Below are positions 1-39,694 of a DNA stretch of 39,694 bases, piece by piece. A program made the translations under genes and the position numbers. The DNA comes from a virus: IMG/VR virus record IMGVR_UViG_3300020171_000013, positions 1-39,694 of that record, one strand, 5' to 3'. How positions within the stretch are numbered: the stretch's first letter is position 1; every line of letters begins with the position of its first letter. The notes under the pieces are model-generated. The model saw only the letters and a program-made list of their open reading frames with translations, searched no databases and was not told where the DNA came from.

Positions 1-127
1 CATCCCGCAGCACCCGCCACACCTCGCGAAACACGGCCACGAGGTTAGCGACGTATGCCTCGGGGGTTGGTTCTAATCCCAACTGCCCATCAATGCCGTA
101 ATCGCGCAAGCCGTAGTAGGGCGGTGA
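1..127. repeat. Terminal direct repeat, left copy (circular overlap)
   Basis: These bases are repeated exactly at 39568-39694. An exact 127-base overlap of contig ends is what a de Bruijn assembler leaves on a closed circle or a circularly permuted genome. The methyltransferase frame reads through the joined ends without a break, which supports true circularity over a short physical terminal repeat. Confidence 0.95.
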
Positions 128-199
128 CGTTACGGCGCATTGCACACAGCCATCAGCCAGGGGGATATGTAGGGCGTTACCGTTGACGACTGAGATCAT
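1..199 (-). CDS. Beta-class DNA methyltransferase, N-terminal part (gene spans the circle junction)
   Basis: N-terminal 66 codons of a SAM-dependent DNA methyltransferase whose remainder lies at 38546-39567; joined, it is 406 residues. The catalytic motif IV is TSPPYYG at residues 24-30. The SPPY form is typical of N4-cytosine enzymes but also occurs in N6-adenine enzymes, so the target base is not settled. ATG at 199 overlaps the TGA of the upstream small gene (ATGA at 199-196), indicating translational coupling. With no restriction endonuclease seen nearby, it most likely protects phage DNA from host restriction or marks it for regulation. Confidence 0.9.
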   Translation of the reverse strand, partial: MISVVNGNALHIPLADGCVQCAVTSPPYYGLRDYGIDGQLGLEPTPEAYVANLVAVFREVWRVLRD

Positions 200-378
200 A
201 GCGCCCCCGCCATCTCTGCCGCGTGCTGGAGCTTGCCAAACAGCACCTGCGCCGCGCAATTCCGGTCGGCGCAAAGAAACTCGAAGATCAGTTCAGCCCA
301 TGCGTCCGGGTCAAAGCGTCCTTCGGATAGCAGGCGCTCTAACTCATAAGCGCGGGCGCGGAGGGGGTCGGTGTTCAT
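196..378 (-). CDS. Small hypothetical protein, 60 aa
   Basis: Not recognised. An acidic, probably helical protein of 60 residues with two cysteines (around residues 36 and 41) and no obvious membrane segment. Its ATG overlaps the end of the helicase-loader-like gene (shared bases 375-378), and its TGA overlaps the ATG of the methyltransferase. It is therefore the middle gene of a tightly coupled replication/modification run. The ATGA junctions on both sides are the main reason for calling it real. Confidence 0.7.
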   Translation of the reverse strand: MNTDPLRARAYELERLLSEGRFDPDAWAELIFEFLCADRNCAAQVLFGKLQHAAEMAGAL

Positions 379-947
379 CGCTCTAATTTCTCCACAAGCT
401 GCTTGATCTGCTTTCCGCCGCTCTCGACATAGGCCCGAACGGGCGGGATTTGGATGGCCTGGTCAGTGGCGCGGTTGAGTTCGGCTTCATACGCCTTCAG
501 GAAGTGGGCGCGATCCGCCATAACCGTATCATCATCGTTCAGGAAGCGGCGCGGCCAACCCAGCGATTTGGCCACCTTCTCGACTAGGGGGTGTGACCAA
601 TGATAGGATGAAATCTCGATAATATTCTCTTCGCCCTCGTGTATCAGGCGTCTTACCTTCTCATCAGAAGGAACGGATAGCAACTCTTGCCAGGCTTCAT
701 AGGCCGATGGGATTTTGTTGAATTGCCGGCCCAAGTCCCCTACCGTCTGGCGCAGCTTCGCGGGCGACGGTGGGAACTCCGGGCAGGTGACGCTGGCGCA
801 ATGCAGAGCGGCGGCATAGAGTTGCTCATCTGGGAGATCCTCGAGCAACATCCAATAAGTTTGGATAGTCTGTTGGGGGAATTTGGCGTTCGGGTAAGCG
901 GTCGAGAAAAGTGCGATAATGCGGGCTATGGATTGCTTGTCTGCCAT
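375..947 (-). CDS. Putative helicase-loader-like replication protein (G39P-type N-terminus)
   Basis: A 190-residue protein. The open frame extends further upstream, but ATG at 947 is the likely start: it lies one base after the TAA of the preceding gene and has AGAGG about 8 bases before it. The N-terminal 75 residues have the pattern IALFSTAYPNAKF, then a tryptophan, LLEDLPDEQ, then FPPSPAKLRQ. This resembles the N-terminal domain of phage helicase loader/inhibitor proteins such as SPP1 G39P. Such proteins deliver the host replicative helicase to the phage origin, which suits a genome with no helicase or polymerase of its own. The C-terminal half is charged and unassigned. The family call rests on pattern memory only; an alternative is an unrelated DNA-binding protein. 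Confidence 0.55.
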   Translation of the reverse strand: MADKQSIARIIALFSTAYPNAKFPQQTIQTYWMLLEDLPDEQLYAAALHCASVTCPEFPPSPAKLRQTVGDLGRQFNKIPSAYEAWQELLSVPSDEKVRRLIHEGEENIIEISSYHWSHPLVEKVAKSLGWPRRFLNDDDTVMADRAHFLKAYEAELNRATDQAIQIPPVRAYVESGGKQIKQLVEKLER

Positions 948-948
948 G

Positions 949-1434
949 TTATGCCTCTGCCGCCATGAATGCCCGTAAGCCTTCAAATCCGGCTGGCTCT
1001 TGCGCCGGTAGTTGGATCGTCTCGAATGCCTGCGGCCAGTTCTGATAGATGTCGTCCAGGCTTGGCGGTTGCCCCTTCTTGCCCTTCCAGTGACTTCGCC
1101 AGTACCAGGCGGCGAAGTCGTCAACGGTTTGCGGTGTTGGTCTGCTCATCAGATATTGGAGCGTCATCGTTCCTGTTTTGCAATGCCAGGGGTAGTTGAT
1201 CTTGAAGTGTTCATACAATTGCGCCTTGATGGTCTCTGCCTTATTCAGTCCTGCCGAAGTTGCCGTTCCCGTACCCTTGCGGCGCGGGGTCTCGGCAACT
1301 TCTGTCATCAGCCATTTTATCCCCTGCGAGATGTCTATGGCTGCGCTTGTTGCCGTGCTTTTGTCCACCCCGTATCGTTCAAGGGTGCTCGATACGATGT
1401 CTCTAATGCTTGCTGACTGTGTTGTTGTGAGCAT
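949..1434 (-). CDS. Hypothetical protein, possible replication-associated DNA-binding protein
   Basis: A 161-residue protein not firmly recognised. The C-terminal part reads YWRSHWKGKKGQPPSLDDI followed by a Trp-Pro, a basic aromatic segment like the tails of phage replisome-organiser proteins. The N-terminal half (IRDIVSSTLERYGVDK) is helical. It is the first gene after the long structured leader at 1435-1868 and lies one base upstream of the helicase-loader-like gene, so a role in origin recognition or replication initiation is a reasonable inference. ATG at 1434 has AGG about 10 bases upstream. Confidence 0.6.
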   Translation of the reverse strand: MLTTTQSASIRDIVSSTLERYGVDKSTATSAAIDISQGIKWLMTEVAETPRRKGTGTATSAGLNKAETIKAQLYEHFKINYPWHCKTGTMTLQYLMSRPTPQTVDDFAAWYWRSHWKGKKGQPPSLDDIYQNWPQAFETIQLPAQEPAGFEGLRAFMAAEA

Positions 1435-1470
1435 GTTTGTACCTATCTGTTGGATGGTGAGCGGTGGGTA

Positions 1471-1498
1471 GAATCGTCCCTTGTTAGGGGGACGATTC
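1471..1498. repeat. Perfect 10-bp inverted repeat
   Basis: GAATCGTCCC, 8-base loop, GGGACGATTC. It begins 37 bases upstream of the ATG at 1434 on the minus-strand transcript. It could be a protein-binding dyad or an mRNA hairpin; no U-run follows on either strand. Confidence 0.7.
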
Positions 1499-1725
1499 CC
1501 GAGGTGTTGGCCGGAGCCGCGTTCGGGTTAGTCGCCGCTGTCTCTGCCGTAGGGCTTGCGCCCGGCGCTGGTCTCTGCTTCACTCGCCGTAAGGGAGACA
1601 ACCAGAAGGTCTCTAAGGTGTGCCAGTTTTGCCCGCGTGCCAGGTGTTGTTTTTGCGGTTCGCTTCCGCGTGGTGGATGTGTGGTCTCTGCCTGGGCAGG
1701 CTTCGACGTTGGTCAGGTAATCAAA

Positions 1726-1821
1726 AACCCTTTGTTCTGGGCTTGTGCTTGGGCGTCTCCCGAAACAAGGAAAGGGAAAAACACAAGCACAGAACAAAGG
1801 GTTCTGTTTCCTTGTCTCAGG
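1726..1821 (-). promoter_or_regulatory. Leader element I: interleaved inverted repeats (b-a-b'-a'), attenuator-like
   Basis: Read as minus-strand RNA, segment b (1821-1807) pairs with b' (1773-1759) over 15 bases counting G-U pairs. Segment a (1803-1779) pairs with a' (1750-1726) over 25 bases with two mismatches. The order b-a-b'-a' makes the stems mutually exclusive or pseudoknotted. Arm a' ends in GGGTT followed by TTTGATT, so the a:a' hairpin is terminator-like. The promoter at 1875-1902 drives RNA into it, and the replication-type genes lie downstream. Leader elements II and III share this topology. Confidence 0.75.
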
Positions 1822-1874
1822 CCCGGCGCCCACCGGGGCTGGTTTTGGTGATCCAGCAACATTAGATTGACTCC

Positions 1875-1902
1875 AGTATATCAAATCCTGGCAGGATGTC
1901 AA
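1875..1902 (-). promoter_or_regulatory. Sigma70-type promoter for the replication-type genes
   Basis: On the minus strand: -35 TTGACA (1902-1897), 16-base spacer, -10 TATACT (1880-1875), predicted start near 1868. Directly upstream of the -35 lies GTGAGTAATTCAC (1915-1903), a GTGA/TCAC dyad with a 5-base centre. It resembles, but is one base shorter than, the operator seen at four other promoters. Confidence 0.75.
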
Positions 1903-1911
1903 GTGAATTAC

Positions 1912-2028
1912 TCACTGCTTCCCCCCGCACGTCTGACACTGCCAGCCATCGGCGGTCTGTTCCTGGTCAGTCCTGACATAACAGAAGAGACACCATGACC
2001 AGCGGATGATAGATAGGATAATTTTCAT
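1912..2028 (-). CDS. Tiny zinc-ribbon-like protein, 38 aa
   Basis: Starts at ATG 2028, with AAGGG about 9 bases upstream; the longer frame above it is a shadow of the next gene. The product has a hydrophobic start (MKIILSIIRW) and two paired-cysteine knuckles, CLFC and CQTC, 16 residues apart. That spacing suggests one bound metal ion. Function unknown. It follows the other zinc-type protein at 2042-2242 in the same transcript. Confidence 0.6.
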   Translation of the reverse strand: MKIILSIIRWSWCLFCYVRTDQEQTADGWQCQTCGGKQ

Positions 2029-2041
2029 ACGAATACCCTTT

Positions 2042-2242
2042 TTAGTAATACGGATGAAATGGTCGGTCGTCAATCTTTGCGACCAGATGCCGACCGCAGA
2101 ATGGGCAAAATTTGGCGTTGTTTTCCTCTGGCGTTCCTGAGTCAAAAAAGAATGTTCCCCCACAACTTGTCTCCCAAATGTCGGTATCCAGCACCCACAG
2201 GCAGGTTTTGATCCTGTTGTAAAGAAAGTTCACGAGTTCCAT
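2042..2242 (-). CDS. Small zinc-binding protein with CPFCG knuckle, 66 aa
   Basis: A strong ribosome site (GAAAGGAG) precedes ATG 2242. The product carries the pattern TSCGGTFFF, then FCPFCGRHL near the C-terminus, so four cysteines could hold one zinc as in the small CPFCG proteins common in phage early regions. No catalytic motif is visible. Likely a nucleic-acid or host-protein binder expressed early; specific function unknown. Confidence 0.75.
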   Translation of the reverse strand: MELVNFLYNRIKTCLWVLDTDIWETSCGGTFFFDSGTPEENNAKFCPFCGRHLVAKIDDRPFHPYY

Positions 2243-2464
2243 GTCTCTCCTTTCACCTATCCGGTAGAATGTGGGCGGGGTGGATTACCACCAACGGGCA
2301 TATTTATCGGCGGCATTTTGTCTCAACCGCTGTTTATTTTTGCCCAGTGCGCTTTCATCGCCTGCGTGTCCTATCCGACGCCGCCGCCCATCATTTTGTA
2401 AGGTCTCCATCCGTCACCCACGGGGCTTCGGATGATCTCTTTCTGCGCGTGGCAGATGAGGCTG
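2243..2464. other. Gap without a supported gene
   Basis: Between the CPFCG gene and the tRNA. On the minus strand there are only very short frames, the longest about 19-30 codons and without a good start or ribosome site. I see no clear promoter or hairpin. Most likely it is transcribed spacer downstream of the tRNA. Confidence 0.5.
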
Positions 2465-2538
2465 TTGCAGGGAGCGGATTCGAACCGCTGAATAATGGCT
2501 TATGAGGCCACCGCCGTAGACCACTAGGCAACCCTGCT
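2465..2538 (-). tRNA. tRNA with CAT anticodon (Met or lysidine-type Ile)
   Basis: The 74 bases fold as a cloverleaf. Acceptor stem GCAGGG/CCCTGC has an A-A mismatch at the 1-72 position; the D-arm is GCC/GGC; anticodon stem GTGGC/GCCAT encloses loop CTCATAA (anticodon CAT). The variable loop is 5 bases and the T-arm AGCGG-TTCGAAT-CCGCT. No CCA is encoded. The anticodon stem lacks the three G-C pairs of an initiator, so it is an elongator Met or an AUA-reading Ile2 tRNA. It sits 6 bases after the membrane-protein gene in the same transcript. Confidence 0.85.
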
Positions 2539-2544
2539 GTAACA

Positions 2545-2763
2545 CTATGCTTTCAGCACGGCAATCACGAGAAGGATAAAAATTGCAATCGCCGCGATAA
2601 CCAGGGTCAAGGCCGCTGAAATCCAGAGCGGCGAAATAACCCACCACCACGACCACGAGATGAAACCCGTCATCTTCAAGACAATGAAGACGATGGTCAG
2701 AAGGCCAGCAAACCCAACCCCGCCGCCGGCCGAAACGCTTGATGACGAACTGCTTTTACTCAT
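2545..2763 (-). CDS. Small membrane protein of the phage 'Fragile-X-F-like' type
   Basis: A 72-residue protein with a Ser-rich N-terminus and two hydrophobic segments (about 18-35 and 47-70). They are joined by the aromatic stretch TGFISWSWWWVISPLWI. This centre is typical of a short phage membrane-protein family loosely named transmembrane Fragile-X-F protein, whose role is unknown. AGGAGA precedes ATG 2763. The gene is first after leader element II, so its expression may be controlled by that structure. It is not obviously a holin; a separate holin-like gene is at 7713. Confidence 0.8.
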   Translation of the reverse strand: MSKSSSSSSVSAGGGVGFAGLLTIVFIVLKMTGFISWSWWWVISPLWISAALTLVIAAIAIFILLVIAVLKA

Positions 2764-2784
2764 TGGCTATCTCCTAAAATGCAA

Positions 2785-2890
2785 ATCGCTTTTGTCTGAC
2801 TGCGGCTGTAGCGAGCCTATCAGGGGGTTAGGCAAAGCCACAGCCAGACAAAAGCGATCTGGCGTTCCCTGAATTTCTGGCAGTCGCTAC
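2785..2890 (-). promoter_or_regulatory. Leader element II: interleaved inverted repeats before the membrane-protein gene
   Basis: Arm a (2858-2845) and arm a' (2798-2785) form a perfect 14-base stem (ATCGCTTTTGTCTG and its complement), with further pairing of GGCTGT/ACAGCC. Arm b (GTAGCGA on the minus strand, 2890-2884) pairs with b' (2814-2808), which lies inside the a:a' loop. This gives the same b-a-b'-a' order as at 1726-1821. It lies between the promoter at 2910-2938 and the ribosome site before 2763. Confidence 0.65.
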
Positions 2891-2909
2891 TCTGCGTTTG
2901 TTCTGATTC

Positions 2910-2938
2910 AGTCTATCATTTTATCGCGGCTGTGTCAA
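2910..2938 (-). promoter_or_regulatory. Sigma70-type promoter
   Basis: Minus strand: -35 TTGACA (2938-2933), 17-base spacer, -10 TAGACT (2915-2910), predicted start near 2903. It drives the membrane protein, the tRNA and the zinc proteins. Half of the CRP-like operator (TGACAC) abuts the -35. Confidence 0.7.
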
Positions 2939-2941
2939 GTG

Positions 2942-3403
2942 TCAGCTTTGCTGAGTTGCCACGATCCACTTCCAAACACCGAGACCGTAAATGGCGGTCA
3001 TTGCCGCCTCGTAGATATAGTGCGGCAATTCGCTGTCTTCGGATTCGTGGCGGCCAAGCTCGGCCATGTAAGATTCACAAGTCGCCAGCAGCGATGAGTA
3101 GTTGGGGTTTTCGAGGGGTTCTGGTTGCGGTACTTCGGTGTCTTCCCGCCGCTTCAATTCTGCAAGAAGGTCGTCTTTGGTGAATTTCTCCAGGATGTTC
3201 ATTTTGTCTCCCGTGTCAAGTGCAGCAATTGTTTTGCTCAGGCTTTCCATGAGGTCTCTAGCCGTCACGAACCGGACTCTCACCATACCACTCTCCCAAA
3301 TCTTTCCGATGACAAACCCGGTCATGGGATTGGCGGCGGCCTTGTCCAGTTCGGGGCGGACTTGCGCCAGTTGTTCGGGGGTGAGCTGGATAATTACGGT
3401 CAT
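2942..3403 (-). CDS. Hypothetical protein, 153 aa
   Basis: Not recognised. It begins MTVIIQLTPEQLAQVRPEL and continues with a beta-rich N-terminal half (TGFVIGKIWESGMVRVRFV) and an acidic helical C-terminal half. Start ATG 3403 is three bases after the stop of the upstream gene and has GGGAGA before it. It shares a transcript with 3407-3775 and ends just before the promoter at 2910-2938. No metal site or membrane segment is visible. Confidence 0.7.
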   Translation of the reverse strand: MTVIIQLTPEQLAQVRPELDKAAANPMTGFVIGKIWESGMVRVRFVTARDLMESLSKTIAALDTGDKMNILEKFTKDDLLAELKRREDTEVPQPEPLENPNYSSLLATCESYMAELGRHESEDSELPHYIYEAAMTAIYGLGVWKWIVATQQS

Positions 3404-3406
3404 GGG

Positions 3407-3775
3407 TTATTCTCCCTTCGCCAGATAATCTCGCCAGGCCGCAATCATGGCGATCTGCGCCCTGAATAGCTCCATCGGGATACCGGCGGTCTCGTCGCTG
3501 GTCATCCCCATATCGCTGTCGCCCACCTGCTCGGCCACGTCCACGAACACGGCTGCAATGCGGCGGGTGACGTAATCTTCCAGGCTTTCGCCGGTGTTGA
3601 TGTAGTGGTCGTTGAGCAACTTGGCGGTTTTCTCTGCGTCTACCTGCGCGCCACGCGAGACAATTGGTAGCTTGCTGATGATACTCCACGTTTTGCCGTC
3701 GAGACCCGTACCAAAACAGAGTACCTGACCGGTGGCGCTATCCTTATTCGTCGCGATAAACGGGTAATCTTTCAT
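3407..3775 (-). CDS. Hypothetical protein, 122 aa
   Basis: Not recognised. A soluble acidic protein beginning MKDYPFIATNKDSATGQVLC, probably beta strands followed by helices (ELFRAQIAMIAAWRDYLAKG at the C-terminus). AAAGGA lies upstream of ATG 3775. It directly follows a strong 12-bp hairpin, so its mRNA may be stabilised or separated from the upstream genes at that point. Confidence 0.7.
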   Translation of the reverse strand: MKDYPFIATNKDSATGQVLCFGTGLDGKTWSIISKLPIVSRGAQVDAEKTAKLLNDHYINTGESLEDYVTRRIAAVFVDVAEQVGDSDMGMTSDETAGIPMELFRAQIAMIAAWRDYLAKGE

Positions 3776-3790
3776 CGTGTCAATCCTTTC

Positions 3791-3822
3791 GGCTGGCCGG
3801 TGGGAGGAAGCACCGGCCAGCC
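3791..3822. terminator. Strong intergenic hairpin without U-run
   Basis: A perfect 12-base stem (GGCTGGCCGGTG and its complement) with an 8-base loop between two minus-strand genes. There is no T-run on the minus strand, so it may be an mRNA processing or stability hairpin and not an intrinsic terminator. Confidence 0.6.
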
Positions 3823-3839
3823 AGGTGGGGAGGGGTGGG

Positions 3840-4028
3840 TTACGCCTGAGCGCCGTAGATTTTTTGGAGTTCCGTTGTTGCCTCCACCAAAATCAACATT
3901 GCTTCTTCGACGGTCTTTGCGCCGGTCACAGTGGCTTCGTAGTTGAAGCCTTTGGTATTCTTTTCGGCCTTGACATTGACCCGAGGTCCATCGCTATCCG
4001 AGTGGTGATAAATGTGCTGATCTTCCAT
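3840..4028 (-). CDS. Small hypothetical protein, 62 aa
   Basis: ATG 4028 is the better start (GGAG upstream, 5 bases after the previous stop); the longer frame is an overlap shadow. The product starts MEDQHIYHHSDSDGPRV and has a beta strand then a long helix (VEEAMLILVEATTELQKI). Not recognised. Expected to be a soluble early protein. Confidence 0.65.
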   Translation of the reverse strand: MEDQHIYHHSDSDGPRVNVKAEKNTKGFNYEATVTGAKTVEEAMLILVEATTELQKIYGAQA

Positions 4029-4033
4029 TGCCG

Positions 4034-4225
4034 CTACTCCTTTGTGTAGCCGTTCGATTCTGCCCAGGCTTCCAGTTGGGTTGCCTTGAATACGTCTTCT
4101 GGGTTGAAGTTGTCTCCTACCCATTCGATGACGAAATGCATGTCGCGTGTGTCAACTTCTACCGTGAATTTCAATTCATCCGTGAGAATGCTGGCGAGTT
4201 CTCTGTCTTGATTTCCGGTTGTCAT
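4034..4225 (-). CDS. Small hypothetical protein, 63 aa
   Basis: Not recognised. Acidic; contains the strands LKFTVEV and MHFVIEWVGD, then a helix. AAAAGGA precedes ATG 4225. It lies between the RecT-like gene and the 62-residue gene with short spacings, so it is part of the same operon. Confidence 0.6.
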   Translation of the reverse strand: MTTGNQDRELASILTDELKFTVEVDTRDMHFVIEWVGDNFNPEDVFKATQLEAWAESNGYTKE

Positions 4226-4240
4226 GGGTTGGGTATCCTT

Positions 4241-5326
4241 TTACTTCGCCCGCAGCACCGTGAGGGCTGCGTCGCGCTTGTATTTGAGTTCTTCCAGGCG
4301 ATCACCTTCGGCGGTCAGGATGGCCTTCTCGATGTTGTTGTACACAGCCGTCAAAACGTTGGTTTCCATGTCGCCGTAGGCCTTGCCCTGACTGTTGGTC
4401 ATGGCCTTTGCAACTTCGATGTTAAGCTCGTATGATGGGGCGGGGAAACCTGGGGCGGCTTCCTGCTGCTGCTCGGCGGCGGGTTCAGGTGCGGGAGGGA
4501 TGTCCACAATTTCGCCTTCCACGACATCTACCGTTTCGAGCGGAACGGAAGCAGGCCAGGGTACTTTCGGGGTGGCGGGAGCGTCATACCCGAGGGCGCT
4601 CAGGTTGTCATTGACTGAGCGGGGGGCGGGCGGCGGTGCGCTGACGGTCATCTCCTGGAACGACCCTTCGATGACTACGCCGGGGCTTGTGTCCGCGCCG
4701 TCATAAATGGGTTCGTTGGTGGAGAAGCGGTGGTGGCGGGCGTTGGTCTCGGCGCGCTTCTTGGCGCGTTCAGCCGGGTTGAAGTTGCGATCCTTCCATT
4801 CGTTGAGTTCGGCTGTATAGACCACCCCGATGCCGGACGAGTAGGGCGCAGGCCCGCAGGAGCTAATGATGTCCTGGTAAGACACATTCCCGATGACTTC
4901 TTTCAGCGTTCTGCCGATGTCGGTAATGCGTTTTTGCCAGTTCCGATAGGACTGGGTATCGCGCAAACGGCACTCGAAGGCGTAAGCCCAATCCTTCTGC
5001 ATTTTGTCCTTCGGATATTCTTGAAACTCCAGATCAATCGTGTCGCCGGGGCCAACTTCTTCCTGATTCTTGCGGCGCAGACCGTTGATGTGCATGGAGT
5101 TGCTCATCGTGCGACCCTCTTTGTCCACGATGGTATTGACTTCCGAGATGGGGTCAAGCCCCTGTTGGGCAGCGAAGGCGGCGCGCCCGATGATCTGTTC
5201 ATCGCTCATGCGCCGACCGTTGACGATCATCTCCCGCAAAAGCGGGATGTATGCCTTTTTTAGGCTCTCGATTTGGTTCGCCCGATCAACTGCCAGGGCG
5301 AGCGCGTTGGGGGTGTTGTCTGTCAT
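4241..5326 (-). CDS. Putative RecT/Bet-like single-strand annealing protein
   Basis: A 361-residue protein from ATG 5326 (AAAGGAG upstream; ATGA overlap with the preceding micro-gene). The N-terminal 200 residues show the layout of the RecT/Red-beta/Bet family: AAFAAQQGLDPISEVNTI, then a segment ending MHINGLRRKNQEE, then YAFECRLRD with basic residues. The C-terminal third is Pro/Ala/Glu-rich and ends in a helical domain (TAVYNNIEKAILTAEGDRLEEL). Such proteins anneal complementary single strands in phage recombination and replication. I see no partner exonuclease nearby; VRR-NUC at 10518 is a distant candidate. The family assignment comes from recognition of the pattern, not from a search. 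Confidence 0.5.
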   Translation of the reverse strand: MTDNTPNALALAVDRANQIESLKKAYIPLLREMIVNGRRMSDEQIIGRAAFAAQQGLDPISEVNTIVDKEGRTMSNSMHINGLRRKNQEEVGPGDTIDLEFQEYPKDKMQKDWAYAFECRLRDTQSYRNWQKRITDIGRTLKEVIGNVSYQDIISSCGPAPYSSGIGVVYTAELNEWKDRNFNPAERAKKRAETNARHHRFSTNEPIYDGADTSPGVVIEGSFQEMTVSAPPPAPRSVNDNLSALGYDAPATPKVPWPASVPLETVDVVEGEIVDIPPAPEPAAEQQQEAAPGFPAPSYELNIEVAKAMTNSQGKAYGDMETNVLTAVYNNIEKAILTAEGDRLEELKYKRDAALTVLRAK

Positions 5327-5415
5327 TTCCTTGCTCCTTTGAGTATGTCCCGCCCGGTGATGACCAGGGCGGGGATGAATAGGATAGCGATCATGATGAT
5401 ACCGACGATGGTCAT
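5323..5415 (-). CDS. Micro-protein with one membrane segment, 30 aa
   Basis: Starts at ATG 5415 and stops at TGA 5325-5323. It overlaps its neighbours by ATGA at both ends, giving a coupled chain with the gene above and the RecT-like gene below. The product is a single hydrophobic helix (IVGIIMIAILFIPALVI) ending in a basic tail. Too short for routine calling; the two coupling junctions are the evidence. Function unknown. Confidence 0.55.
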   Translation of the reverse strand: MTIVGIIMIAILFIPALVITGRDILKGARK

Positions 5416-5564
5416 GGCGTGGTTGCTTTCTTGACCATCTCGCGGACTTCGGCGCGGGTCGGGCGCGATTCCTGCTCGCGAAGCCGGTCATAAATCCAAT
5501 CAACCGGGTCTGCGCCTTCTTTGGCAGCCTGAGCGACAATCTCGCGGACTTCGGCAGTGGTCAT
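5412..5564 (-). CDS. Small protein with internal repeat, 50 aa
   Basis: ATG 5564 overlaps the TGA of the upstream gene, and the TGA (5414-5412) overlaps the ATG of the 30-residue membrane peptide. The sequence contains AEVREIV near the start and AEVREMV near the end, a 7-residue motif repeated 36 residues apart, joined by GADPVDWIYDRLREQ. It is probably two short helices. Function not recognised. Confidence 0.6.
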   Translation of the reverse strand: MTTAEVREIVAQAAKEGADPVDWIYDRLREQESRPTRAEVREMVKKATTP

Positions 5565-5770
5565 AGCAGCCCCTTAAGTTTCATATTCCGGCACAGATGA
5601 CCGGCAAGCAGATTCATGCCGCGCAAGGCTCGCCGCACACGGTGTAACGGGGTGCTGTCGATTCTCGTCTCGTAGTGGCGCGGGGGTGAGACGTAATTCC
5701 CGTTTACAAACGTGTGGACAAAAATACCAACGTGTTCACCTGTGTTGTAAATGTCAACGTCTTTTCTCAT
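5561..5770 (-). CDS. Small basic protein, 69 aa
   Basis: Coupled by ATGA to genes on both sides. Begins MRKDVDIYNTGEHVGIFVH and is basic towards the C-terminus (PLHRVRRALRGMNLL), so nucleic-acid binding is possible. No recognised family. Confidence 0.6.
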   Translation of the reverse strand: MRKDVDIYNTGEHVGIFVHTFVNGNYVSPPRHYETRIDSTPLHRVRRALRGMNLLAGHLCRNMKLKGLL

Positions 5771-6039
5771 GGCAATCCTTCTTCCGTCATCGCCAGCCCG
5801 TCGTCATGCAATCGGGCGGCGGCCTCGTCGCGTTCCCGCTCGGCCTGGTCAGCCAGGCGCCCAATGATTTGCGCCAGGGTTTTGCAGGTCTCGCCGCTGG
5901 TAAGGGCAATGTCGAGAAGCGCCCCAACCGCGTCGCGACTGTTCACCGCGAGAAGCCGGTGAAAATTCTGGACTGCCAGAGCGCGCCAGGCGGCGGAGTT
6001 GTCCTGGGGGGTGGTGTAGCCGAAGGAAATGGGGGTCAT
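5767..6039 (-). CDS. Hypothetical helical protein, 90 aa
   Basis: ATG 6039 overlaps the TGA of the frameshifted gene upstream, and the stop overlaps the ATG at 5770. The product is mostly helical, with a charged segment (LADQAERERDEAAARL) that could form a short coiled coil. Not recognised. Confidence 0.6.
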   Translation of the reverse strand: MTPISFGYTTPQDNSAAWRALAVQNFHRLLAVNSRDAVGALLDIALTSGETCKTLAQIIGRLADQAERERDEAAARLHDDGLAMTEEGLP

Positions 6040-6255
6040 TTTACACCTTCCGTCTCCGTTTTGTTGGGGCTGTTAGCTATTCCGAGGTGAGCGAACAGCT
6101 CGCGCGGACTGTCAAAGGAATATTTCGTTTCTCCGTGCAGCTCAACCCCGCCCGACCAATCGTCGTATAAAAAAAAGCCGTGACATATCTCCAAATGCTT
6201 TTGACATTGCCGCAAGAACTTCTGCGGTGATCTTCACTTCGCTGGTGGTCATCAT
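6036..6255 (-). pseudogene. Gene interrupted at a T8 run (frameshift, slippage or decay)
   Basis: ATG 6255 overlaps the stop of the gene above. The frame reads SEVKITAEVLAAMSKAFGDM and hits TGA soon after a run of eight T (complement of 6169-6176). Removing one T continues as FLYDDWSGGVELHGETKY to a TGA at 6038-6036 that overlaps the next ATG. With seven T the gene would be 72 codons plus stop, and both ends show the ATGA coupling of its neighbours. So this is one gene split at a homopolymer: programmed or transcriptional slippage, a real mutation, or an assembly error. Confidence 0.65.
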
Positions 6256-6485
6256 GCACTCTCCAATTTTACCGCCGGTAGCACCGGCTTGACTTCTGTC
6301 TCCTGGAATTGATCCATTGTGTCCAGGTATGATTTTACAATCTCGAACACAATCTCGTGCGCTGTTTTGTTGGAGACCAAGACCAGTTGCTTGAGGGTCT
6401 TTGCCATCTCCGGGGTGAGGTGAACCATTATCCGCTTTGGGTCGGGGATACTTTCGGGGAATTGGAATGGGGTTTTGGGGGGCAT
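6252..6485 (-). CDS. Ribbon-helix-helix-like small DNA-binding protein
   Basis: 77 residues from ATG 6485, which has an ideal AAGGAG. A short strand (KRIMVHL) is followed by two helices (TPEMAKTLKQLVLV and THEIVFEIVKSYLDTM) as in ribbon-helix-helix regulators. These dimerise and place the strand in the DNA major groove. The frame is open upstream to about 6623 (GTG) and that extension also looks coding (TYYRLSSEPVPAFRDKMHD), so a longer form of about 123 residues may exist. It could be a phage regulator acting on the operators described here; that link is inference. Confidence 0.6.
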   Translation of the reverse strand: MPPKTPFQFPESIPDPKRIMVHLTPEMAKTLKQLVLVSNKTAHEIVFEIVKSYLDTMDQFQETEVKPVLPAVKLESA

Positions 6486-6630
6486 GTTTTCTCCTTTCTC
6501 GAATATTGCTTTGTCATCGCCAATCTCTCCCGCCACCCCCAGGAACACCGCTACATCGTGCATTTTGTCGCGGAAGGCGGGGACGGGTTCGGAGGAGAGG
6601 CGGTAGTAGGTGAGTGGTTTCACTGGCTCG

Positions 6631-7173
6631 TCACTCGATCCAGAACTTGCAAAATTCAAGGTCTGAGAAAGTTACCTGAGTATCTCCACTCGATGCCCCG
6701 CGTGCCCCACCGCGTGGCCTGGCTGCAATTGCCTTGCCCGTTCCGTCCCAGAACCCCTTCTCTGCCGTCGGGAGTGTCGTGATCTCGGATGACAGCACCG
6801 CGCTGGTCACTGGATGGCCGCAAAGGTTACGGTTTACCAGCGCGAGCAACTGGCGCGCCTGTTCCGGCGTCAGGCCTTCTACGTGGATGGTTGACGACCT
6901 GAAACTTGGGGCGACCACTGTGCTGCACAGTGTGTACGTTTCTCCGCTCTTGAACTCCTCTATCTCGGAGAGCATTTTTGCGGTGTTCGGATATGAACCT
7001 GAACCGGGGTGCAACTCCAGGCCAGCGCGCGCGGCAGCAGATACGGCGTCGTCGGCCCACCCCCAGGCTCCGCTCTTTGCGGATTTCCCGGAAGAAAACT
7101 CACAGGCCAGCTTTGCGGCCCCTATGTAGTCGCCATCTTCCATCGCCTGATCGAAATAATCTTGATTGTTCAT
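6631..7173 (-). CDS. Hypothetical protein, 180 aa
   Basis: First gene after the operator-bearing promoter at 7213-7242, with AAGGAG before ATG 7173. The N-terminus is helical (YFDQAMEDGDYIGAAKLA). The middle carries a beta segment and VEGLTPEQARQLLALVN. The C-terminus is Gly/Arg-rich (ARPRGGARGASSG) and closes with LEFCKFWIE. No family recognised. Early expression under the CRP-like dyad is the main functional hint. Confidence 0.65.
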   Translation of the reverse strand: MNNQDYFDQAMEDGDYIGAAKLACEFSSGKSAKSGAWGWADDAVSAAARAGLELHPGSGSYPNTAKMLSEIEEFKSGETYTLCSTVVAPSFRSSTIHVEGLTPEQARQLLALVNRNLCGHPVTSAVLSSEITTLPTAEKGFWDGTGKAIAARPRGGARGASSGDTQVTFSDLEFCKFWIE

Positions 7174-7212
7174 TGCGGTCTCCTTGTTTGCGAATGTTTT
7201 GATTGTGTACTA

Positions 7213-7277
7213 ATAATACCAAATCCGTTGTCATAAAGTCCATCACCCGAATGTCACTGGTTTGTAATATGACATTC
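7213..7277 (-). promoter_or_regulatory. Operator-bearing promoter (a) for 6631-7173
   Basis: Minus strand: -10 TATTAT (7218-7213), -35 TGGACT (7242-7237) with an 18-base spacer; predicted leader about 33 bases. CGAATGTCAC on the plus strand (7248-7257) lies just upstream of the -35. An inverted copy (TGACATTCG, 7270-7278) gives a perfect 11-base inverted repeat CCCGAATGTCA/TGACATTCGGG. The two copies are about 21 bp apart, two helical turns. GGATTTGG precedes the -10, as at the next promoter. Confidence 0.6.
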
Positions 7278-7292
7278 GGGGGATGGGGGTAT

Positions 7293-7508
7293 CTAGTTTA
7301 CCATCATGGTGTCGCCGTTGCCACCAGTGCGGCGGGCAACTGCGGTCAGGTCGACAACCCAACCCTTGCGAGCGCCATCCCATTTACCGTTCAGGTACTT
7401 TTTGATCCAGTCTTTGATTTTGAAGGTATCGCCGGTCAGCAGGTCGCCAGTGAGAGTTACTTTGTGCCAGCCGTGTGATTTGATTTGCATTTCTTTTGCG
7501 GTATCCAT
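7293..7508 (-). CDS. Small hypothetical protein, 71 aa, first gene of the leftward early run
   Basis: GAAAGGAAA precedes ATG 7508. The product is basic, with the segment HGWHKVTLTGDLLTGDTF followed by IKKYLNGKWDGARKGWVVDL. Short beta strands around conserved-looking Trp and Lys residues suggest a small nucleic-acid-binding fold, but I do not recognise a family. It sits directly behind the operator-bearing promoter at 7550-7592 and is likely among the earliest phage proteins made. Confidence 0.65.
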   Translation of the reverse strand: MDTAKEMQIKSHGWHKVTLTGDLLTGDTFKIKDWIKKYLNGKWDGARKGWVVDLTAVARRTGGNGDTMMVN

Positions 7509-7549
7509 TTCGTTTTCCTTTCACGAAGTTTTTGATTGCCGATGTATTA

Positions 7550-7610
7550 ATATTACCAAATTCCGCCGCCCTTGTCATGTGACGAAAGTCATGCTTCCGG
7601 TATGACATTC
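7550..7610 (-). promoter_or_regulatory. Operator-bearing promoter (b) for 7293-7508
   Basis: Minus strand: -10 TAATAT (7555-7550), 17-base spacer, -35 ATGACA (7578-7573). The dyad GTGACGAAAGTCAT (plus strand 7579-7592) abuts the -35, centred near -42. A second half-site TGACATTC (7603-7610) lies 21 bp further. The predicted leader is about 35 bases. Layout and spacing match the promoter upstream of 33892. Confidence 0.7.
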
Positions 7611-7658
7611 TTCCTTTTCGCCGCCTGAGTGCCTGCAATCTCGCTCCCCGAAATGGTG

Positions 7659-7664
7659 TATAAT
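7659..7664 (+). promoter_or_regulatory. Possible -10 box for the rightward lysis/late genes
   Basis: A consensus TATAAT lies 49 bases before ATG 7713, but no good -35 is visible (GCAATC at an 18-base spacing). It is divergent from promoter (b). An activator-dependent or extended late promoter is possible. Confidence 0.4.
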
Positions 7665-7712
7665 GGGGGGAGACGTGTATACAACTTTGCCGTTTTAGGA
7701 AGGGAGAGCATC

Positions 7713-8033
7713 ATGCAAAAAACAATCTGGCAATCAAGAACGTTCTGGGCGACGGTGGTTGATGTCGTGGTGTCGCTGGTAGTCTATTTCGTGACCAAAT
7801 ACGCCGCGCCGACCGTGACGACCGACGTGCTGTTCGTCATCGGCCTACTGCAGCCGGTAGTGATTGCCTACGTCGTGGGCAAGAACTACCAGGACGCGCA
7901 TATTATCCCGACGCAGATCAATGCAGCGGTTGAGGCCGAAATGAACAAGGCCGCCGAAGCCTTTGCCATGTCCCCCGAGGTCAATCGATACTTTGCCGAG
8001 CAGGACGCCCAGCACGACCAGGGCGCTGGGTAG
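7713..8033 (+). CDS. Holin-like membrane protein
   Basis: 106 residues from ATG 7713 with AGGAAGGGAG upstream; the longer frame start is not supported. Two hydrophobic segments (about residues 12-30 and 37-57) are followed by a charged, helical tail. This size and topology fit a phage holin that permeabilises the host membrane at the end of infection. The next gene encodes an XhlA-like partner. No endolysin is recognised beside it, so the lysis assignment rests on topology and neighbour. Confidence 0.6.
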   Translation: MQKTIWQSRTFWATVVDVVVSLVVYFVTKYAAPTVTTDVLFVIGLLQPVVIAYVVGKNYQDAHIIPTQINAAVEAEMNKAAEAFAMSPEVNRYFAEQDAQHDQGAG

Positions 8034-8038
8034 CCGCC

Positions 8039-8287
8039 ATGACGCCGCCAAGCAACAATAGTGTCACCCTGGCGGTAGTGGGGGCCAAGCTCGACGCGCT
8101 GCGGGATGTAGTCGAGGACTACATCAAGTTCCAGCGCGAGGATCAAAAGGAAATCACTAAACGGGTCGGCGCGCTCGAAGTTGAGCAGTCAGCACTGAAA
8201 ACAAACTACGGCATCTGGAATGTCGTAAACTCGATTGCGGCGATTATAGCGGCGGCGGTAGCTGCCGTTTTCGGTAGTAGGCCATAG
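8039..8287 (+). CDS. XhlA-like coiled-coil protein with C-terminal membrane anchor
   Basis: 82 residues. The N-terminal part contains a heptad-like helix (KFQREDQKEITKRVGALEV) and the C-terminal 20 residues are hydrophobic (VVNSIAAIIAAAVAAVFG). This is the plan of the XhlA/hemolysin-type accessory lysis proteins that work next to a holin. It follows the holin-like gene by 5 bases. Function is inferred from architecture and context. Confidence 0.55.
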   Translation: MTPPSNNSVTLAVVGAKLDALRDVVEDYIKFQREDQKEITKRVGALEVEQSALKTNYGIWNVVNSIAAIIAAAVAAVFGSRP

Positions 8288-8295
8288 GCCACCAA

Positions 8296-9150
8296 GTGGA
8301 CTTTCACATTTTGAATATCTCAGACACGCACGGCGGCAATCGTCACGGGCTGATGTCGCCCGATACCGTTCTGACAACCGAAGGCGCGGAAGGCAAGCCG
8401 TTTACCTTTACCCCAGAGATGACGCCCTACCAGGAATGGATGTGGCAGGATGTCTACCTGTGGGGTATTGAGCAGGCCATAAAAATGACGGCTGGCCGCC
8501 CGGTTATCGTCATCCATGCTGGCGACGTAACGCACGGCAACCGCTTCACTGAGTCGCTGGTGTCATCTCGGATGAGTCATCAGATAGCGATAGCGGTGCG
8601 GGCGCTGGCCGAATTGAATCGGGTAAAGCCTGTGCGCTTCTTTTTGGTACATGGCACAGATGTACACGTTTTTGGTGAAGGGACGGCGGAAGAGGAAGTT
8701 GCAGAACGATTACGCGGCGTTATGGGCTGCGAAGTGGCTGCTACTCCGTTTGGGCTGCTGGACATCGGCGGCGTCAAGGTTGACATAGCTCATCACGGCC
8801 CAGGGCCGGGGGTGGGCTGGCTACAAGGCAACACCGCACGCAACTACGCCAAGCAGCACATGATGGATGAGATATTCAAACTGCACCGCCTGCCGCCCGA
8901 TATTTATATTCGCGGCCACAACCACGCCTACCGATACGAGCGGGTTGAGCTGGATGATGGAATTGTGAGCCACTTGATTTTATGTCCGTCGTTTTGCAGC
9001 ATGAACGGTTACGCCCGCGCTGTGACCCGCTCAATTCCGTGGATAACAAACGGGATGGTTCTGATTGACATCCAGGGCGGCATGGTGACGGACGTTCACC
9101 CGCTGACCAAGACCATTGACATCCGGGAGCATTTCAAGGTGACGATATGA
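8296..9150 (+). CDS. Calcineurin-like metallophosphoesterase
   Basis: 284 residues; GTG at 8296 is the likely start. The metal-binding motifs appear in order: SDTHGG (D10, H12), GDVTHGN (D77, H80), VHGTDVH (H119 region), AHHGPG and GHNH (207-210). Such enzymes hydrolyse phosphomono- or diesters with a two-metal centre; phage members may act on nucleotides, DNA ends or RNA. The C-terminus overlaps the next ATG by four bases. The canonical GNHD motif is replaced by HGTDVH, so substrate prediction is uncertain. Confidence 0.85.
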   Translation: MDFHILNISDTHGGNRHGLMSPDTVLTTEGAEGKPFTFTPEMTPYQEWMWQDVYLWGIEQAIKMTAGRPVIVIHAGDVTHGNRFTESLVSSRMSHQIAIAVRALAELNRVKPVRFFLVHGTDVHVFGEGTAEEEVAERLRGVMGCEVAATPFGLLDIGGVKVDIAHHGPGPGVGWLQGNTARNYAKQHMMDEIFKLHRLPPDIYIRGHNHAYRYERVELDDGIVSHLILCPSFCSMNGYARAVTRSIPWITNGMVLIDIQGGMVTDVHPLTKTIDIREHFKVTI

Positions 9151-9587
9151 ACCTACGCCAGGCAGTCGATAATTTCTTTCTCCGCCGCGACCACCGCCAC
9201 TGGATCGGAATTGTGGATTTTGCGACGGGCGTCCTGGTTGGCGGTGATGTGCCGCTAACCGCAGTTCGTTATCGCTGCTATCTGTGCGGGCGCACATTTG
9301 ACGAGATAGAGCGCGTTGGGTTGGAGCAAATCGCCGCCGGTCATCCGATTGACGCGGTGCTGGACTGGTGCTTTGCCGACGCCGAAACCATCGATGACGG
9401 CTTCGGAAGTTCAGCCCCCAACACCTGCCCGAAGTGTGGCGGCAAAGTGCAATTCGTTCGGCCGGGCGATGTTCGGTGTTCGGAGTGTGACGGCCTACAG
9501 GCCGAAACCGCCGAATGGGAGACCTTGTCGGACGAGGTGACAAACCAGTACCCGTATGAATCGGCAAAAACCGAGGCGACGGCATGA
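9147..9587 (+). CDS. Zinc-ribbon protein, 146 aa
   Basis: Four CxxC-type knuckles are visible: RCYLCGRTF, NTCPKCGGK, and RCSECDG towards the C-terminus, with a further cysteine in LDWCFAD. The first part is WIGIVDFATGVLVGGDVPL. Probably a metal-stabilised structural or nucleic-acid-binding protein. It is coupled to the phosphoesterase and to the SH3b gene by ATGA overlaps, so the three are co-translated. No enzyme motif is seen. Confidence 0.65.
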   Translation: MNLRQAVDNFFLRRDHRHWIGIVDFATGVLVGGDVPLTAVRYRCYLCGRTFDEIERVGLEQIAAGHPIDAVLDWCFADAETIDDGFGSSAPNTCPKCGGKVQFVRPGDVRCSECDGLQAETAEWETLSDEVTNQYPYESAKTEATA

Positions 9588-9940
9588 CCCCCAATGCCAT
9601 TATATTTCGCTTCAACCAGGCCACCGGCGGATATGCAATCGAGGAATATCACGGGGTGGGCCTGCCGGTCATCTCCGTCATTTTTGAGACCGAATATATC
9701 CCGCCCCAGGCCGGGCCACAACTCGGATGGGTGACGACGTTTGGCAGCAGACGCCTGCGCCGCCAGCCGAACGACATATCAGAGACGCTCTTCGCGATCA
9801 CGGACGGCGCAGAGCGGTTAGCGGTCTACGGCGAGACCGTCGCGAATGGTTGGGACTGGTGGCGGGTGCAGTGTCCCGAGGGCTGGCCGGGGACGCTGTG
9901 GATAGCAAAGACCAATTGCGGGCAGTTGGAGCCGGTATGA
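9584..9940 (+). CDS. Bacterial SH3-like (SH3b) domain protein
   Basis: 118 residues. The C-terminal 65 residues follow the SH3b pattern: RRLRRQPNDISETLFAI, a turn, then NGWDWWRVQCPEGWPGTLWI. SH3b domains usually bind peptidoglycan or stabilise cell-wall enzymes. The N-terminal half has no motif I recognise and no catalytic residues are evident. Placed near the lysis genes, it may be a wall-binding accessory protein. Confidence 0.55.
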   Translation: MTPNAIIFRFNQATGGYAIEEYHGVGLPVISVIFETEYIPPQAGPQLGWVTTFGSRRLRRQPNDISETLFAITDGAERLAVYGETVANGWDWWRVQCPEGWPGTLWIAKTNCGQLEPV

Positions 9941-10225
9941 TTGATAACCCCATGGGCAGCAGCGAGGGCGGCACGTCACCAAGGTGTTATAGCGCGGGTG
10001 GTGTTGGCCGAGCCGGTGACCCGTCAAGCCTGCTTCGAGCGGCTCAAATGTGGCGGGTGTCCTGACACAAACAGGGTCGGCGTCTCCAGCGCACAGCCGA
10101 GCGACCTGGCCTGCCCACAGGGTTATCAAAGTGTGAATAGCGAAAGGATGACTATATGGAAAAGCAAGCAGAATACCAAACGCAACAAGCGCCAATTGAG
10201 ATCAAACCCGATGGCCGCTACGTGA
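9941..10225 (+). CDS. Possible cysteine-rich small protein from a TTG start
   Basis: TTG 9941 follows directly on the stop of the SH3b gene and has TTGGAG about 11 bases upstream. The frame encodes FERLKCGGCPDTN and other cysteines, which looks like a short zinc site, and its GC-rich third positions suit coding. Its last 70 bases overlap the next gene, and another frame starting at ATG 9937 (42 residues) competes. Low certainty. Confidence 0.35.
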   Translation: MITPWAAARAARHQGVIARVVLAEPVTRQACFERLKCGGCPDTNRVGVSSAQPSDLACPQGYQSVNSERMTIWKSKQNTKRNKRQLRSNPMAAT

Positions 10226-10359
10226 CCAGCGGCGCGGCGCTCGGAGAGTTGCCGCAGTCGAATATTATGAGATCGTTGACTGCTCTCTTTATGATCCAGG
10301 TTGAACCGCTCCTGGGAGAAGGCAATGCAGGCCTACCCCCCGACCGCCTCCCCGTCTGA
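10156..10359 (+). CDS. Small hypothetical protein, 67 aa
   Basis: AAAGGA sits ahead of ATG 10156. The product is Gln/Glu-rich at the start (EKQAEYQTQQAPIEIKPD) and ends in LPPDRLPV. No family recognised. It overlaps the following zinc-type gene by about 35 bases. Confidence 0.5.
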   Translation: MEKQAEYQTQQAPIEIKPDGRYVTSGAALGELPQSNIMRSLTALFMIQVEPLLGEGNAGLPPDRLPV

Positions 10360-10537
10360 CAGGCGCGGCTGCTGGACGCTCAACGACTTCTGCCCGCACT
10401 GCGGCAAAGGACGCCTTTGCACCGACGGCGACTTTATCTGGTGCGAACGCGGCTATGAATGCTACTTCGTTGAGACGCCAAAATACTCAACGAACAGCAA
10501 TAGGAGAAGGCCACGCGATGACCACCGAACACAATGA
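10325..10537 (+). CDS. Small zinc-ribbon protein, 70 aa
   Basis: ATG 10325 has GGGAGAAGG before it. The product contains NDFCPHCGKGRLC and a second pair, WCERGYECYF, giving four or five cysteines that could bind zinc, and ends in a basic tail. It overlaps the start of the nuclease gene by 20 bases. Function unknown; probably nucleic-acid binding. Confidence 0.6.
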   Translation: MQAYPPTASPSDRRGCWTLNDFCPHCGKGRLCTDGDFIWCERGYECYFVETPKYSTNSNRRRPRDDHRTQ

Positions 10538-10883
10538 GCAAGCCGCGCTCGTAGGCTGGTTTCGGGTGGCATATCCAGAGTATGCCAGTCTGCTATTCGC
10601 AGTCCCCAACGGTGCGCACCTGGCAGGGGCGTCTGGCGCACGCGCCCGACAGATGGCGACACTAAAGGCCGAAGGCCTCACCCCCGGCGTCTCTGACCTG
10701 GTACTGCTCGTTGCGCGTGGCATTTATCACGGCGCGGTCATCGAGATAAAAAAGCCGGGCGGTGTGCTATCGCCTGAGCAGGTTGCATTTTTGGCACTGG
10801 CAGCCAGCCAGTGTTATTACGACATTGTCGCCTGGACGTTTGAAGAGGCGCAAGCGATGTTACAGGATTACATGGAGCAATAA
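10518..10883 (+). CDS. VRR-NUC domain nuclease
   Basis: 121 residues from ATG 10518 (AGGAGAAGG upstream). It matches the stand-alone VRR-NUC layout: FAVPNGAHLAG, LTPGVSDLVLLV, then GAVIEIKKPGG and SPEQ. The catalytic PD-(D/E)xK-type residues would be the Asp in GVSD and E-x-K in EIKK. Such phage proteins cut branched or structured DNA and are thought to resolve replication or packaging intermediates. It could serve the RecT-like protein or the terminase. Confidence 0.88.
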   Translation: MTTEHNEQAALVGWFRVAYPEYASLLFAVPNGAHLAGASGARARQMATLKAEGLTPGVSDLVLLVARGIYHGAVIEIKKPGGVLSPEQVAFLALAASQCYYDIVAWTFEEAQAMLQDYMEQ

Positions 10884-11098
10884 TGGACGCAATACGCTTT
10901 TCAGCACAAACCTACAAGGTGCAAACCCTCGTTGATGGGGGCGTGCGCTTGACACTTGATCTGATTGAGCCAGTTACGCCAGATACAATCATCCAGCTTT
11001 TTAACTCGCGTCAACCCGGTATCTTGCTGGAAGTTGCGGCGGTTGCCGTTGACGCCGAAAAATCAAAATCTAATCAGGTTATCCGGGATGTCGAATAG
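10883..11098 (+). CDS. Small hypothetical protein, 71 aa, next to the nuclease
   Basis: ATG 10883 overlaps the TAA of the nuclease gene. The segment KVQTLVDGGVRLTLDLIEP is a compact beta motif that I have the impression of seeing in small phage proteins near nucleases, but I cannot name the family. The last 36 bases converge with the ASCH gene on the other strand. Confidence 0.6.
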   Translation: MDAIRFSAQTYKVQTLVDGGVRLTLDLIEPVTPDTIIQLFNSRQPGILLEVAAVAVDAEKSKSNQVIRDVE

Positions 11099-11485
11099 CC
11101 CCAATTTCCCCCCGAACCTTACAAATTGGCACTGCTTTGGATCTGTGAAAACCCACCCAATCGCGCCGTCGTTGTAAAACCCCAGGTCTATCGTTTTTGG
11201 GAGCGCGGCCGGGTTATCGCTAACAAGATCGTTCCCGTAGCCCTGGACAAAACCGACGAGGTTGACGACGCCAACGATGCCGCCGGTCGGAAACTCCGCG
11301 GGCCAGGGGTAGCCGTTGGCCTCGCAGAATTTGCGGGCCGCGCACATGTCGTTATCGTTGACGGTTTTCGACGCCAGAATCGCCAGCGGGCCACGATATT
11401 TTGTAGACCACGAGCGATTCTCGATTTGCTTGACGCCCTGGACGATGAGGGTGGCCCAGGGTTGACGTACCGCAAGAGCTTTCAT
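11063..11485 (-). CDS. ASCH-domain protein (PUA-like), leftward island
   Basis: 140 residues from ATG 11485 (a TTG three bases earlier is also possible). ASCH signatures: KALAVRQPWATLIVQG, VKQIENRSWSTKYRGPLAI and the strand AIGWVFTDP. These PUA-like domains bind RNA or modified bases; some cleave RNA. It is the only leftward gene inside the rightward arc and has its own promoter with a CRP-like dyad. The predicted transcription start falls on the A of ATG, so the mRNA is probably leaderless. The neighbouring divergent gene is a PP-loop enzyme; a joint role in nucleotide modification or its recognition is a guess. Confidence 0.8.
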   Translation of the reverse strand: MKALAVRQPWATLIVQGVKQIENRSWSTKYRGPLAILASKTVNDNDMCAARKFCEANGYPWPAEFPTGGIVGVVNLVGFVQGYGNDLVSDNPAALPKTIDLGFYNDGAIGWVFTDPKQCQFVRFGGKLGLFDIPDNLIRF

Positions 11486-11491
11486 CAATCC

Positions 11492-11533
11492 ATTATATCA
11501 AACTGCCTGATCGAGTCAAGTGACATTCGTCAC
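11492..11533 (-). promoter_or_regulatory. Operator-bearing promoter (c) for the ASCH gene; leaderless start
   Basis: Minus strand: -10 TATAAT (11497-11492), 16-base spacer, -35 TTGACT (11519-11514). The perfect dyad GTGACATTCGTCAC (11520-11533) abuts the -35. Six bases separate the -10 from ATG 11485. The same dyad lies 10 bases upstream of ATG 11543 on the other strand, so one protein could control both genes. Confidence 0.75.
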
Positions 11534-11542
11534 ATAAAAAAT

Positions 11543-12286
11543 ATGAATACTGCAAAAATCGAACACCCTGAGTTATTCGACCCGGAGACGGGCCTGCCGC
11601 TGCCCAGCCCGCGCCTGGTAGAGATTGCGCGCCAGGTGGCCGGGAATCGGCTGCTGCTGTCGTTTTCGGGCCGCGACAGTCTGGCCTGCTGGCTGTATCT
11701 GCGAGACCAGGGCTTTGAGCTGATTCCGTATTTTTGCTATACCGTGCCGGGCCTGAGTTACGATGATGAGATGTTGGATTACTACGAGCGGTTTTTCGGC
11801 CAGCACATTATCAGACTGCCGCACCCCCGCACCTACGAGTTGTTTTACGCCCGCGCCTGGATGCCCCCCGACGTGGCGGCGATGATCTGGCGCTGCAAGT
11901 TGCCGCGCTTCGAGTATTCAGACATTGAGCGATGGCTTGCAGAGCAGTTCGGGCTTGGAGACGACCACCTGACCGGGGTGGGCATCAAGAGCGCGGACAA
12001 CCTGATGAGGCTGCGCCTCATCCGCCAGATGGGGCCAATTGGTTACAAAAAGCGCCGGTACTACTACGCGATTTGGGATTGGAAAACGGCGGATGTCAAA
12101 GCCAGAATCGAGCAAGCTGGATTGAGGCTGAGTAAGTCGTACTTCTATTTCGGCTCGACGGGCGACGGAATAGACTATCGTTTTGTGCGCTATCTCAAAG
12201 ATAATCTGCCAGATGATTACCAGCGGGTGCTGGACGTATTCCCGGAGTCCGATCTGGAGTTGTTTCGGTACGAGGGCGTGAAATGA
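11543..12286 (+). CDS. PP-loop ATPase of the PAPS-reductase/sulfotransferase-like superfamily
   Basis: 247 residues from ATG 11543; the longer open frame upstream is antisense to the ASCH gene. The ATP-pyrophosphatase loop is SFSGRDS (residues 40-46), one residue shorter than the usual SGGxDS. It is followed by IPYFCYTVPGLSYDDEMLDYY and PHPRTYELFY. Relatives activate a substrate with ATP, in sulfur assimilation, tRNA thiolation or DNA phosphorothioation; phage versions are mostly uncharacterised. There is no ribosome site before the ATG. The next gene overlaps by ATGA and may be its partner. Confidence 0.75.
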   Translation: MNTAKIEHPELFDPETGLPLPSPRLVEIARQVAGNRLLLSFSGRDSLACWLYLRDQGFELIPYFCYTVPGLSYDDEMLDYYERFFGQHIIRLPHPRTYELFYARAWMPPDVAAMIWRCKLPRFEYSDIERWLAEQFGLGDDHLTGVGIKSADNLMRLRLIRQMGPIGYKKRRYYYAIWDWKTADVKARIEQAGLRLSKSYFYFGSTGDGIDYRFVRYLKDNLPDDYQRVLDVFPESDLELFRYEGVK

Positions 12287-12726
12287 AAACGGCGAAGATC
12301 GAACCAAAGATTATGAAAACAGCGACCAAAAAGACCCGAATCGCCAAGCGGTTGCCCAACCTGAAAACGATGTTCGAGGACGAAGGCGACCCATTGGAGG
12401 ACGTGGAGTATAATGATGCCGACCTGGAAGCCTCCGCCGACGCGGAGATGACGGAGATCGTCAAGCAAATCAAGGAGCGGAAGCGCCAGATGCAAGAGCG
12501 TTTCCGGGTGGCGAATGATACGGATTATTGGTTTGCGATGTGTTTTCAATCGCGTGAACAGCGTGACGAGTTTTTGAGATTGACCGGGTGGGCCGCGCCC
12601 GGAGAAAAATATTTGAGTGGTCTAAAAGTGGCCCAAGTATTAGGCGTCGAGATAGGGGTGATTGAGCTTGACCCAAAGCCGTTACGCGGGAAACCGCGAA
12701 AGTACACGAGGAAGGAGGTGATTTGA
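12283..12726 (+). CDS. Hypothetical basic protein coupled to the PP-loop gene
   Basis: 147 residues, ATGA-coupled. It has a very Lys/Arg-rich N-terminus (IMKTATKKTRIAKRLPN), an acidic linker, a helical segment (EIVKQIKERKRQMQERFRV), then NDTDYWFAMCFQSREQRDEF and a C-terminal basic tail. The middle part resembles small phage proteins found near packaging genes, but no function is known to me. It could bind DNA or the PP-loop protein. Confidence 0.6.
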   Translation: MKTAKIEPKIMKTATKKTRIAKRLPNLKTMFEDEGDPLEDVEYNDADLEASADAEMTEIVKQIKERKRQMQERFRVANDTDYWFAMCFQSREQRDEFLRLTGWAAPGEKYLSGLKVAQVLGVEIGVIELDPKPLRGKPRKYTRKEVI

Positions 12727-12727
12727 G

Positions 12728-12814
12728 ATGCGTACCCGAAACAGCACTGGTTTGCGCACTGGGGCTATTGCTCGCGGCGGGGCTGCTCGTGGAGGCGGCT
12801 CTGACAACCGCTAA
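12728..12814 (+). CDS. Arg/Gly-rich micro-peptide with full-length Shine-Dalgarno
   Basis: 28 codons, composition dominated by Arg, Gly, Ala, Thr and Ser (ends ARGGGSDNR). Upstream lies AAGGAGGTGAT, complementary to the whole anti-SD tail of 16S rRNA, 8 bases before ATG 12728. The Shine-Dalgarno overlaps the end of the previous gene. A strong GC hairpin follows. Not recognised; the exceptional ribosome site is the evidence for translation. Confidence 0.5.
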   Translation: MRTRNSTGLRTGAIARGGAARGGGSDNR

Positions 12815-12825
12815 CCGTCCATTAT

Positions 12826-12849
12826 GCGGGGGCGGGAAACTGCCCCCGC
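12826..12849 (+). terminator. GC-rich hairpin before the terminase genes
   Basis: GCGGGGGC, 8-base loop, GCCCCCGC. No T-run follows, so termination would be Rho-like or partial. It separates the micro-peptide from the packaging genes, whose first ATG (12861) lacks a ribosome site. Confidence 0.55.
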
Positions 12850-12860
12850 CCTGAAATATT

Positions 12861-13313
12861 ATGCCTGCCGGAAGACGAACTACGCTCAGTGAAGAAGTAA
12901 TTGCAAAAATATGTGAGGCGCGCTTGATTGGCGCGACTTACAAAATTGCCGCGCAATATGCCGGTGTAGGCGAATCTTCCATTATGTGCTGGCTGGAAAT
13001 AGCGAGGGAACTGCAAAAGAAAATTGACGAGGGAGAAAAGCCGAGATTCAGCAAATATCAGAAACTCGTCATGGAATTTTCGAGGAGAATCACCGAGGCA
13101 GACAATATAGATGACATAAATCTCTTGCAGGTTATTGATAAGGCCGCGTCAAGTGATCCGGGGTGGGCCGAAAAGCGTCTGCGGTGGAAACATCGCGGGG
13201 CGTTCGAGATTGCTACCAATATTGACCTGACCACTGGCGGCGATAAAATCCAGCCGACCGTTATCGAGATTGTGAAGACCTATGAACAGTCTCTACCACC
13301 TGGAAAAGAGTAA
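12861..13313 (+). CDS. Terminase small subunit-like protein
   Basis: 150 residues. An N-terminal helix-turn-helix (TLSEEVIAKICEARLIGAT, then YKIAAQYAGVGESSIMCWL) is followed by a helical oligomerisation region, as in small terminases that recognise the packaging site and assemble rings. It overlaps the large terminase by 32 bases. Its ATG has no clear Shine-Dalgarno. The sequence alone does not distinguish it from other HTH proteins; the position makes the call strong. Confidence 0.8.
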   Translation: MPAGRRTTLSEEVIAKICEARLIGATYKIAAQYAGVGESSIMCWLEIARELQKKIDEGEKPRFSKYQKLVMEFSRRITEADNIDDINLLQVIDKAASSDPGWAEKRLRWKHRGAFEIATNIDLTTGGDKIQPTVIEIVKTYEQSLPPGKE

Positions 13314-14568
13314 ACTCGTTTGCACCCTGCACCCCGGGCAAACCGCCGCACACGAAAGCAGGCGGCGGTTCGTATTTATCATTGCCGGGACACAGAGCGG
13401 GAAAACATCGTATGAACCGATTTGGCTCGACCGCGAAATCAGAGAGCGCGGAGAAGGCGACTACCTGGCAGTGACCGCCACCTACGACTTGCTAAAACTC
13501 AAATTCTTGCCGGAGTTGCAACATTACTTTGTTGACCTGTTCAGCTGGAATTATTCAGCGTCTGAGCGTACCATTTGGAAAGAGTACAAGCCGCGCATGT
13601 TCACCCGTATCATCATGCGTTCGGCTGACTCGGAAGGCGGGCTGGAATCGGCAAGCGCAAAAGCCGCGGTATTTGACGAGTGTGGGCAAGACCGGGTGGG
13701 TGTGGGCGCGTGGGAAGCAATCCAGCGCCGGCTATCATTGGCGCAGGGGCGCGTCCTGGGCGGCACAACACCCTATAACCTGGGCTGGCTCAAGCAGCAA
13801 ATATTCGACCGCTGGCGCAATGGCGACCAGGATTATCAGGTTATCCAATTCAAAAGCGTGATGAACCCGTGCTTCCCGCGCGCCGAATACGAGCGGGCGC
13901 GGGCGACATTGCCGGAATGGAAATTCCGCATGTTTTACGATGGTGAGTTTACCCGCCCGGCCGGTATGATATACTCGGATTTTAGCGACGACGAGAACAC
14001 CTGTGCGCCGTTCGAGATGCCAATCCACTGGCCGCGCTACGTCGGCATTGACTTCGGCGCAGTCAACACGGCGCTGGTTTGGCTGGCGCACGACCCCCGT
14101 ACCGACATCTATTACTTGTACAACGAGAGCCTGACCGGTGGCAAGACCACAGAGCAGCACGCCGAAGAGGCAATTTCACACACCAGAGCGGGGATGTCGG
14201 TCTCATACTATGGCGGCGCAAGGAGCGAGACGCAGCAGCGCATGGACTGGGGCGCGGCAGGCGTTACAATTTTCGAGCCGCCCGTCTGGGATGTCGAGGC
14301 CGGGATTGACAGGGTGATAGCCGTCATCAAGTCGAGGCGGCTAAAAGTGTTCCGCAATCTAACAGGCGTGCTTGACGAGATCGGACGCTACTCCCGCGAG
14401 GTAGACGACAGCGGCAACCCGACCGAGAAAATCAAGGATAAAGAAACTTTCCATCGGCTCGACGGCTTGCGCTATGCGGTGGCCGGCCTGGGCGGGATGT
14501 CGTGGGTCACAGCCGAGGCGATGGAGGGATTGGGTAAAGTCGAGAATTACAGGAGTGCATGGAGATGA
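13282..14568 (+). CDS. Terminase large subunit
   Basis: 428 residues, the usual size. ATPase domain: Walker A GTQSGKT (36-42), Walker B AAVFDE (128-133) and motif III GGTTPYN (160-166). Nuclease domain: RYVGIDFGAVNTA with the first metal-binding Asp near 257, and a late acidic patch around FHRLDGLRYAV. It translocates DNA into proheads and cuts concatemers. Overlaps with small terminase and portal show one packaging operon. Confidence 0.95.
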   Translation: MNSLYHLEKSKLVCTLHPGQTAAHESRRRFVFIIAGTQSGKTSYEPIWLDREIRERGEGDYLAVTATYDLLKLKFLPELQHYFVDLFSWNYSASERTIWKEYKPRMFTRIIMRSADSEGGLESASAKAAVFDECGQDRVGVGAWEAIQRRLSLAQGRVLGGTTPYNLGWLKQQIFDRWRNGDQDYQVIQFKSVMNPCFPRAEYERARATLPEWKFRMFYDGEFTRPAGMIYSDFSDDENTCAPFEMPIHWPRYVGIDFGAVNTALVWLAHDPRTDIYYLYNESLTGGKTTEQHAEEAISHTRAGMSVSYYGGARSETQQRMDWGAAGVTIFEPPVWDVEAGIDRVIAVIKSRRLKVFRNLTGVLDEIGRYSREVDDSGNPTEKIKDKETFHRLDGLRYAVAGLGGMSWVTAEAMEGLGKVENYRSAWR

Positions 14569-16004
14569 CCAAACATCGCGGGATCAGAAAACAAACCAGC
14601 GCCAGCGCCCCGGCGCAGCTACAAAGCCGATGGGCGGAGATAGGCACGCTCGGCCTGCAGTCGTACAGCGGCTTCGTGACGATGGCCTATAACACCGAGT
14701 TGAACTGGCCGGGCGTCTATCCGCTGTACAATCGCATTCGCCGCAGCGACCCGGAGATAAGCGTTATCCGCGAGATTTACGGCGCTCTCTCGCGGTCAGT
14801 GTCCATCGATGTCGAGCTACCCGATGACCCGACGCCAGCCGAAGAACAGGCGGCTGAGTTATACGAGTCTACCCTGCTCGATGTCTCTGGCGGAATTGGC
14901 GATTGGTTGGAGCAGGCCGTCAATTATGCGCCGTTTATGGGCTGGGCGTGGTGGGAAGTTGTGCCGGGCTTGCGGCGCTCCGACTGGCGACCGCCAAGTG
15001 ATGACGACTGGCGCAGCCAATACGACGACGGGCTTGTAGGCGTGCGGCGCTTGGCCTGGCGCGATCACTCATCGTTTCAGCAGTGGAGTCTCGACGACAC
15101 CACCGGGCGATTGCTCGGCATGGTGCAAAGCGACTTCCCTAACCCAGCCGTAACCTTGCCAATCGAGAACAGCCTGCATGTGACCTTTGGCGACAACAGC
15201 AACCCCGAAGGCATGACGCCCCTGGAAGCGATCTGGCGATTGGAGCGGATCAAATACGGGCTGGAAGTCATCAACGGGATCGGCTTCGAGCATTCGGCAG
15301 GTCACCTGTCCGTGACGCTGCCGGGCAAGGTTGACGCCGCCAGCAAAACCGTCATTCAGAACGCGGCGCGGGCGATTATGACCGCACAGGAAGGCAATTA
15401 CGCCGCCTGGCCGGAGGGCATCAAGGGCGAGCTGATAGACGTGCCGTTCTCGTCTGCCCCGTCCATCCTGGAAGCGATCCGATACTACGGCCTGCTGAAA
15501 TTGCAACTCTATAACATGCAGTGGGTAGCGATTGCGTCAACCGCCGGGACTGGCGCGTATGCGGCGATGTCTGACGCGTCTCAAATGTTCCTGACCGTCT
15601 ACAACGCGATGGTGGCCGGTTTCGTCAACCAGTTCGACCGCCAGGTAGGGAGGCGGCTGTATGACTGGAACGCGGGTGCATTCCCCGGTGCGCGCCGTCC
15701 GCACTTCGTAGCGAAGCCGCTCGATAAGTTTATTGGGTTGGGCGAGTTGGGTTCGTTCCTGCAAACCATCGCAGGTACTATGCCGATGGGTGACGACGAT
15801 TGGCGGGCGATCCGGGAGAAGTCTGGCTTCCTGCCCAAAGAGCTACCGGAGACCAGCGACGCCCCGACGCCAGAACCGGCACAGGATACCAGTGGCATTG
15901 ACACCAGCGCGGATGACGCGGAGGACAGCATGGATGATGCTGACATGAGCAAGCAACTGCGGCGCATTGGCGATAATCTTGCCCTGGCATTGGAGCGACT
16001 ATGA
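14559..16004 (+). CDS. Portal protein (DUF935/Mu gp29-like)
   Basis: 481 residues. It has the typical portal opening (LYNRIRRSDPEISVIREIYG), the wing/stem region with HVTFGDNSNPEGMTPLEAIW, and an acidic C-terminal tail. It forms the dodecameric ring for DNA passage and neck attachment. AGGAG serves ATG 14559 or the in-frame ATG 14565. It is coupled to the MuF-like gene by ATGA. Confidence 0.9.
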   Translation: MEMTKHRGIRKQTSASAPAQLQSRWAEIGTLGLQSYSGFVTMAYNTELNWPGVYPLYNRIRRSDPEISVIREIYGALSRSVSIDVELPDDPTPAEEQAAELYESTLLDVSGGIGDWLEQAVNYAPFMGWAWWEVVPGLRRSDWRPPSDDDWRSQYDDGLVGVRRLAWRDHSSFQQWSLDDTTGRLLGMVQSDFPNPAVTLPIENSLHVTFGDNSNPEGMTPLEAIWRLERIKYGLEVINGIGFEHSAGHLSVTLPGKVDAASKTVIQNAARAIMTAQEGNYAAWPEGIKGELIDVPFSSAPSILEAIRYYGLLKLQLYNMQWVAIASTAGTGAYAAMSDASQMFLTVYNAMVAGFVNQFDRQVGRRLYDWNAGAFPGARRPHFVAKPLDKFIGLGELGSFLQTIAGTMPMGDDDWRAIREKSGFLPKELPETSDAPTPEPAQDTSGIDTSADDAEDSMDDADMSKQLRRIGDNLALALERL

Positions 16005-16696
16005 CAGACCAGGACAACCTGTTTAGCGCGTTATACCTGGTATGGAAGGGCTTACACCGTCTCGGTGTTTGGGACTTGGCACGCGGCGATCCGGGAAGCA
16101 GGCCCGGCGCGAGTTACGACCAAATCAGAAATAACTACATTGACGACCTGGCCGGGGCGATGAATGAATATCTCAACGGTTCAGGCTCGATCACCAGGCC
16201 GCGCAACATGGCGCGGCGCGCAATCCTGACCGCGTTCGATCTTGCGTTTTACACCGGCTACGTTGACGGCGGCGGGTCTGTCTCTGAGATGTTGCCCGAA
16301 GACCGCGATTGGTTCCTGGCGCGCACGGAGCAAGAGATAGGCTTCGTGGATATGCTCTTCCAGAACCTAAAAGCGGCGCGGGCGGAGGCCGAAGATACCG
16401 GAGAGTCGCTTGATTCGGTTGTGTCTCGCCATGCGTCCGGCTACGCCCGCACGCTGGACGCGGTTTACTCCGAGGGCAAACTGCGCGGAAGCCGGAATAT
16501 AATGTTGGCGCTCGACGGCCCGGATGGACAGGAAAGCTGCAAAACCTGCCAGCGGCTAAAGGGCAAGCGGCACAGCGCCCGATGGTGGATCGACCGGGGT
16601 CTTGTACCGGAGCAGGGAAATGCAAATTATGATTGCGGTGGCTGGCAATGTCAGCACCGGCTTTTTGACGATCAGGGCGATCAGTACACGCCATAG
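16001..16696 (+). CDS. MuF/SPP1 gp7-like minor head protein
   Basis: 231 residues after the portal gene. The C-terminal domain has the MuF hallmark: ESCKTCQRLKGKRHSARWW, then CGGWQCQHRLF, with Cys/His positions likely to bind metal. The N-terminal half is helical. Proteins of this group sit inside the head near the portal and may be ejected with DNA. Start ATG 16001 with GGAG upstream. Confidence 0.8.
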   Translation: MTDQDNLFSALYLVWKGLHRLGVWDLARGDPGSRPGASYDQIRNNYIDDLAGAMNEYLNGSGSITRPRNMARRAILTAFDLAFYTGYVDGGGSVSEMLPEDRDWFLARTEQEIGFVDMLFQNLKAARAEAEDTGESLDSVVSRHASGYARTLDAVYSEGKLRGSRNIMLALDGPDGQESCKTCQRLKGKRHSARWWIDRGLVPEQGNANYDCGGWQCQHRLFDDQGDQYTP

Positions 16697-16709
16697 GAGA
16701 CCCCACCCA

Positions 16710-16916
16710 ATGGACAATCATTTTTACATCCAGGCCAACTGCTGCCGCTGTAACGCCGGCCTCACGGTCAAGTTTCGCGACGGCGAAGCGGCTGAGAAAC
16801 TCGTCGTGTGCGGGAATTGTGAATGCTGGAACACCGTAAAGGCTTACATGCCCGACGCCAACCAGGAGACCCCCGACAATGGATCAAAGCCAAAACGCAA
16901 GCGCGCCACTGCCTGA
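16710..16916 (+). CDS. Small zinc-finger (Com-like) protein, 68 aa
   Basis: Begins at ATG 16710 with GGAG. Contains NCCRCNAGL and VCGNCECWN, a four-cysteine knuckle like Mu Com proteins, and ends in a basic tail (SKPKRKRATA). Com-type proteins bind RNA to control translation of a downstream gene. Whether this one does so is unknown, but the Mu-like surroundings make it plausible. Confidence 0.65.
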   Translation: MDNHFYIQANCCRCNAGLTVKFRDGEAAEKLVVCGNCECWNTVKAYMPDANQETPDNGSKPKRKRATA

Positions 16917-17109
16917 GCCGCGCGACCTGTCGCGCACCGTCATCAGCCTGGCGCGCATGATCGATAGGCTGCCGAACGGCGAGTATTTCGTTCACGTCAC
17001 CAAGACGCCCGCGCCGCTGCAATGGGGCGTGACGATTATCAGCGCCGTGACGATAAGGCGCGCCGAAATCGGGCGCGCCGCTACTGCCGCGACCGAACCT
17101 GTGGTATAA
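16879..17109 (+). CDS. Hypothetical protein, 76 aa
   Basis: AGGAG lies ahead of ATG 16879, inside the end of the zinc-finger gene. The product shows a short helix (RTVISLARMIDRLPNGEYF) and beta strands. Not recognised. Its TAA lies within the TATAAT of the promoter that follows. Confidence 0.55.
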   Translation: MDQSQNASAPLPEPRDLSRTVISLARMIDRLPNGEYFVHVTKTPAPLQWGVTIISAVTIRRAEIGRAATAATEPVV

Positions 17110-17110
17110 T
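17105..17110 (+). promoter_or_regulatory. Extended -10 promoter box upstream of the head genes
   Basis: TGG-TATAAT is an extended -10 (TGn) element with no clear -35. The start would be near 17117, about 105 bases before the protease gene. A terminator-like hairpin lies between. Confidence 0.45.
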
Positions 17111-17173
17111 GCGTTTGCCTTTGGGCGCTGACCCAATCGGCTAGAACCAAATACAACCCCCTCGCGAAAGCTG

Positions 17174-17207
17174 GCGGCAATCCACAACAGGACTGCCGCT
17201 TTTGTTT
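17174..17207 (+). terminator. Intrinsic-terminator-like hairpin in the protease-gene leader
   Basis: GCGGCA, a loop with three inner pairs, TGCCGC, then TTTTGTTT. It lies downstream of the TATAAT at 17105 and only 15 bases before ATG 17222. It could end a short RNA of about 90 bases, act as an attenuator, or terminate upstream transcription. Confidence 0.6.
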
Positions 17208-17221
17208 ATGGAGCAAACCCC

Positions 17222-18298
17222 ATGACCGATAATCTACCTGAGACCAACGCCGGATTCACGTTCTTTGAGCTGCCAACCGAACAAGCCGCGCTGACCGAAG
17301 GCCGTGAGTTCGACGGCATGGCCGAGGGCGAGTTTGAAGACATGTGGGGGCGCGGAGTTTGGCTAAAAGGCGAAGACTGGCCCGACTACCTGAGCAATAC
17401 CTTGTTGGCTATCGAGGCCACGCGCACGGAGGATGGTGAGATCGTTGGACTGCCGATTGACGCGCAAGGCCACGACAACGGCGACGGGGCAGGGTGGATA
17501 GTTGGAATCTCGCCAGCAATGAGCGTACACCCAGACACCGGAAGCCCAATCAAGATTTTTCGCATGAAGCCCAAATGGACGGACATCGGGCGCGACGTAA
17601 TCAGTCGCGGAGTCAGGAAATTATTTAGTCCAACCGTCAATTCGACTGAAAAAGTAATCGTTGGCGGGTCTCTTACCAACTGGCCCGCCACGCGTACCAA
17701 AAAGGGGCGCACAATACTGCGCCCGATCGTGTTATCTCAATCCAAAGGAGCGATGATGGAGAACGAAACCCAAACCCCTATCCAAGAACCGGAAGCGGTA
17801 GCGGTTGAGACTCCCGCCGTCGTCTCGCTGTCTCTCGAAAATCTGTCGCTCGACGCTGACCTTGCTGGCAAGGTTCAGTCGTTTATTGCGCAGCGGGTGA
17901 CGGCAGGCGTGGAAGCGGGTCTCAAAGCCGCAAAATCACAGGCGGAAGTTAGCGACCTGTGCGCCCGCTTGACCGGCGGCGCAGACGACGCGCCGTTCGG
18001 CTTGCCGGTGAAGCAGGCAGAGCTTGAATCTTTTCTGCTCGGCCTTGACGAAACCAACCGCGCCCGCGCTGTGAGTATCCTGAGCGCCATTCACCAGCAT
18101 GGTCTGGTGGACTTTGGCGAAAAAGGCCACTCGCGCAAGCTGCAATCGTTGACCCAAGTCCCCGCCGAAATAAAGCCTATCCTGTCGAGCTGGGTAGCGG
18201 CAGGTGGGGAAGTGGCGGAGTTTTTCAAAATCAACCAGGCTGAACTCGGAGCGATGTCTGATTACGACCTGGCAGAATTTCAGACCAAAAAGGAGTAA
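17222..18298 (+). CDS. Prohead protease with C-terminal scaffold region (Mu gpI-like)
   Basis: 358 residues. The N-terminal 175 residues resemble the Mu I-type prohead protease (GVWLKGEDWPDYLSNTLLAI, PKWTDIGRDVISRG, FSPTVNS, GGSLTNWPA). The rest is charged, Ala/Glu-rich and helical like a scaffold. The protease matures proheads by cutting scaffold and capsid delta regions. A Shine-Dalgarno inside the gene creates a nested scaffold start (next entry). GGAG precedes ATG 17222. Confidence 0.85.
   Translation: MTDNLPETNAGFTFFELPTEQAALTEGREFDGMAEGEFEDMWGRGVWLKGEDWPDYLSNTLLAIEATRTEDGEIVGLPIDAQGHDNGDGAGWIVGISPAMSVHPDTGSPIKIFRMKPKWTDIGRDVISRGVRKLFSPTVNSTEKVIVGGSLTNWPATRTKKGRTILRPIVLSQSKGAMMENETQTPIQEPEAVAVETPAVVSLSLENLSLDADLAGKVQSFIAQRVTAGVEAGLKAAKSQAEVSDLCARLTGGADDAPFGLPVKQAELESFLLGLDETNRARAVSILSAIHQHGLVDFGEKGHSRKLQSLTQVPAEIKPILSSWVAAGGEVAEFFKINQAELGAMSDYDLAEFQTKKE
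17756..18298 (+). CDS. Nested in-frame scaffold protein
   Basis: AAAGGAG at 17744-17750 stands before two adjacent ATGs (17753 and 17756) in frame with the protease gene. The shorter product of about 180 residues would be the scaffold alone, exactly as in Mu I/Z and lambda C/Nu3. Evidence is the internal ribosome site at the domain border. Confidence 0.65.
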   Translation: MENETQTPIQEPEAVAVETPAVVSLSLENLSLDADLAGKVQSFIAQRVTAGVEAGLKAAKSQAEVSDLCARLTGGADDAPFGLPVKQAELESFLLGLDETNRARAVSILSAIHQHGLVDFGEKGHSRKLQSLTQVPAEIKPILSSWVAAGGEVAEFFKINQAELGAMSDYDLAEFQTKKE

Positions 18299-18303
18299 CT
18301 GCG

Positions 18304-18753
18304 ATGGCTAATCTCTCTACAAATGCTTCGCTTCGGTTCCTGGGTGATGTCTACACCCAAAAATACATCATGGATACCAGCGGGGCGCAAACATCTTACA
18401 AGGGCGAGCCGTTCGTGATTGACCAGAACGTTGACACGGTTTACGTCCACACCGCCAAAAGCCTGACCCTGGCTGACGGCGATGTTTTCATGGGTATCGC
18501 CGCCGAGTCGGTGAGCGTTACCGCCTCCGCGACCGAAAACACGAATTTGACGCTGTATGTCGAGCCGACCATCGTTGGCTTTGTGTCAGCGGTCTTCGAT
18601 GACGCCGACAGCGGCAAAACGGTGTACATGAGCGACACTGGCACGTTGTCCGAGTCTAACGGCACGTACCCGCAAATTGGCAAGCTGACTAAAGTGGCTG
18701 ATGGTTATGCTTTTGTCCAGCTTGAAACCCCCAAAGTTCTTGATGTCCCCTAA
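18304..18753 (+). CDS. Head decoration protein-like
   Basis: 149 residues between scaffold and capsid genes, with AAGGAG upstream. Beta-rich: YTQKYIMDTSGAQTSYKGE, then SLTLADGDVFMGIAAESVSV and YVEPTIVGFVSAVF. Position and composition fit a small capsid-stabilising (decoration) protein. The family is not named with certainty. Confidence 0.6.
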   Translation: MANLSTNASLRFLGDVYTQKYIMDTSGAQTSYKGEPFVIDQNVDTVYVHTAKSLTLADGDVFMGIAAESVSVTASATENTNLTLYVEPTIVGFVSAVFDDADSGKTVYMSDTGTLSESNGTYPQIGKLTKVADGYAFVQLETPKVLDVP

Positions 18754-18765
18754 GGAGCCGCAGCT

Positions 18766-19668
18766 ATGACAATCTCAGGAAATGTACCTCAGCACTTAGT
18801 CGTTGCGGCCCGCACCGGATTTCTTTCCGCTATGCCGACCGTAGTTTTACCCTGGCAGCGCGTGACCACCGTCGTCACGATGGGCGCGAAGTCCATTGAC
18901 CTGGTGGATTTGGGCACTGCTCCCATGCCGCTCGAAGACCTTTCGAGCCGCAAAATCGGCCAAGACTTCATCGAGAAGACCCTGACCGTAACGCCGAAGG
19001 ACTGGTCTATCAAGGTCGGCATTTCTCGCAACGCCGTCAACGATGACCAGACCGGCAGCCTGGCGCGCAAGGTTCGTGGGGCTGCTGTGAATTTCCAGCG
19101 CCACATCAATAACCTGATCTTCCAGATGCTCGACGCGGGCGACGCCGCGACCCATGGCCTGGCCTACGATGGTCAGTACTTCTTCGACTCCGACCACGTG
19201 GACAAGGGCGGCGACTACCAGACCAACCAGGACAACGTGAGCGCCCTGGCACTGTCGAATGACAACTTCAACACGGTTTGGGTTGCGTCCAAAGCCTTCA
19301 AGGACGACCGGGGCCAGGAAGTGGATCACGACTATGATACGCTCATCGTGTCCCCCACCCTGTATGTCACCGCTTCGCAGATCGTCGGCAATCCGCTGAA
19401 AGCAGGCACGGGGAACAACGACATCAATCCGTGGAATGGGATGATCTCGCCCATCGTGTCGCCCAAAATGAACACGACCGCCTGGATTTTGGCGGCCTGC
19501 GGCGGCGAAGTAAAACCGATGTTGCTGGCGATGCGCGAGCAGCCCAACATGATTGACTCGACCTTTGACCCCGAGGCCCCCGACGGCGGCATGTACAACT
19601 TCTACTTTGCTGCCCGTTACAATGGCTTTTACGGCGACTGGCGTCTCGCCCACCTGGGCAACACCTAA
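18766..19668 (+). CDS. Major capsid protein (Mu gpT-like)
   Basis: 300 residues with a strong AAGGAG. The segments KIGQDFIEKTLTVTPKDWS, VGISRNAVNDDQ, YFFDSDHVDKGG and the YDTLIVSP strand follow the Mu gpT major head subunit. Many copies form the icosahedral shell after cleavage by the upstream protease. The next gene starts 8 bases after the stop. Confidence 0.9.
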   Translation: MTISGNVPQHLVVAARTGFLSAMPTVVLPWQRVTTVVTMGAKSIDLVDLGTAPMPLEDLSSRKIGQDFIEKTLTVTPKDWSIKVGISRNAVNDDQTGSLARKVRGAAVNFQRHINNLIFQMLDAGDAATHGLAYDGQYFFDSDHVDKGGDYQTNQDNVSALALSNDNFNTVWVASKAFKDDRGQEVDHDYDTLIVSPTLYVTASQIVGNPLKAGTGNNDINPWNGMISPIVSPKMNTTAWILAACGGEVKPMLLAMREQPNMIDSTFDPEAPDGGMYNFYFAARYNGFYGDWRLAHLGNT

Positions 19669-19675
19669 CAGCGCC

Positions 19676-20194
19676 ATGAGACTCGCCGTCTACTGCGCGC
19701 AGTCGTGGCGATACTCGACATGGGCGGCGACCGGCACATTGCCGATAACGTCGCCGCCCGTGACGGCTAAAACGCTGGACATCCGCAGGCTGGCCGCGCC
19801 ACTGGTTTACATCCGACTACACGGTATGCCTGGGCAGTCGTATTTATACGGCGATCCGGGCTGGATAACGGCGCTGACTACTGAGCAAGTACGCGCCGCC
19901 GATTGGTCGGAGAGCATCATCATGTTGGAGGGGTGTTACGGCAATGACATGGCGGCGGCGTTTCTCGAAAGCGGGGCGCGGGCGGTGGTAGGCTGCAATC
20001 AAGTCACGTGGGGGCGGCGTCTGCGGCTTGGGCCGTCTTCGCAGATTGGCCGGGCATGGCTTAACGGACTGCGGCGCGGTAAAACCGTGTTCGACGCACT
20101 TTCGAGCGCCACGCGTAATATCAAACGCCCGTTCTCAGATGGCTGGTTCGTGGACGGCGACAAAAACGCAGTATACAAGGAGCAAATGCGATGA
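19676..20194 (+). CDS. Caspase/CHAT-like cysteine-peptidase-fold protein
   Basis: 172 residues. The strand-His motif YIRLHG (His 49) and strand-Cys motif IIMLEGCYG (Cys 87) are spaced as in clan CD caspase/CHAT proteases. They are followed by AAAFLESGARAVVGC and a C-terminal helical part (GRAWLNGLRRGKTVFDALSSA) that mirrors CHAT domains. It would be a proteolytic or signalling domain; no substrate is evident. It lies right behind the capsid gene without a ribosome site and is coupled to the next gene by ATGA. A prohead protease is already present, so another role (virion-borne effector, second maturation step, host interference) is likely. The family call is by motif only. Confidence 0.6.
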   Translation: MRLAVYCAQSWRYSTWAATGTLPITSPPVTAKTLDIRRLAAPLVYIRLHGMPGQSYLYGDPGWITALTTEQVRAADWSESIIMLEGCYGNDMAAAFLESGARAVVGCNQVTWGRRLRLGPSSQIGRAWLNGLRRGKTVFDALSSATRNIKRPFSDGWFVDGDKNAVYKEQMR

Positions 20195-21543
20195 GCAAAA
20201 TCAAATCCTTTTTACAGACTCAATGGGCGGGCGCGGTGGCAATCTTGCTGGTGTTTGCCCTGGTCATCCCGCTTGTTTTCACCAAAGCTGACCCCCTGGT
20301 TGTGCAAGGCACAACCAACTTCGACGCGTTGGAGTTGTCAGAGACCCTGACCGTTACCGGGGCGTCCGCCCTGGACGGCGGCGCGACGGTCGGCGGCGGT
20401 TACGGCAGTACAGGTTGCACGCTCTCGACGGCTGGTGTCTTACAGTGTGACGGGGCAGCTACCACGAGCGGAGCGATTACCGCAGACAGCGCGGCCATTG
20501 GCGGGGGTTATGGCTCCACCGGCTGCACCCTGTCCAGCGCGGGTGTCCTGCAATGCGACGGTGCTGCAACCCTGGCAAGTACCCTAAGCGTGACCGGCGC
20601 TCCCACCTTTGGCGGCACGATGACCGTAAATGATAACGCCACCATCACCGGAACGGCCACGATTGGCGGGGCCACCTTCGGCGGGGGCTACGGCTCGACC
20701 GGGGCGACCATCTCGACCGCTGGCGTGGGTCAATTCAACGGCGCGCTTACGACTGATGGGGCATTGACTGCTGACAGCGGTGCATTCGGTGGTGGGTACG
20801 GTGCAACGGGCTGTACTGTCTCAAATGCCGGTGTTCTTCAATGTAATGGCGCAGCCACGACCGACGGTGCTCTAACCGCAGACTCCGGTTCGTTTGGCGG
20901 GGGCTTCGGCGCTACCGGCTGTACTGTCAGTTCCGCCGGGGTCTTGCAGTGTAACGACCGCGCTTACTTCGGATCAACCATCGGCGCAACGGGCGCAATC
21001 TCAACGACCGGCGCACTGACCGTAGATTCCGCCGCGATTGGTGGCGGGTATGGGTCTTCCGGGTGTTCGCTCTCCAATGCAGGCGTCATCCAGTGTAACG
21101 GCGCTGCGACATTTGCCAGCACCCTGAATGTAACTGGCGCGCCGACATTCGGCGGAACAACCACAATCAACGATAACGCGGCCATTACCGGAACGCTTGG
21201 GGTAGATGGTGTGCTGACCGCCAATAACGACCTAGTTGTGGATGACACCTTCAATATTGACGATACGGCCTATGTGTTGACCGGAACGCAAAACTTCTCG
21301 CCTTCGGCCAGTTTCTATGTCATGAATCCCGCTTCTGTGCTGACCCTCACCCTACAAACTGCGGGTATGTCGGCAGGCGATATTGTCATCATCGAAAACG
21401 TGGCCGCGGTCAATGTGACCATCGTGGATACTAATATCGTGACCTCCACCGGTGCTGCTCTAACGCTGGGTCAATACGACATCGTGGCGATCGTCTTCGA
21501 TGGTACTCGCTGGGTAGAAATGTACCTGCTCGCCAACAGCTAA
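20191..21543 (+). CDS. Membrane-anchored 12-residue-periodic beta-repeat protein
   Basis: 450 residues. A hydrophobic N-terminal helix (residues 12-30) could be a signal or anchor. Six GGGYG(S/A)TG units start near residues 68, 104, 164, 200, 236 and 284; all spacings are multiples of 12, as in a beta-helix. Five units carry a cysteine pair 11 residues apart (GCTLSTAGVLQC type). A longer repeat (ASTLSVTGAPTFGG) recurs 180 residues later. The C-terminal 100 residues form a separate beta domain. Likely a fibre or surface-exposed structural protein; the membrane-type N-terminus is odd for a virion part. Confidence 0.6.
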   Translation: MSKIKSFLQTQWAGAVAILLVFALVIPLVFTKADPLVVQGTTNFDALELSETLTVTGASALDGGATVGGGYGSTGCTLSTAGVLQCDGAATTSGAITADSAAIGGGYGSTGCTLSSAGVLQCDGAATLASTLSVTGAPTFGGTMTVNDNATITGTATIGGATFGGGYGSTGATISTAGVGQFNGALTTDGALTADSGAFGGGYGATGCTVSNAGVLQCNGAATTDGALTADSGSFGGGFGATGCTVSSAGVLQCNDRAYFGSTIGATGAISTTGALTVDSAAIGGGYGSSGCSLSNAGVIQCNGAATFASTLNVTGAPTFGGTTTINDNAAITGTLGVDGVLTANNDLVVDDTFNIDDTAYVLTGTQNFSPSASFYVMNPASVLTLTLQTAGMSAGDIVIIENVAAVNVTIVDTNIVTSTGAALTLGQYDIVAIVFDGTRWVEMYLLANS

Positions 21544-21550
21544 ACCAGAT

Positions 21551-21574
21551 GGGGCGGGGCGCAATCCCCGCCCC
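21551..21574 (+). terminator. Strong GC hairpin after the beta-repeat gene
   Basis: Perfect 9-base stem GGGGCGGGG/CCCCGCCCC with a 6-base loop, then TATTAT. It may reduce read-through or protect mRNA ends between the beta-repeat gene and the next gene. Confidence 0.6.
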
Positions 21575-21594
21575 TATTATCAGGAAGGTGTGAC

Positions 21595-22461
21595 ATGCCT
21601 CTTGGATCATGGGACGATTCCGCTGTAACTGACCCGGCCGCGCGCGGCTCGGTCATCTCTCTACTCAAAGGTCTTTTGACAAAGATTGTAGCCGGGGCGA
21701 CGAGTGCGCTGAAACTCGAAGACGCCGCGCACGCCTCGGGCGACGCCGGGGTAATGCCCCTGGCCGTCCGCAAGGACACCGCCGCTGGATTGGCCGGGGC
21801 GGATGGCGATTACGCGCCGCTGGAAGTGGACGCGTCTGGCAACCTGTGGACGAAAGACAGCGCCGCAGATGCGGTGCTTGGCACGACTGCGGGCGCGGCA
21901 GTCATCACGGACGCGGCTGGCACGATCCAGCAATATTTGAGGGGGCTTATCGCTCAATTCGCGACATTTCTCAGCCGCCTACCCGCTGCTCTTGGTGCTG
22001 GCGGCGGGCTAAAGGTTGACGGTTCGGGGACGGCGCTGCCCGTCAGCGGCTCGGTTACTGTTAGCGGAACAGCGACCGTTACTCAAGGCACAGCCGGGGC
22101 GAGCGCCTGGCCGGTGACAGAATACCCGGTGGCCTGTGCCTCAACCGATGTCCACGCTCCGGCAGTCAACACCGCTGCGGTTGTGACCTACGCTCAATCG
22201 GCCAACGTCAAGCACGTCATCACCGGGATTGCATGGTCATACGCTGGTGGTATTCCATCTGGTGGCAATCTCAAGGTCGAGGATGTATCCGGGACGACTG
22301 TCTTCACGATGGACATCACCGACAAAGGTGCTGGTTTTATCATGTTCCCGAAGCCGAAAAAGAGCGCGGCGGTCAACACGGCCATGATTATCACCCTGGC
22401 GGCTGGCGGGGCGGGCGTGACCGGTAAAGTATCAGTGGCAAACCACTGGACGGAGGCGTAA
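21595..22461 (+). CDS. Putative virion structural protein, 288 aa
   Basis: Gly/Ala/Thr-rich and beta-rich. The segment DAAHASGDAGVMPLAVRKD followed by GDYAPLEVDASGNLW is a pattern I associate with structural proteins of uncultured phages. A C-terminal jelly-roll-like part follows (VKHVITGIAWSYAGG, FIMFPKPKK). Good ribosome site GGAAGGTG. Probably part of a head- or fibre-associated complex together with its neighbours. Confidence 0.55.
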   Translation: MPLGSWDDSAVTDPAARGSVISLLKGLLTKIVAGATSALKLEDAAHASGDAGVMPLAVRKDTAAGLAGADGDYAPLEVDASGNLWTKDSAADAVLGTTAGAAVITDAAGTIQQYLRGLIAQFATFLSRLPAALGAGGGLKVDGSGTALPVSGSVTVSGTATVTQGTAGASAWPVTEYPVACASTDVHAPAVNTAAVVTYAQSANVKHVITGIAWSYAGGIPSGGNLKVEDVSGTTVFTMDITDKGAGFIMFPKPKKSAAVNTAMIITLAAGGAGVTGKVSVANHWTEA

Positions 22462-22462
22462 C

Positions 22463-23539
22463 ATGCCTGGTCTATCTGGTATCTTCGGGGGCGGGGGCGG
22501 ACTGGAAACAGACGGTCAGCTTACCGCGTACATGGTTGGCGACAGTGGCGACCAGCGCAAGGGACTTGCCAAATCGTACACCGTCCTATCTACCGGGCAG
22601 TACTCCGGCACGACCACCATAGACAGCTCACACTACGCGGCGGCTACCATTGCTTTTGTCGAAGCAACGAACAAAATCACCGATAGCGCCGGTTTGTTGG
22701 CAACTGTCAAAACCGGCGATACGATTGTAGTCTCCGGGGGGACGGCTAACGATAGCGTCTACACCGTTGTCACTGGTAATGTGGCTGGTGAAATTATCGT
22801 AGCCGAGGACGTGGTAGATGAGTTGGCCGGTGCTTACGTCACGATATGTAAGCGGGTGGCAATCAGCAACAACTGCGTGCTGGATAACGTGACTGGCGTC
22901 ATGTATCTCCGGTACACCACCGGTGGCCCGGCGCTCAAAGTCGGCGCAGCCAGCGATGGCAAATTGTGCTGGATTGACGCAACCAAAATTTACACCCTGC
23001 ACCCCGCTGCCGCCGATTTGCAGATGTTGACGACCGGTATCAAAATCGTCGGCGGTGCGGCAGAGCTACCGAGATACTTCGCCGGACAGGTTCTTGATTG
23101 TGCCGGGTTCGCAACGGCAGTCAATAACCTACCCGGATACCGCGTCACGTCCGTCGCCGTGAACGGCGCAGACCTGGACATCGGATTGTGGGCAGGCAAT
23201 CAAACGCTGGTAGCCGAGGCTGCTGCGGGCGCAAGATCAATCGGGTTGGTGTGTCAATCAATCTACGGGTTTGCGGCAGCGGCGAATGTGGCAGGGGTTG
23301 CGGGGTATTCGAATTTGCGAATACCGTATGACCTGGAGTTGTTGGCGCTCCGCGACATGGAAGCGCCAACCGCCGCTCCCGACGCGGTTGCGTTTCCCGC
23401 GTGGCCTGCGGATTACGTCTGGTCGTCTATTACGTCCCCGTCGAGTGCCGCTCTCGCCGTGCTCGTGTACTTCAACGGTGGCGACGTGGTCGGCGCTAGT
23501 AAGGCTTCTCCCTTCTTTTGTGCGCTGGTCAGGAGCTAG
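22463..23539 (+). CDS. Structural protein with DUF1566/C-type-lectin-like C-terminus
   Basis: 358 residues. The middle has CVLDNVTGVMYLR, and the C-terminal 80 residues contain YSNLRIPYDLELLALRD, FPAWPADYVWSSI and FFCALVRS. This order matches DUF1566 (Lcl-type) domains with a lectin-like fold often used for binding targets. It is likely a receptor- or surface-binding protein. No reverse transcriptase is nearby, so retroelement diversification is not supported. GGAGG precedes ATG 22463. Confidence 0.6.
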   Translation: MPGLSGIFGGGGGLETDGQLTAYMVGDSGDQRKGLAKSYTVLSTGQYSGTTTIDSSHYAAATIAFVEATNKITDSAGLLATVKTGDTIVVSGGTANDSVYTVVTGNVAGEIIVAEDVVDELAGAYVTICKRVAISNNCVLDNVTGVMYLRYTTGGPALKVGAASDGKLCWIDATKIYTLHPAAADLQMLTTGIKIVGGAAELPRYFAGQVLDCAGFATAVNNLPGYRVTSVAVNGADLDIGLWAGNQTLVAEAAAGARSIGLVCQSIYGFAAAANVAGVAGYSNLRIPYDLELLALRDMEAPTAAPDAVAFPAWPADYVWSSITSPSSAALAVLVYFNGGDVVGASKASPFFCALVRS

Positions 23540-23542
23540 ACC

Positions 23543-23965
23543 ATGATACTCACAACTCTAACCCTCCCCGAACTCCAGGCGATGACGAAAGCGCAAATCA
23601 CCACTGCTGTCAAGGATTACTTGATTGCCACGTACACCCGCAAGCAACTGATTGCCGGTATCGTTGGTCAGGAGCAGTCAACTGAGATCGTGACCCGGCA
23701 GCATTTCGCAGACGGGCAGATTGATAAGACGGTTGTCGTGACAAAAGATATCGAAACCGGCACGGTGTTGAGCAAGGTCGTCACGAATTGGACATACTAC
23801 GATACCCCAAAACGCGAGGTACATAAGATCATTACCCGGTACCTCGATCCTGTGGACGGTGAGTTAGGTCGAATTACCCGCACACACTACCGGGACGGCA
23901 GGCAACCGACTGTTGAAACGAGCGGCGTAATCCCTACTGGCGGAGCGATAGTCAAAACGGTGTAG
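23543..23965 (+). CDS. Hypothetical structural-region protein, 140 aa
   Basis: Starts with a short helical segment (LTLPELQAMTKAQITTAVKDY) and continues with long beta strands (KTVVVTKDIETGTVLSKVVT, THYRDGRQPTVE). AGGAG lies ahead of ATG 23543. Not recognised; position after the lectin-like protein suggests a chaperone or fibre accessory. Confidence 0.55.
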   Translation: MILTTLTLPELQAMTKAQITTAVKDYLIATYTRKQLIAGIVGQEQSTEIVTRQHFADGQIDKTVVVTKDIETGTVLSKVVTNWTYYDTPKREVHKIITRYLDPVDGELGRITRTHYRDGRQPTVETSGVIPTGGAIVKTV

Positions 23966-24002
23966 CACAGATAATCGGGCTTACATTACCTGAGTAAAAA
24001 CC

Positions 24003-24509
24003 ATGACAATCGGCACAAACTCCTACGGCAACACCACCACGATAGCAGTCCTTACCCCGCGTTGGGGTAATTCGAGCGGCGTATTCGATACCACCACGCA
24101 GCCGACATTGACGCAGTGCGAAGGTTTCTGCGACCAAGTTAGCGGCCTGCTCAATTCTATCCTGGCGCAAAACGGGTTCAAAATACCGGTCACGCAAGCT
24201 GATTGCGTGCTGGTGCTGGCGATGTTCGTCAACGAGGAAGTGGCCGCAATCATCGAAGGCCTACACGGCAGCGGGCGCTTCGGCCCCACCACGAAGCAGC
24301 CGGGAAAGGGGCGCTTCGCCCTGGTAATGGATGACGTGCAAACATTCATCACCACCCAGGCGGACGGCTTCGAGCGGTTGGGCGCTACCCGGACTTACGA
24401 TTGGGCTGACAGTATCGGCTTCCGCGGTCAAGACCAATCGGGCGCTGACACGTTCCCGATTTTCCAGCGCAAGAGTTTCGGCGAGACGTTCGCGGACATG
24501 GACACATGA
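24003..24509 (+). CDS. Head-tail connector-like protein
   Basis: 168 residues, first of four coupled neck genes. Helical middle (CDQVSGLLNSILAQNGFKI, VLVLAMFVNEEVAAIIEGL) as in HK97 gp6/SPP1 gp15 adaptors that bind under the portal. Function is inferred from order: connector, gp10-like, tail terminator, tail tube. Overlaps the next gene by ATGA. Confidence 0.6.
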   Translation: MTIGTNSYGNTTTIAVLTPRWGNSSGVFDTTTQPTLTQCEGFCDQVSGLLNSILAQNGFKIPVTQADCVLVLAMFVNEEVAAIIEGLHGSGRFGPTTKQPGKGRFALVMDDVQTFITTQADGFERLGATRTYDWADSIGFRGQDQSGADTFPIFQRKSFGETFADMDT

Positions 24510-25060
24510 CCAATACCATCGAGATCACTATCAGGCCGCCACTGCGCGATCTGCAGGGACGCTTTACGAAAGCGACCACTGACCTGCTCGAACAAAAGCG
24601 GGCGTCCGTCAAGAAGTTGGGGCGCGCGTGGCTCATGCTGGCGCGCACGGAAGCGCCCATCGGCAAAACAGGACGCTTTCGGGCAAGTATCAATTACCGC
24701 ACGTTTCAGGAAGGCAGTACGGTCGGCTTTCGCGGCTACGGCGCGCAGCCGCTCGGCACGTGGATCATCGAAGGCACGAAGACACACCCTATCCAGGCAA
24801 ACGCTGCCAACGCGCTCTGTTTCTTTTGGCCGAAGGCCGGGCGGTGGGTGGTTGTGCCGAAAGGCGGCGGATTCAAAACGCACGTGCGCGCCGATGGCAA
24901 GTTGTGGATTGGCAAGGGCCACGTTGACCACCCCGGCACGCAGCCCAACCCCTACAACGTCCGCGCCTATGACGCCTGGCGACCGGAGGCCGAAGTCGAA
25001 CTGCGGCGCATAAGCAAAAATTACATAGCAACCCTGCAAGGGAAAGGCACAACCGTATGA
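24506..25060 (+). CDS. HK97 gp10-like neck/head-closure protein
   Basis: 184 residues. Contains WLMLARTEAPIGKTGRFRAS (the helix and Gly turn of gp10-like proteins) and, near the C-terminus, VDHPGTQPNPYNVRAYDAW, the typical HPGT...P signature. It joins connector and tail. ATGA overlaps on both sides. Confidence 0.8.
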   Translation: MTNTIEITIRPPLRDLQGRFTKATTDLLEQKRASVKKLGRAWLMLARTEAPIGKTGRFRASINYRTFQEGSTVGFRGYGAQPLGTWIIEGTKTHPIQANAANALCFFWPKAGRWVVVPKGGGFKTHVRADGKLWIGKGHVDHPGTQPNPYNVRAYDAWRPEAEVELRRISKNYIATLQGKGTTV

Positions 25061-25527
25061 GCGAAGCCACGATTATGAGCGGCCTGGCGACGGCGATCAA
25101 GGCCATGGCTGAATTTGAAGACGCCGACGTGGTGGTAAACGATTGGGAGATTCTCGACAAATCCACAGCGGGCGCGCCGTTCGTCATCATCGAAAACGCC
25201 GAAGATTTTACCAGCCGACAGGATGTGCCAACCCCTCAAACATCCTGGCAAATCCTGGTCACGCTGGTCGAGAAATTCGTCAACGCAAAATCGTCATTTC
25301 AAACCACATTCTCGAATCTCGGAACGCGGCGGCAGGCGATCATCGACAAGATCAACAGCACGAACATTCGCTCGGCAGGCGGCCTGTCAGGGGTTAACAT
25401 CCCCGAGGTCAGGGGAGCTGGCGGTTTCTCGTACATCTACCCAGCCTACCTGTCGCCGGAGCAGCGGGCAGAAGCCACGCCCGATTTTGTGGCGCAGCGG
25501 ATAATTCTCGTTTGCGAGGAGTTTTAG
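25057..25527 (+). CDS. Tail terminator/completion-like protein
   Basis: 156 residues between the gp10-like and tail-tube genes. Alpha/beta pattern (LATAIKAMAEFEDADVVVND, PFVIIENAEDFTSRQ, QTSWQILVTLVEK) fits tail terminators that cap the tube. The role comes mainly from gene order. Confidence 0.6.
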   Translation: MSEATIMSGLATAIKAMAEFEDADVVVNDWEILDKSTAGAPFVIIENAEDFTSRQDVPTPQTSWQILVTLVEKFVNAKSSFQTTFSNLGTRRQAIIDKINSTNIRSAGGLSGVNIPEVRGAGGFSYIYPAYLSPEQRAEATPDFVAQRIILVCEEF

Positions 25528-26277
25528 ATGGCAAACACTGGCAAGAATAAACTCGTTCGGTGGGCGCGGCTATTCGTCGGCGGCTACGACCTGTCAGCGG
25601 ATAGCGTTGGCCTGGACAAGTGCGAAAACTCGATGGAGTTGGTCGAGTTGACGGGATGGAGCGATTCGGTTGTACATGGTCTCGCTAGCCAATCCCGCAA
25701 GGTCGGCATCTACGGCTATCAAGCCTATCTCAACGATACCGCTTTGAGCGGGGCATACACCATACTCAAAACGCCCGCCACGCGCACGGTTTCGCTGTTG
25801 TTTGGCGGCGGCGCTGAACCAACCTATGGCGACCCAGCCTATATCATTGACGCCGCACAAATCAACAACCTGGGCAGCTTCGAGAGCGGTTCTGCCCGCT
25901 TTGCGGCTGACTTCATCCCCCACCCCGCCTACTATCTGACGGGTAGCCCGCTGGCGGTCATCTTATCGCCCAACGTCGCCCGCACCGCCACATTCAACGG
26001 CACGAGCCACAACAACGGCGCGGCCTCCACGAATGGCTATCACGCGACCATGCATATCATTGCTTCCAGCGGCGGCACGTGGGCGTATACAATCGAGCAA
26101 TCAACTACCGGGGCGTTTGCAGGGGAAGAGACGACCCTGGCGACGTTCACCGTCAATGGTTCGGCGGTGACGGGCGAGTATAAAAGCGCAACCGGCAACG
26201 TGGCGCAATACCTGCGGGCGCGCGGCGTCCGCACGAGCGGCACGTGTACGGTCATCATCTGCATAGCACGTAAATAA
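25528..26277 (+). CDS. Tail tube protein A with extra C-terminal domain
   Basis: 249 residues with GAGGAG upstream. The N-terminal 150 residues (GKNKLVRWARLFVGGYDLSA, VELTGWSDSVVHGLAS, AYLNDTALSGAYT) are paralogous to the next gene. The C-terminal 100 residues are an added Ig-like beta domain (HIIASSGGTWAYTIEQSTTG). Probably a tube subunit or tube-decorating variant. Confidence 0.7.
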   Translation: MANTGKNKLVRWARLFVGGYDLSADSVGLDKCENSMELVELTGWSDSVVHGLASQSRKVGIYGYQAYLNDTALSGAYTILKTPATRTVSLLFGGGAEPTYGDPAYIIDAAQINNLGSFESGSARFAADFIPHPAYYLTGSPLAVILSPNVARTATFNGTSHNNGAASTNGYHATMHIIASSGGTWAYTIEQSTTGAFAGEETTLATFTVNGSAVTGEYKSATGNVAQYLRARGVRTSGTCTVIICIARK

Positions 26278-26289
26278 GGAGAGTGACAC

Positions 26290-26748
26290 ATGGCTGGTGT
26301 ACCTGGTAAAAACAAGTTAGAGCGCGGTATGCGCGTTTTGTTCGACAACAGCGCGAATCAACAGAAAGACCTGTCCGCCGATCTTGTCCCCGGCTCGTTC
26401 AGCGGATTCGGGTTCTCGTCTGACACCGTTGATATGACCGGTGTTTCGGATACGGTCGAGAACGGGTTGGCGAGCTGGCTCAAAGCACCTGTCAAGGCGA
26501 AGTTTTATCTCAACGACACCGCCACGACCGGGGCTTACACGGTGCTGGCTAACAACGTTGGCTATGTCGGTACGCTGACCGTCCAGGTCGGCAGCAACGG
26601 CGCAGCTCCTTCGACTGGCGACCCCAAGTTCGAAGGCGAATATACCCTCATCTCCGCGCCCATCGTCAACGAGGGCGGCAAGCTGGCGCTGGATGTGACC
26701 TGGGAACCTGGGTCGGCGACGGCGCCCGCGTTCGGCACGGTGGCATAG
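26290..26748 (+). CDS. Tail tube protein B (paralogue of A)
   Basis: 152 residues with AAGGAG. Shares GKNKLERGMRVLF, DLSADLVPGSF, MTGVSDTVENGLASW and FYLNDTATTGAYTVL with the upstream protein, so the two arose by duplication. It is followed by an intrinsic terminator and then the tape-measure gene. The usual pair of frameshifted tail chaperone genes is not present. Confidence 0.7.
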   Translation: MAGVPGKNKLERGMRVLFDNSANQQKDLSADLVPGSFSGFGFSSDTVDMTGVSDTVENGLASWLKAPVKAKFYLNDTATTGAYTVLANNVGYVGTLTVQVGSNGAAPSTGDPKFEGEYTLISAPIVNEGGKLALDVTWEPGSATAPAFGTVA

Positions 26749-26771
26749 TTGTACGGCTGTCAACAACCAAC

Positions 26772-26811
26772 CGGGAGCGGTAGCGCGGCGCACGCGGGCC
26801 GCTCCCGTTTT
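26772..26811 (+). terminator. Intrinsic terminator after the tail-tube genes
   Basis: CGGGAGCGG, 18-base loop, CCGCTCCCG, then TTTT. A classic hairpin plus T-run, probably partial, lowering tape-measure expression relative to the tube genes. Confidence 0.8.
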
Positions 26812-26831
26812 AGGTTTGATTGGATGGGCGC

Positions 26832-28640
26832 ATGGCTGACCAGATTCAAGTAGACGTGATTTTGAAGGCCGTCTCGTCTGGCTTCGAGAAAGTCAACGAC
26901 AACTGGACGCGGCTAAAATCTGCTATCAGTCTCGTTGAGACGGGGCTACGCACGGCGAAGCGGGTGTACGAAGAAACCATCGGCGTAACGATGGAATACG
27001 CCATGCAAATCAAGGATTTGGCGCGTAACACCCAACTGACCGCCGAAGAAACCAGCCGCCTGATCCAGTTGGGCGACGACTACGCCATCACCGCCGGGCA
27101 GCTATCGAGCGCCCTGGAGATGGCGGTCAAGCGCGGCTTCAAGCCCTCGGTCGAAAACCTGGCGGATTTGGCGGACGAGACCGCAAAACTGCATTCGCCA
27201 ACCGAGAAGGCCGCCAAACTTGCTGAGATATTTGGCAAGGGGTGGGAGACGCTGACCCCGATACTCTACCAGAGTGGCGACGCCATCCGCGAGCAGGCGG
27301 CGGCAATCTCCGATAAACTCATTCTCGACCAAGAAGCCATAGACAGGGCCGAAGAATTGCGGGTGGCGCAAGATGGGCTAAACGACGCCCTGCTATCTCT
27401 GTCCGTCACGGCGGGGCAAGATTTTATTCCGGCGATAACGAAGGCCGTCGAGGCTATGGAGTGGATGGTCAACAAAATCTCCGAAGCTAACGACATGGCG
27501 ACCGCCCTCAACGGTCAAATGGCGTTGATTCTAAAACTCTTGCGCCAGCAGGCGGGGGTATACGAAGAGGCCGCCAGCGCGTCGCACGCTTACGCAGAGG
27601 CACAGGAGGCTACTGCCGAAGCCACAACCGAGGCGGCAGCGGCCATAGACGACGCAAGTGCAGCAACCGAGCAGGGTAGCGCCGTGATGAGCGAGTATGT
27701 CCAGACCATGCTCGACGCCGCATCGAAAGTCCCCCACTTCACAAAGGCGCTGACAGACGAAGAAATCCAACTGGCGAAAAACAAGATCGCCCTTGACGCT
27801 GAAAAGGCTGGCCTCGACCGCGTGCAATTCGCAATCTCCGGGCCGGTACTTAGCGCATTCAAAAACTACACCACTGCCCTGGCTGACAACAAAGCCAAAC
27901 AGGCCGAGTTGACGGCGGAGATAAAACTTGCTCTATCTCAGGGATACTCTGCGACCGGCGAGAAGGTTACAGAGCTAAGAAACAGCCTGGGTGAACTCAT
28001 CACCGAAGAAGGGACGCTCGAAGAGCAGTACGCAGCCGCCACGCGTGAGATCATCTACCAAAAGCTGGCGATGGGACTGAGCGCACAGCAGGCGCTCGAC
28101 CTGGCGCGGAACATGGGATTGGTCAGCGAGACTGATTACAATCTCATAACCGCGACCGGAATACTAAACCAGGCGTTCAAGGACGGCAAAATAGGCGCCG
28201 ATGACCTGACATTGGCATCGCAGTATCTCGAAACCGCCCTGGCCGATGGCGTGTTGACGGCGGACGAATTGCAGGTCATTCTCAACAGATTCGGCGACAA
28301 AGAGTTTACCTACACATTCGACGGCGAGATGACGGGTGATTGGCCGCTGGGAAGCGGCGGCGGCACGTCCGGCGGAACTGGCCAGGGCGGCGGGTATGGC
28401 GGCGATGACCCCGACCCGGTTATAGACGGTGACGATATTCCTGATCCAGATGAGGGATTCGGGGAAGGCGGCGCAGGTGGCGGCGATACCAACAAGGGCG
28501 GCGGCGCGGGCGTGATGATAAATAACACTTTTTACATCTCCGGCGCGGACCCCGTTGCAATAGCTAATCAAGTTGTGCAAATTCTCGAAACACAAGTGCG
28601 GCAGGCGGAGCGATCCGGTGGCCGTTGGGCAGGTGGATGA
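26832..28640 (+). CDS. Tape measure protein
   Basis: About 602 residues from ATG 26832 (a TTG four codons earlier is possible). Long helical regions (YEETIGVTMEYAMQIKDLAR, EEAASASHAYAEAQEATAEA), the phrase LSVTAGQDFIPAITKAVEAM typical of tape measures, and a Gly/Asp-rich linker before a short C-terminal helix. It sets tail length; at about 1.5 angstrom per residue it predicts a tail near 90 nm. ATGA overlap with the next gene. Confidence 0.8.
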   Translation: MADQIQVDVILKAVSSGFEKVNDNWTRLKSAISLVETGLRTAKRVYEETIGVTMEYAMQIKDLARNTQLTAEETSRLIQLGDDYAITAGQLSSALEMAVKRGFKPSVENLADLADETAKLHSPTEKAAKLAEIFGKGWETLTPILYQSGDAIREQAAAISDKLILDQEAIDRAEELRVAQDGLNDALLSLSVTAGQDFIPAITKAVEAMEWMVNKISEANDMATALNGQMALILKLLRQQAGVYEEAASASHAYAEAQEATAEATTEAAAAIDDASAATEQGSAVMSEYVQTMLDAASKVPHFTKALTDEEIQLAKNKIALDAEKAGLDRVQFAISGPVLSAFKNYTTALADNKAKQAELTAEIKLALSQGYSATGEKVTELRNSLGELITEEGTLEEQYAAATREIIYQKLAMGLSAQQALDLARNMGLVSETDYNLITATGILNQAFKDGKIGADDLTLASQYLETALADGVLTADELQVILNRFGDKEFTYTFDGEMTGDWPLGSGGGTSGGTGQGGGYGGDDPDPVIDGDDIPDPDEGFGEGGAGGGDTNKGGGAGVMINNTFYISGADPVAIANQVVQILETQVRQAERSGGRWAGG

Positions 28641-31123
28641 TGGGTCATACAGCTAAACTCGTATGGGGCAAGCGGTCTCTCGATCTGAACAGCGGCGGCT
28701 ACCGGATAGCGCCCAACTTTGTGCCGCCGCAGTTGTCGCGGGATGTGTCATTCTCTGGCGTCTCGTTCTCTAACCGCTACGACGGTGCAACGGCGATTGA
28801 CACCAGCTTAAATGACCGCATTTTTAGTTTCGGCATTCACATCACCGGCAGTACCGAAGCCGAGATCCGCGCCCGCGTGGGACGCCTGCAAGCGTTTCTC
28901 AACCTGGCGCATGACGAGCAGCACCCCCTGTACTTATCGTGGCGCGGCAATAATGATTTTGCCTACGAGCCGTTATGGGGTCAGTGCGGGGCATCAATGC
29001 GCTACGTGGTCAAGACCGGCGCGGTTCAGCCGTCCAGCCGCTACGCTCAAAGCAACCTCCGCACAAAGGGCCTCCCCAACAACGCTGTAACCCTGACCGT
29101 TGGGCCTGCCGCATTGGGTGGTGAGCAGTTGACCGCGTTCGCGGCGGGCGGGGTCTACGAAGATAACATCGGTGCGACGGACGGTATGAGTAGGGGCGTC
29201 CTGGTGTGCCAGGCGATAACCAATAAATTCACCGTTCCTACATTTGAAACTTCCTCGTACCCCTGGGTTGCGTCAGCGGCGGGAATGGTAATAACGCGTA
29301 CCACTGAGCCAATCGAGAACGTCCTATTTGGTACGCACAGCCTATACCTGTACAACCAAGACGGCGCGTCTCAGTATGCGTATCGGTCTATCAATGTCGG
29401 CAACACCAACAACCACATGCTGAGCGCCTTTGTGCGGCGACCAGACGGGGCAGCGGTCACGAGCGCCGACTGTCAAATCTACTACGGTAGCGCAAAGACG
29501 ACGACTTTTCACCACTACCGGGGCGGCTGGTATCGAGCGCGCGCGTCTGAGCTTGGCGTCAATGCCGCCACCAGTACCGGGATTTTAGTCAAGGCCGGGC
29601 GCTCGGTTTACGTCGGGCAAATGCAAGTCGAGGAAGACGACCACGAATCCCCCGCCTGTTTTGGGGATTTGCTCGGCCACGCGTGGAGCGGCACAGCGCA
29701 CGGAAGCACCAGCACCCGCGCCGCCGGGCGGCTAACCCTGCCGACCGCGGCGGCGTCTTATGGCAATGTCGTTATGCCCAATCAGGGTACTATCCGGGCT
29801 GTCTGGCGCGCGCCATCAGACGCGGACGTATACCCCGAGGACGCTTATATTTTCGACGGCAGCGGGATAGCGGACGGATTTAGGGGATACTTTGACACGA
29901 GCGATGAGAAATTTACCTTTGTCTTGGGAGCAACGACAATTCAATCCGCGGTAACCACATTCGAGCAAAACGACCTGGTTGCACTCCATTTCGTCTGGTC
30001 TCCAACTGAGTTCCGCCTATACGTCAATGGCGCAAGCGCCGCCAATAGCGGCACGGTGGTGATACCGACGCTTGGGAGTAGTCTTTTTATCGGCTCGGAC
30101 AACACCCCTGCCAATCAAGCCAACGGCACGATTTACGGTTTCACGATCTACGATCAACCGATGGCCGCCGCCGATGTGCTGGCCGATTACACCAACCTGG
30201 CCCCAACCCTGACCGACGATTACCGGGTAGACTGGATACCCTACATTTGGAGCAAGGACGGTGACAACGAAACCGATCATTACTTCGACGCCACCCACGA
30301 TGATACCATTGTGGCGACCGGCATACCCGGCGACCTGCCAGCCGACACCATGATACGCGTGGATTTTGGTGACGACGGCAATAGCGCACTCGTCAACGTC
30401 AACGCGGTTGACCGGTATATACCGACTACCAACACTTTTATGGATATAAGCGGAACGGTCGTAGCCGGGGCGTTGGGCGGCGAAGTCCAACGCGCGGCAG
30501 TTACTACATCGGTTGTGTCGCTGCCGACTGTATCATATATCCAGTTTCAGTACACCACCAAAACCTACCATGACGCAATCCGCGATAAGCAACTATATAT
30601 ATTTTGTTCACTCGCCGATGCAGGTACGAATTTGCAAGCGCGCATCAATATGATATACGGAGGCGTTGACTTGGTTGGCGACTGGCAACCCATCACGGTT
30701 GACGCCACCCTACGGCAATTCCTCATTGGCCCGACGGTGATACCGCATGACTTTTTTAACAAAGTGCGCTGGTGGGAAAATAATGCCATTTACGCACGCG
30801 TTGACTTCAAGCGCACAACCGGCGGAGCGTCCAATCTCGATTTCGACTTTTACCGCATTCTGCCGGGCAAGACGGCCTATTTTGCAATCGCCGAATCTGA
30901 CACAGGTGGCGTCTACATTCATGGGCGCTACTGCTACGGACACCTGAGTGGTTACACCGCTAACGAGTTCCCTTCGATGGACGGGGATGTCATCGAGTTC
31001 GAGCCGAACAAATACAATCATATTGTCATGGAATTGGGCGCGAAGGGCGGCGCGATTGACCTGACGGACGCAATGGCGATTGCATACGCCTATGTGACTC
31101 CGCGCTGGTCGGTGATGGGGTAG
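28637..31123 (+). CDS. Tail-tip protein with LamG-like domain
   Basis: About 828 residues. The N-terminus resembles distal-tail proteins (RIAPNFVPPQLSRDVSFSG, RVGRLQAFLNLAHDEQ). The middle carries a concanavalin/LamG-like fold, roughly residues 380-530: IFDGSG, FTFVLGATTIQSAVTTF, RLYVNGASAAN, SLFIGSDNT, YGFTIYDQPMAAADVL. The remainder is beta-rich. It probably builds the tail tip and binds cell-surface sugars. Followed after 3 bases by the hub-like gene. Confidence 0.65.
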   Translation: MMGHTAKLVWGKRSLDLNSGGYRIAPNFVPPQLSRDVSFSGVSFSNRYDGATAIDTSLNDRIFSFGIHITGSTEAEIRARVGRLQAFLNLAHDEQHPLYLSWRGNNDFAYEPLWGQCGASMRYVVKTGAVQPSSRYAQSNLRTKGLPNNAVTLTVGPAALGGEQLTAFAAGGVYEDNIGATDGMSRGVLVCQAITNKFTVPTFETSSYPWVASAAGMVITRTTEPIENVLFGTHSLYLYNQDGASQYAYRSINVGNTNNHMLSAFVRRPDGAAVTSADCQIYYGSAKTTTFHHYRGGWYRARASELGVNAATSTGILVKAGRSVYVGQMQVEEDDHESPACFGDLLGHAWSGTAHGSTSTRAAGRLTLPTAAASYGNVVMPNQGTIRAVWRAPSDADVYPEDAYIFDGSGIADGFRGYFDTSDEKFTFVLGATTIQSAVTTFEQNDLVALHFVWSPTEFRLYVNGASAANSGTVVIPTLGSSLFIGSDNTPANQANGTIYGFTIYDQPMAAADVLADYTNLAPTLTDDYRVDWIPYIWSKDGDNETDHYFDATHDDTIVATGIPGDLPADTMIRVDFGDDGNSALVNVNAVDRYIPTTNTFMDISGTVVAGALGGEVQRAAVTTSVVSLPTVSYIQFQYTTKTYHDAIRDKQLYIFCSLADAGTNLQARINMIYGGVDLVGDWQPITVDATLRQFLIGPTVIPHDFFNKVRWWENNAIYARVDFKRTTGGASNLDFDFYRILPGKTAYFAIAESDTGGVYIHGRYCYGHLSGYTANEFPSMDGDVIEFEPNKYNHIVMELGAKGGAIDLTDAMAIAYAYVTPRWSVMG

Positions 31124-31126
31124 ACG

Positions 31127-33088
31127 ATGAATAATGATCTGACGATTGCGGTTTACACGTCTCTGACCACGCTGATACCTGACCCCAGCGGGGAGTTACT
31201 GCGGGCGACGGGTGTGCGCTTTCAGACAGGATACCCCGGCGGGCTCCACCTGTCGGCGTCGTTTTCTGTGCGGCGCAAAGTGGCAGAGTATTGGCGCGTC
31301 CAGGGCGCGCAGCGGCTTACCCTGTCCGCTGGCTTGACGATTGTTTGGGAGGGTGTCATTGACGACCTGGCGGAGGCCATAGCGCGCGGCGGCAGCGATG
31401 TCACGGTGACGGCGCGCGGCTGGTGGGGGTTTGTCTTGGAACAGCGGTCATGGCGCAAGCGGTGGGCTGACAACCGCCTGACAGAAGATGTCTGGGTGTG
31501 GCAAGAAGACATCGCCACCTATACCGCCGCAGAGTTGTGCGAGACCGACCGGAACAACCGTATCCGATTTACCCCCAGGGGCGAACAATGGGCAAGCGGG
31601 GCTTTTGCGGCGGTGCGCTACACCATGCCGACCGGGGAGACTATCAAGCGCGTGACCTGCAATTACGCTTTCAGCGAGCTGGCCGCCGTACATCCATCGG
31701 GGGTGATGTTCTATGACGACAGCGCCGCGACTTATACGGTTGTGGCAGACGGCGACAGCGTGACCCTGGATACCGCCGACTGGCTGTACATCTACGGCGA
31801 TGAGAGCGTGCTAAACGTGAGCGGCCTGGGCTTCGTGCTGTCGGCGCTCAACAATAACGCAGCGGTTGCAGATGTCGAAGTGTATGATGGCGCGTGGACG
31901 AATGTGGCGGCGCTCTCCGATGGCACGGACGCCGCCGGAGCTACGCTTGGGCAGTCGGGCAATATGGTCTTCACCGAGATCGAGAATTGCAACGAGACGA
32001 CCGTCAATGGCAAGAGCGGGCGCTTCCTGCGCCTGGGGGTATCGGCTACCCTGGACGCGGTGACGATTACGACCGTCTCATTTCTGTTCGCTCAGTCGTG
32101 GGAGTTGCGCCTGCGTGACACCATCGGCGGCGCCGACATTTGGAGCGTCACGGCGACCGGGAGCGGCAGCCAGGACAGCACGCTCGCCACCCCTCGCCAA
32201 TATCTTGAGCTGCAATTTATTAGCCGGGCAGCGCAATTAGGGATTAATAACGGCTCGGTCTACGGGCAGGTGTCAAGCGTGGTGGTGTACAGCGAGACCG
32301 GCAGTATCAACTCTACCGAGATCATAAAAGACATTCGCGCCAAGTTCACCGGGATAAACGCGGACGAGTCGAACATTGCTTCCAACACCCTCGACCTGAC
32401 ACCGTTCCTGACCGAGGGATGGGAGCGGGCATCAGACATCGCCAACCGCGCCGCGAGTTTTGGCGACAGCAGCGCCAATGCCTGGGCGGTGGGGTTTCTG
32501 ACCAGCGAGTATGCCAAAACTTTCGACGGCAAGGGGGTGTTGTTTTACGAGCAGCAGCCAGTTTTGACGGATTACGATTATGTAATCCGGCTCGATGAGC
32601 TGGTGACGCCTGTTCTGCTGCGCCGCGACAGCGGCAACATCTGGAATTGGATCGTCGTCGGCTACACCGACGCGCTCGGACGCCAACAGTACCTGACCCC
32701 CGATGATGACGCGTCACTGACGGATGCCACATCCGTATCAACCTATGGCCAGCGGGACTATGTACTCAGTTACGGCCAAATCACATCCACCGAGGCCGCC
32801 GACCTGGGGCAGCGGTTCCTGGCGCAATACAAAGACCCGAAGTACAGTTTTAGCGCGCCCTTGCTTGTGCGCGGAAACATCCGGGCAAAGGCCGGCAACC
32901 CTGTGCCAGCCTGCCGCATTCGAGCCGGGAAACGTATCAAGATCGAAAACTACCTGCGGGATCTGAGCGGGACGGGCTTGACCGCGCTCATCAGCATGAC
33001 CGACTACGACGCCGATACACAGACCTGCTCGATCACGCTGGGGCAGCCCGACAGCCTGGCGGTGAGACTGGCGCGGATGGGGAGATAG
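31127..33088 (+). CDS. Tail hub/baseplate-like protein, last gene of the late arc
   Basis: 653 residues. The first 110 residues (YPGGLHLSASFSVRRKVAEY, GLTIVWEGVIDDLAEAIA) and the last 150 (YGQITSTEAADLGQRFLAQY, GNIRAKAGNPVPACRIRAGK) look like the split hub domains of siphovirus tail tips; a beta-sandwich insert lies between. Function is inferred from position behind the tape measure and distal-tail-like gene. A bidirectional hairpin follows. Confidence 0.55.
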   Translation: MNNDLTIAVYTSLTTLIPDPSGELLRATGVRFQTGYPGGLHLSASFSVRRKVAEYWRVQGAQRLTLSAGLTIVWEGVIDDLAEAIARGGSDVTVTARGWWGFVLEQRSWRKRWADNRLTEDVWVWQEDIATYTAAELCETDRNNRIRFTPRGEQWASGAFAAVRYTMPTGETIKRVTCNYAFSELAAVHPSGVMFYDDSAATYTVVADGDSVTLDTADWLYIYGDESVLNVSGLGFVLSALNNNAAVADVEVYDGAWTNVAALSDGTDAAGATLGQSGNMVFTEIENCNETTVNGKSGRFLRLGVSATLDAVTITTVSFLFAQSWELRLRDTIGGADIWSVTATGSGSQDSTLATPRQYLELQFISRAAQLGINNGSVYGQVSSVVVYSETGSINSTEIIKDIRAKFTGINADESNIASNTLDLTPFLTEGWERASDIANRAASFGDSSANAWAVGFLTSEYAKTFDGKGVLFYEQQPVLTDYDYVIRLDELVTPVLLRRDSGNIWNWIVVGYTDALGRQQYLTPDDDASLTDATSVSTYGQRDYVLSYGQITSTEAADLGQRFLAQYKDPKYSFSAPLLVRGNIRAKAGNPVPACRIRAGKRIKIENYLRDLSGTGLTALISMTDYDADTQTCSITLGQPDSLAVRLARMGR

Positions 33089-33090
33089 TA

Positions 33091-33119
33091 TATAATCTGG
33101 ATTATACTAATCAGGATTA
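33091..33119. repeat. Two tandem AATC-NN-GATT palindromes
   Basis: TATAATCTGGATTATA (33091-33106) and TAATCAGGATTA (33108-33119), centres about 15 bp apart, directly after the last late gene. They could be a protein-binding site; TATAAT is also a potential -10. Function unknown. Confidence 0.6.
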
Positions 33120-33127
33120 TATAAAAC

Positions 33128-33157
33128 GCCGCGAACCTGATCTAACAGGCTCGCGGC
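33128..33157. terminator. Bidirectional hairpin between convergent genes
   Basis: GCCGCGA paired with TCGCGGC, plus four inner pairs (CCTG/CAGG) around ATCTAA; a short T-rich stretch follows on the plus strand and ATTTTAT-like sequence (TTTTATAT) on the minus strand. It sits exactly where rightward late genes meet the leftward arc. Confidence 0.75.
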
Positions 33158-33178
33158 TTGATTGTGGGGGAGTGGGGG

Positions 33179-33355
33179 TTAGATTTGGTTGTCCCAGAGA
33201 TCGGCGTCCCCGGCGCTCTCGAAGCACATAAAGGCTTTGGTGTCTTCGTCTCCGCTATCTACTTCGCGGACTGCGTCGGGCGTCCACCCGTATTCATGCA
33301 GGCAAATTTTGCAGGCTTTGGCTTCGCTGTTGGCTTCTACTGTTATCCGTTTCAT
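33179..33355 (-). CDS. Small acidic protein with cysteine pair, 58 aa
   Basis: GAAGGAG precedes ATG 33355. The product MKRITVEANSEAKACKICLH carries a CxxC and later MCFESAGDADLW. It resembles small early phage proteins but no family is recognised. Last gene of the leftward arc. Confidence 0.6.
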   Translation of the reverse strand: MKRITVEANSEAKACKICLHEYGWTPDAVREVDSGDEDTKAFMCFESAGDADLWDNQI

Positions 33356-33371
33356 TTTCGTTTCTCCTTCG

Positions 33372-33404
33372 TCTATGATTGTCCCCCGGTGGGGGGGTTG
33401 AGTT
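33372..33404. repeat. Direct repeat, copy 1
   Basis: TCTATGATTGT, a C-run, GGTGGGGG and TTGAGT recur at 33617-33646 with small indels. This copy encodes the C-terminal end of the 33373-33603 gene (on the minus strand) and carries a CCCC/GGGG hairpin. Confidence 0.75.
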
Positions 33405-33603
33405 TTAGCTTTGCGATCTGAGTCTCTAGTTCCGCAGCGGTTAGTTGCGCCGTGATACCCGCTGCCACCATGCGCGCGTATCCTCGGCGGGCTTCTTCGC
33501 CGGTGTAGTACTGAGCAACGGTATCCTCGTTGCCGTTGTCATCACGAATACGGAGATAGAGATAATTTCCGTAGAGAGACTTGCGTATCCTGAACGTCGT
33601 CAT
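33373..33603 (-). CDS. Small hypothetical protein, 76 aa
   Basis: ATG 33603 has AAGGA; the frame above it runs over the repeat and is not needed. The product begins MTTFRIRKSLYGNYLYLRI and later EEARRGYARMVAAGITAQL, a short beta sheet then helix. Not recognised. Its last codons lie in a sequence repeated just upstream, a sign of local duplication. Confidence 0.6.
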   Translation of the reverse strand: MTTFRIRKSLYGNYLYLRIRDDNGNEDTVAQYYTGEEARRGYARMVAAGITAQLTAAELETQIAKLKLNPPTGGQS

Positions 33604-33616
33604 CTCGGCTTTCCTT

Positions 33617-33646
33617 TCTATGATTGTACCCCGGTGGGGGTTGAGT
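33617..33646. repeat. Direct repeat, copy 2
   Basis: Intergenic copy of 33372-33404. Read on the minus strand it resembles the tail codons of the downstream gene, so it may be the remnant of a duplicated gene end. Confidence 0.75.
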
Positions 33647-33655
33647 ACTGCAAAC

Positions 33656-33892
33656 TCAAAGTGCGATTTGATAGACATTCTCAACTCTACTGCCATTTTC
33701 GTACCTGTAAACTATGCCGACCGTGTTTTTGTTGAATTTCCTTGCTTGCACTTCAAGCCTGGCCACTGCGGCCTTGATGCTGTGAAAAACGCTGGCCTTT
33801 GTGCTTCTGGGATAGATCGGGAGTTCCATCACGCTGCCGTTCACCGTCACTTTCAAAAAAGCCCTGAAAACTTGGTTGCCGTTTGTGTTCAT
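33656..33892 (-). CDS. Small hypothetical protein, 78 aa
   Basis: GGGAGATG precedes ATG 33892, 35 bases after the predicted start of promoter (d). Sequence: FRAFLKVTVNGSVMELPIYP, then KAAVARLEVQARKF and NTVGIVYRYENGS. Compact beta-helix-beta plan; no family recognised. Control by the CRP-like dyad suggests co-regulation with 6631-7173, 7293-7508 and the ASCH gene. Confidence 0.65.
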   Translation of the reverse strand: MNTNGNQVFRAFLKVTVNGSVMELPIYPRSTKASVFHSIKAAVARLEVQARKFNKNTVGIVYRYENGSRVENVYQIAL

Positions 33893-33933
33893 CGTTTCAT
33901 CTCCCGTTTGGTGTGTGTCTGTCTGATATATCT

Positions 33934-33976
33934 ATAATATCAGAAATCCCCCATTGCGTCATGTGTCATTTGTCAC
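33934..33976 (-). promoter_or_regulatory. Operator-bearing promoter (d) for 33656-33892
   Basis: Minus strand: -10 TATTAT (33939-33934), 17-base spacer, -35 ATGACG (33962-33957), then the dyad GTGACAAATGACAC (33976-33963) abutting the -35. Operator-to--10 spacing is 23 bases, identical to promoter (b). A further TGACAATT half-site lies about 31 bp upstream. Confidence 0.7.
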
Positions 33977-34035
33977 TATTTTCGTATTACAATTTATGAC
34001 AATTAGAACAAAGAACAAGCCCAGGCTCATCACGA

Positions 34036-34239
34036 TCAGGGCCGAACATCAGACTCGGCGTCCTTCTTCTGTTTCCCCAGAGCGACCGGTTCGCGCCCTG
34101 CCCTGGCGAGCAGGCGATTGACTATGGCCTGAAATGGAGATTCGATACTCCAGGCCGGAAGACTGGAATTAGAGTTCACGATAGACGCAACCTCGAGCGC
34201 CAGCGCCAGTTCCGCTTCAAGTTCCGTGTTCGGCGTCAT
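34036..34239 (-). CDS. Small hypothetical protein, 67 aa
   Basis: ATG 34239 follows one base after the stop of the next gene upstream. Helical, acidic first half (LEAELALALEVASIVNSN), then FQAIVNRLLARAGREP. Not recognised. The 140 bases below it hold promoter (d). Confidence 0.55.
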   Translation of the reverse strand: MTPNTELEAELALALEVASIVNSNSSLPAWSIESPFQAIVNRLLARAGREPVALGKQKKDAESDVRP

Positions 34240-34240
34240 T

Positions 34241-34411
34241 CTATCCGCTTGTGCGCAGGGTGTGGCGGAACTCTATTAGCGCGGCGGCTTCCCCGGAGTC
34301 CCACAACTTACCGGTCATCCACTCGATTACCTTTTCGGGTATCGCAGAGCAAACTTCGGCCAGGATGTCTACCGCGCTGTTTATCAAGACCATTTCCGTT
34401 TTAGTTGGCAT
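34241..34411 (-). CDS. Small hypothetical protein, 56 aa
   Basis: AAAGGAAAG precedes ATG 34411, and the TAG at 34243-34241 almost touches the next ATG. The product has a helical centre (INSAVDILAEVCSAIPEKVI) and EFRHTLRTSG at the end. No family recognised; GC-rich third positions and spacing support it. Confidence 0.6.
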   Translation of the reverse strand: MPTKTEMVLINSAVDILAEVCSAIPEKVIEWMTGKLWDSGEAAALIEFRHTLRTSG

Positions 34412-34425
34412 TGCTTTCCTTTCAA

Positions 34426-34446
34426 CTATTCGATATTCTCGAATAG
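34426..34446. repeat. 21-bp palindrome between genes
   Basis: CTATTCGA-TATTC-TCGAATAG, perfect 8-base arms, just after the HTH/zinc gene and before the 56-residue gene. It could be a binding site for that HTH protein or a short hairpin. Confidence 0.65.
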
Positions 34447-34450
34447 CTCA

Positions 34451-34783
34451 CTACGTCCATTCGATTACCCATTCCTTTCTGATCCAATCTTGCAGCCTTT
34501 CGAACCACCCCTCCCCGTCGCGCCAGCTTACGACTGGTTTGCGGTTGGCGGTGCAGCGTTGAGGGATGTGCGCTTCACCGCACTTGCGGCAGACAGGGAC
34601 GAGGACGAGGGCGGGGAGACCCAAAATATACCGAATGTGCGCGTCCCTCGGTTCGTATCCTTCGACCGCAATGCGCCAGGCCATACCCGATGTGATGTGA
34701 AACTCAGCAGCCACCACGCGCCAATTATGCACCCGTTCATACGCACTTGATAAGCCTACCCGTAATCGTCCTAAATCGCTCAC
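34451..34783 (-). CDS. HTH DNA-binding protein with zinc site
   Basis: 110 residues. An N-terminal helix-turn-helix (NWRVVAAEFHITSGMAWRIA, then EGYEP) is followed by PVCRKCGEAHIPQRC, a likely zinc knuckle, and a Trp-rich basic C-terminus. It looks like a small phage regulator or DNA-binding accessory and is the best regulator candidate on this side. The leader upstream holds an 11-bp inverted repeat. Confidence 0.65.
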   Translation of the reverse strand: MSDLGRLRVGLSSAYERVHNWRVVAAEFHITSGMAWRIAVEGYEPRDAHIRYILGLPALVLVPVCRKCGEAHIPQRCTANRKPVVSWRDGEGWFERLQDWIRKEWVIEWT

Positions 34784-34794
34784 CGCTGCTCCTG

Positions 34795-34823
34795 TAGCCT
34801 TGTTATTTGGCGTAACAAGGCTA
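34795..34823. repeat. 11-bp inverted repeat in the leader of the HTH gene
   Basis: TAGCCTTGTTA, 7-base loop, TAACAAGGCTA. In the minus-strand mRNA it lies about 12 bases before the ATG at 34783 and next to its ribosome site, so it could modulate translation or bind a regulator. Confidence 0.7.
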
Positions 34824-34862
34824 TATTTCTCATGTGGTCAATATGACCTGGGGGCGGAATTG

Positions 34863-35063
34863 TCATCCTGCTATCTCCTCTTCTTGCGCAGGCGGTTGAC
34901 CATCGTCGGATTCGTCAATCCCAAACAGATCATCCGCGCTAATCCACTCATCGCATTCACCGCGCTTGGGGCCGCCGATGTATGGATTCTGGCAAACCAA
35001 GCAATCAGAGTGCATTTCTTCGCCGCGATACACGCAGCCTGCGCAAACAGTTGGATAAGTCAT
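34863..35063 (-). CDS. Small cysteine-rich protein, 66 aa
   Basis: ATGA-coupled to the upstream cassette-like ORF; AAGGAGGAAG precedes the ATG. Six cysteines in CAGCVYRGEEMHSDCLVCQN and GECDEW suggest zinc binding; the tail is acidic. Not recognised. Confidence 0.6.
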   Translation of the reverse strand: MTYPTVCAGCVYRGEEMHSDCLVCQNPYIGGPKRGECDEWISADDLFGIDESDDGQPPAQEEEIAG

Positions 35064-35251
35064 GCTTCCTCCTTGAGCGCCCCCGTCGCCTGCATTTGTG
35101 GGTTAGGTTGCGCCGGTGTGATTTTGTAAATCATTCCTAATCCATGCCGCTTGCCCTTGCCGATTTTTAGGCTTTGTGCGCGCTCGGCGCTGATTGGCTC
35201 AATGTCGCTCCCGATCAGAAACCACCTATCTCCCGTTTTTATCAAGATCAT
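35060..35251 (-). CDS. Cassette-like small protein, 63 aa
   Basis: ATG 35251 lies directly after the GTTAGGT that ends the upstream attC-like site, the usual place for an integron-cassette start codon. The product begins MILIKTGDRWFLIGSDIEPI and ends in AQPNPQMQATG, where the DNA holds ACCTAAC (35108-35102), a possible half attC. Function unknown. The frame is coupled by ATGA to the cysteine-rich gene. Confidence 0.6.
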   Translation of the reverse strand: MILIKTGDRWFLIGSDIEPISAERAQSLKIGKGKRHGLGMIYKITPAQPNPQMQATGALKEEA

Positions 35252-35256
35252 ATAGC

Positions 35257-35363
35257 ACCTAACGGCTGGCGTTAGTGGCGTGATGCCGCACACTCACTAC
35301 ACCACACGAATTTATTATGTTTTCGACCACACGGCATCACGTCCGCCGCACGCTGTGTTAGGC
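35257..35363 (-). repeat. attC-like recombination site (107 bp)
   Basis: Minus strand: starts GCCTAAC (RYYYAAC) and ends GTTAGGT (GTTRRRY), the integron core-site consensus. Inside, GCGT/ACGC and CGTGATGCCG/CGGCATCACG pair in register with unpaired bases on one side, as in folded attC sites. The length is within the known attC range. Confidence 0.65.
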
Positions 35364-35526
35364 GCACCCCTGCGGGGATGTAACGATAATTCGTGCCTTC
35401 TTCTGATTTGTTGAAATAAGACCAACGACGATATTCGTCATAAAAATAAACTTCTCCATCGGTTTCTTCCACAACGCGGAAGATTTCGCCATTCTTCAAA
35501 TCTTCAATCTGAGCGTGTTTTGCCAT
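35272..35526 (-). CDS. Integron-cassette-like ORF, 84 aa
   Basis: ATG 35526 stands 7 bases after GTTAGGC (35539-35533), and the ORF runs into the attC-like site. The first 50 residues (IEDLKNGEIFRVVEETDGEV, FYDEYRRWSYFNKSEEGTNY) look like a compact beta-sheet protein. The last 30 are translation through the recombination site (RLTQRAADV). The DNA is visibly richer in A+T than the neighbours. Function unknown; signs of transfer are strong. Confidence 0.65.
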   Translation of the reverse strand: MAKHAQIEDLKNGEIFRVVEETDGEVYFYDEYRRWSYFNKSEEGTNYRYIPAGVRLTQRAADVMPCGRKHNKFVWCSECAASRH

Positions 35527-35532
35527 GTGTGC

Positions 35533-35539
35533 GCCTAAC
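35533..35539 (-). repeat. Upstream cassette boundary core site GTTAGGC
   Basis: Seven bases fitting GTTRRRY. GTTAGGCGC here is the exact reverse complement of GCGCCTAAC at 35365-35357, so the cassette between is framed as after site-specific insertion. Confidence 0.55.
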
Positions 35540-35607
35540 TAGATTTAAACTGAGAATGTATATCGTCCGACAGAACGGTTTTACAGGGCGAAACACTGTT
35601 TGCCCCG

Positions 35608-36201
35608 TCATCCCGCCAGCCCCCTTAGCGCCTCGATTGCGCCCTCCCGATCATCCATCACCGGCGGGCTGCCGGGGTTTCCCTTGCGAACAAAGCCGAG
35701 CCTGTCAAGGTAGTTGACTACCGCCGCAGTCTGAGCCTTCTTGCCCTTCATGTCCCTGACCGGGGTCATCAGTTCGCCGTCTTTGTATAGGGCGACGTAT
35801 CGGAACGCTGCGGCGATGTCCACCAGCACCCCGTCAATTTCAACTTTGCCGCCACCGCTCTTTTCGGGCAGGCTACCTCCTGACAGTACCGCCAGAAAAG
35901 CGCGCGTGCTATCCGTCCGCAGAGAAGGCATTGCCTGAGCCAGCCGGGTAACTGCGTCGAGTTTCTGTTCATAAGTTTTGGCGTCAACCGTCTTGGCGTA
36001 GGCAATCGCCATGATGACAAACACCACGAGCGCCAGCCACGCAAACACAAATCCCGCCCAGGCGAATCCGTTCTGCTCCACGTCCCACCACATGCCGCCG
36101 GGGTTAGGTTTGCGGGCGACAAAAAACGTACCCGCGCCGAGTGCAACCATCGCCGCGACGAACAGAAGAATTATCGGGTAGGAGGATTGCTGGTTATCCA
36201 T
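35608..36201 (-). CDS. Membrane protein with cytoplasmic domain, 197 aa
   Basis: Two N-terminal hydrophobic segments (about 8-28 and 46-68) are followed by a soluble part with TYEQKLDAVTRLAQAMPSLR and a C-terminal HTH-like stretch (KAQTAAVVNYLDRLGFVRKG). No family recognised. The ATG overlaps the end of the upstream gene. Perhaps a membrane-tethered regulator or exclusion protein; that is only a guess. Confidence 0.65.
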   Translation of the reverse strand: MDNQQSSYPIILLFVAAMVALGAGTFFVARKPNPGGMWWDVEQNGFAWAGFVFAWLALVVFVIMAIAYAKTVDAKTYEQKLDAVTRLAQAMPSLRTDSTRAFLAVLSGGSLPEKSGGGKVEIDGVLVDIAAAFRYVALYKDGELMTPVRDMKGKKAQTAAVVNYLDRLGFVRKGNPGSPPVMDDREGAIEALRGLAG

Positions 36202-36406
36202 GCGCTATGTTCTGGAATTGCTCGATGTACGCTTCTCTGATGATCTCGGCCAATTTGATTTTCGTCTCATCTGGGAGATTGTCGCAAGAAAACGACATCA
36301 GGCCGACGTTCGTCGCCCTGGCCCCTATAGGCTTCCCGTTTTCTTCCTTCCATCGAGAAGCTATAAAAGTAACGCCAACTAGCTTGATCTCAGCATTCAT
36401 ATTCAT
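36194..36406 (-). CDS. Small hypothetical protein, 70 aa
   Basis: ATG 36406 (4 bases after the previous stop) is preferred to the longer overlapping frame. Product: IKLVGVTFIASRWKEENGKP, then DETKIKLAEIIREAYIEQF. Beta strand followed by a helix. Not recognised. Confidence 0.55.
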   Translation of the reverse strand: MNMNAEIKLVGVTFIASRWKEENGKPIGARATNVGLMSFSCDNLPDETKIKLAEIIREAYIEQFQNIAHG

Positions 36407-36410
36407 CTCG

Positions 36411-36644
36411 TCACCCAATTCCCTTTCTGCACAGATCGGCTTCCGCAATTTCAGAAAGCCACCGACTATTCTCGTTCAGGCACGACGTGGCAAAATCTAT
36501 TTTCCACTGCCACTTTTTGCGCATTGTTTCCGTGCGCGCTCTATCGCGTTTGCGGGTAAACAACTCGACTTCAACGCCAAAAGCGTAGACGTTGAACCGG
36601 ATAGCCTGCTCGCTTGAACCTTCAGGTCTTACGCCTTTGGGCAT
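36411..36644 (-). CDS. Small hypothetical protein, 77 aa
   Basis: ATG 36644 is the likely start (the frame above lies in the C-rich spacer). Product has IRFNVYAFGVEVELFTRKRD and a basic helix (MRKKWQWKIDFATSCL). Weak ribosome site. Not recognised. Confidence 0.5.
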   Translation of the reverse strand: MPKGVRPEGSSEQAIRFNVYAFGVEVELFTRKRDRARTETMRKKWQWKIDFATSCLNENSRWLSEIAEADLCRKGIG

Positions 36645-36710
36645 GTTTATCTCACTTTTCTCGTGCGTTCCTGCGTTCCCGCGTCCCACATCCCCCGCTT
36701 TTGGCACAGG

Positions 36711-36740
36711 GGGGAGGGAGGGGGCGGGAGGGGGAGGGGG
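36711..36740 (+). repeat. G-run tract with quadruplex potential
   Basis: Six or more runs of three to six G, separated by single A or C bases, directly after the stop of 36741-37007. On the plus strand this fits a G-quadruplex; the leftward mRNA is C-rich here. Confidence 0.7.
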
Positions 36741-37007
36741 TTATCTGTTTACCAACTCCCTGACGCGCTCCCGGATTGTCTCAATAAAATCAAATGTTTG
36801 GCTGCGGTCATCGCCGTAATACCCGTACTCATCGCAAAATGTCGAAAACGACGACCTCCGCCCGTGATCTTGGAGCCACTCCTCGTATGCCGACGCGAGA
36901 TGCAGGATATAACGAATACGCTCCGGTTTCGCGTCCTTCTCTCTGGCGTCTTCCCGAATTTTCCTGACAACCTGCACCTCATCCGGCGTCAAATCCATTG
37001 TTTCCAT
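36741..37007 (-). CDS. Hypothetical helical protein, 88 aa
   Basis: GGAGAG precedes ATG 37007, immediately after the last arm of leader element III. The product is charged and helical: TPDEVQVVRKIREDAREKD, then AYEEWLQDHGRRSSFSTF and FIETIRERVRELVNR. Not recognised. Its expression should depend on the upstream alternate hairpins. Confidence 0.65.
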   Translation of the reverse strand: METMDLTPDEVQVVRKIREDAREKDAKPERIRYILHLASAYEEWLQDHGRRSSFSTFCDEYGYYGDDRSQTFDFIETIRERVRELVNR

Positions 37008-37023
37008 GATCTACTCTCCATCA

Positions 37024-37112
37024 CAAAAGCCCGCATTTCTGCGCTTGCCGGTATTTGTCGAGGATAACGGTTGCAGAAGTGCGGGCTTTTGAAGGCAAGC
37101 GTTACCCTCGAC
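37024..37112 (-). promoter_or_regulatory. Leader element III: interleaved inverted repeats, attenuator-like
   Basis: Minus-strand RNA order: b1 (37112-37100) pairs with b'1 (37069-37057), 13 bases. b2 (37101-37094) pairs with b'2 (37049-37042), 8 bases. Arm a (37091-37073) pairs with a' (37042-37024), 18 of 19 bases. The a:a' stem ends GCGGGC-TTTTG and is terminator-like, directly before the ribosome site of 36741-37007. Confidence 0.75.
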
Positions 37113-37118
37113 CTATTC

Positions 37119-37146
37119 AGTATACACCCGTTTCCAGGAATGTCAA
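37119..37146 (-). promoter_or_regulatory. Sigma70-type promoter for 36741-37007
   Basis: Minus strand: -35 TTGACA (37146-37141), 16-base spacer, -10 TATACT (37124-37119); predicted start near 37112, at the first base of arm b1. The -35 overlaps the stop codon of the upstream gene. Confidence 0.8.
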
Positions 37147-37436
37147 CTATCAAACTCCGCCACCGGCTTTTTGTCAATCCATGCACCCAGAGCATACAGC
37201 AGCTCCAGCGCGCCGACCGGCCCAAGTTTCGGCGGATTGGCGCAACGCGGGCGTCTCGACTTTCGCATTTCAATGCCGATCATAATATGCTGGATGGCTT
37301 CACAGATAGCTTGTTTCTGTTCCTGGTCTGCGGTGTAATATACCGCCAGGGCCGGGCGCTCGCTTTTCCCTGCTCGATGGGCGGTGACTAGTTGCCTGTT
37401 GATGATCTCGGATTGAGCACTGCGCCAGGCGGTCAC
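37143..37436 (-). CDS. Hypothetical protein, 97 aa (GTG start)
   Basis: GTG 37436 overlaps the TGA of the membrane-protein gene (GTGA), so it is preferred to the upstream in-frame ATG. Product: TAWRSAQSEIINRQLVTAHR, YYTADQEQKQAICEAIQHIM and ELLYALGAWIDKK. Helical; not recognised. Confidence 0.55.
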   Translation of the reverse strand: MTAWRSAQSEIINRQLVTAHRAGKSERPALAVYYTADQEQKQAICEAIQHIMIGIEMRKSRRPRCANPPKLGPVGALELLYALGAWIDKKPVAEFDS

Positions 37437-37699
37437 TCCGTCTCGCTCCTTCCCGCTGAAGCGCACAGGTATAGCGCCATCAGCGTGGCGAAGTTGAATG
37501 CCGCCGCCCAGACCAGCGCCGGAACCCACCCCGGCAGGTGGAGTAACATCGCAATGAGCGCGGCGGGCAGGGTAAGAATGGTCGAGTAGACAAACGCAAT
37601 CGCCAGGTATACTTCAAACAAATTGCGCGGCTTCGGGGTCTGGTGTTCGTGCGGGGTGCGCTCATACTGGTTTGTGGTGCGGTTGAAGGTGTGTGTCAT
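37433..37699 (-). CDS. Membrane protein with two segments, 88 aa
   Basis: AAAGGAG before ATG 37699. A polar N-terminus (NRTTNQYERTPHEHQTPKPR) precedes two hydrophobic helices (LFEVYLAIAFVYSTILTLPA, then LVWAAAFNFATLMALYLC). Role unknown. Confidence 0.65.
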   Translation of the reverse strand: MTHTFNRTTNQYERTPHEHQTPKPRNLFEVYLAIAFVYSTILTLPAALIAMLLHLPGWVPALVWAAAFNFATLMALYLCASAGRSETE

Positions 37700-37868
37700 T
37701 TTTGGTCTCCTTTAGTTTTTGTTCTGCGGCCTCGACCGCCTCCGCCCACGTGACCCGCCCGCAGCAGCACAACTGAGTATCGGGTATCGGCAGGCTTCCA
37801 CGCGTCTCGAAAGTGTGATGATCTTCGCCGCAAAATTGATGGGTGATGACTTCGAGTAGTAGGTTCAT
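37662..37868 (-). CDS. Small Cys/His-rich protein, 68 aa
   Basis: ATG 37868 overlaps the upstream TGA; the longer frame is a shadow. THQFCGEDHHTFE and QLCCCGRV provide a possible zinc site. The C-terminal helix EAVEAAEQKLKETK follows. It overlaps the membrane-protein gene by 38 bases. Confidence 0.55.
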   Translation of the reverse strand: MNLLLEVITHQFCGEDHHTFETRGSLPIPDTQLCCCGRVTWAEAVEAAEQKLKETKNDTHLQPHHKPV

Positions 37869-38059
37869 CCCGTCACCGCCCTCAACGCCTCTTCTCTCAC
37901 GATCCTGAACACGCATGGCCCATTCGCTGGGCTGATTACGCGCCACTGGTCGGGGGTGAAGTCCTTGCGAGAGTAGGCAATGAGCCAGGAATCACCATCT
38001 GCGGGGTCTATGGTTGTGGCGCGTCCGAGCGGGGCGATTACAAATTGACGGCGGGTCAT
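37865..38059 (-). CDS. Small hypothetical protein, 64 aa
   Basis: ATG 38059 overlaps the stop of the gene above (ATGA) and its own stop overlaps the next start. Product: RRQFVIAPLGRATTIDPADG, then FTPDQWRVISPANGPCVFRI. Beta-rich; not recognised. Confidence 0.55.
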   Translation of the reverse strand: MTRRQFVIAPLGRATTIDPADGDSWLIAYSRKDFTPDQWRVISPANGPCVFRIVREEALRAVTG

Positions 38060-38337
38060 GGGGTCTCCTTGTCGATGTCGTCCAGCCTCCGCGACAGCTC
38101 CGCTCGCCGTTGCTGGTTCTCGTAGTTGTTCGGCGCGCGCTCCAGGGCGTTGAGTTCTTTCCAGATCGGGAATTTGGCGGAGTGGCGCTTGGCGCGTTGC
38201 CGGTCGAATGTCTGCCACTTTGCGCATTCGTCTTCGTGCGCCCGCTTCTCGACTGCGTCTGCTATCAGCGCCAGCGGCAACAGGAAGGGCGCGGCGGGGA
38301 TAAATAGGGCGGCAAATGCGAGATCAACGAGTTTCAT
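38056..38337 (-). CDS. Membrane-anchored coiled-coil protein, 93 aa
   Basis: From ATG 38337. One hydrophobic stretch at the N-terminus (VDLAFAALFIPAAPFLLPLA) and a long charged helix (RAKRHSAKFPIWKELNALER, RRAELSRRLDDIDKE). Could be a membrane-associated accessory protein; not recognised. Overlaps the upstream gene by 14 bases. Confidence 0.55.
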   Translation of the reverse strand: MKLVDLAFAALFIPAAPFLLPLALIADAVEKRAHEDECAKWQTFDRQRAKRHSAKFPIWKELNALERAPNNYENQQRRAELSRRLDDIDKETP

Positions 38338-38539
38338 TCCAAATACTCCTGCACTCCGGGCATTCCGCCCGATGAGTGCGATATGCCGATAGACCATCTT
38401 GATAGTCTTCCCGCCGCTCCACCCGCAGCCGCTTCTGGTCGGCCTCCGATAACCTGCCGTGTATCATCATCGGCGGGAAGGGGGCGATTGATGACATCCA
38501 CGAGAGATAGAGACGGGCGGCGATTGGGCAGAGATACAT
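38324..38539 (-). CDS. Small protein with C-terminal CxxC, 71 aa
   Basis: ATG 38539 follows six bases after the methyltransferase stop with AGGA. Product ends HRAECPECRSIWNETR after a basic helix (EADQKRLRVERREDYQDG). A competing frame (38334-38549) lacks such features and is taken as a shadow. Confidence 0.55.
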   Translation of the reverse strand: MYLCPIAARLYLSWMSSIAPFPPMMIHGRLSEADQKRLRVERREDYQDGLSAYRTHRAECPECRSIWNETR

Positions 38540-38545
38540 GGCGGC

Positions 38546-39694
38546 TCATCCTGTCGCCCCCGCCATCTCAATCTGCACCCCGCTCGTGCGCTTGCGCGCC
38601 AGGGTGATGTATGCAGGGTTGAGTTCGATTCCGACAAAGTTGCGCCGTAATCGGGCGCACACCCGCCCGACCGTAGCAGTTCCGGCGAAGGGGTCAAGGA
38701 CGAGTTGTGGCACAGGCTCGGCTGGCGGGCAGGCGCAAGATTGACGCCAGCCGGTTGTAGTAGTAAATCCATCCACTCGTCCACCGCCGCTCATTCCGAT
38801 AGTGCCGGTCTTTTTTGCGCCGTTTCCGCCTTGCGCGTGATATAGGGAATCCGTCTTCGGGCAAGGCTTAGATGTTGCGGCAACTCTCTCCACGACCCGC
38901 ACCCAGGGTGCGCCGCACGTTGGGCATTGCCCGCGCTCGGACGTTCCCGCCAGGATACACGGCTCGACCAGGGCAGGCGGGAAAGTTGCAAAATGTGCGC
39001 CGCTGTAGGGACTGGTGGCGATTGTCCAGACTGTGCGGCGGTTCCTAGTTCTGTCCGGGCGCGTCAACGAATTTCCAACGTGGTCTTTAATCTTAGACCC
39101 GTTGCCGCCGTTATCCTGTCCGTCATTCTTGCGCGGCGGACGAAGTTGAAACTCTTTTGTGTCATAGCCAAATTGCCGCGCACGCTCTAGCCCTGACTGT
39201 ATTTCCCGCGGGTCATCGCATACACCATCTTCCCTCACTGCCTCCGCATCATAATAATACCGCTGGCTCTTGCTCAGCAGGAAGATATACTCATGGCTCT
39301 TGGTCGGCCTGTCTGTCACACTCTCCGGCATGGGGTTGGGCTTGTGCCAGATAATATCCGAGCGCAGATACCAGCCGTCAGCTTGCAGGGCGAAGGCAAC
39401 ACGCCAGGGGATACCGAGGAGGTCTTTGGGCTTTAGCCATTCAGGACGCTTTATGCCTTTTATTGCGTTTCTTGACGGCTCATCTAAATTAACTTGCCCC
39501 GTTCCCGGAAAGCCTTTTCCCTGTTGTGCAAAATACGAATCTCCAAGATTTATCCACGCCGTCCCATCATCCCGCAGCACCCGCCACACCTCGCGAAACA
39601 CGGCCACGAGGTTAGCGACGTATGCCTCGGGGGTTGGTTCTAATCCCAACTGCCCATCAATGCCGTAATCGCGCAAGCCGTAGTAGGGCGGTGA
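38546..39694 (-). CDS. Beta-class DNA methyltransferase, C-terminal part (continues at 199-1)
   Basis: Open at the window end because bases 39568-39694 repeat 1-127; the complete 406-residue protein starts at 199. After motif IV comes a variable target-recognition region. A zinc-ribbon-like insert (RGQCPTCGAPW and SCACPP) follows, then SAM-binding motif I DPFAGTATVG (about residue 358) with FVGIELNPAYITLA. The order IV-target region-I defines the beta class. Downstream lies a string of small coupled genes. Confidence 0.92.
   Translation of the reverse strand, partial: SPPYYGLRDYGIDGQLGLEPTPEAYVANLVAVFREVWRVLRDDGTAWINLGDSYFAQQGKGFPGTGQVNLDEPSRNAIKGIKRPEWLKPKDLLGIPWRVAFALQADGWYLRSDIIWHKPNPMPESVTDRPTKSHEYIFLLSKSQRYYYDAEAVREDGVCDDPREIQSGLERARQFGYDTKEFQLRPPRKNDGQDNGGNGSKIKDHVGNSLTRPDRTRNRRTVWTIATSPYSGAHFATFPPALVEPCILAGTSERGQCPTCGAPWVRVVERVAATSKPCPKTDSLYHAQGGNGAKKTGTIGMSGGGRVDGFTTTTGWRQSCACPPAEPVPQLVLDPFAGTATVGRVCARLRRNFVGIELNPAYITLARKRTSGVQIEMAGATG
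39568..39694. repeat. Terminal direct repeat, right copy
   Basis: Exact copy of 1-127; see the left copy. When counting the genome these bases should be used once. Confidence 0.95.

Follow-up and report, generated by a model that had tools for sequence, protein, structure and literature searches.

What would an RNA do with two long stems whose arms are interlocked? The question is raised by positions 1726-1821 of a viral DNA of 39,694 nucleotides (IMG/VR record IMGVR_UViG_3300020171_000013; this whole stretch is referred to as the window), where the leftward transcript carries two inverted repeats in crossing order. The window starts and ends with an exact 127-base direct repeat (1-127 and 39568-39694), as would be expected of a whole phage genome that is circularly permuted or has terminal repeats; the window is therefore probably a complete phage genome.

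The interlocked arrangement itself was fully reproduced. On the minus strand, arm b (1821-1807) pairs with b' (1773-1759) over 15 nt, with 13 Watson-Crick and two G-U pairs, and arm a (1803-1779) pairs with a' (1750-1726) over 25 nt (92% complementary in a repeat search, the arms lying 28 nt apart). The order of arms is b-a-b'-a', and TTTGATT directly follows a', as originally noted. The proposed TTGACA/TATACT promoter does lie upstream, and a match of this grade (at least 11/12) was absent from 20 shuffled windows; it had been placed just ahead of the stems, but b begins about 45 nt past the expected start site. The supposed location in front of replication-type genes was not borne out: neither ORF 949-1434 nor ORF 375-1124 has a functional match, and the nearer one starts 290 nt from the leader, unlike the spacing at all 15 other leaders described below. 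A TTG codon in arm a opens an in-frame ORF of about 89 codons (1528-1797, minus strand, ending at 1528) that may encode a small protein.

Two further leaders of the same plan had been proposed in this genome. We designate the three W1 (the locus above), W2 and W3 (Table 1). W3 (37112-37024) is as clear as W1, but W2 (2890-2782) is weaker: its a:a' stem is strong (26 nt), and the crossing partner consists of two short helices only, GTAGCGA:TCGCTAC and TCAGGG:CCCTGA. Three of the strongest promoter matches of the window each precede one of these leaders, and a fourth, at 11497 on the minus strand (TTGACT-TATAAT), is without an interlaced leader. At that fourth promoter an ATG lies few bases past the -10 element, so a leaderless transcript is possible. 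The genes behind W2 and W3 are small and unannotated, coding for a 72-aa membrane-type protein and an 88-aa protein, respectively. Other features of the window include a tRNA-Met gene (CAT anticodon; 2464-2538, minus) downstream of W2 in the same direction, plus-strand G tracts at 36711-36743, directly past the stop of ORF 36741-37007, which might fold into a quadruplex on the strand that is the template for leftward transcription, and a phosphoadenosine phosphosulfate reductase-like gene (11126-12286, plus), a phage-borne metabolic gene.

Table 1 Elements of the three interlaced leaders in the window
Feature	Position	Strand	Remarks	Basis
W1 promoter	1875-1902	-	TTGACA-16-TATACT, TGA extended -10; 11/12 matches	
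W1 arm b	1807-1821	-	contains SD-like AAGGA	repeat/crossing-stem scan
W1 arm a	1779-1805	-	core 1803-1779	repeat/crossing-stem scan
W1 arm b'	1759-1773	-		repeat/crossing-stem scan
W1 arm a'	1724-1750	-	core 1750-1726; GGG then TTTTTGATT, terminator-like	sequence and crossing-stem scan
W2 promoter	2910-2938	-	TTGACA-17-TAGACT	promoter scan
W2 arm b, outer part	2884-2890	-	inner part TCAGGG 2872-2867	stem analysis
W2 arm a	2836-2861	-		repeat and stem analysis
W2 arm b', outer part	2808-2814	-	inner part CCCTGA 2825-2820	stem analysis
W2 arm a'	2782-2807	-	19 nt upstream of ATG of 72-aa ORF 2545-2763	repeat and stem analysis
W3 promoter	37119-37146	-	TTGACA-16-TATACT	promoter scan
W3 arm b	37095-37112	-	SD-like GAGGG inside; third-stem arm c CGCTTGCC 37101-37094	stem scans
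W3 arm a	37073-37091	-		crossing-stem scan
W3 arm b'	37057-37074	-	c' GGCAAGCG at 37049-37042	stem scans
W3 arm a'	37024-37042	-	GCGGGCTTTTG, terminator-like; 17 nt upstream of ATG of ORF 36741-37007	stem scan and tail score
W3 possible upstream frame	37021-37098	-	25 codons from a TTG; its SD (GAGGG) is in b, its stop between a' and gene SD	

Could such leaders arise by chance or from base composition? At lower scores, random sequence does contain short interleaved stems, but when the entire window was dinucleotide-shuffled 20 times no interleaved pair above the score cut-off was found, and the search of other phages gave the same answer. Protein searches in viral contigs with ORFs 949-1434, 36741-37007 and 4241-5539 yielded no close relatives, and leaders of other phages were therefore reached through the terminase (13282-14568), which has 54 relatives in viral contigs. 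A further 21 relatives aligned in bacterial assemblies, most of them from Chloroflexota (Anaerolineae, Caldilineae) and some from Armatimonadota and other groups, from which we infer a Chloroflexota-type host. The longer terminase-relative contigs (1.94 Mb, some loci overlapping) were filtered for crossing stems followed by a Shine-Dalgarno (SD) sequence and start codon, with a promoter-like pair upstream. Ten distinct leaders passed; a shuffle of the same 1.94 Mb gave none, and at this score level chance is refuted, its probability being close to nil. Later scans added three more (L288, L189 and L141), bringing the count to 13 leaders beyond the window and 16 in total, in 12 phages, found mainly via terminase relatives. 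The same filter returned nothing in 620 kb of host chromosome, where only about four would be expected at the phage rate, and nothing in 180 kb of prophage neighbourhoods.

The expectation of a recurrent phage RNA device is supported by the same promoter-to-SD placement in 11 other phages. The 72-aa protein behind W2 led to 18 other phages, one of which, an 85-kb phage, has a leader built to this plan, L189 (11841-11951); it does not precede that protein, and the terminase alignment has no match in this phage, which suggests a wider distribution. Searches with the HNH gene of L026 returned only itself, and the replication protein of L033 has no matches in isolated phages. A longer leader at 2402-2307 (minus) of L253, with a TTGACA-TATACT promoter, a 29-nt stem, a weak crossing stem and AGGAGG within arm a', is a possible variant left out of the 16.

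The leaders share an order of elements: a sigma-70-type promoter, b, in many cases c, a, b', c' where present, a', a T-rich stretch, SD and start codon, with a' ending directly ahead of the gene SD in 15 of 16. Stem sequences are mostly unrelated, even within one genome; L033, L123a and L123b have in common a U-rich motif lying between b and a; just 3' of b they carry GTG/ATG/TTG-TTT-TTA, which may serve as the start of a peptide or as an RNA motif. Linkers measure 0-22 nt in 15 leaders and 51 nt in one. As they are so short, the two full stems look unable to coexist and on geometric grounds would be alternatives. Many leaders contain a third crossing stem, with c between b and a, and c' between b' and a'; over all 16 leaders this pairing beats shuffled linkers (combined Fisher P = 8e-7). 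It is missing from that position in W1, W2 and a few others, and the three crossing helices of L087 are arranged somewhat differently. Where present, c:c' could form a pseudoknot with b:b', with arm a in its loop. It had been anticipated that the two long stems either exclude each other or form one large pseudoknot; exclusion is favoured by the geometry, and the pseudoknot survives in part, as c:c' together with b:b'.

Annotated genes behind the leaders encode HNH and GIY-YIG type endonucleases, a DnaB N-terminal protein and HTH_36 proteins, likely replication initiators; a putative ParB/methylase-like (methyltransferase-like) protein, judged from its sequence only, follows the L087 leader.

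Inverted repeats near promoters can be protein-binding sites, and a DNA-level element, an operator or origin built from interlaced inverted repeats, would be another way to explain the arms. The mismatches within the stems discriminate between the two. Scored stems have 37 G-T against 9 A-C mismatches in the sense strand, a count biased by a stem finder that tolerates G-U; repeated with a symmetric stem extension favouring neither, it was 21 against 6 (P = 0.003). This excess argues for selection on the RNA of that strand, and together with the oriented T-rich tail and the fixed order from promoter to SD it makes the DNA-level element highly improbable. Antisense immunity of the P1 c4 or P4 CI type was rejected on the arms themselves, which are not in reversed order and allow no continuous duplex in trans.

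The 3' ends of the leaders resemble terminators. Arm a' is G-rich at its end and then T-rich (GCGGGCTTTTG, GGCGGGTTTTTGC and CCAGGGTTTTGTG among the leaders), and scores for a T-tail behind a G/C-rich 3' arm exceed those at 635 other SD-preceded ORF starts of the same phages (P = 3e-5); the low score of W1 is solely due to a G-run with three G/C in six bases. A G/C-rich 3' arm with a T-rich tail ahead of a gene is what an intrinsic-terminator attenuator would have. These tails are short (T3-T5), often interrupted by G and weak in W2, L026b and L087, and the a:a' stems (19-33 pairs with loops of about 30 nt) are larger than usual intrinsic terminators. An alternative structure, b:b' with short linkers, is available to the RNA, exclusion of the two being a geometric argument. 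In an equilibrium calculation ignoring pseudoknots and kinetics, b:b' was the best structure of the nascent RNA folded to the start of a' in all eight leaders so examined, and in the full leader the a:a' state was better than b:b' by 5-31 kcal/mol in 16 of 16. In most leaders the switch is predicted once at least about half of a' has emerged, either shortly before the polymerase crosses the T-rich stretch or while it does so; for L087 the calculation gave no such point.

Our tentative model, to which we give somewhat less than an even chance, is that the leader acts in cis, its crossing stems making up an attenuator close to the promoter. Transcription would start ahead of arm b; once b' is made, b:b' would close, possibly with c:c' as a pseudoknot in many leaders, and trap arm a in its loop. 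Next a' would emerge, with a:a' forming a terminator-like hairpin with a T-rich tail; owing to the short linkers, its full formation would need b:b' to open. If b:b' held while the RNA polymerase crossed the T-rich stretch, the gene would be transcribed; if b were occupied or opened, a:a' would close in time and transcription would stop ahead of the gene. Termination, its direction and its signal are what we infer here, next to the computed crossing stems, recurrence, G-then-T end, G-U bias and energy order.

The same a:a' duplex admits another role, in processing or stability of the mRNA, where it would be cut by RNase III or block 5' decay as in other phage leaders. Its near-perfect 19-33 pairs, adjoining the SD in most leaders, would suit this, but 14 pairs in L087 and 11 in L123b are short for RNase III, and the crossing b:b' and c:c' stems and the T-rich tail would go unexplained; we regard this role as quite unlikely.

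If the crossing stems do form an attenuator, what would open b? SD-like purine runs lie in or beside b in most leaders, several with a start codon right after. Upstream frames with a strict SD occur in 7 of 13 leaders tested, and frames open to the main start region in 6 of 13, against 1.5 expected from shuffles; the stop overlaps the gene ATG (ATGA) in L026a, L030 and L087 and, by eye, also in L288. These frames could also speak for control of translation, with ribosomes loading on an upstream frame with its SD in b and its stop overlapping or abutting the main gene, the crossing stems regulating loading and coupled re-initiation, and a:a' not being a terminator. But W2 and L022 have no plausible upstream frame, those of L123a, L123b and L026b end before or inside arm a, and the gene's own SD is free of the stems, and we consider this reading unlikely, if still a serious one. 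For the attenuator model, the lack of a frame in W2 and L022 means that translation cannot be the universal trigger; the short frame beside b, in about half of the leaders, is a candidate one. Ribosome loading on it, or the speed of the polymerase, is the likeliest signal, and generic RNA-binding proteins could also serve; as b has no shared sequence, a dedicated sequence-specific protein is unlikely.

More broadly, and with greater reserve, we raise the possibility of a widespread attenuator class without conserved sequence, defined only by the stem order 1-2-3-1'-2'-3', in which exclusion would come from crossing and not from shared strands, and nascent-chain timing (polymerase speed or the first ribosome) would decide expression. 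Such a class would escape sequence-based RNA discovery, and it would mean that regulatory RNAs can be conserved in their folding order alone, where covariance models do not see them. Among the phages searched, no homologues of the leaders were close enough for classical covariation, and with unconserved sequence and crossing stems a covariance-model search is of little use; a simple architecture filter could find further leaders. Given their position ahead of likely replication initiators and of DnaB-like, methyltransferase-like and HNH/GIY-YIG genes, the leaders may time genome replication and mobile endonucleases in phages whose Chloroflexota-type hosts are poorly studied. The crossing design would also offer a ready test of how a nascent RNA chooses between exclusive alternatives.

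The leaders belong to no named family, in line with the original prediction: the window compared with Rfam 15 gave only a tRNA above threshold, its covariance models had no match in eight relative loci, and leader matches to miRNA and Phe_leader models were far below threshold and reflect the hairpin. Open-licence papers contained no described equivalent of interlaced leaders, which is weak evidence of novelty. Among known phage systems, the put RNA of HK022 comprises two stem-loops with shared sequence that act on the polymerase (PMC9378689). Like put, our leaders are phage RNAs that directly follow promoters, and three of them occur in one genome; they might make the polymerase ignore later terminators by processive antitermination; put RNAs work right after early promoters. 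Such a function seems very unlikely, since the leaders cross, have no common sequence and also precede single endonuclease genes, and are not the two uncrossed stem-loops of put (PMC9378689).

Leaders of T4-like homing endonuclease genes (I-TevI, segB, mobE and seg43) resemble ours in having a stable hairpin at the SD but are described as single hairpins; that of seg43 in Aeromonas phage 25 does not sequester the SD (PMC2988022). The gap between seg43 and the preceding gene is only about 45 nt, and 25 kb of that phage contained no interleaved stems. Our leaders are not SD-sequestering hairpins either, the gene SD being 3' of a' and not paired in it. The lambda N leader and T7 RNase III sites also place a long hairpin just ahead of a phage gene SD, but without a crossing partner stem or terminator-like tail. 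The replication gene repZ of ColIb-P9/IncI plasmids is controlled, as might be the case here, by a short frame lying upstream, by a pseudoknot and by translational coupling; there, an antisense RNA with a defined loop sets expression. Attenuators of amino-acid operons (trp/phe type) have alternative stems, a terminator hairpin near the promoter and sometimes a short reading frame. Our leaders are similar to these in the promoter-proximal terminator-like hairpin ahead of the gene, the alternative stems and, in some, the short frame. The repeated regulatory codons of trp/phe leaders were not seen in ours, and whereas trp/phe stems compete for a shared strand, the stems described here share no arm and would exclude each other by crossing, 1 with 3 and 2 with 4.
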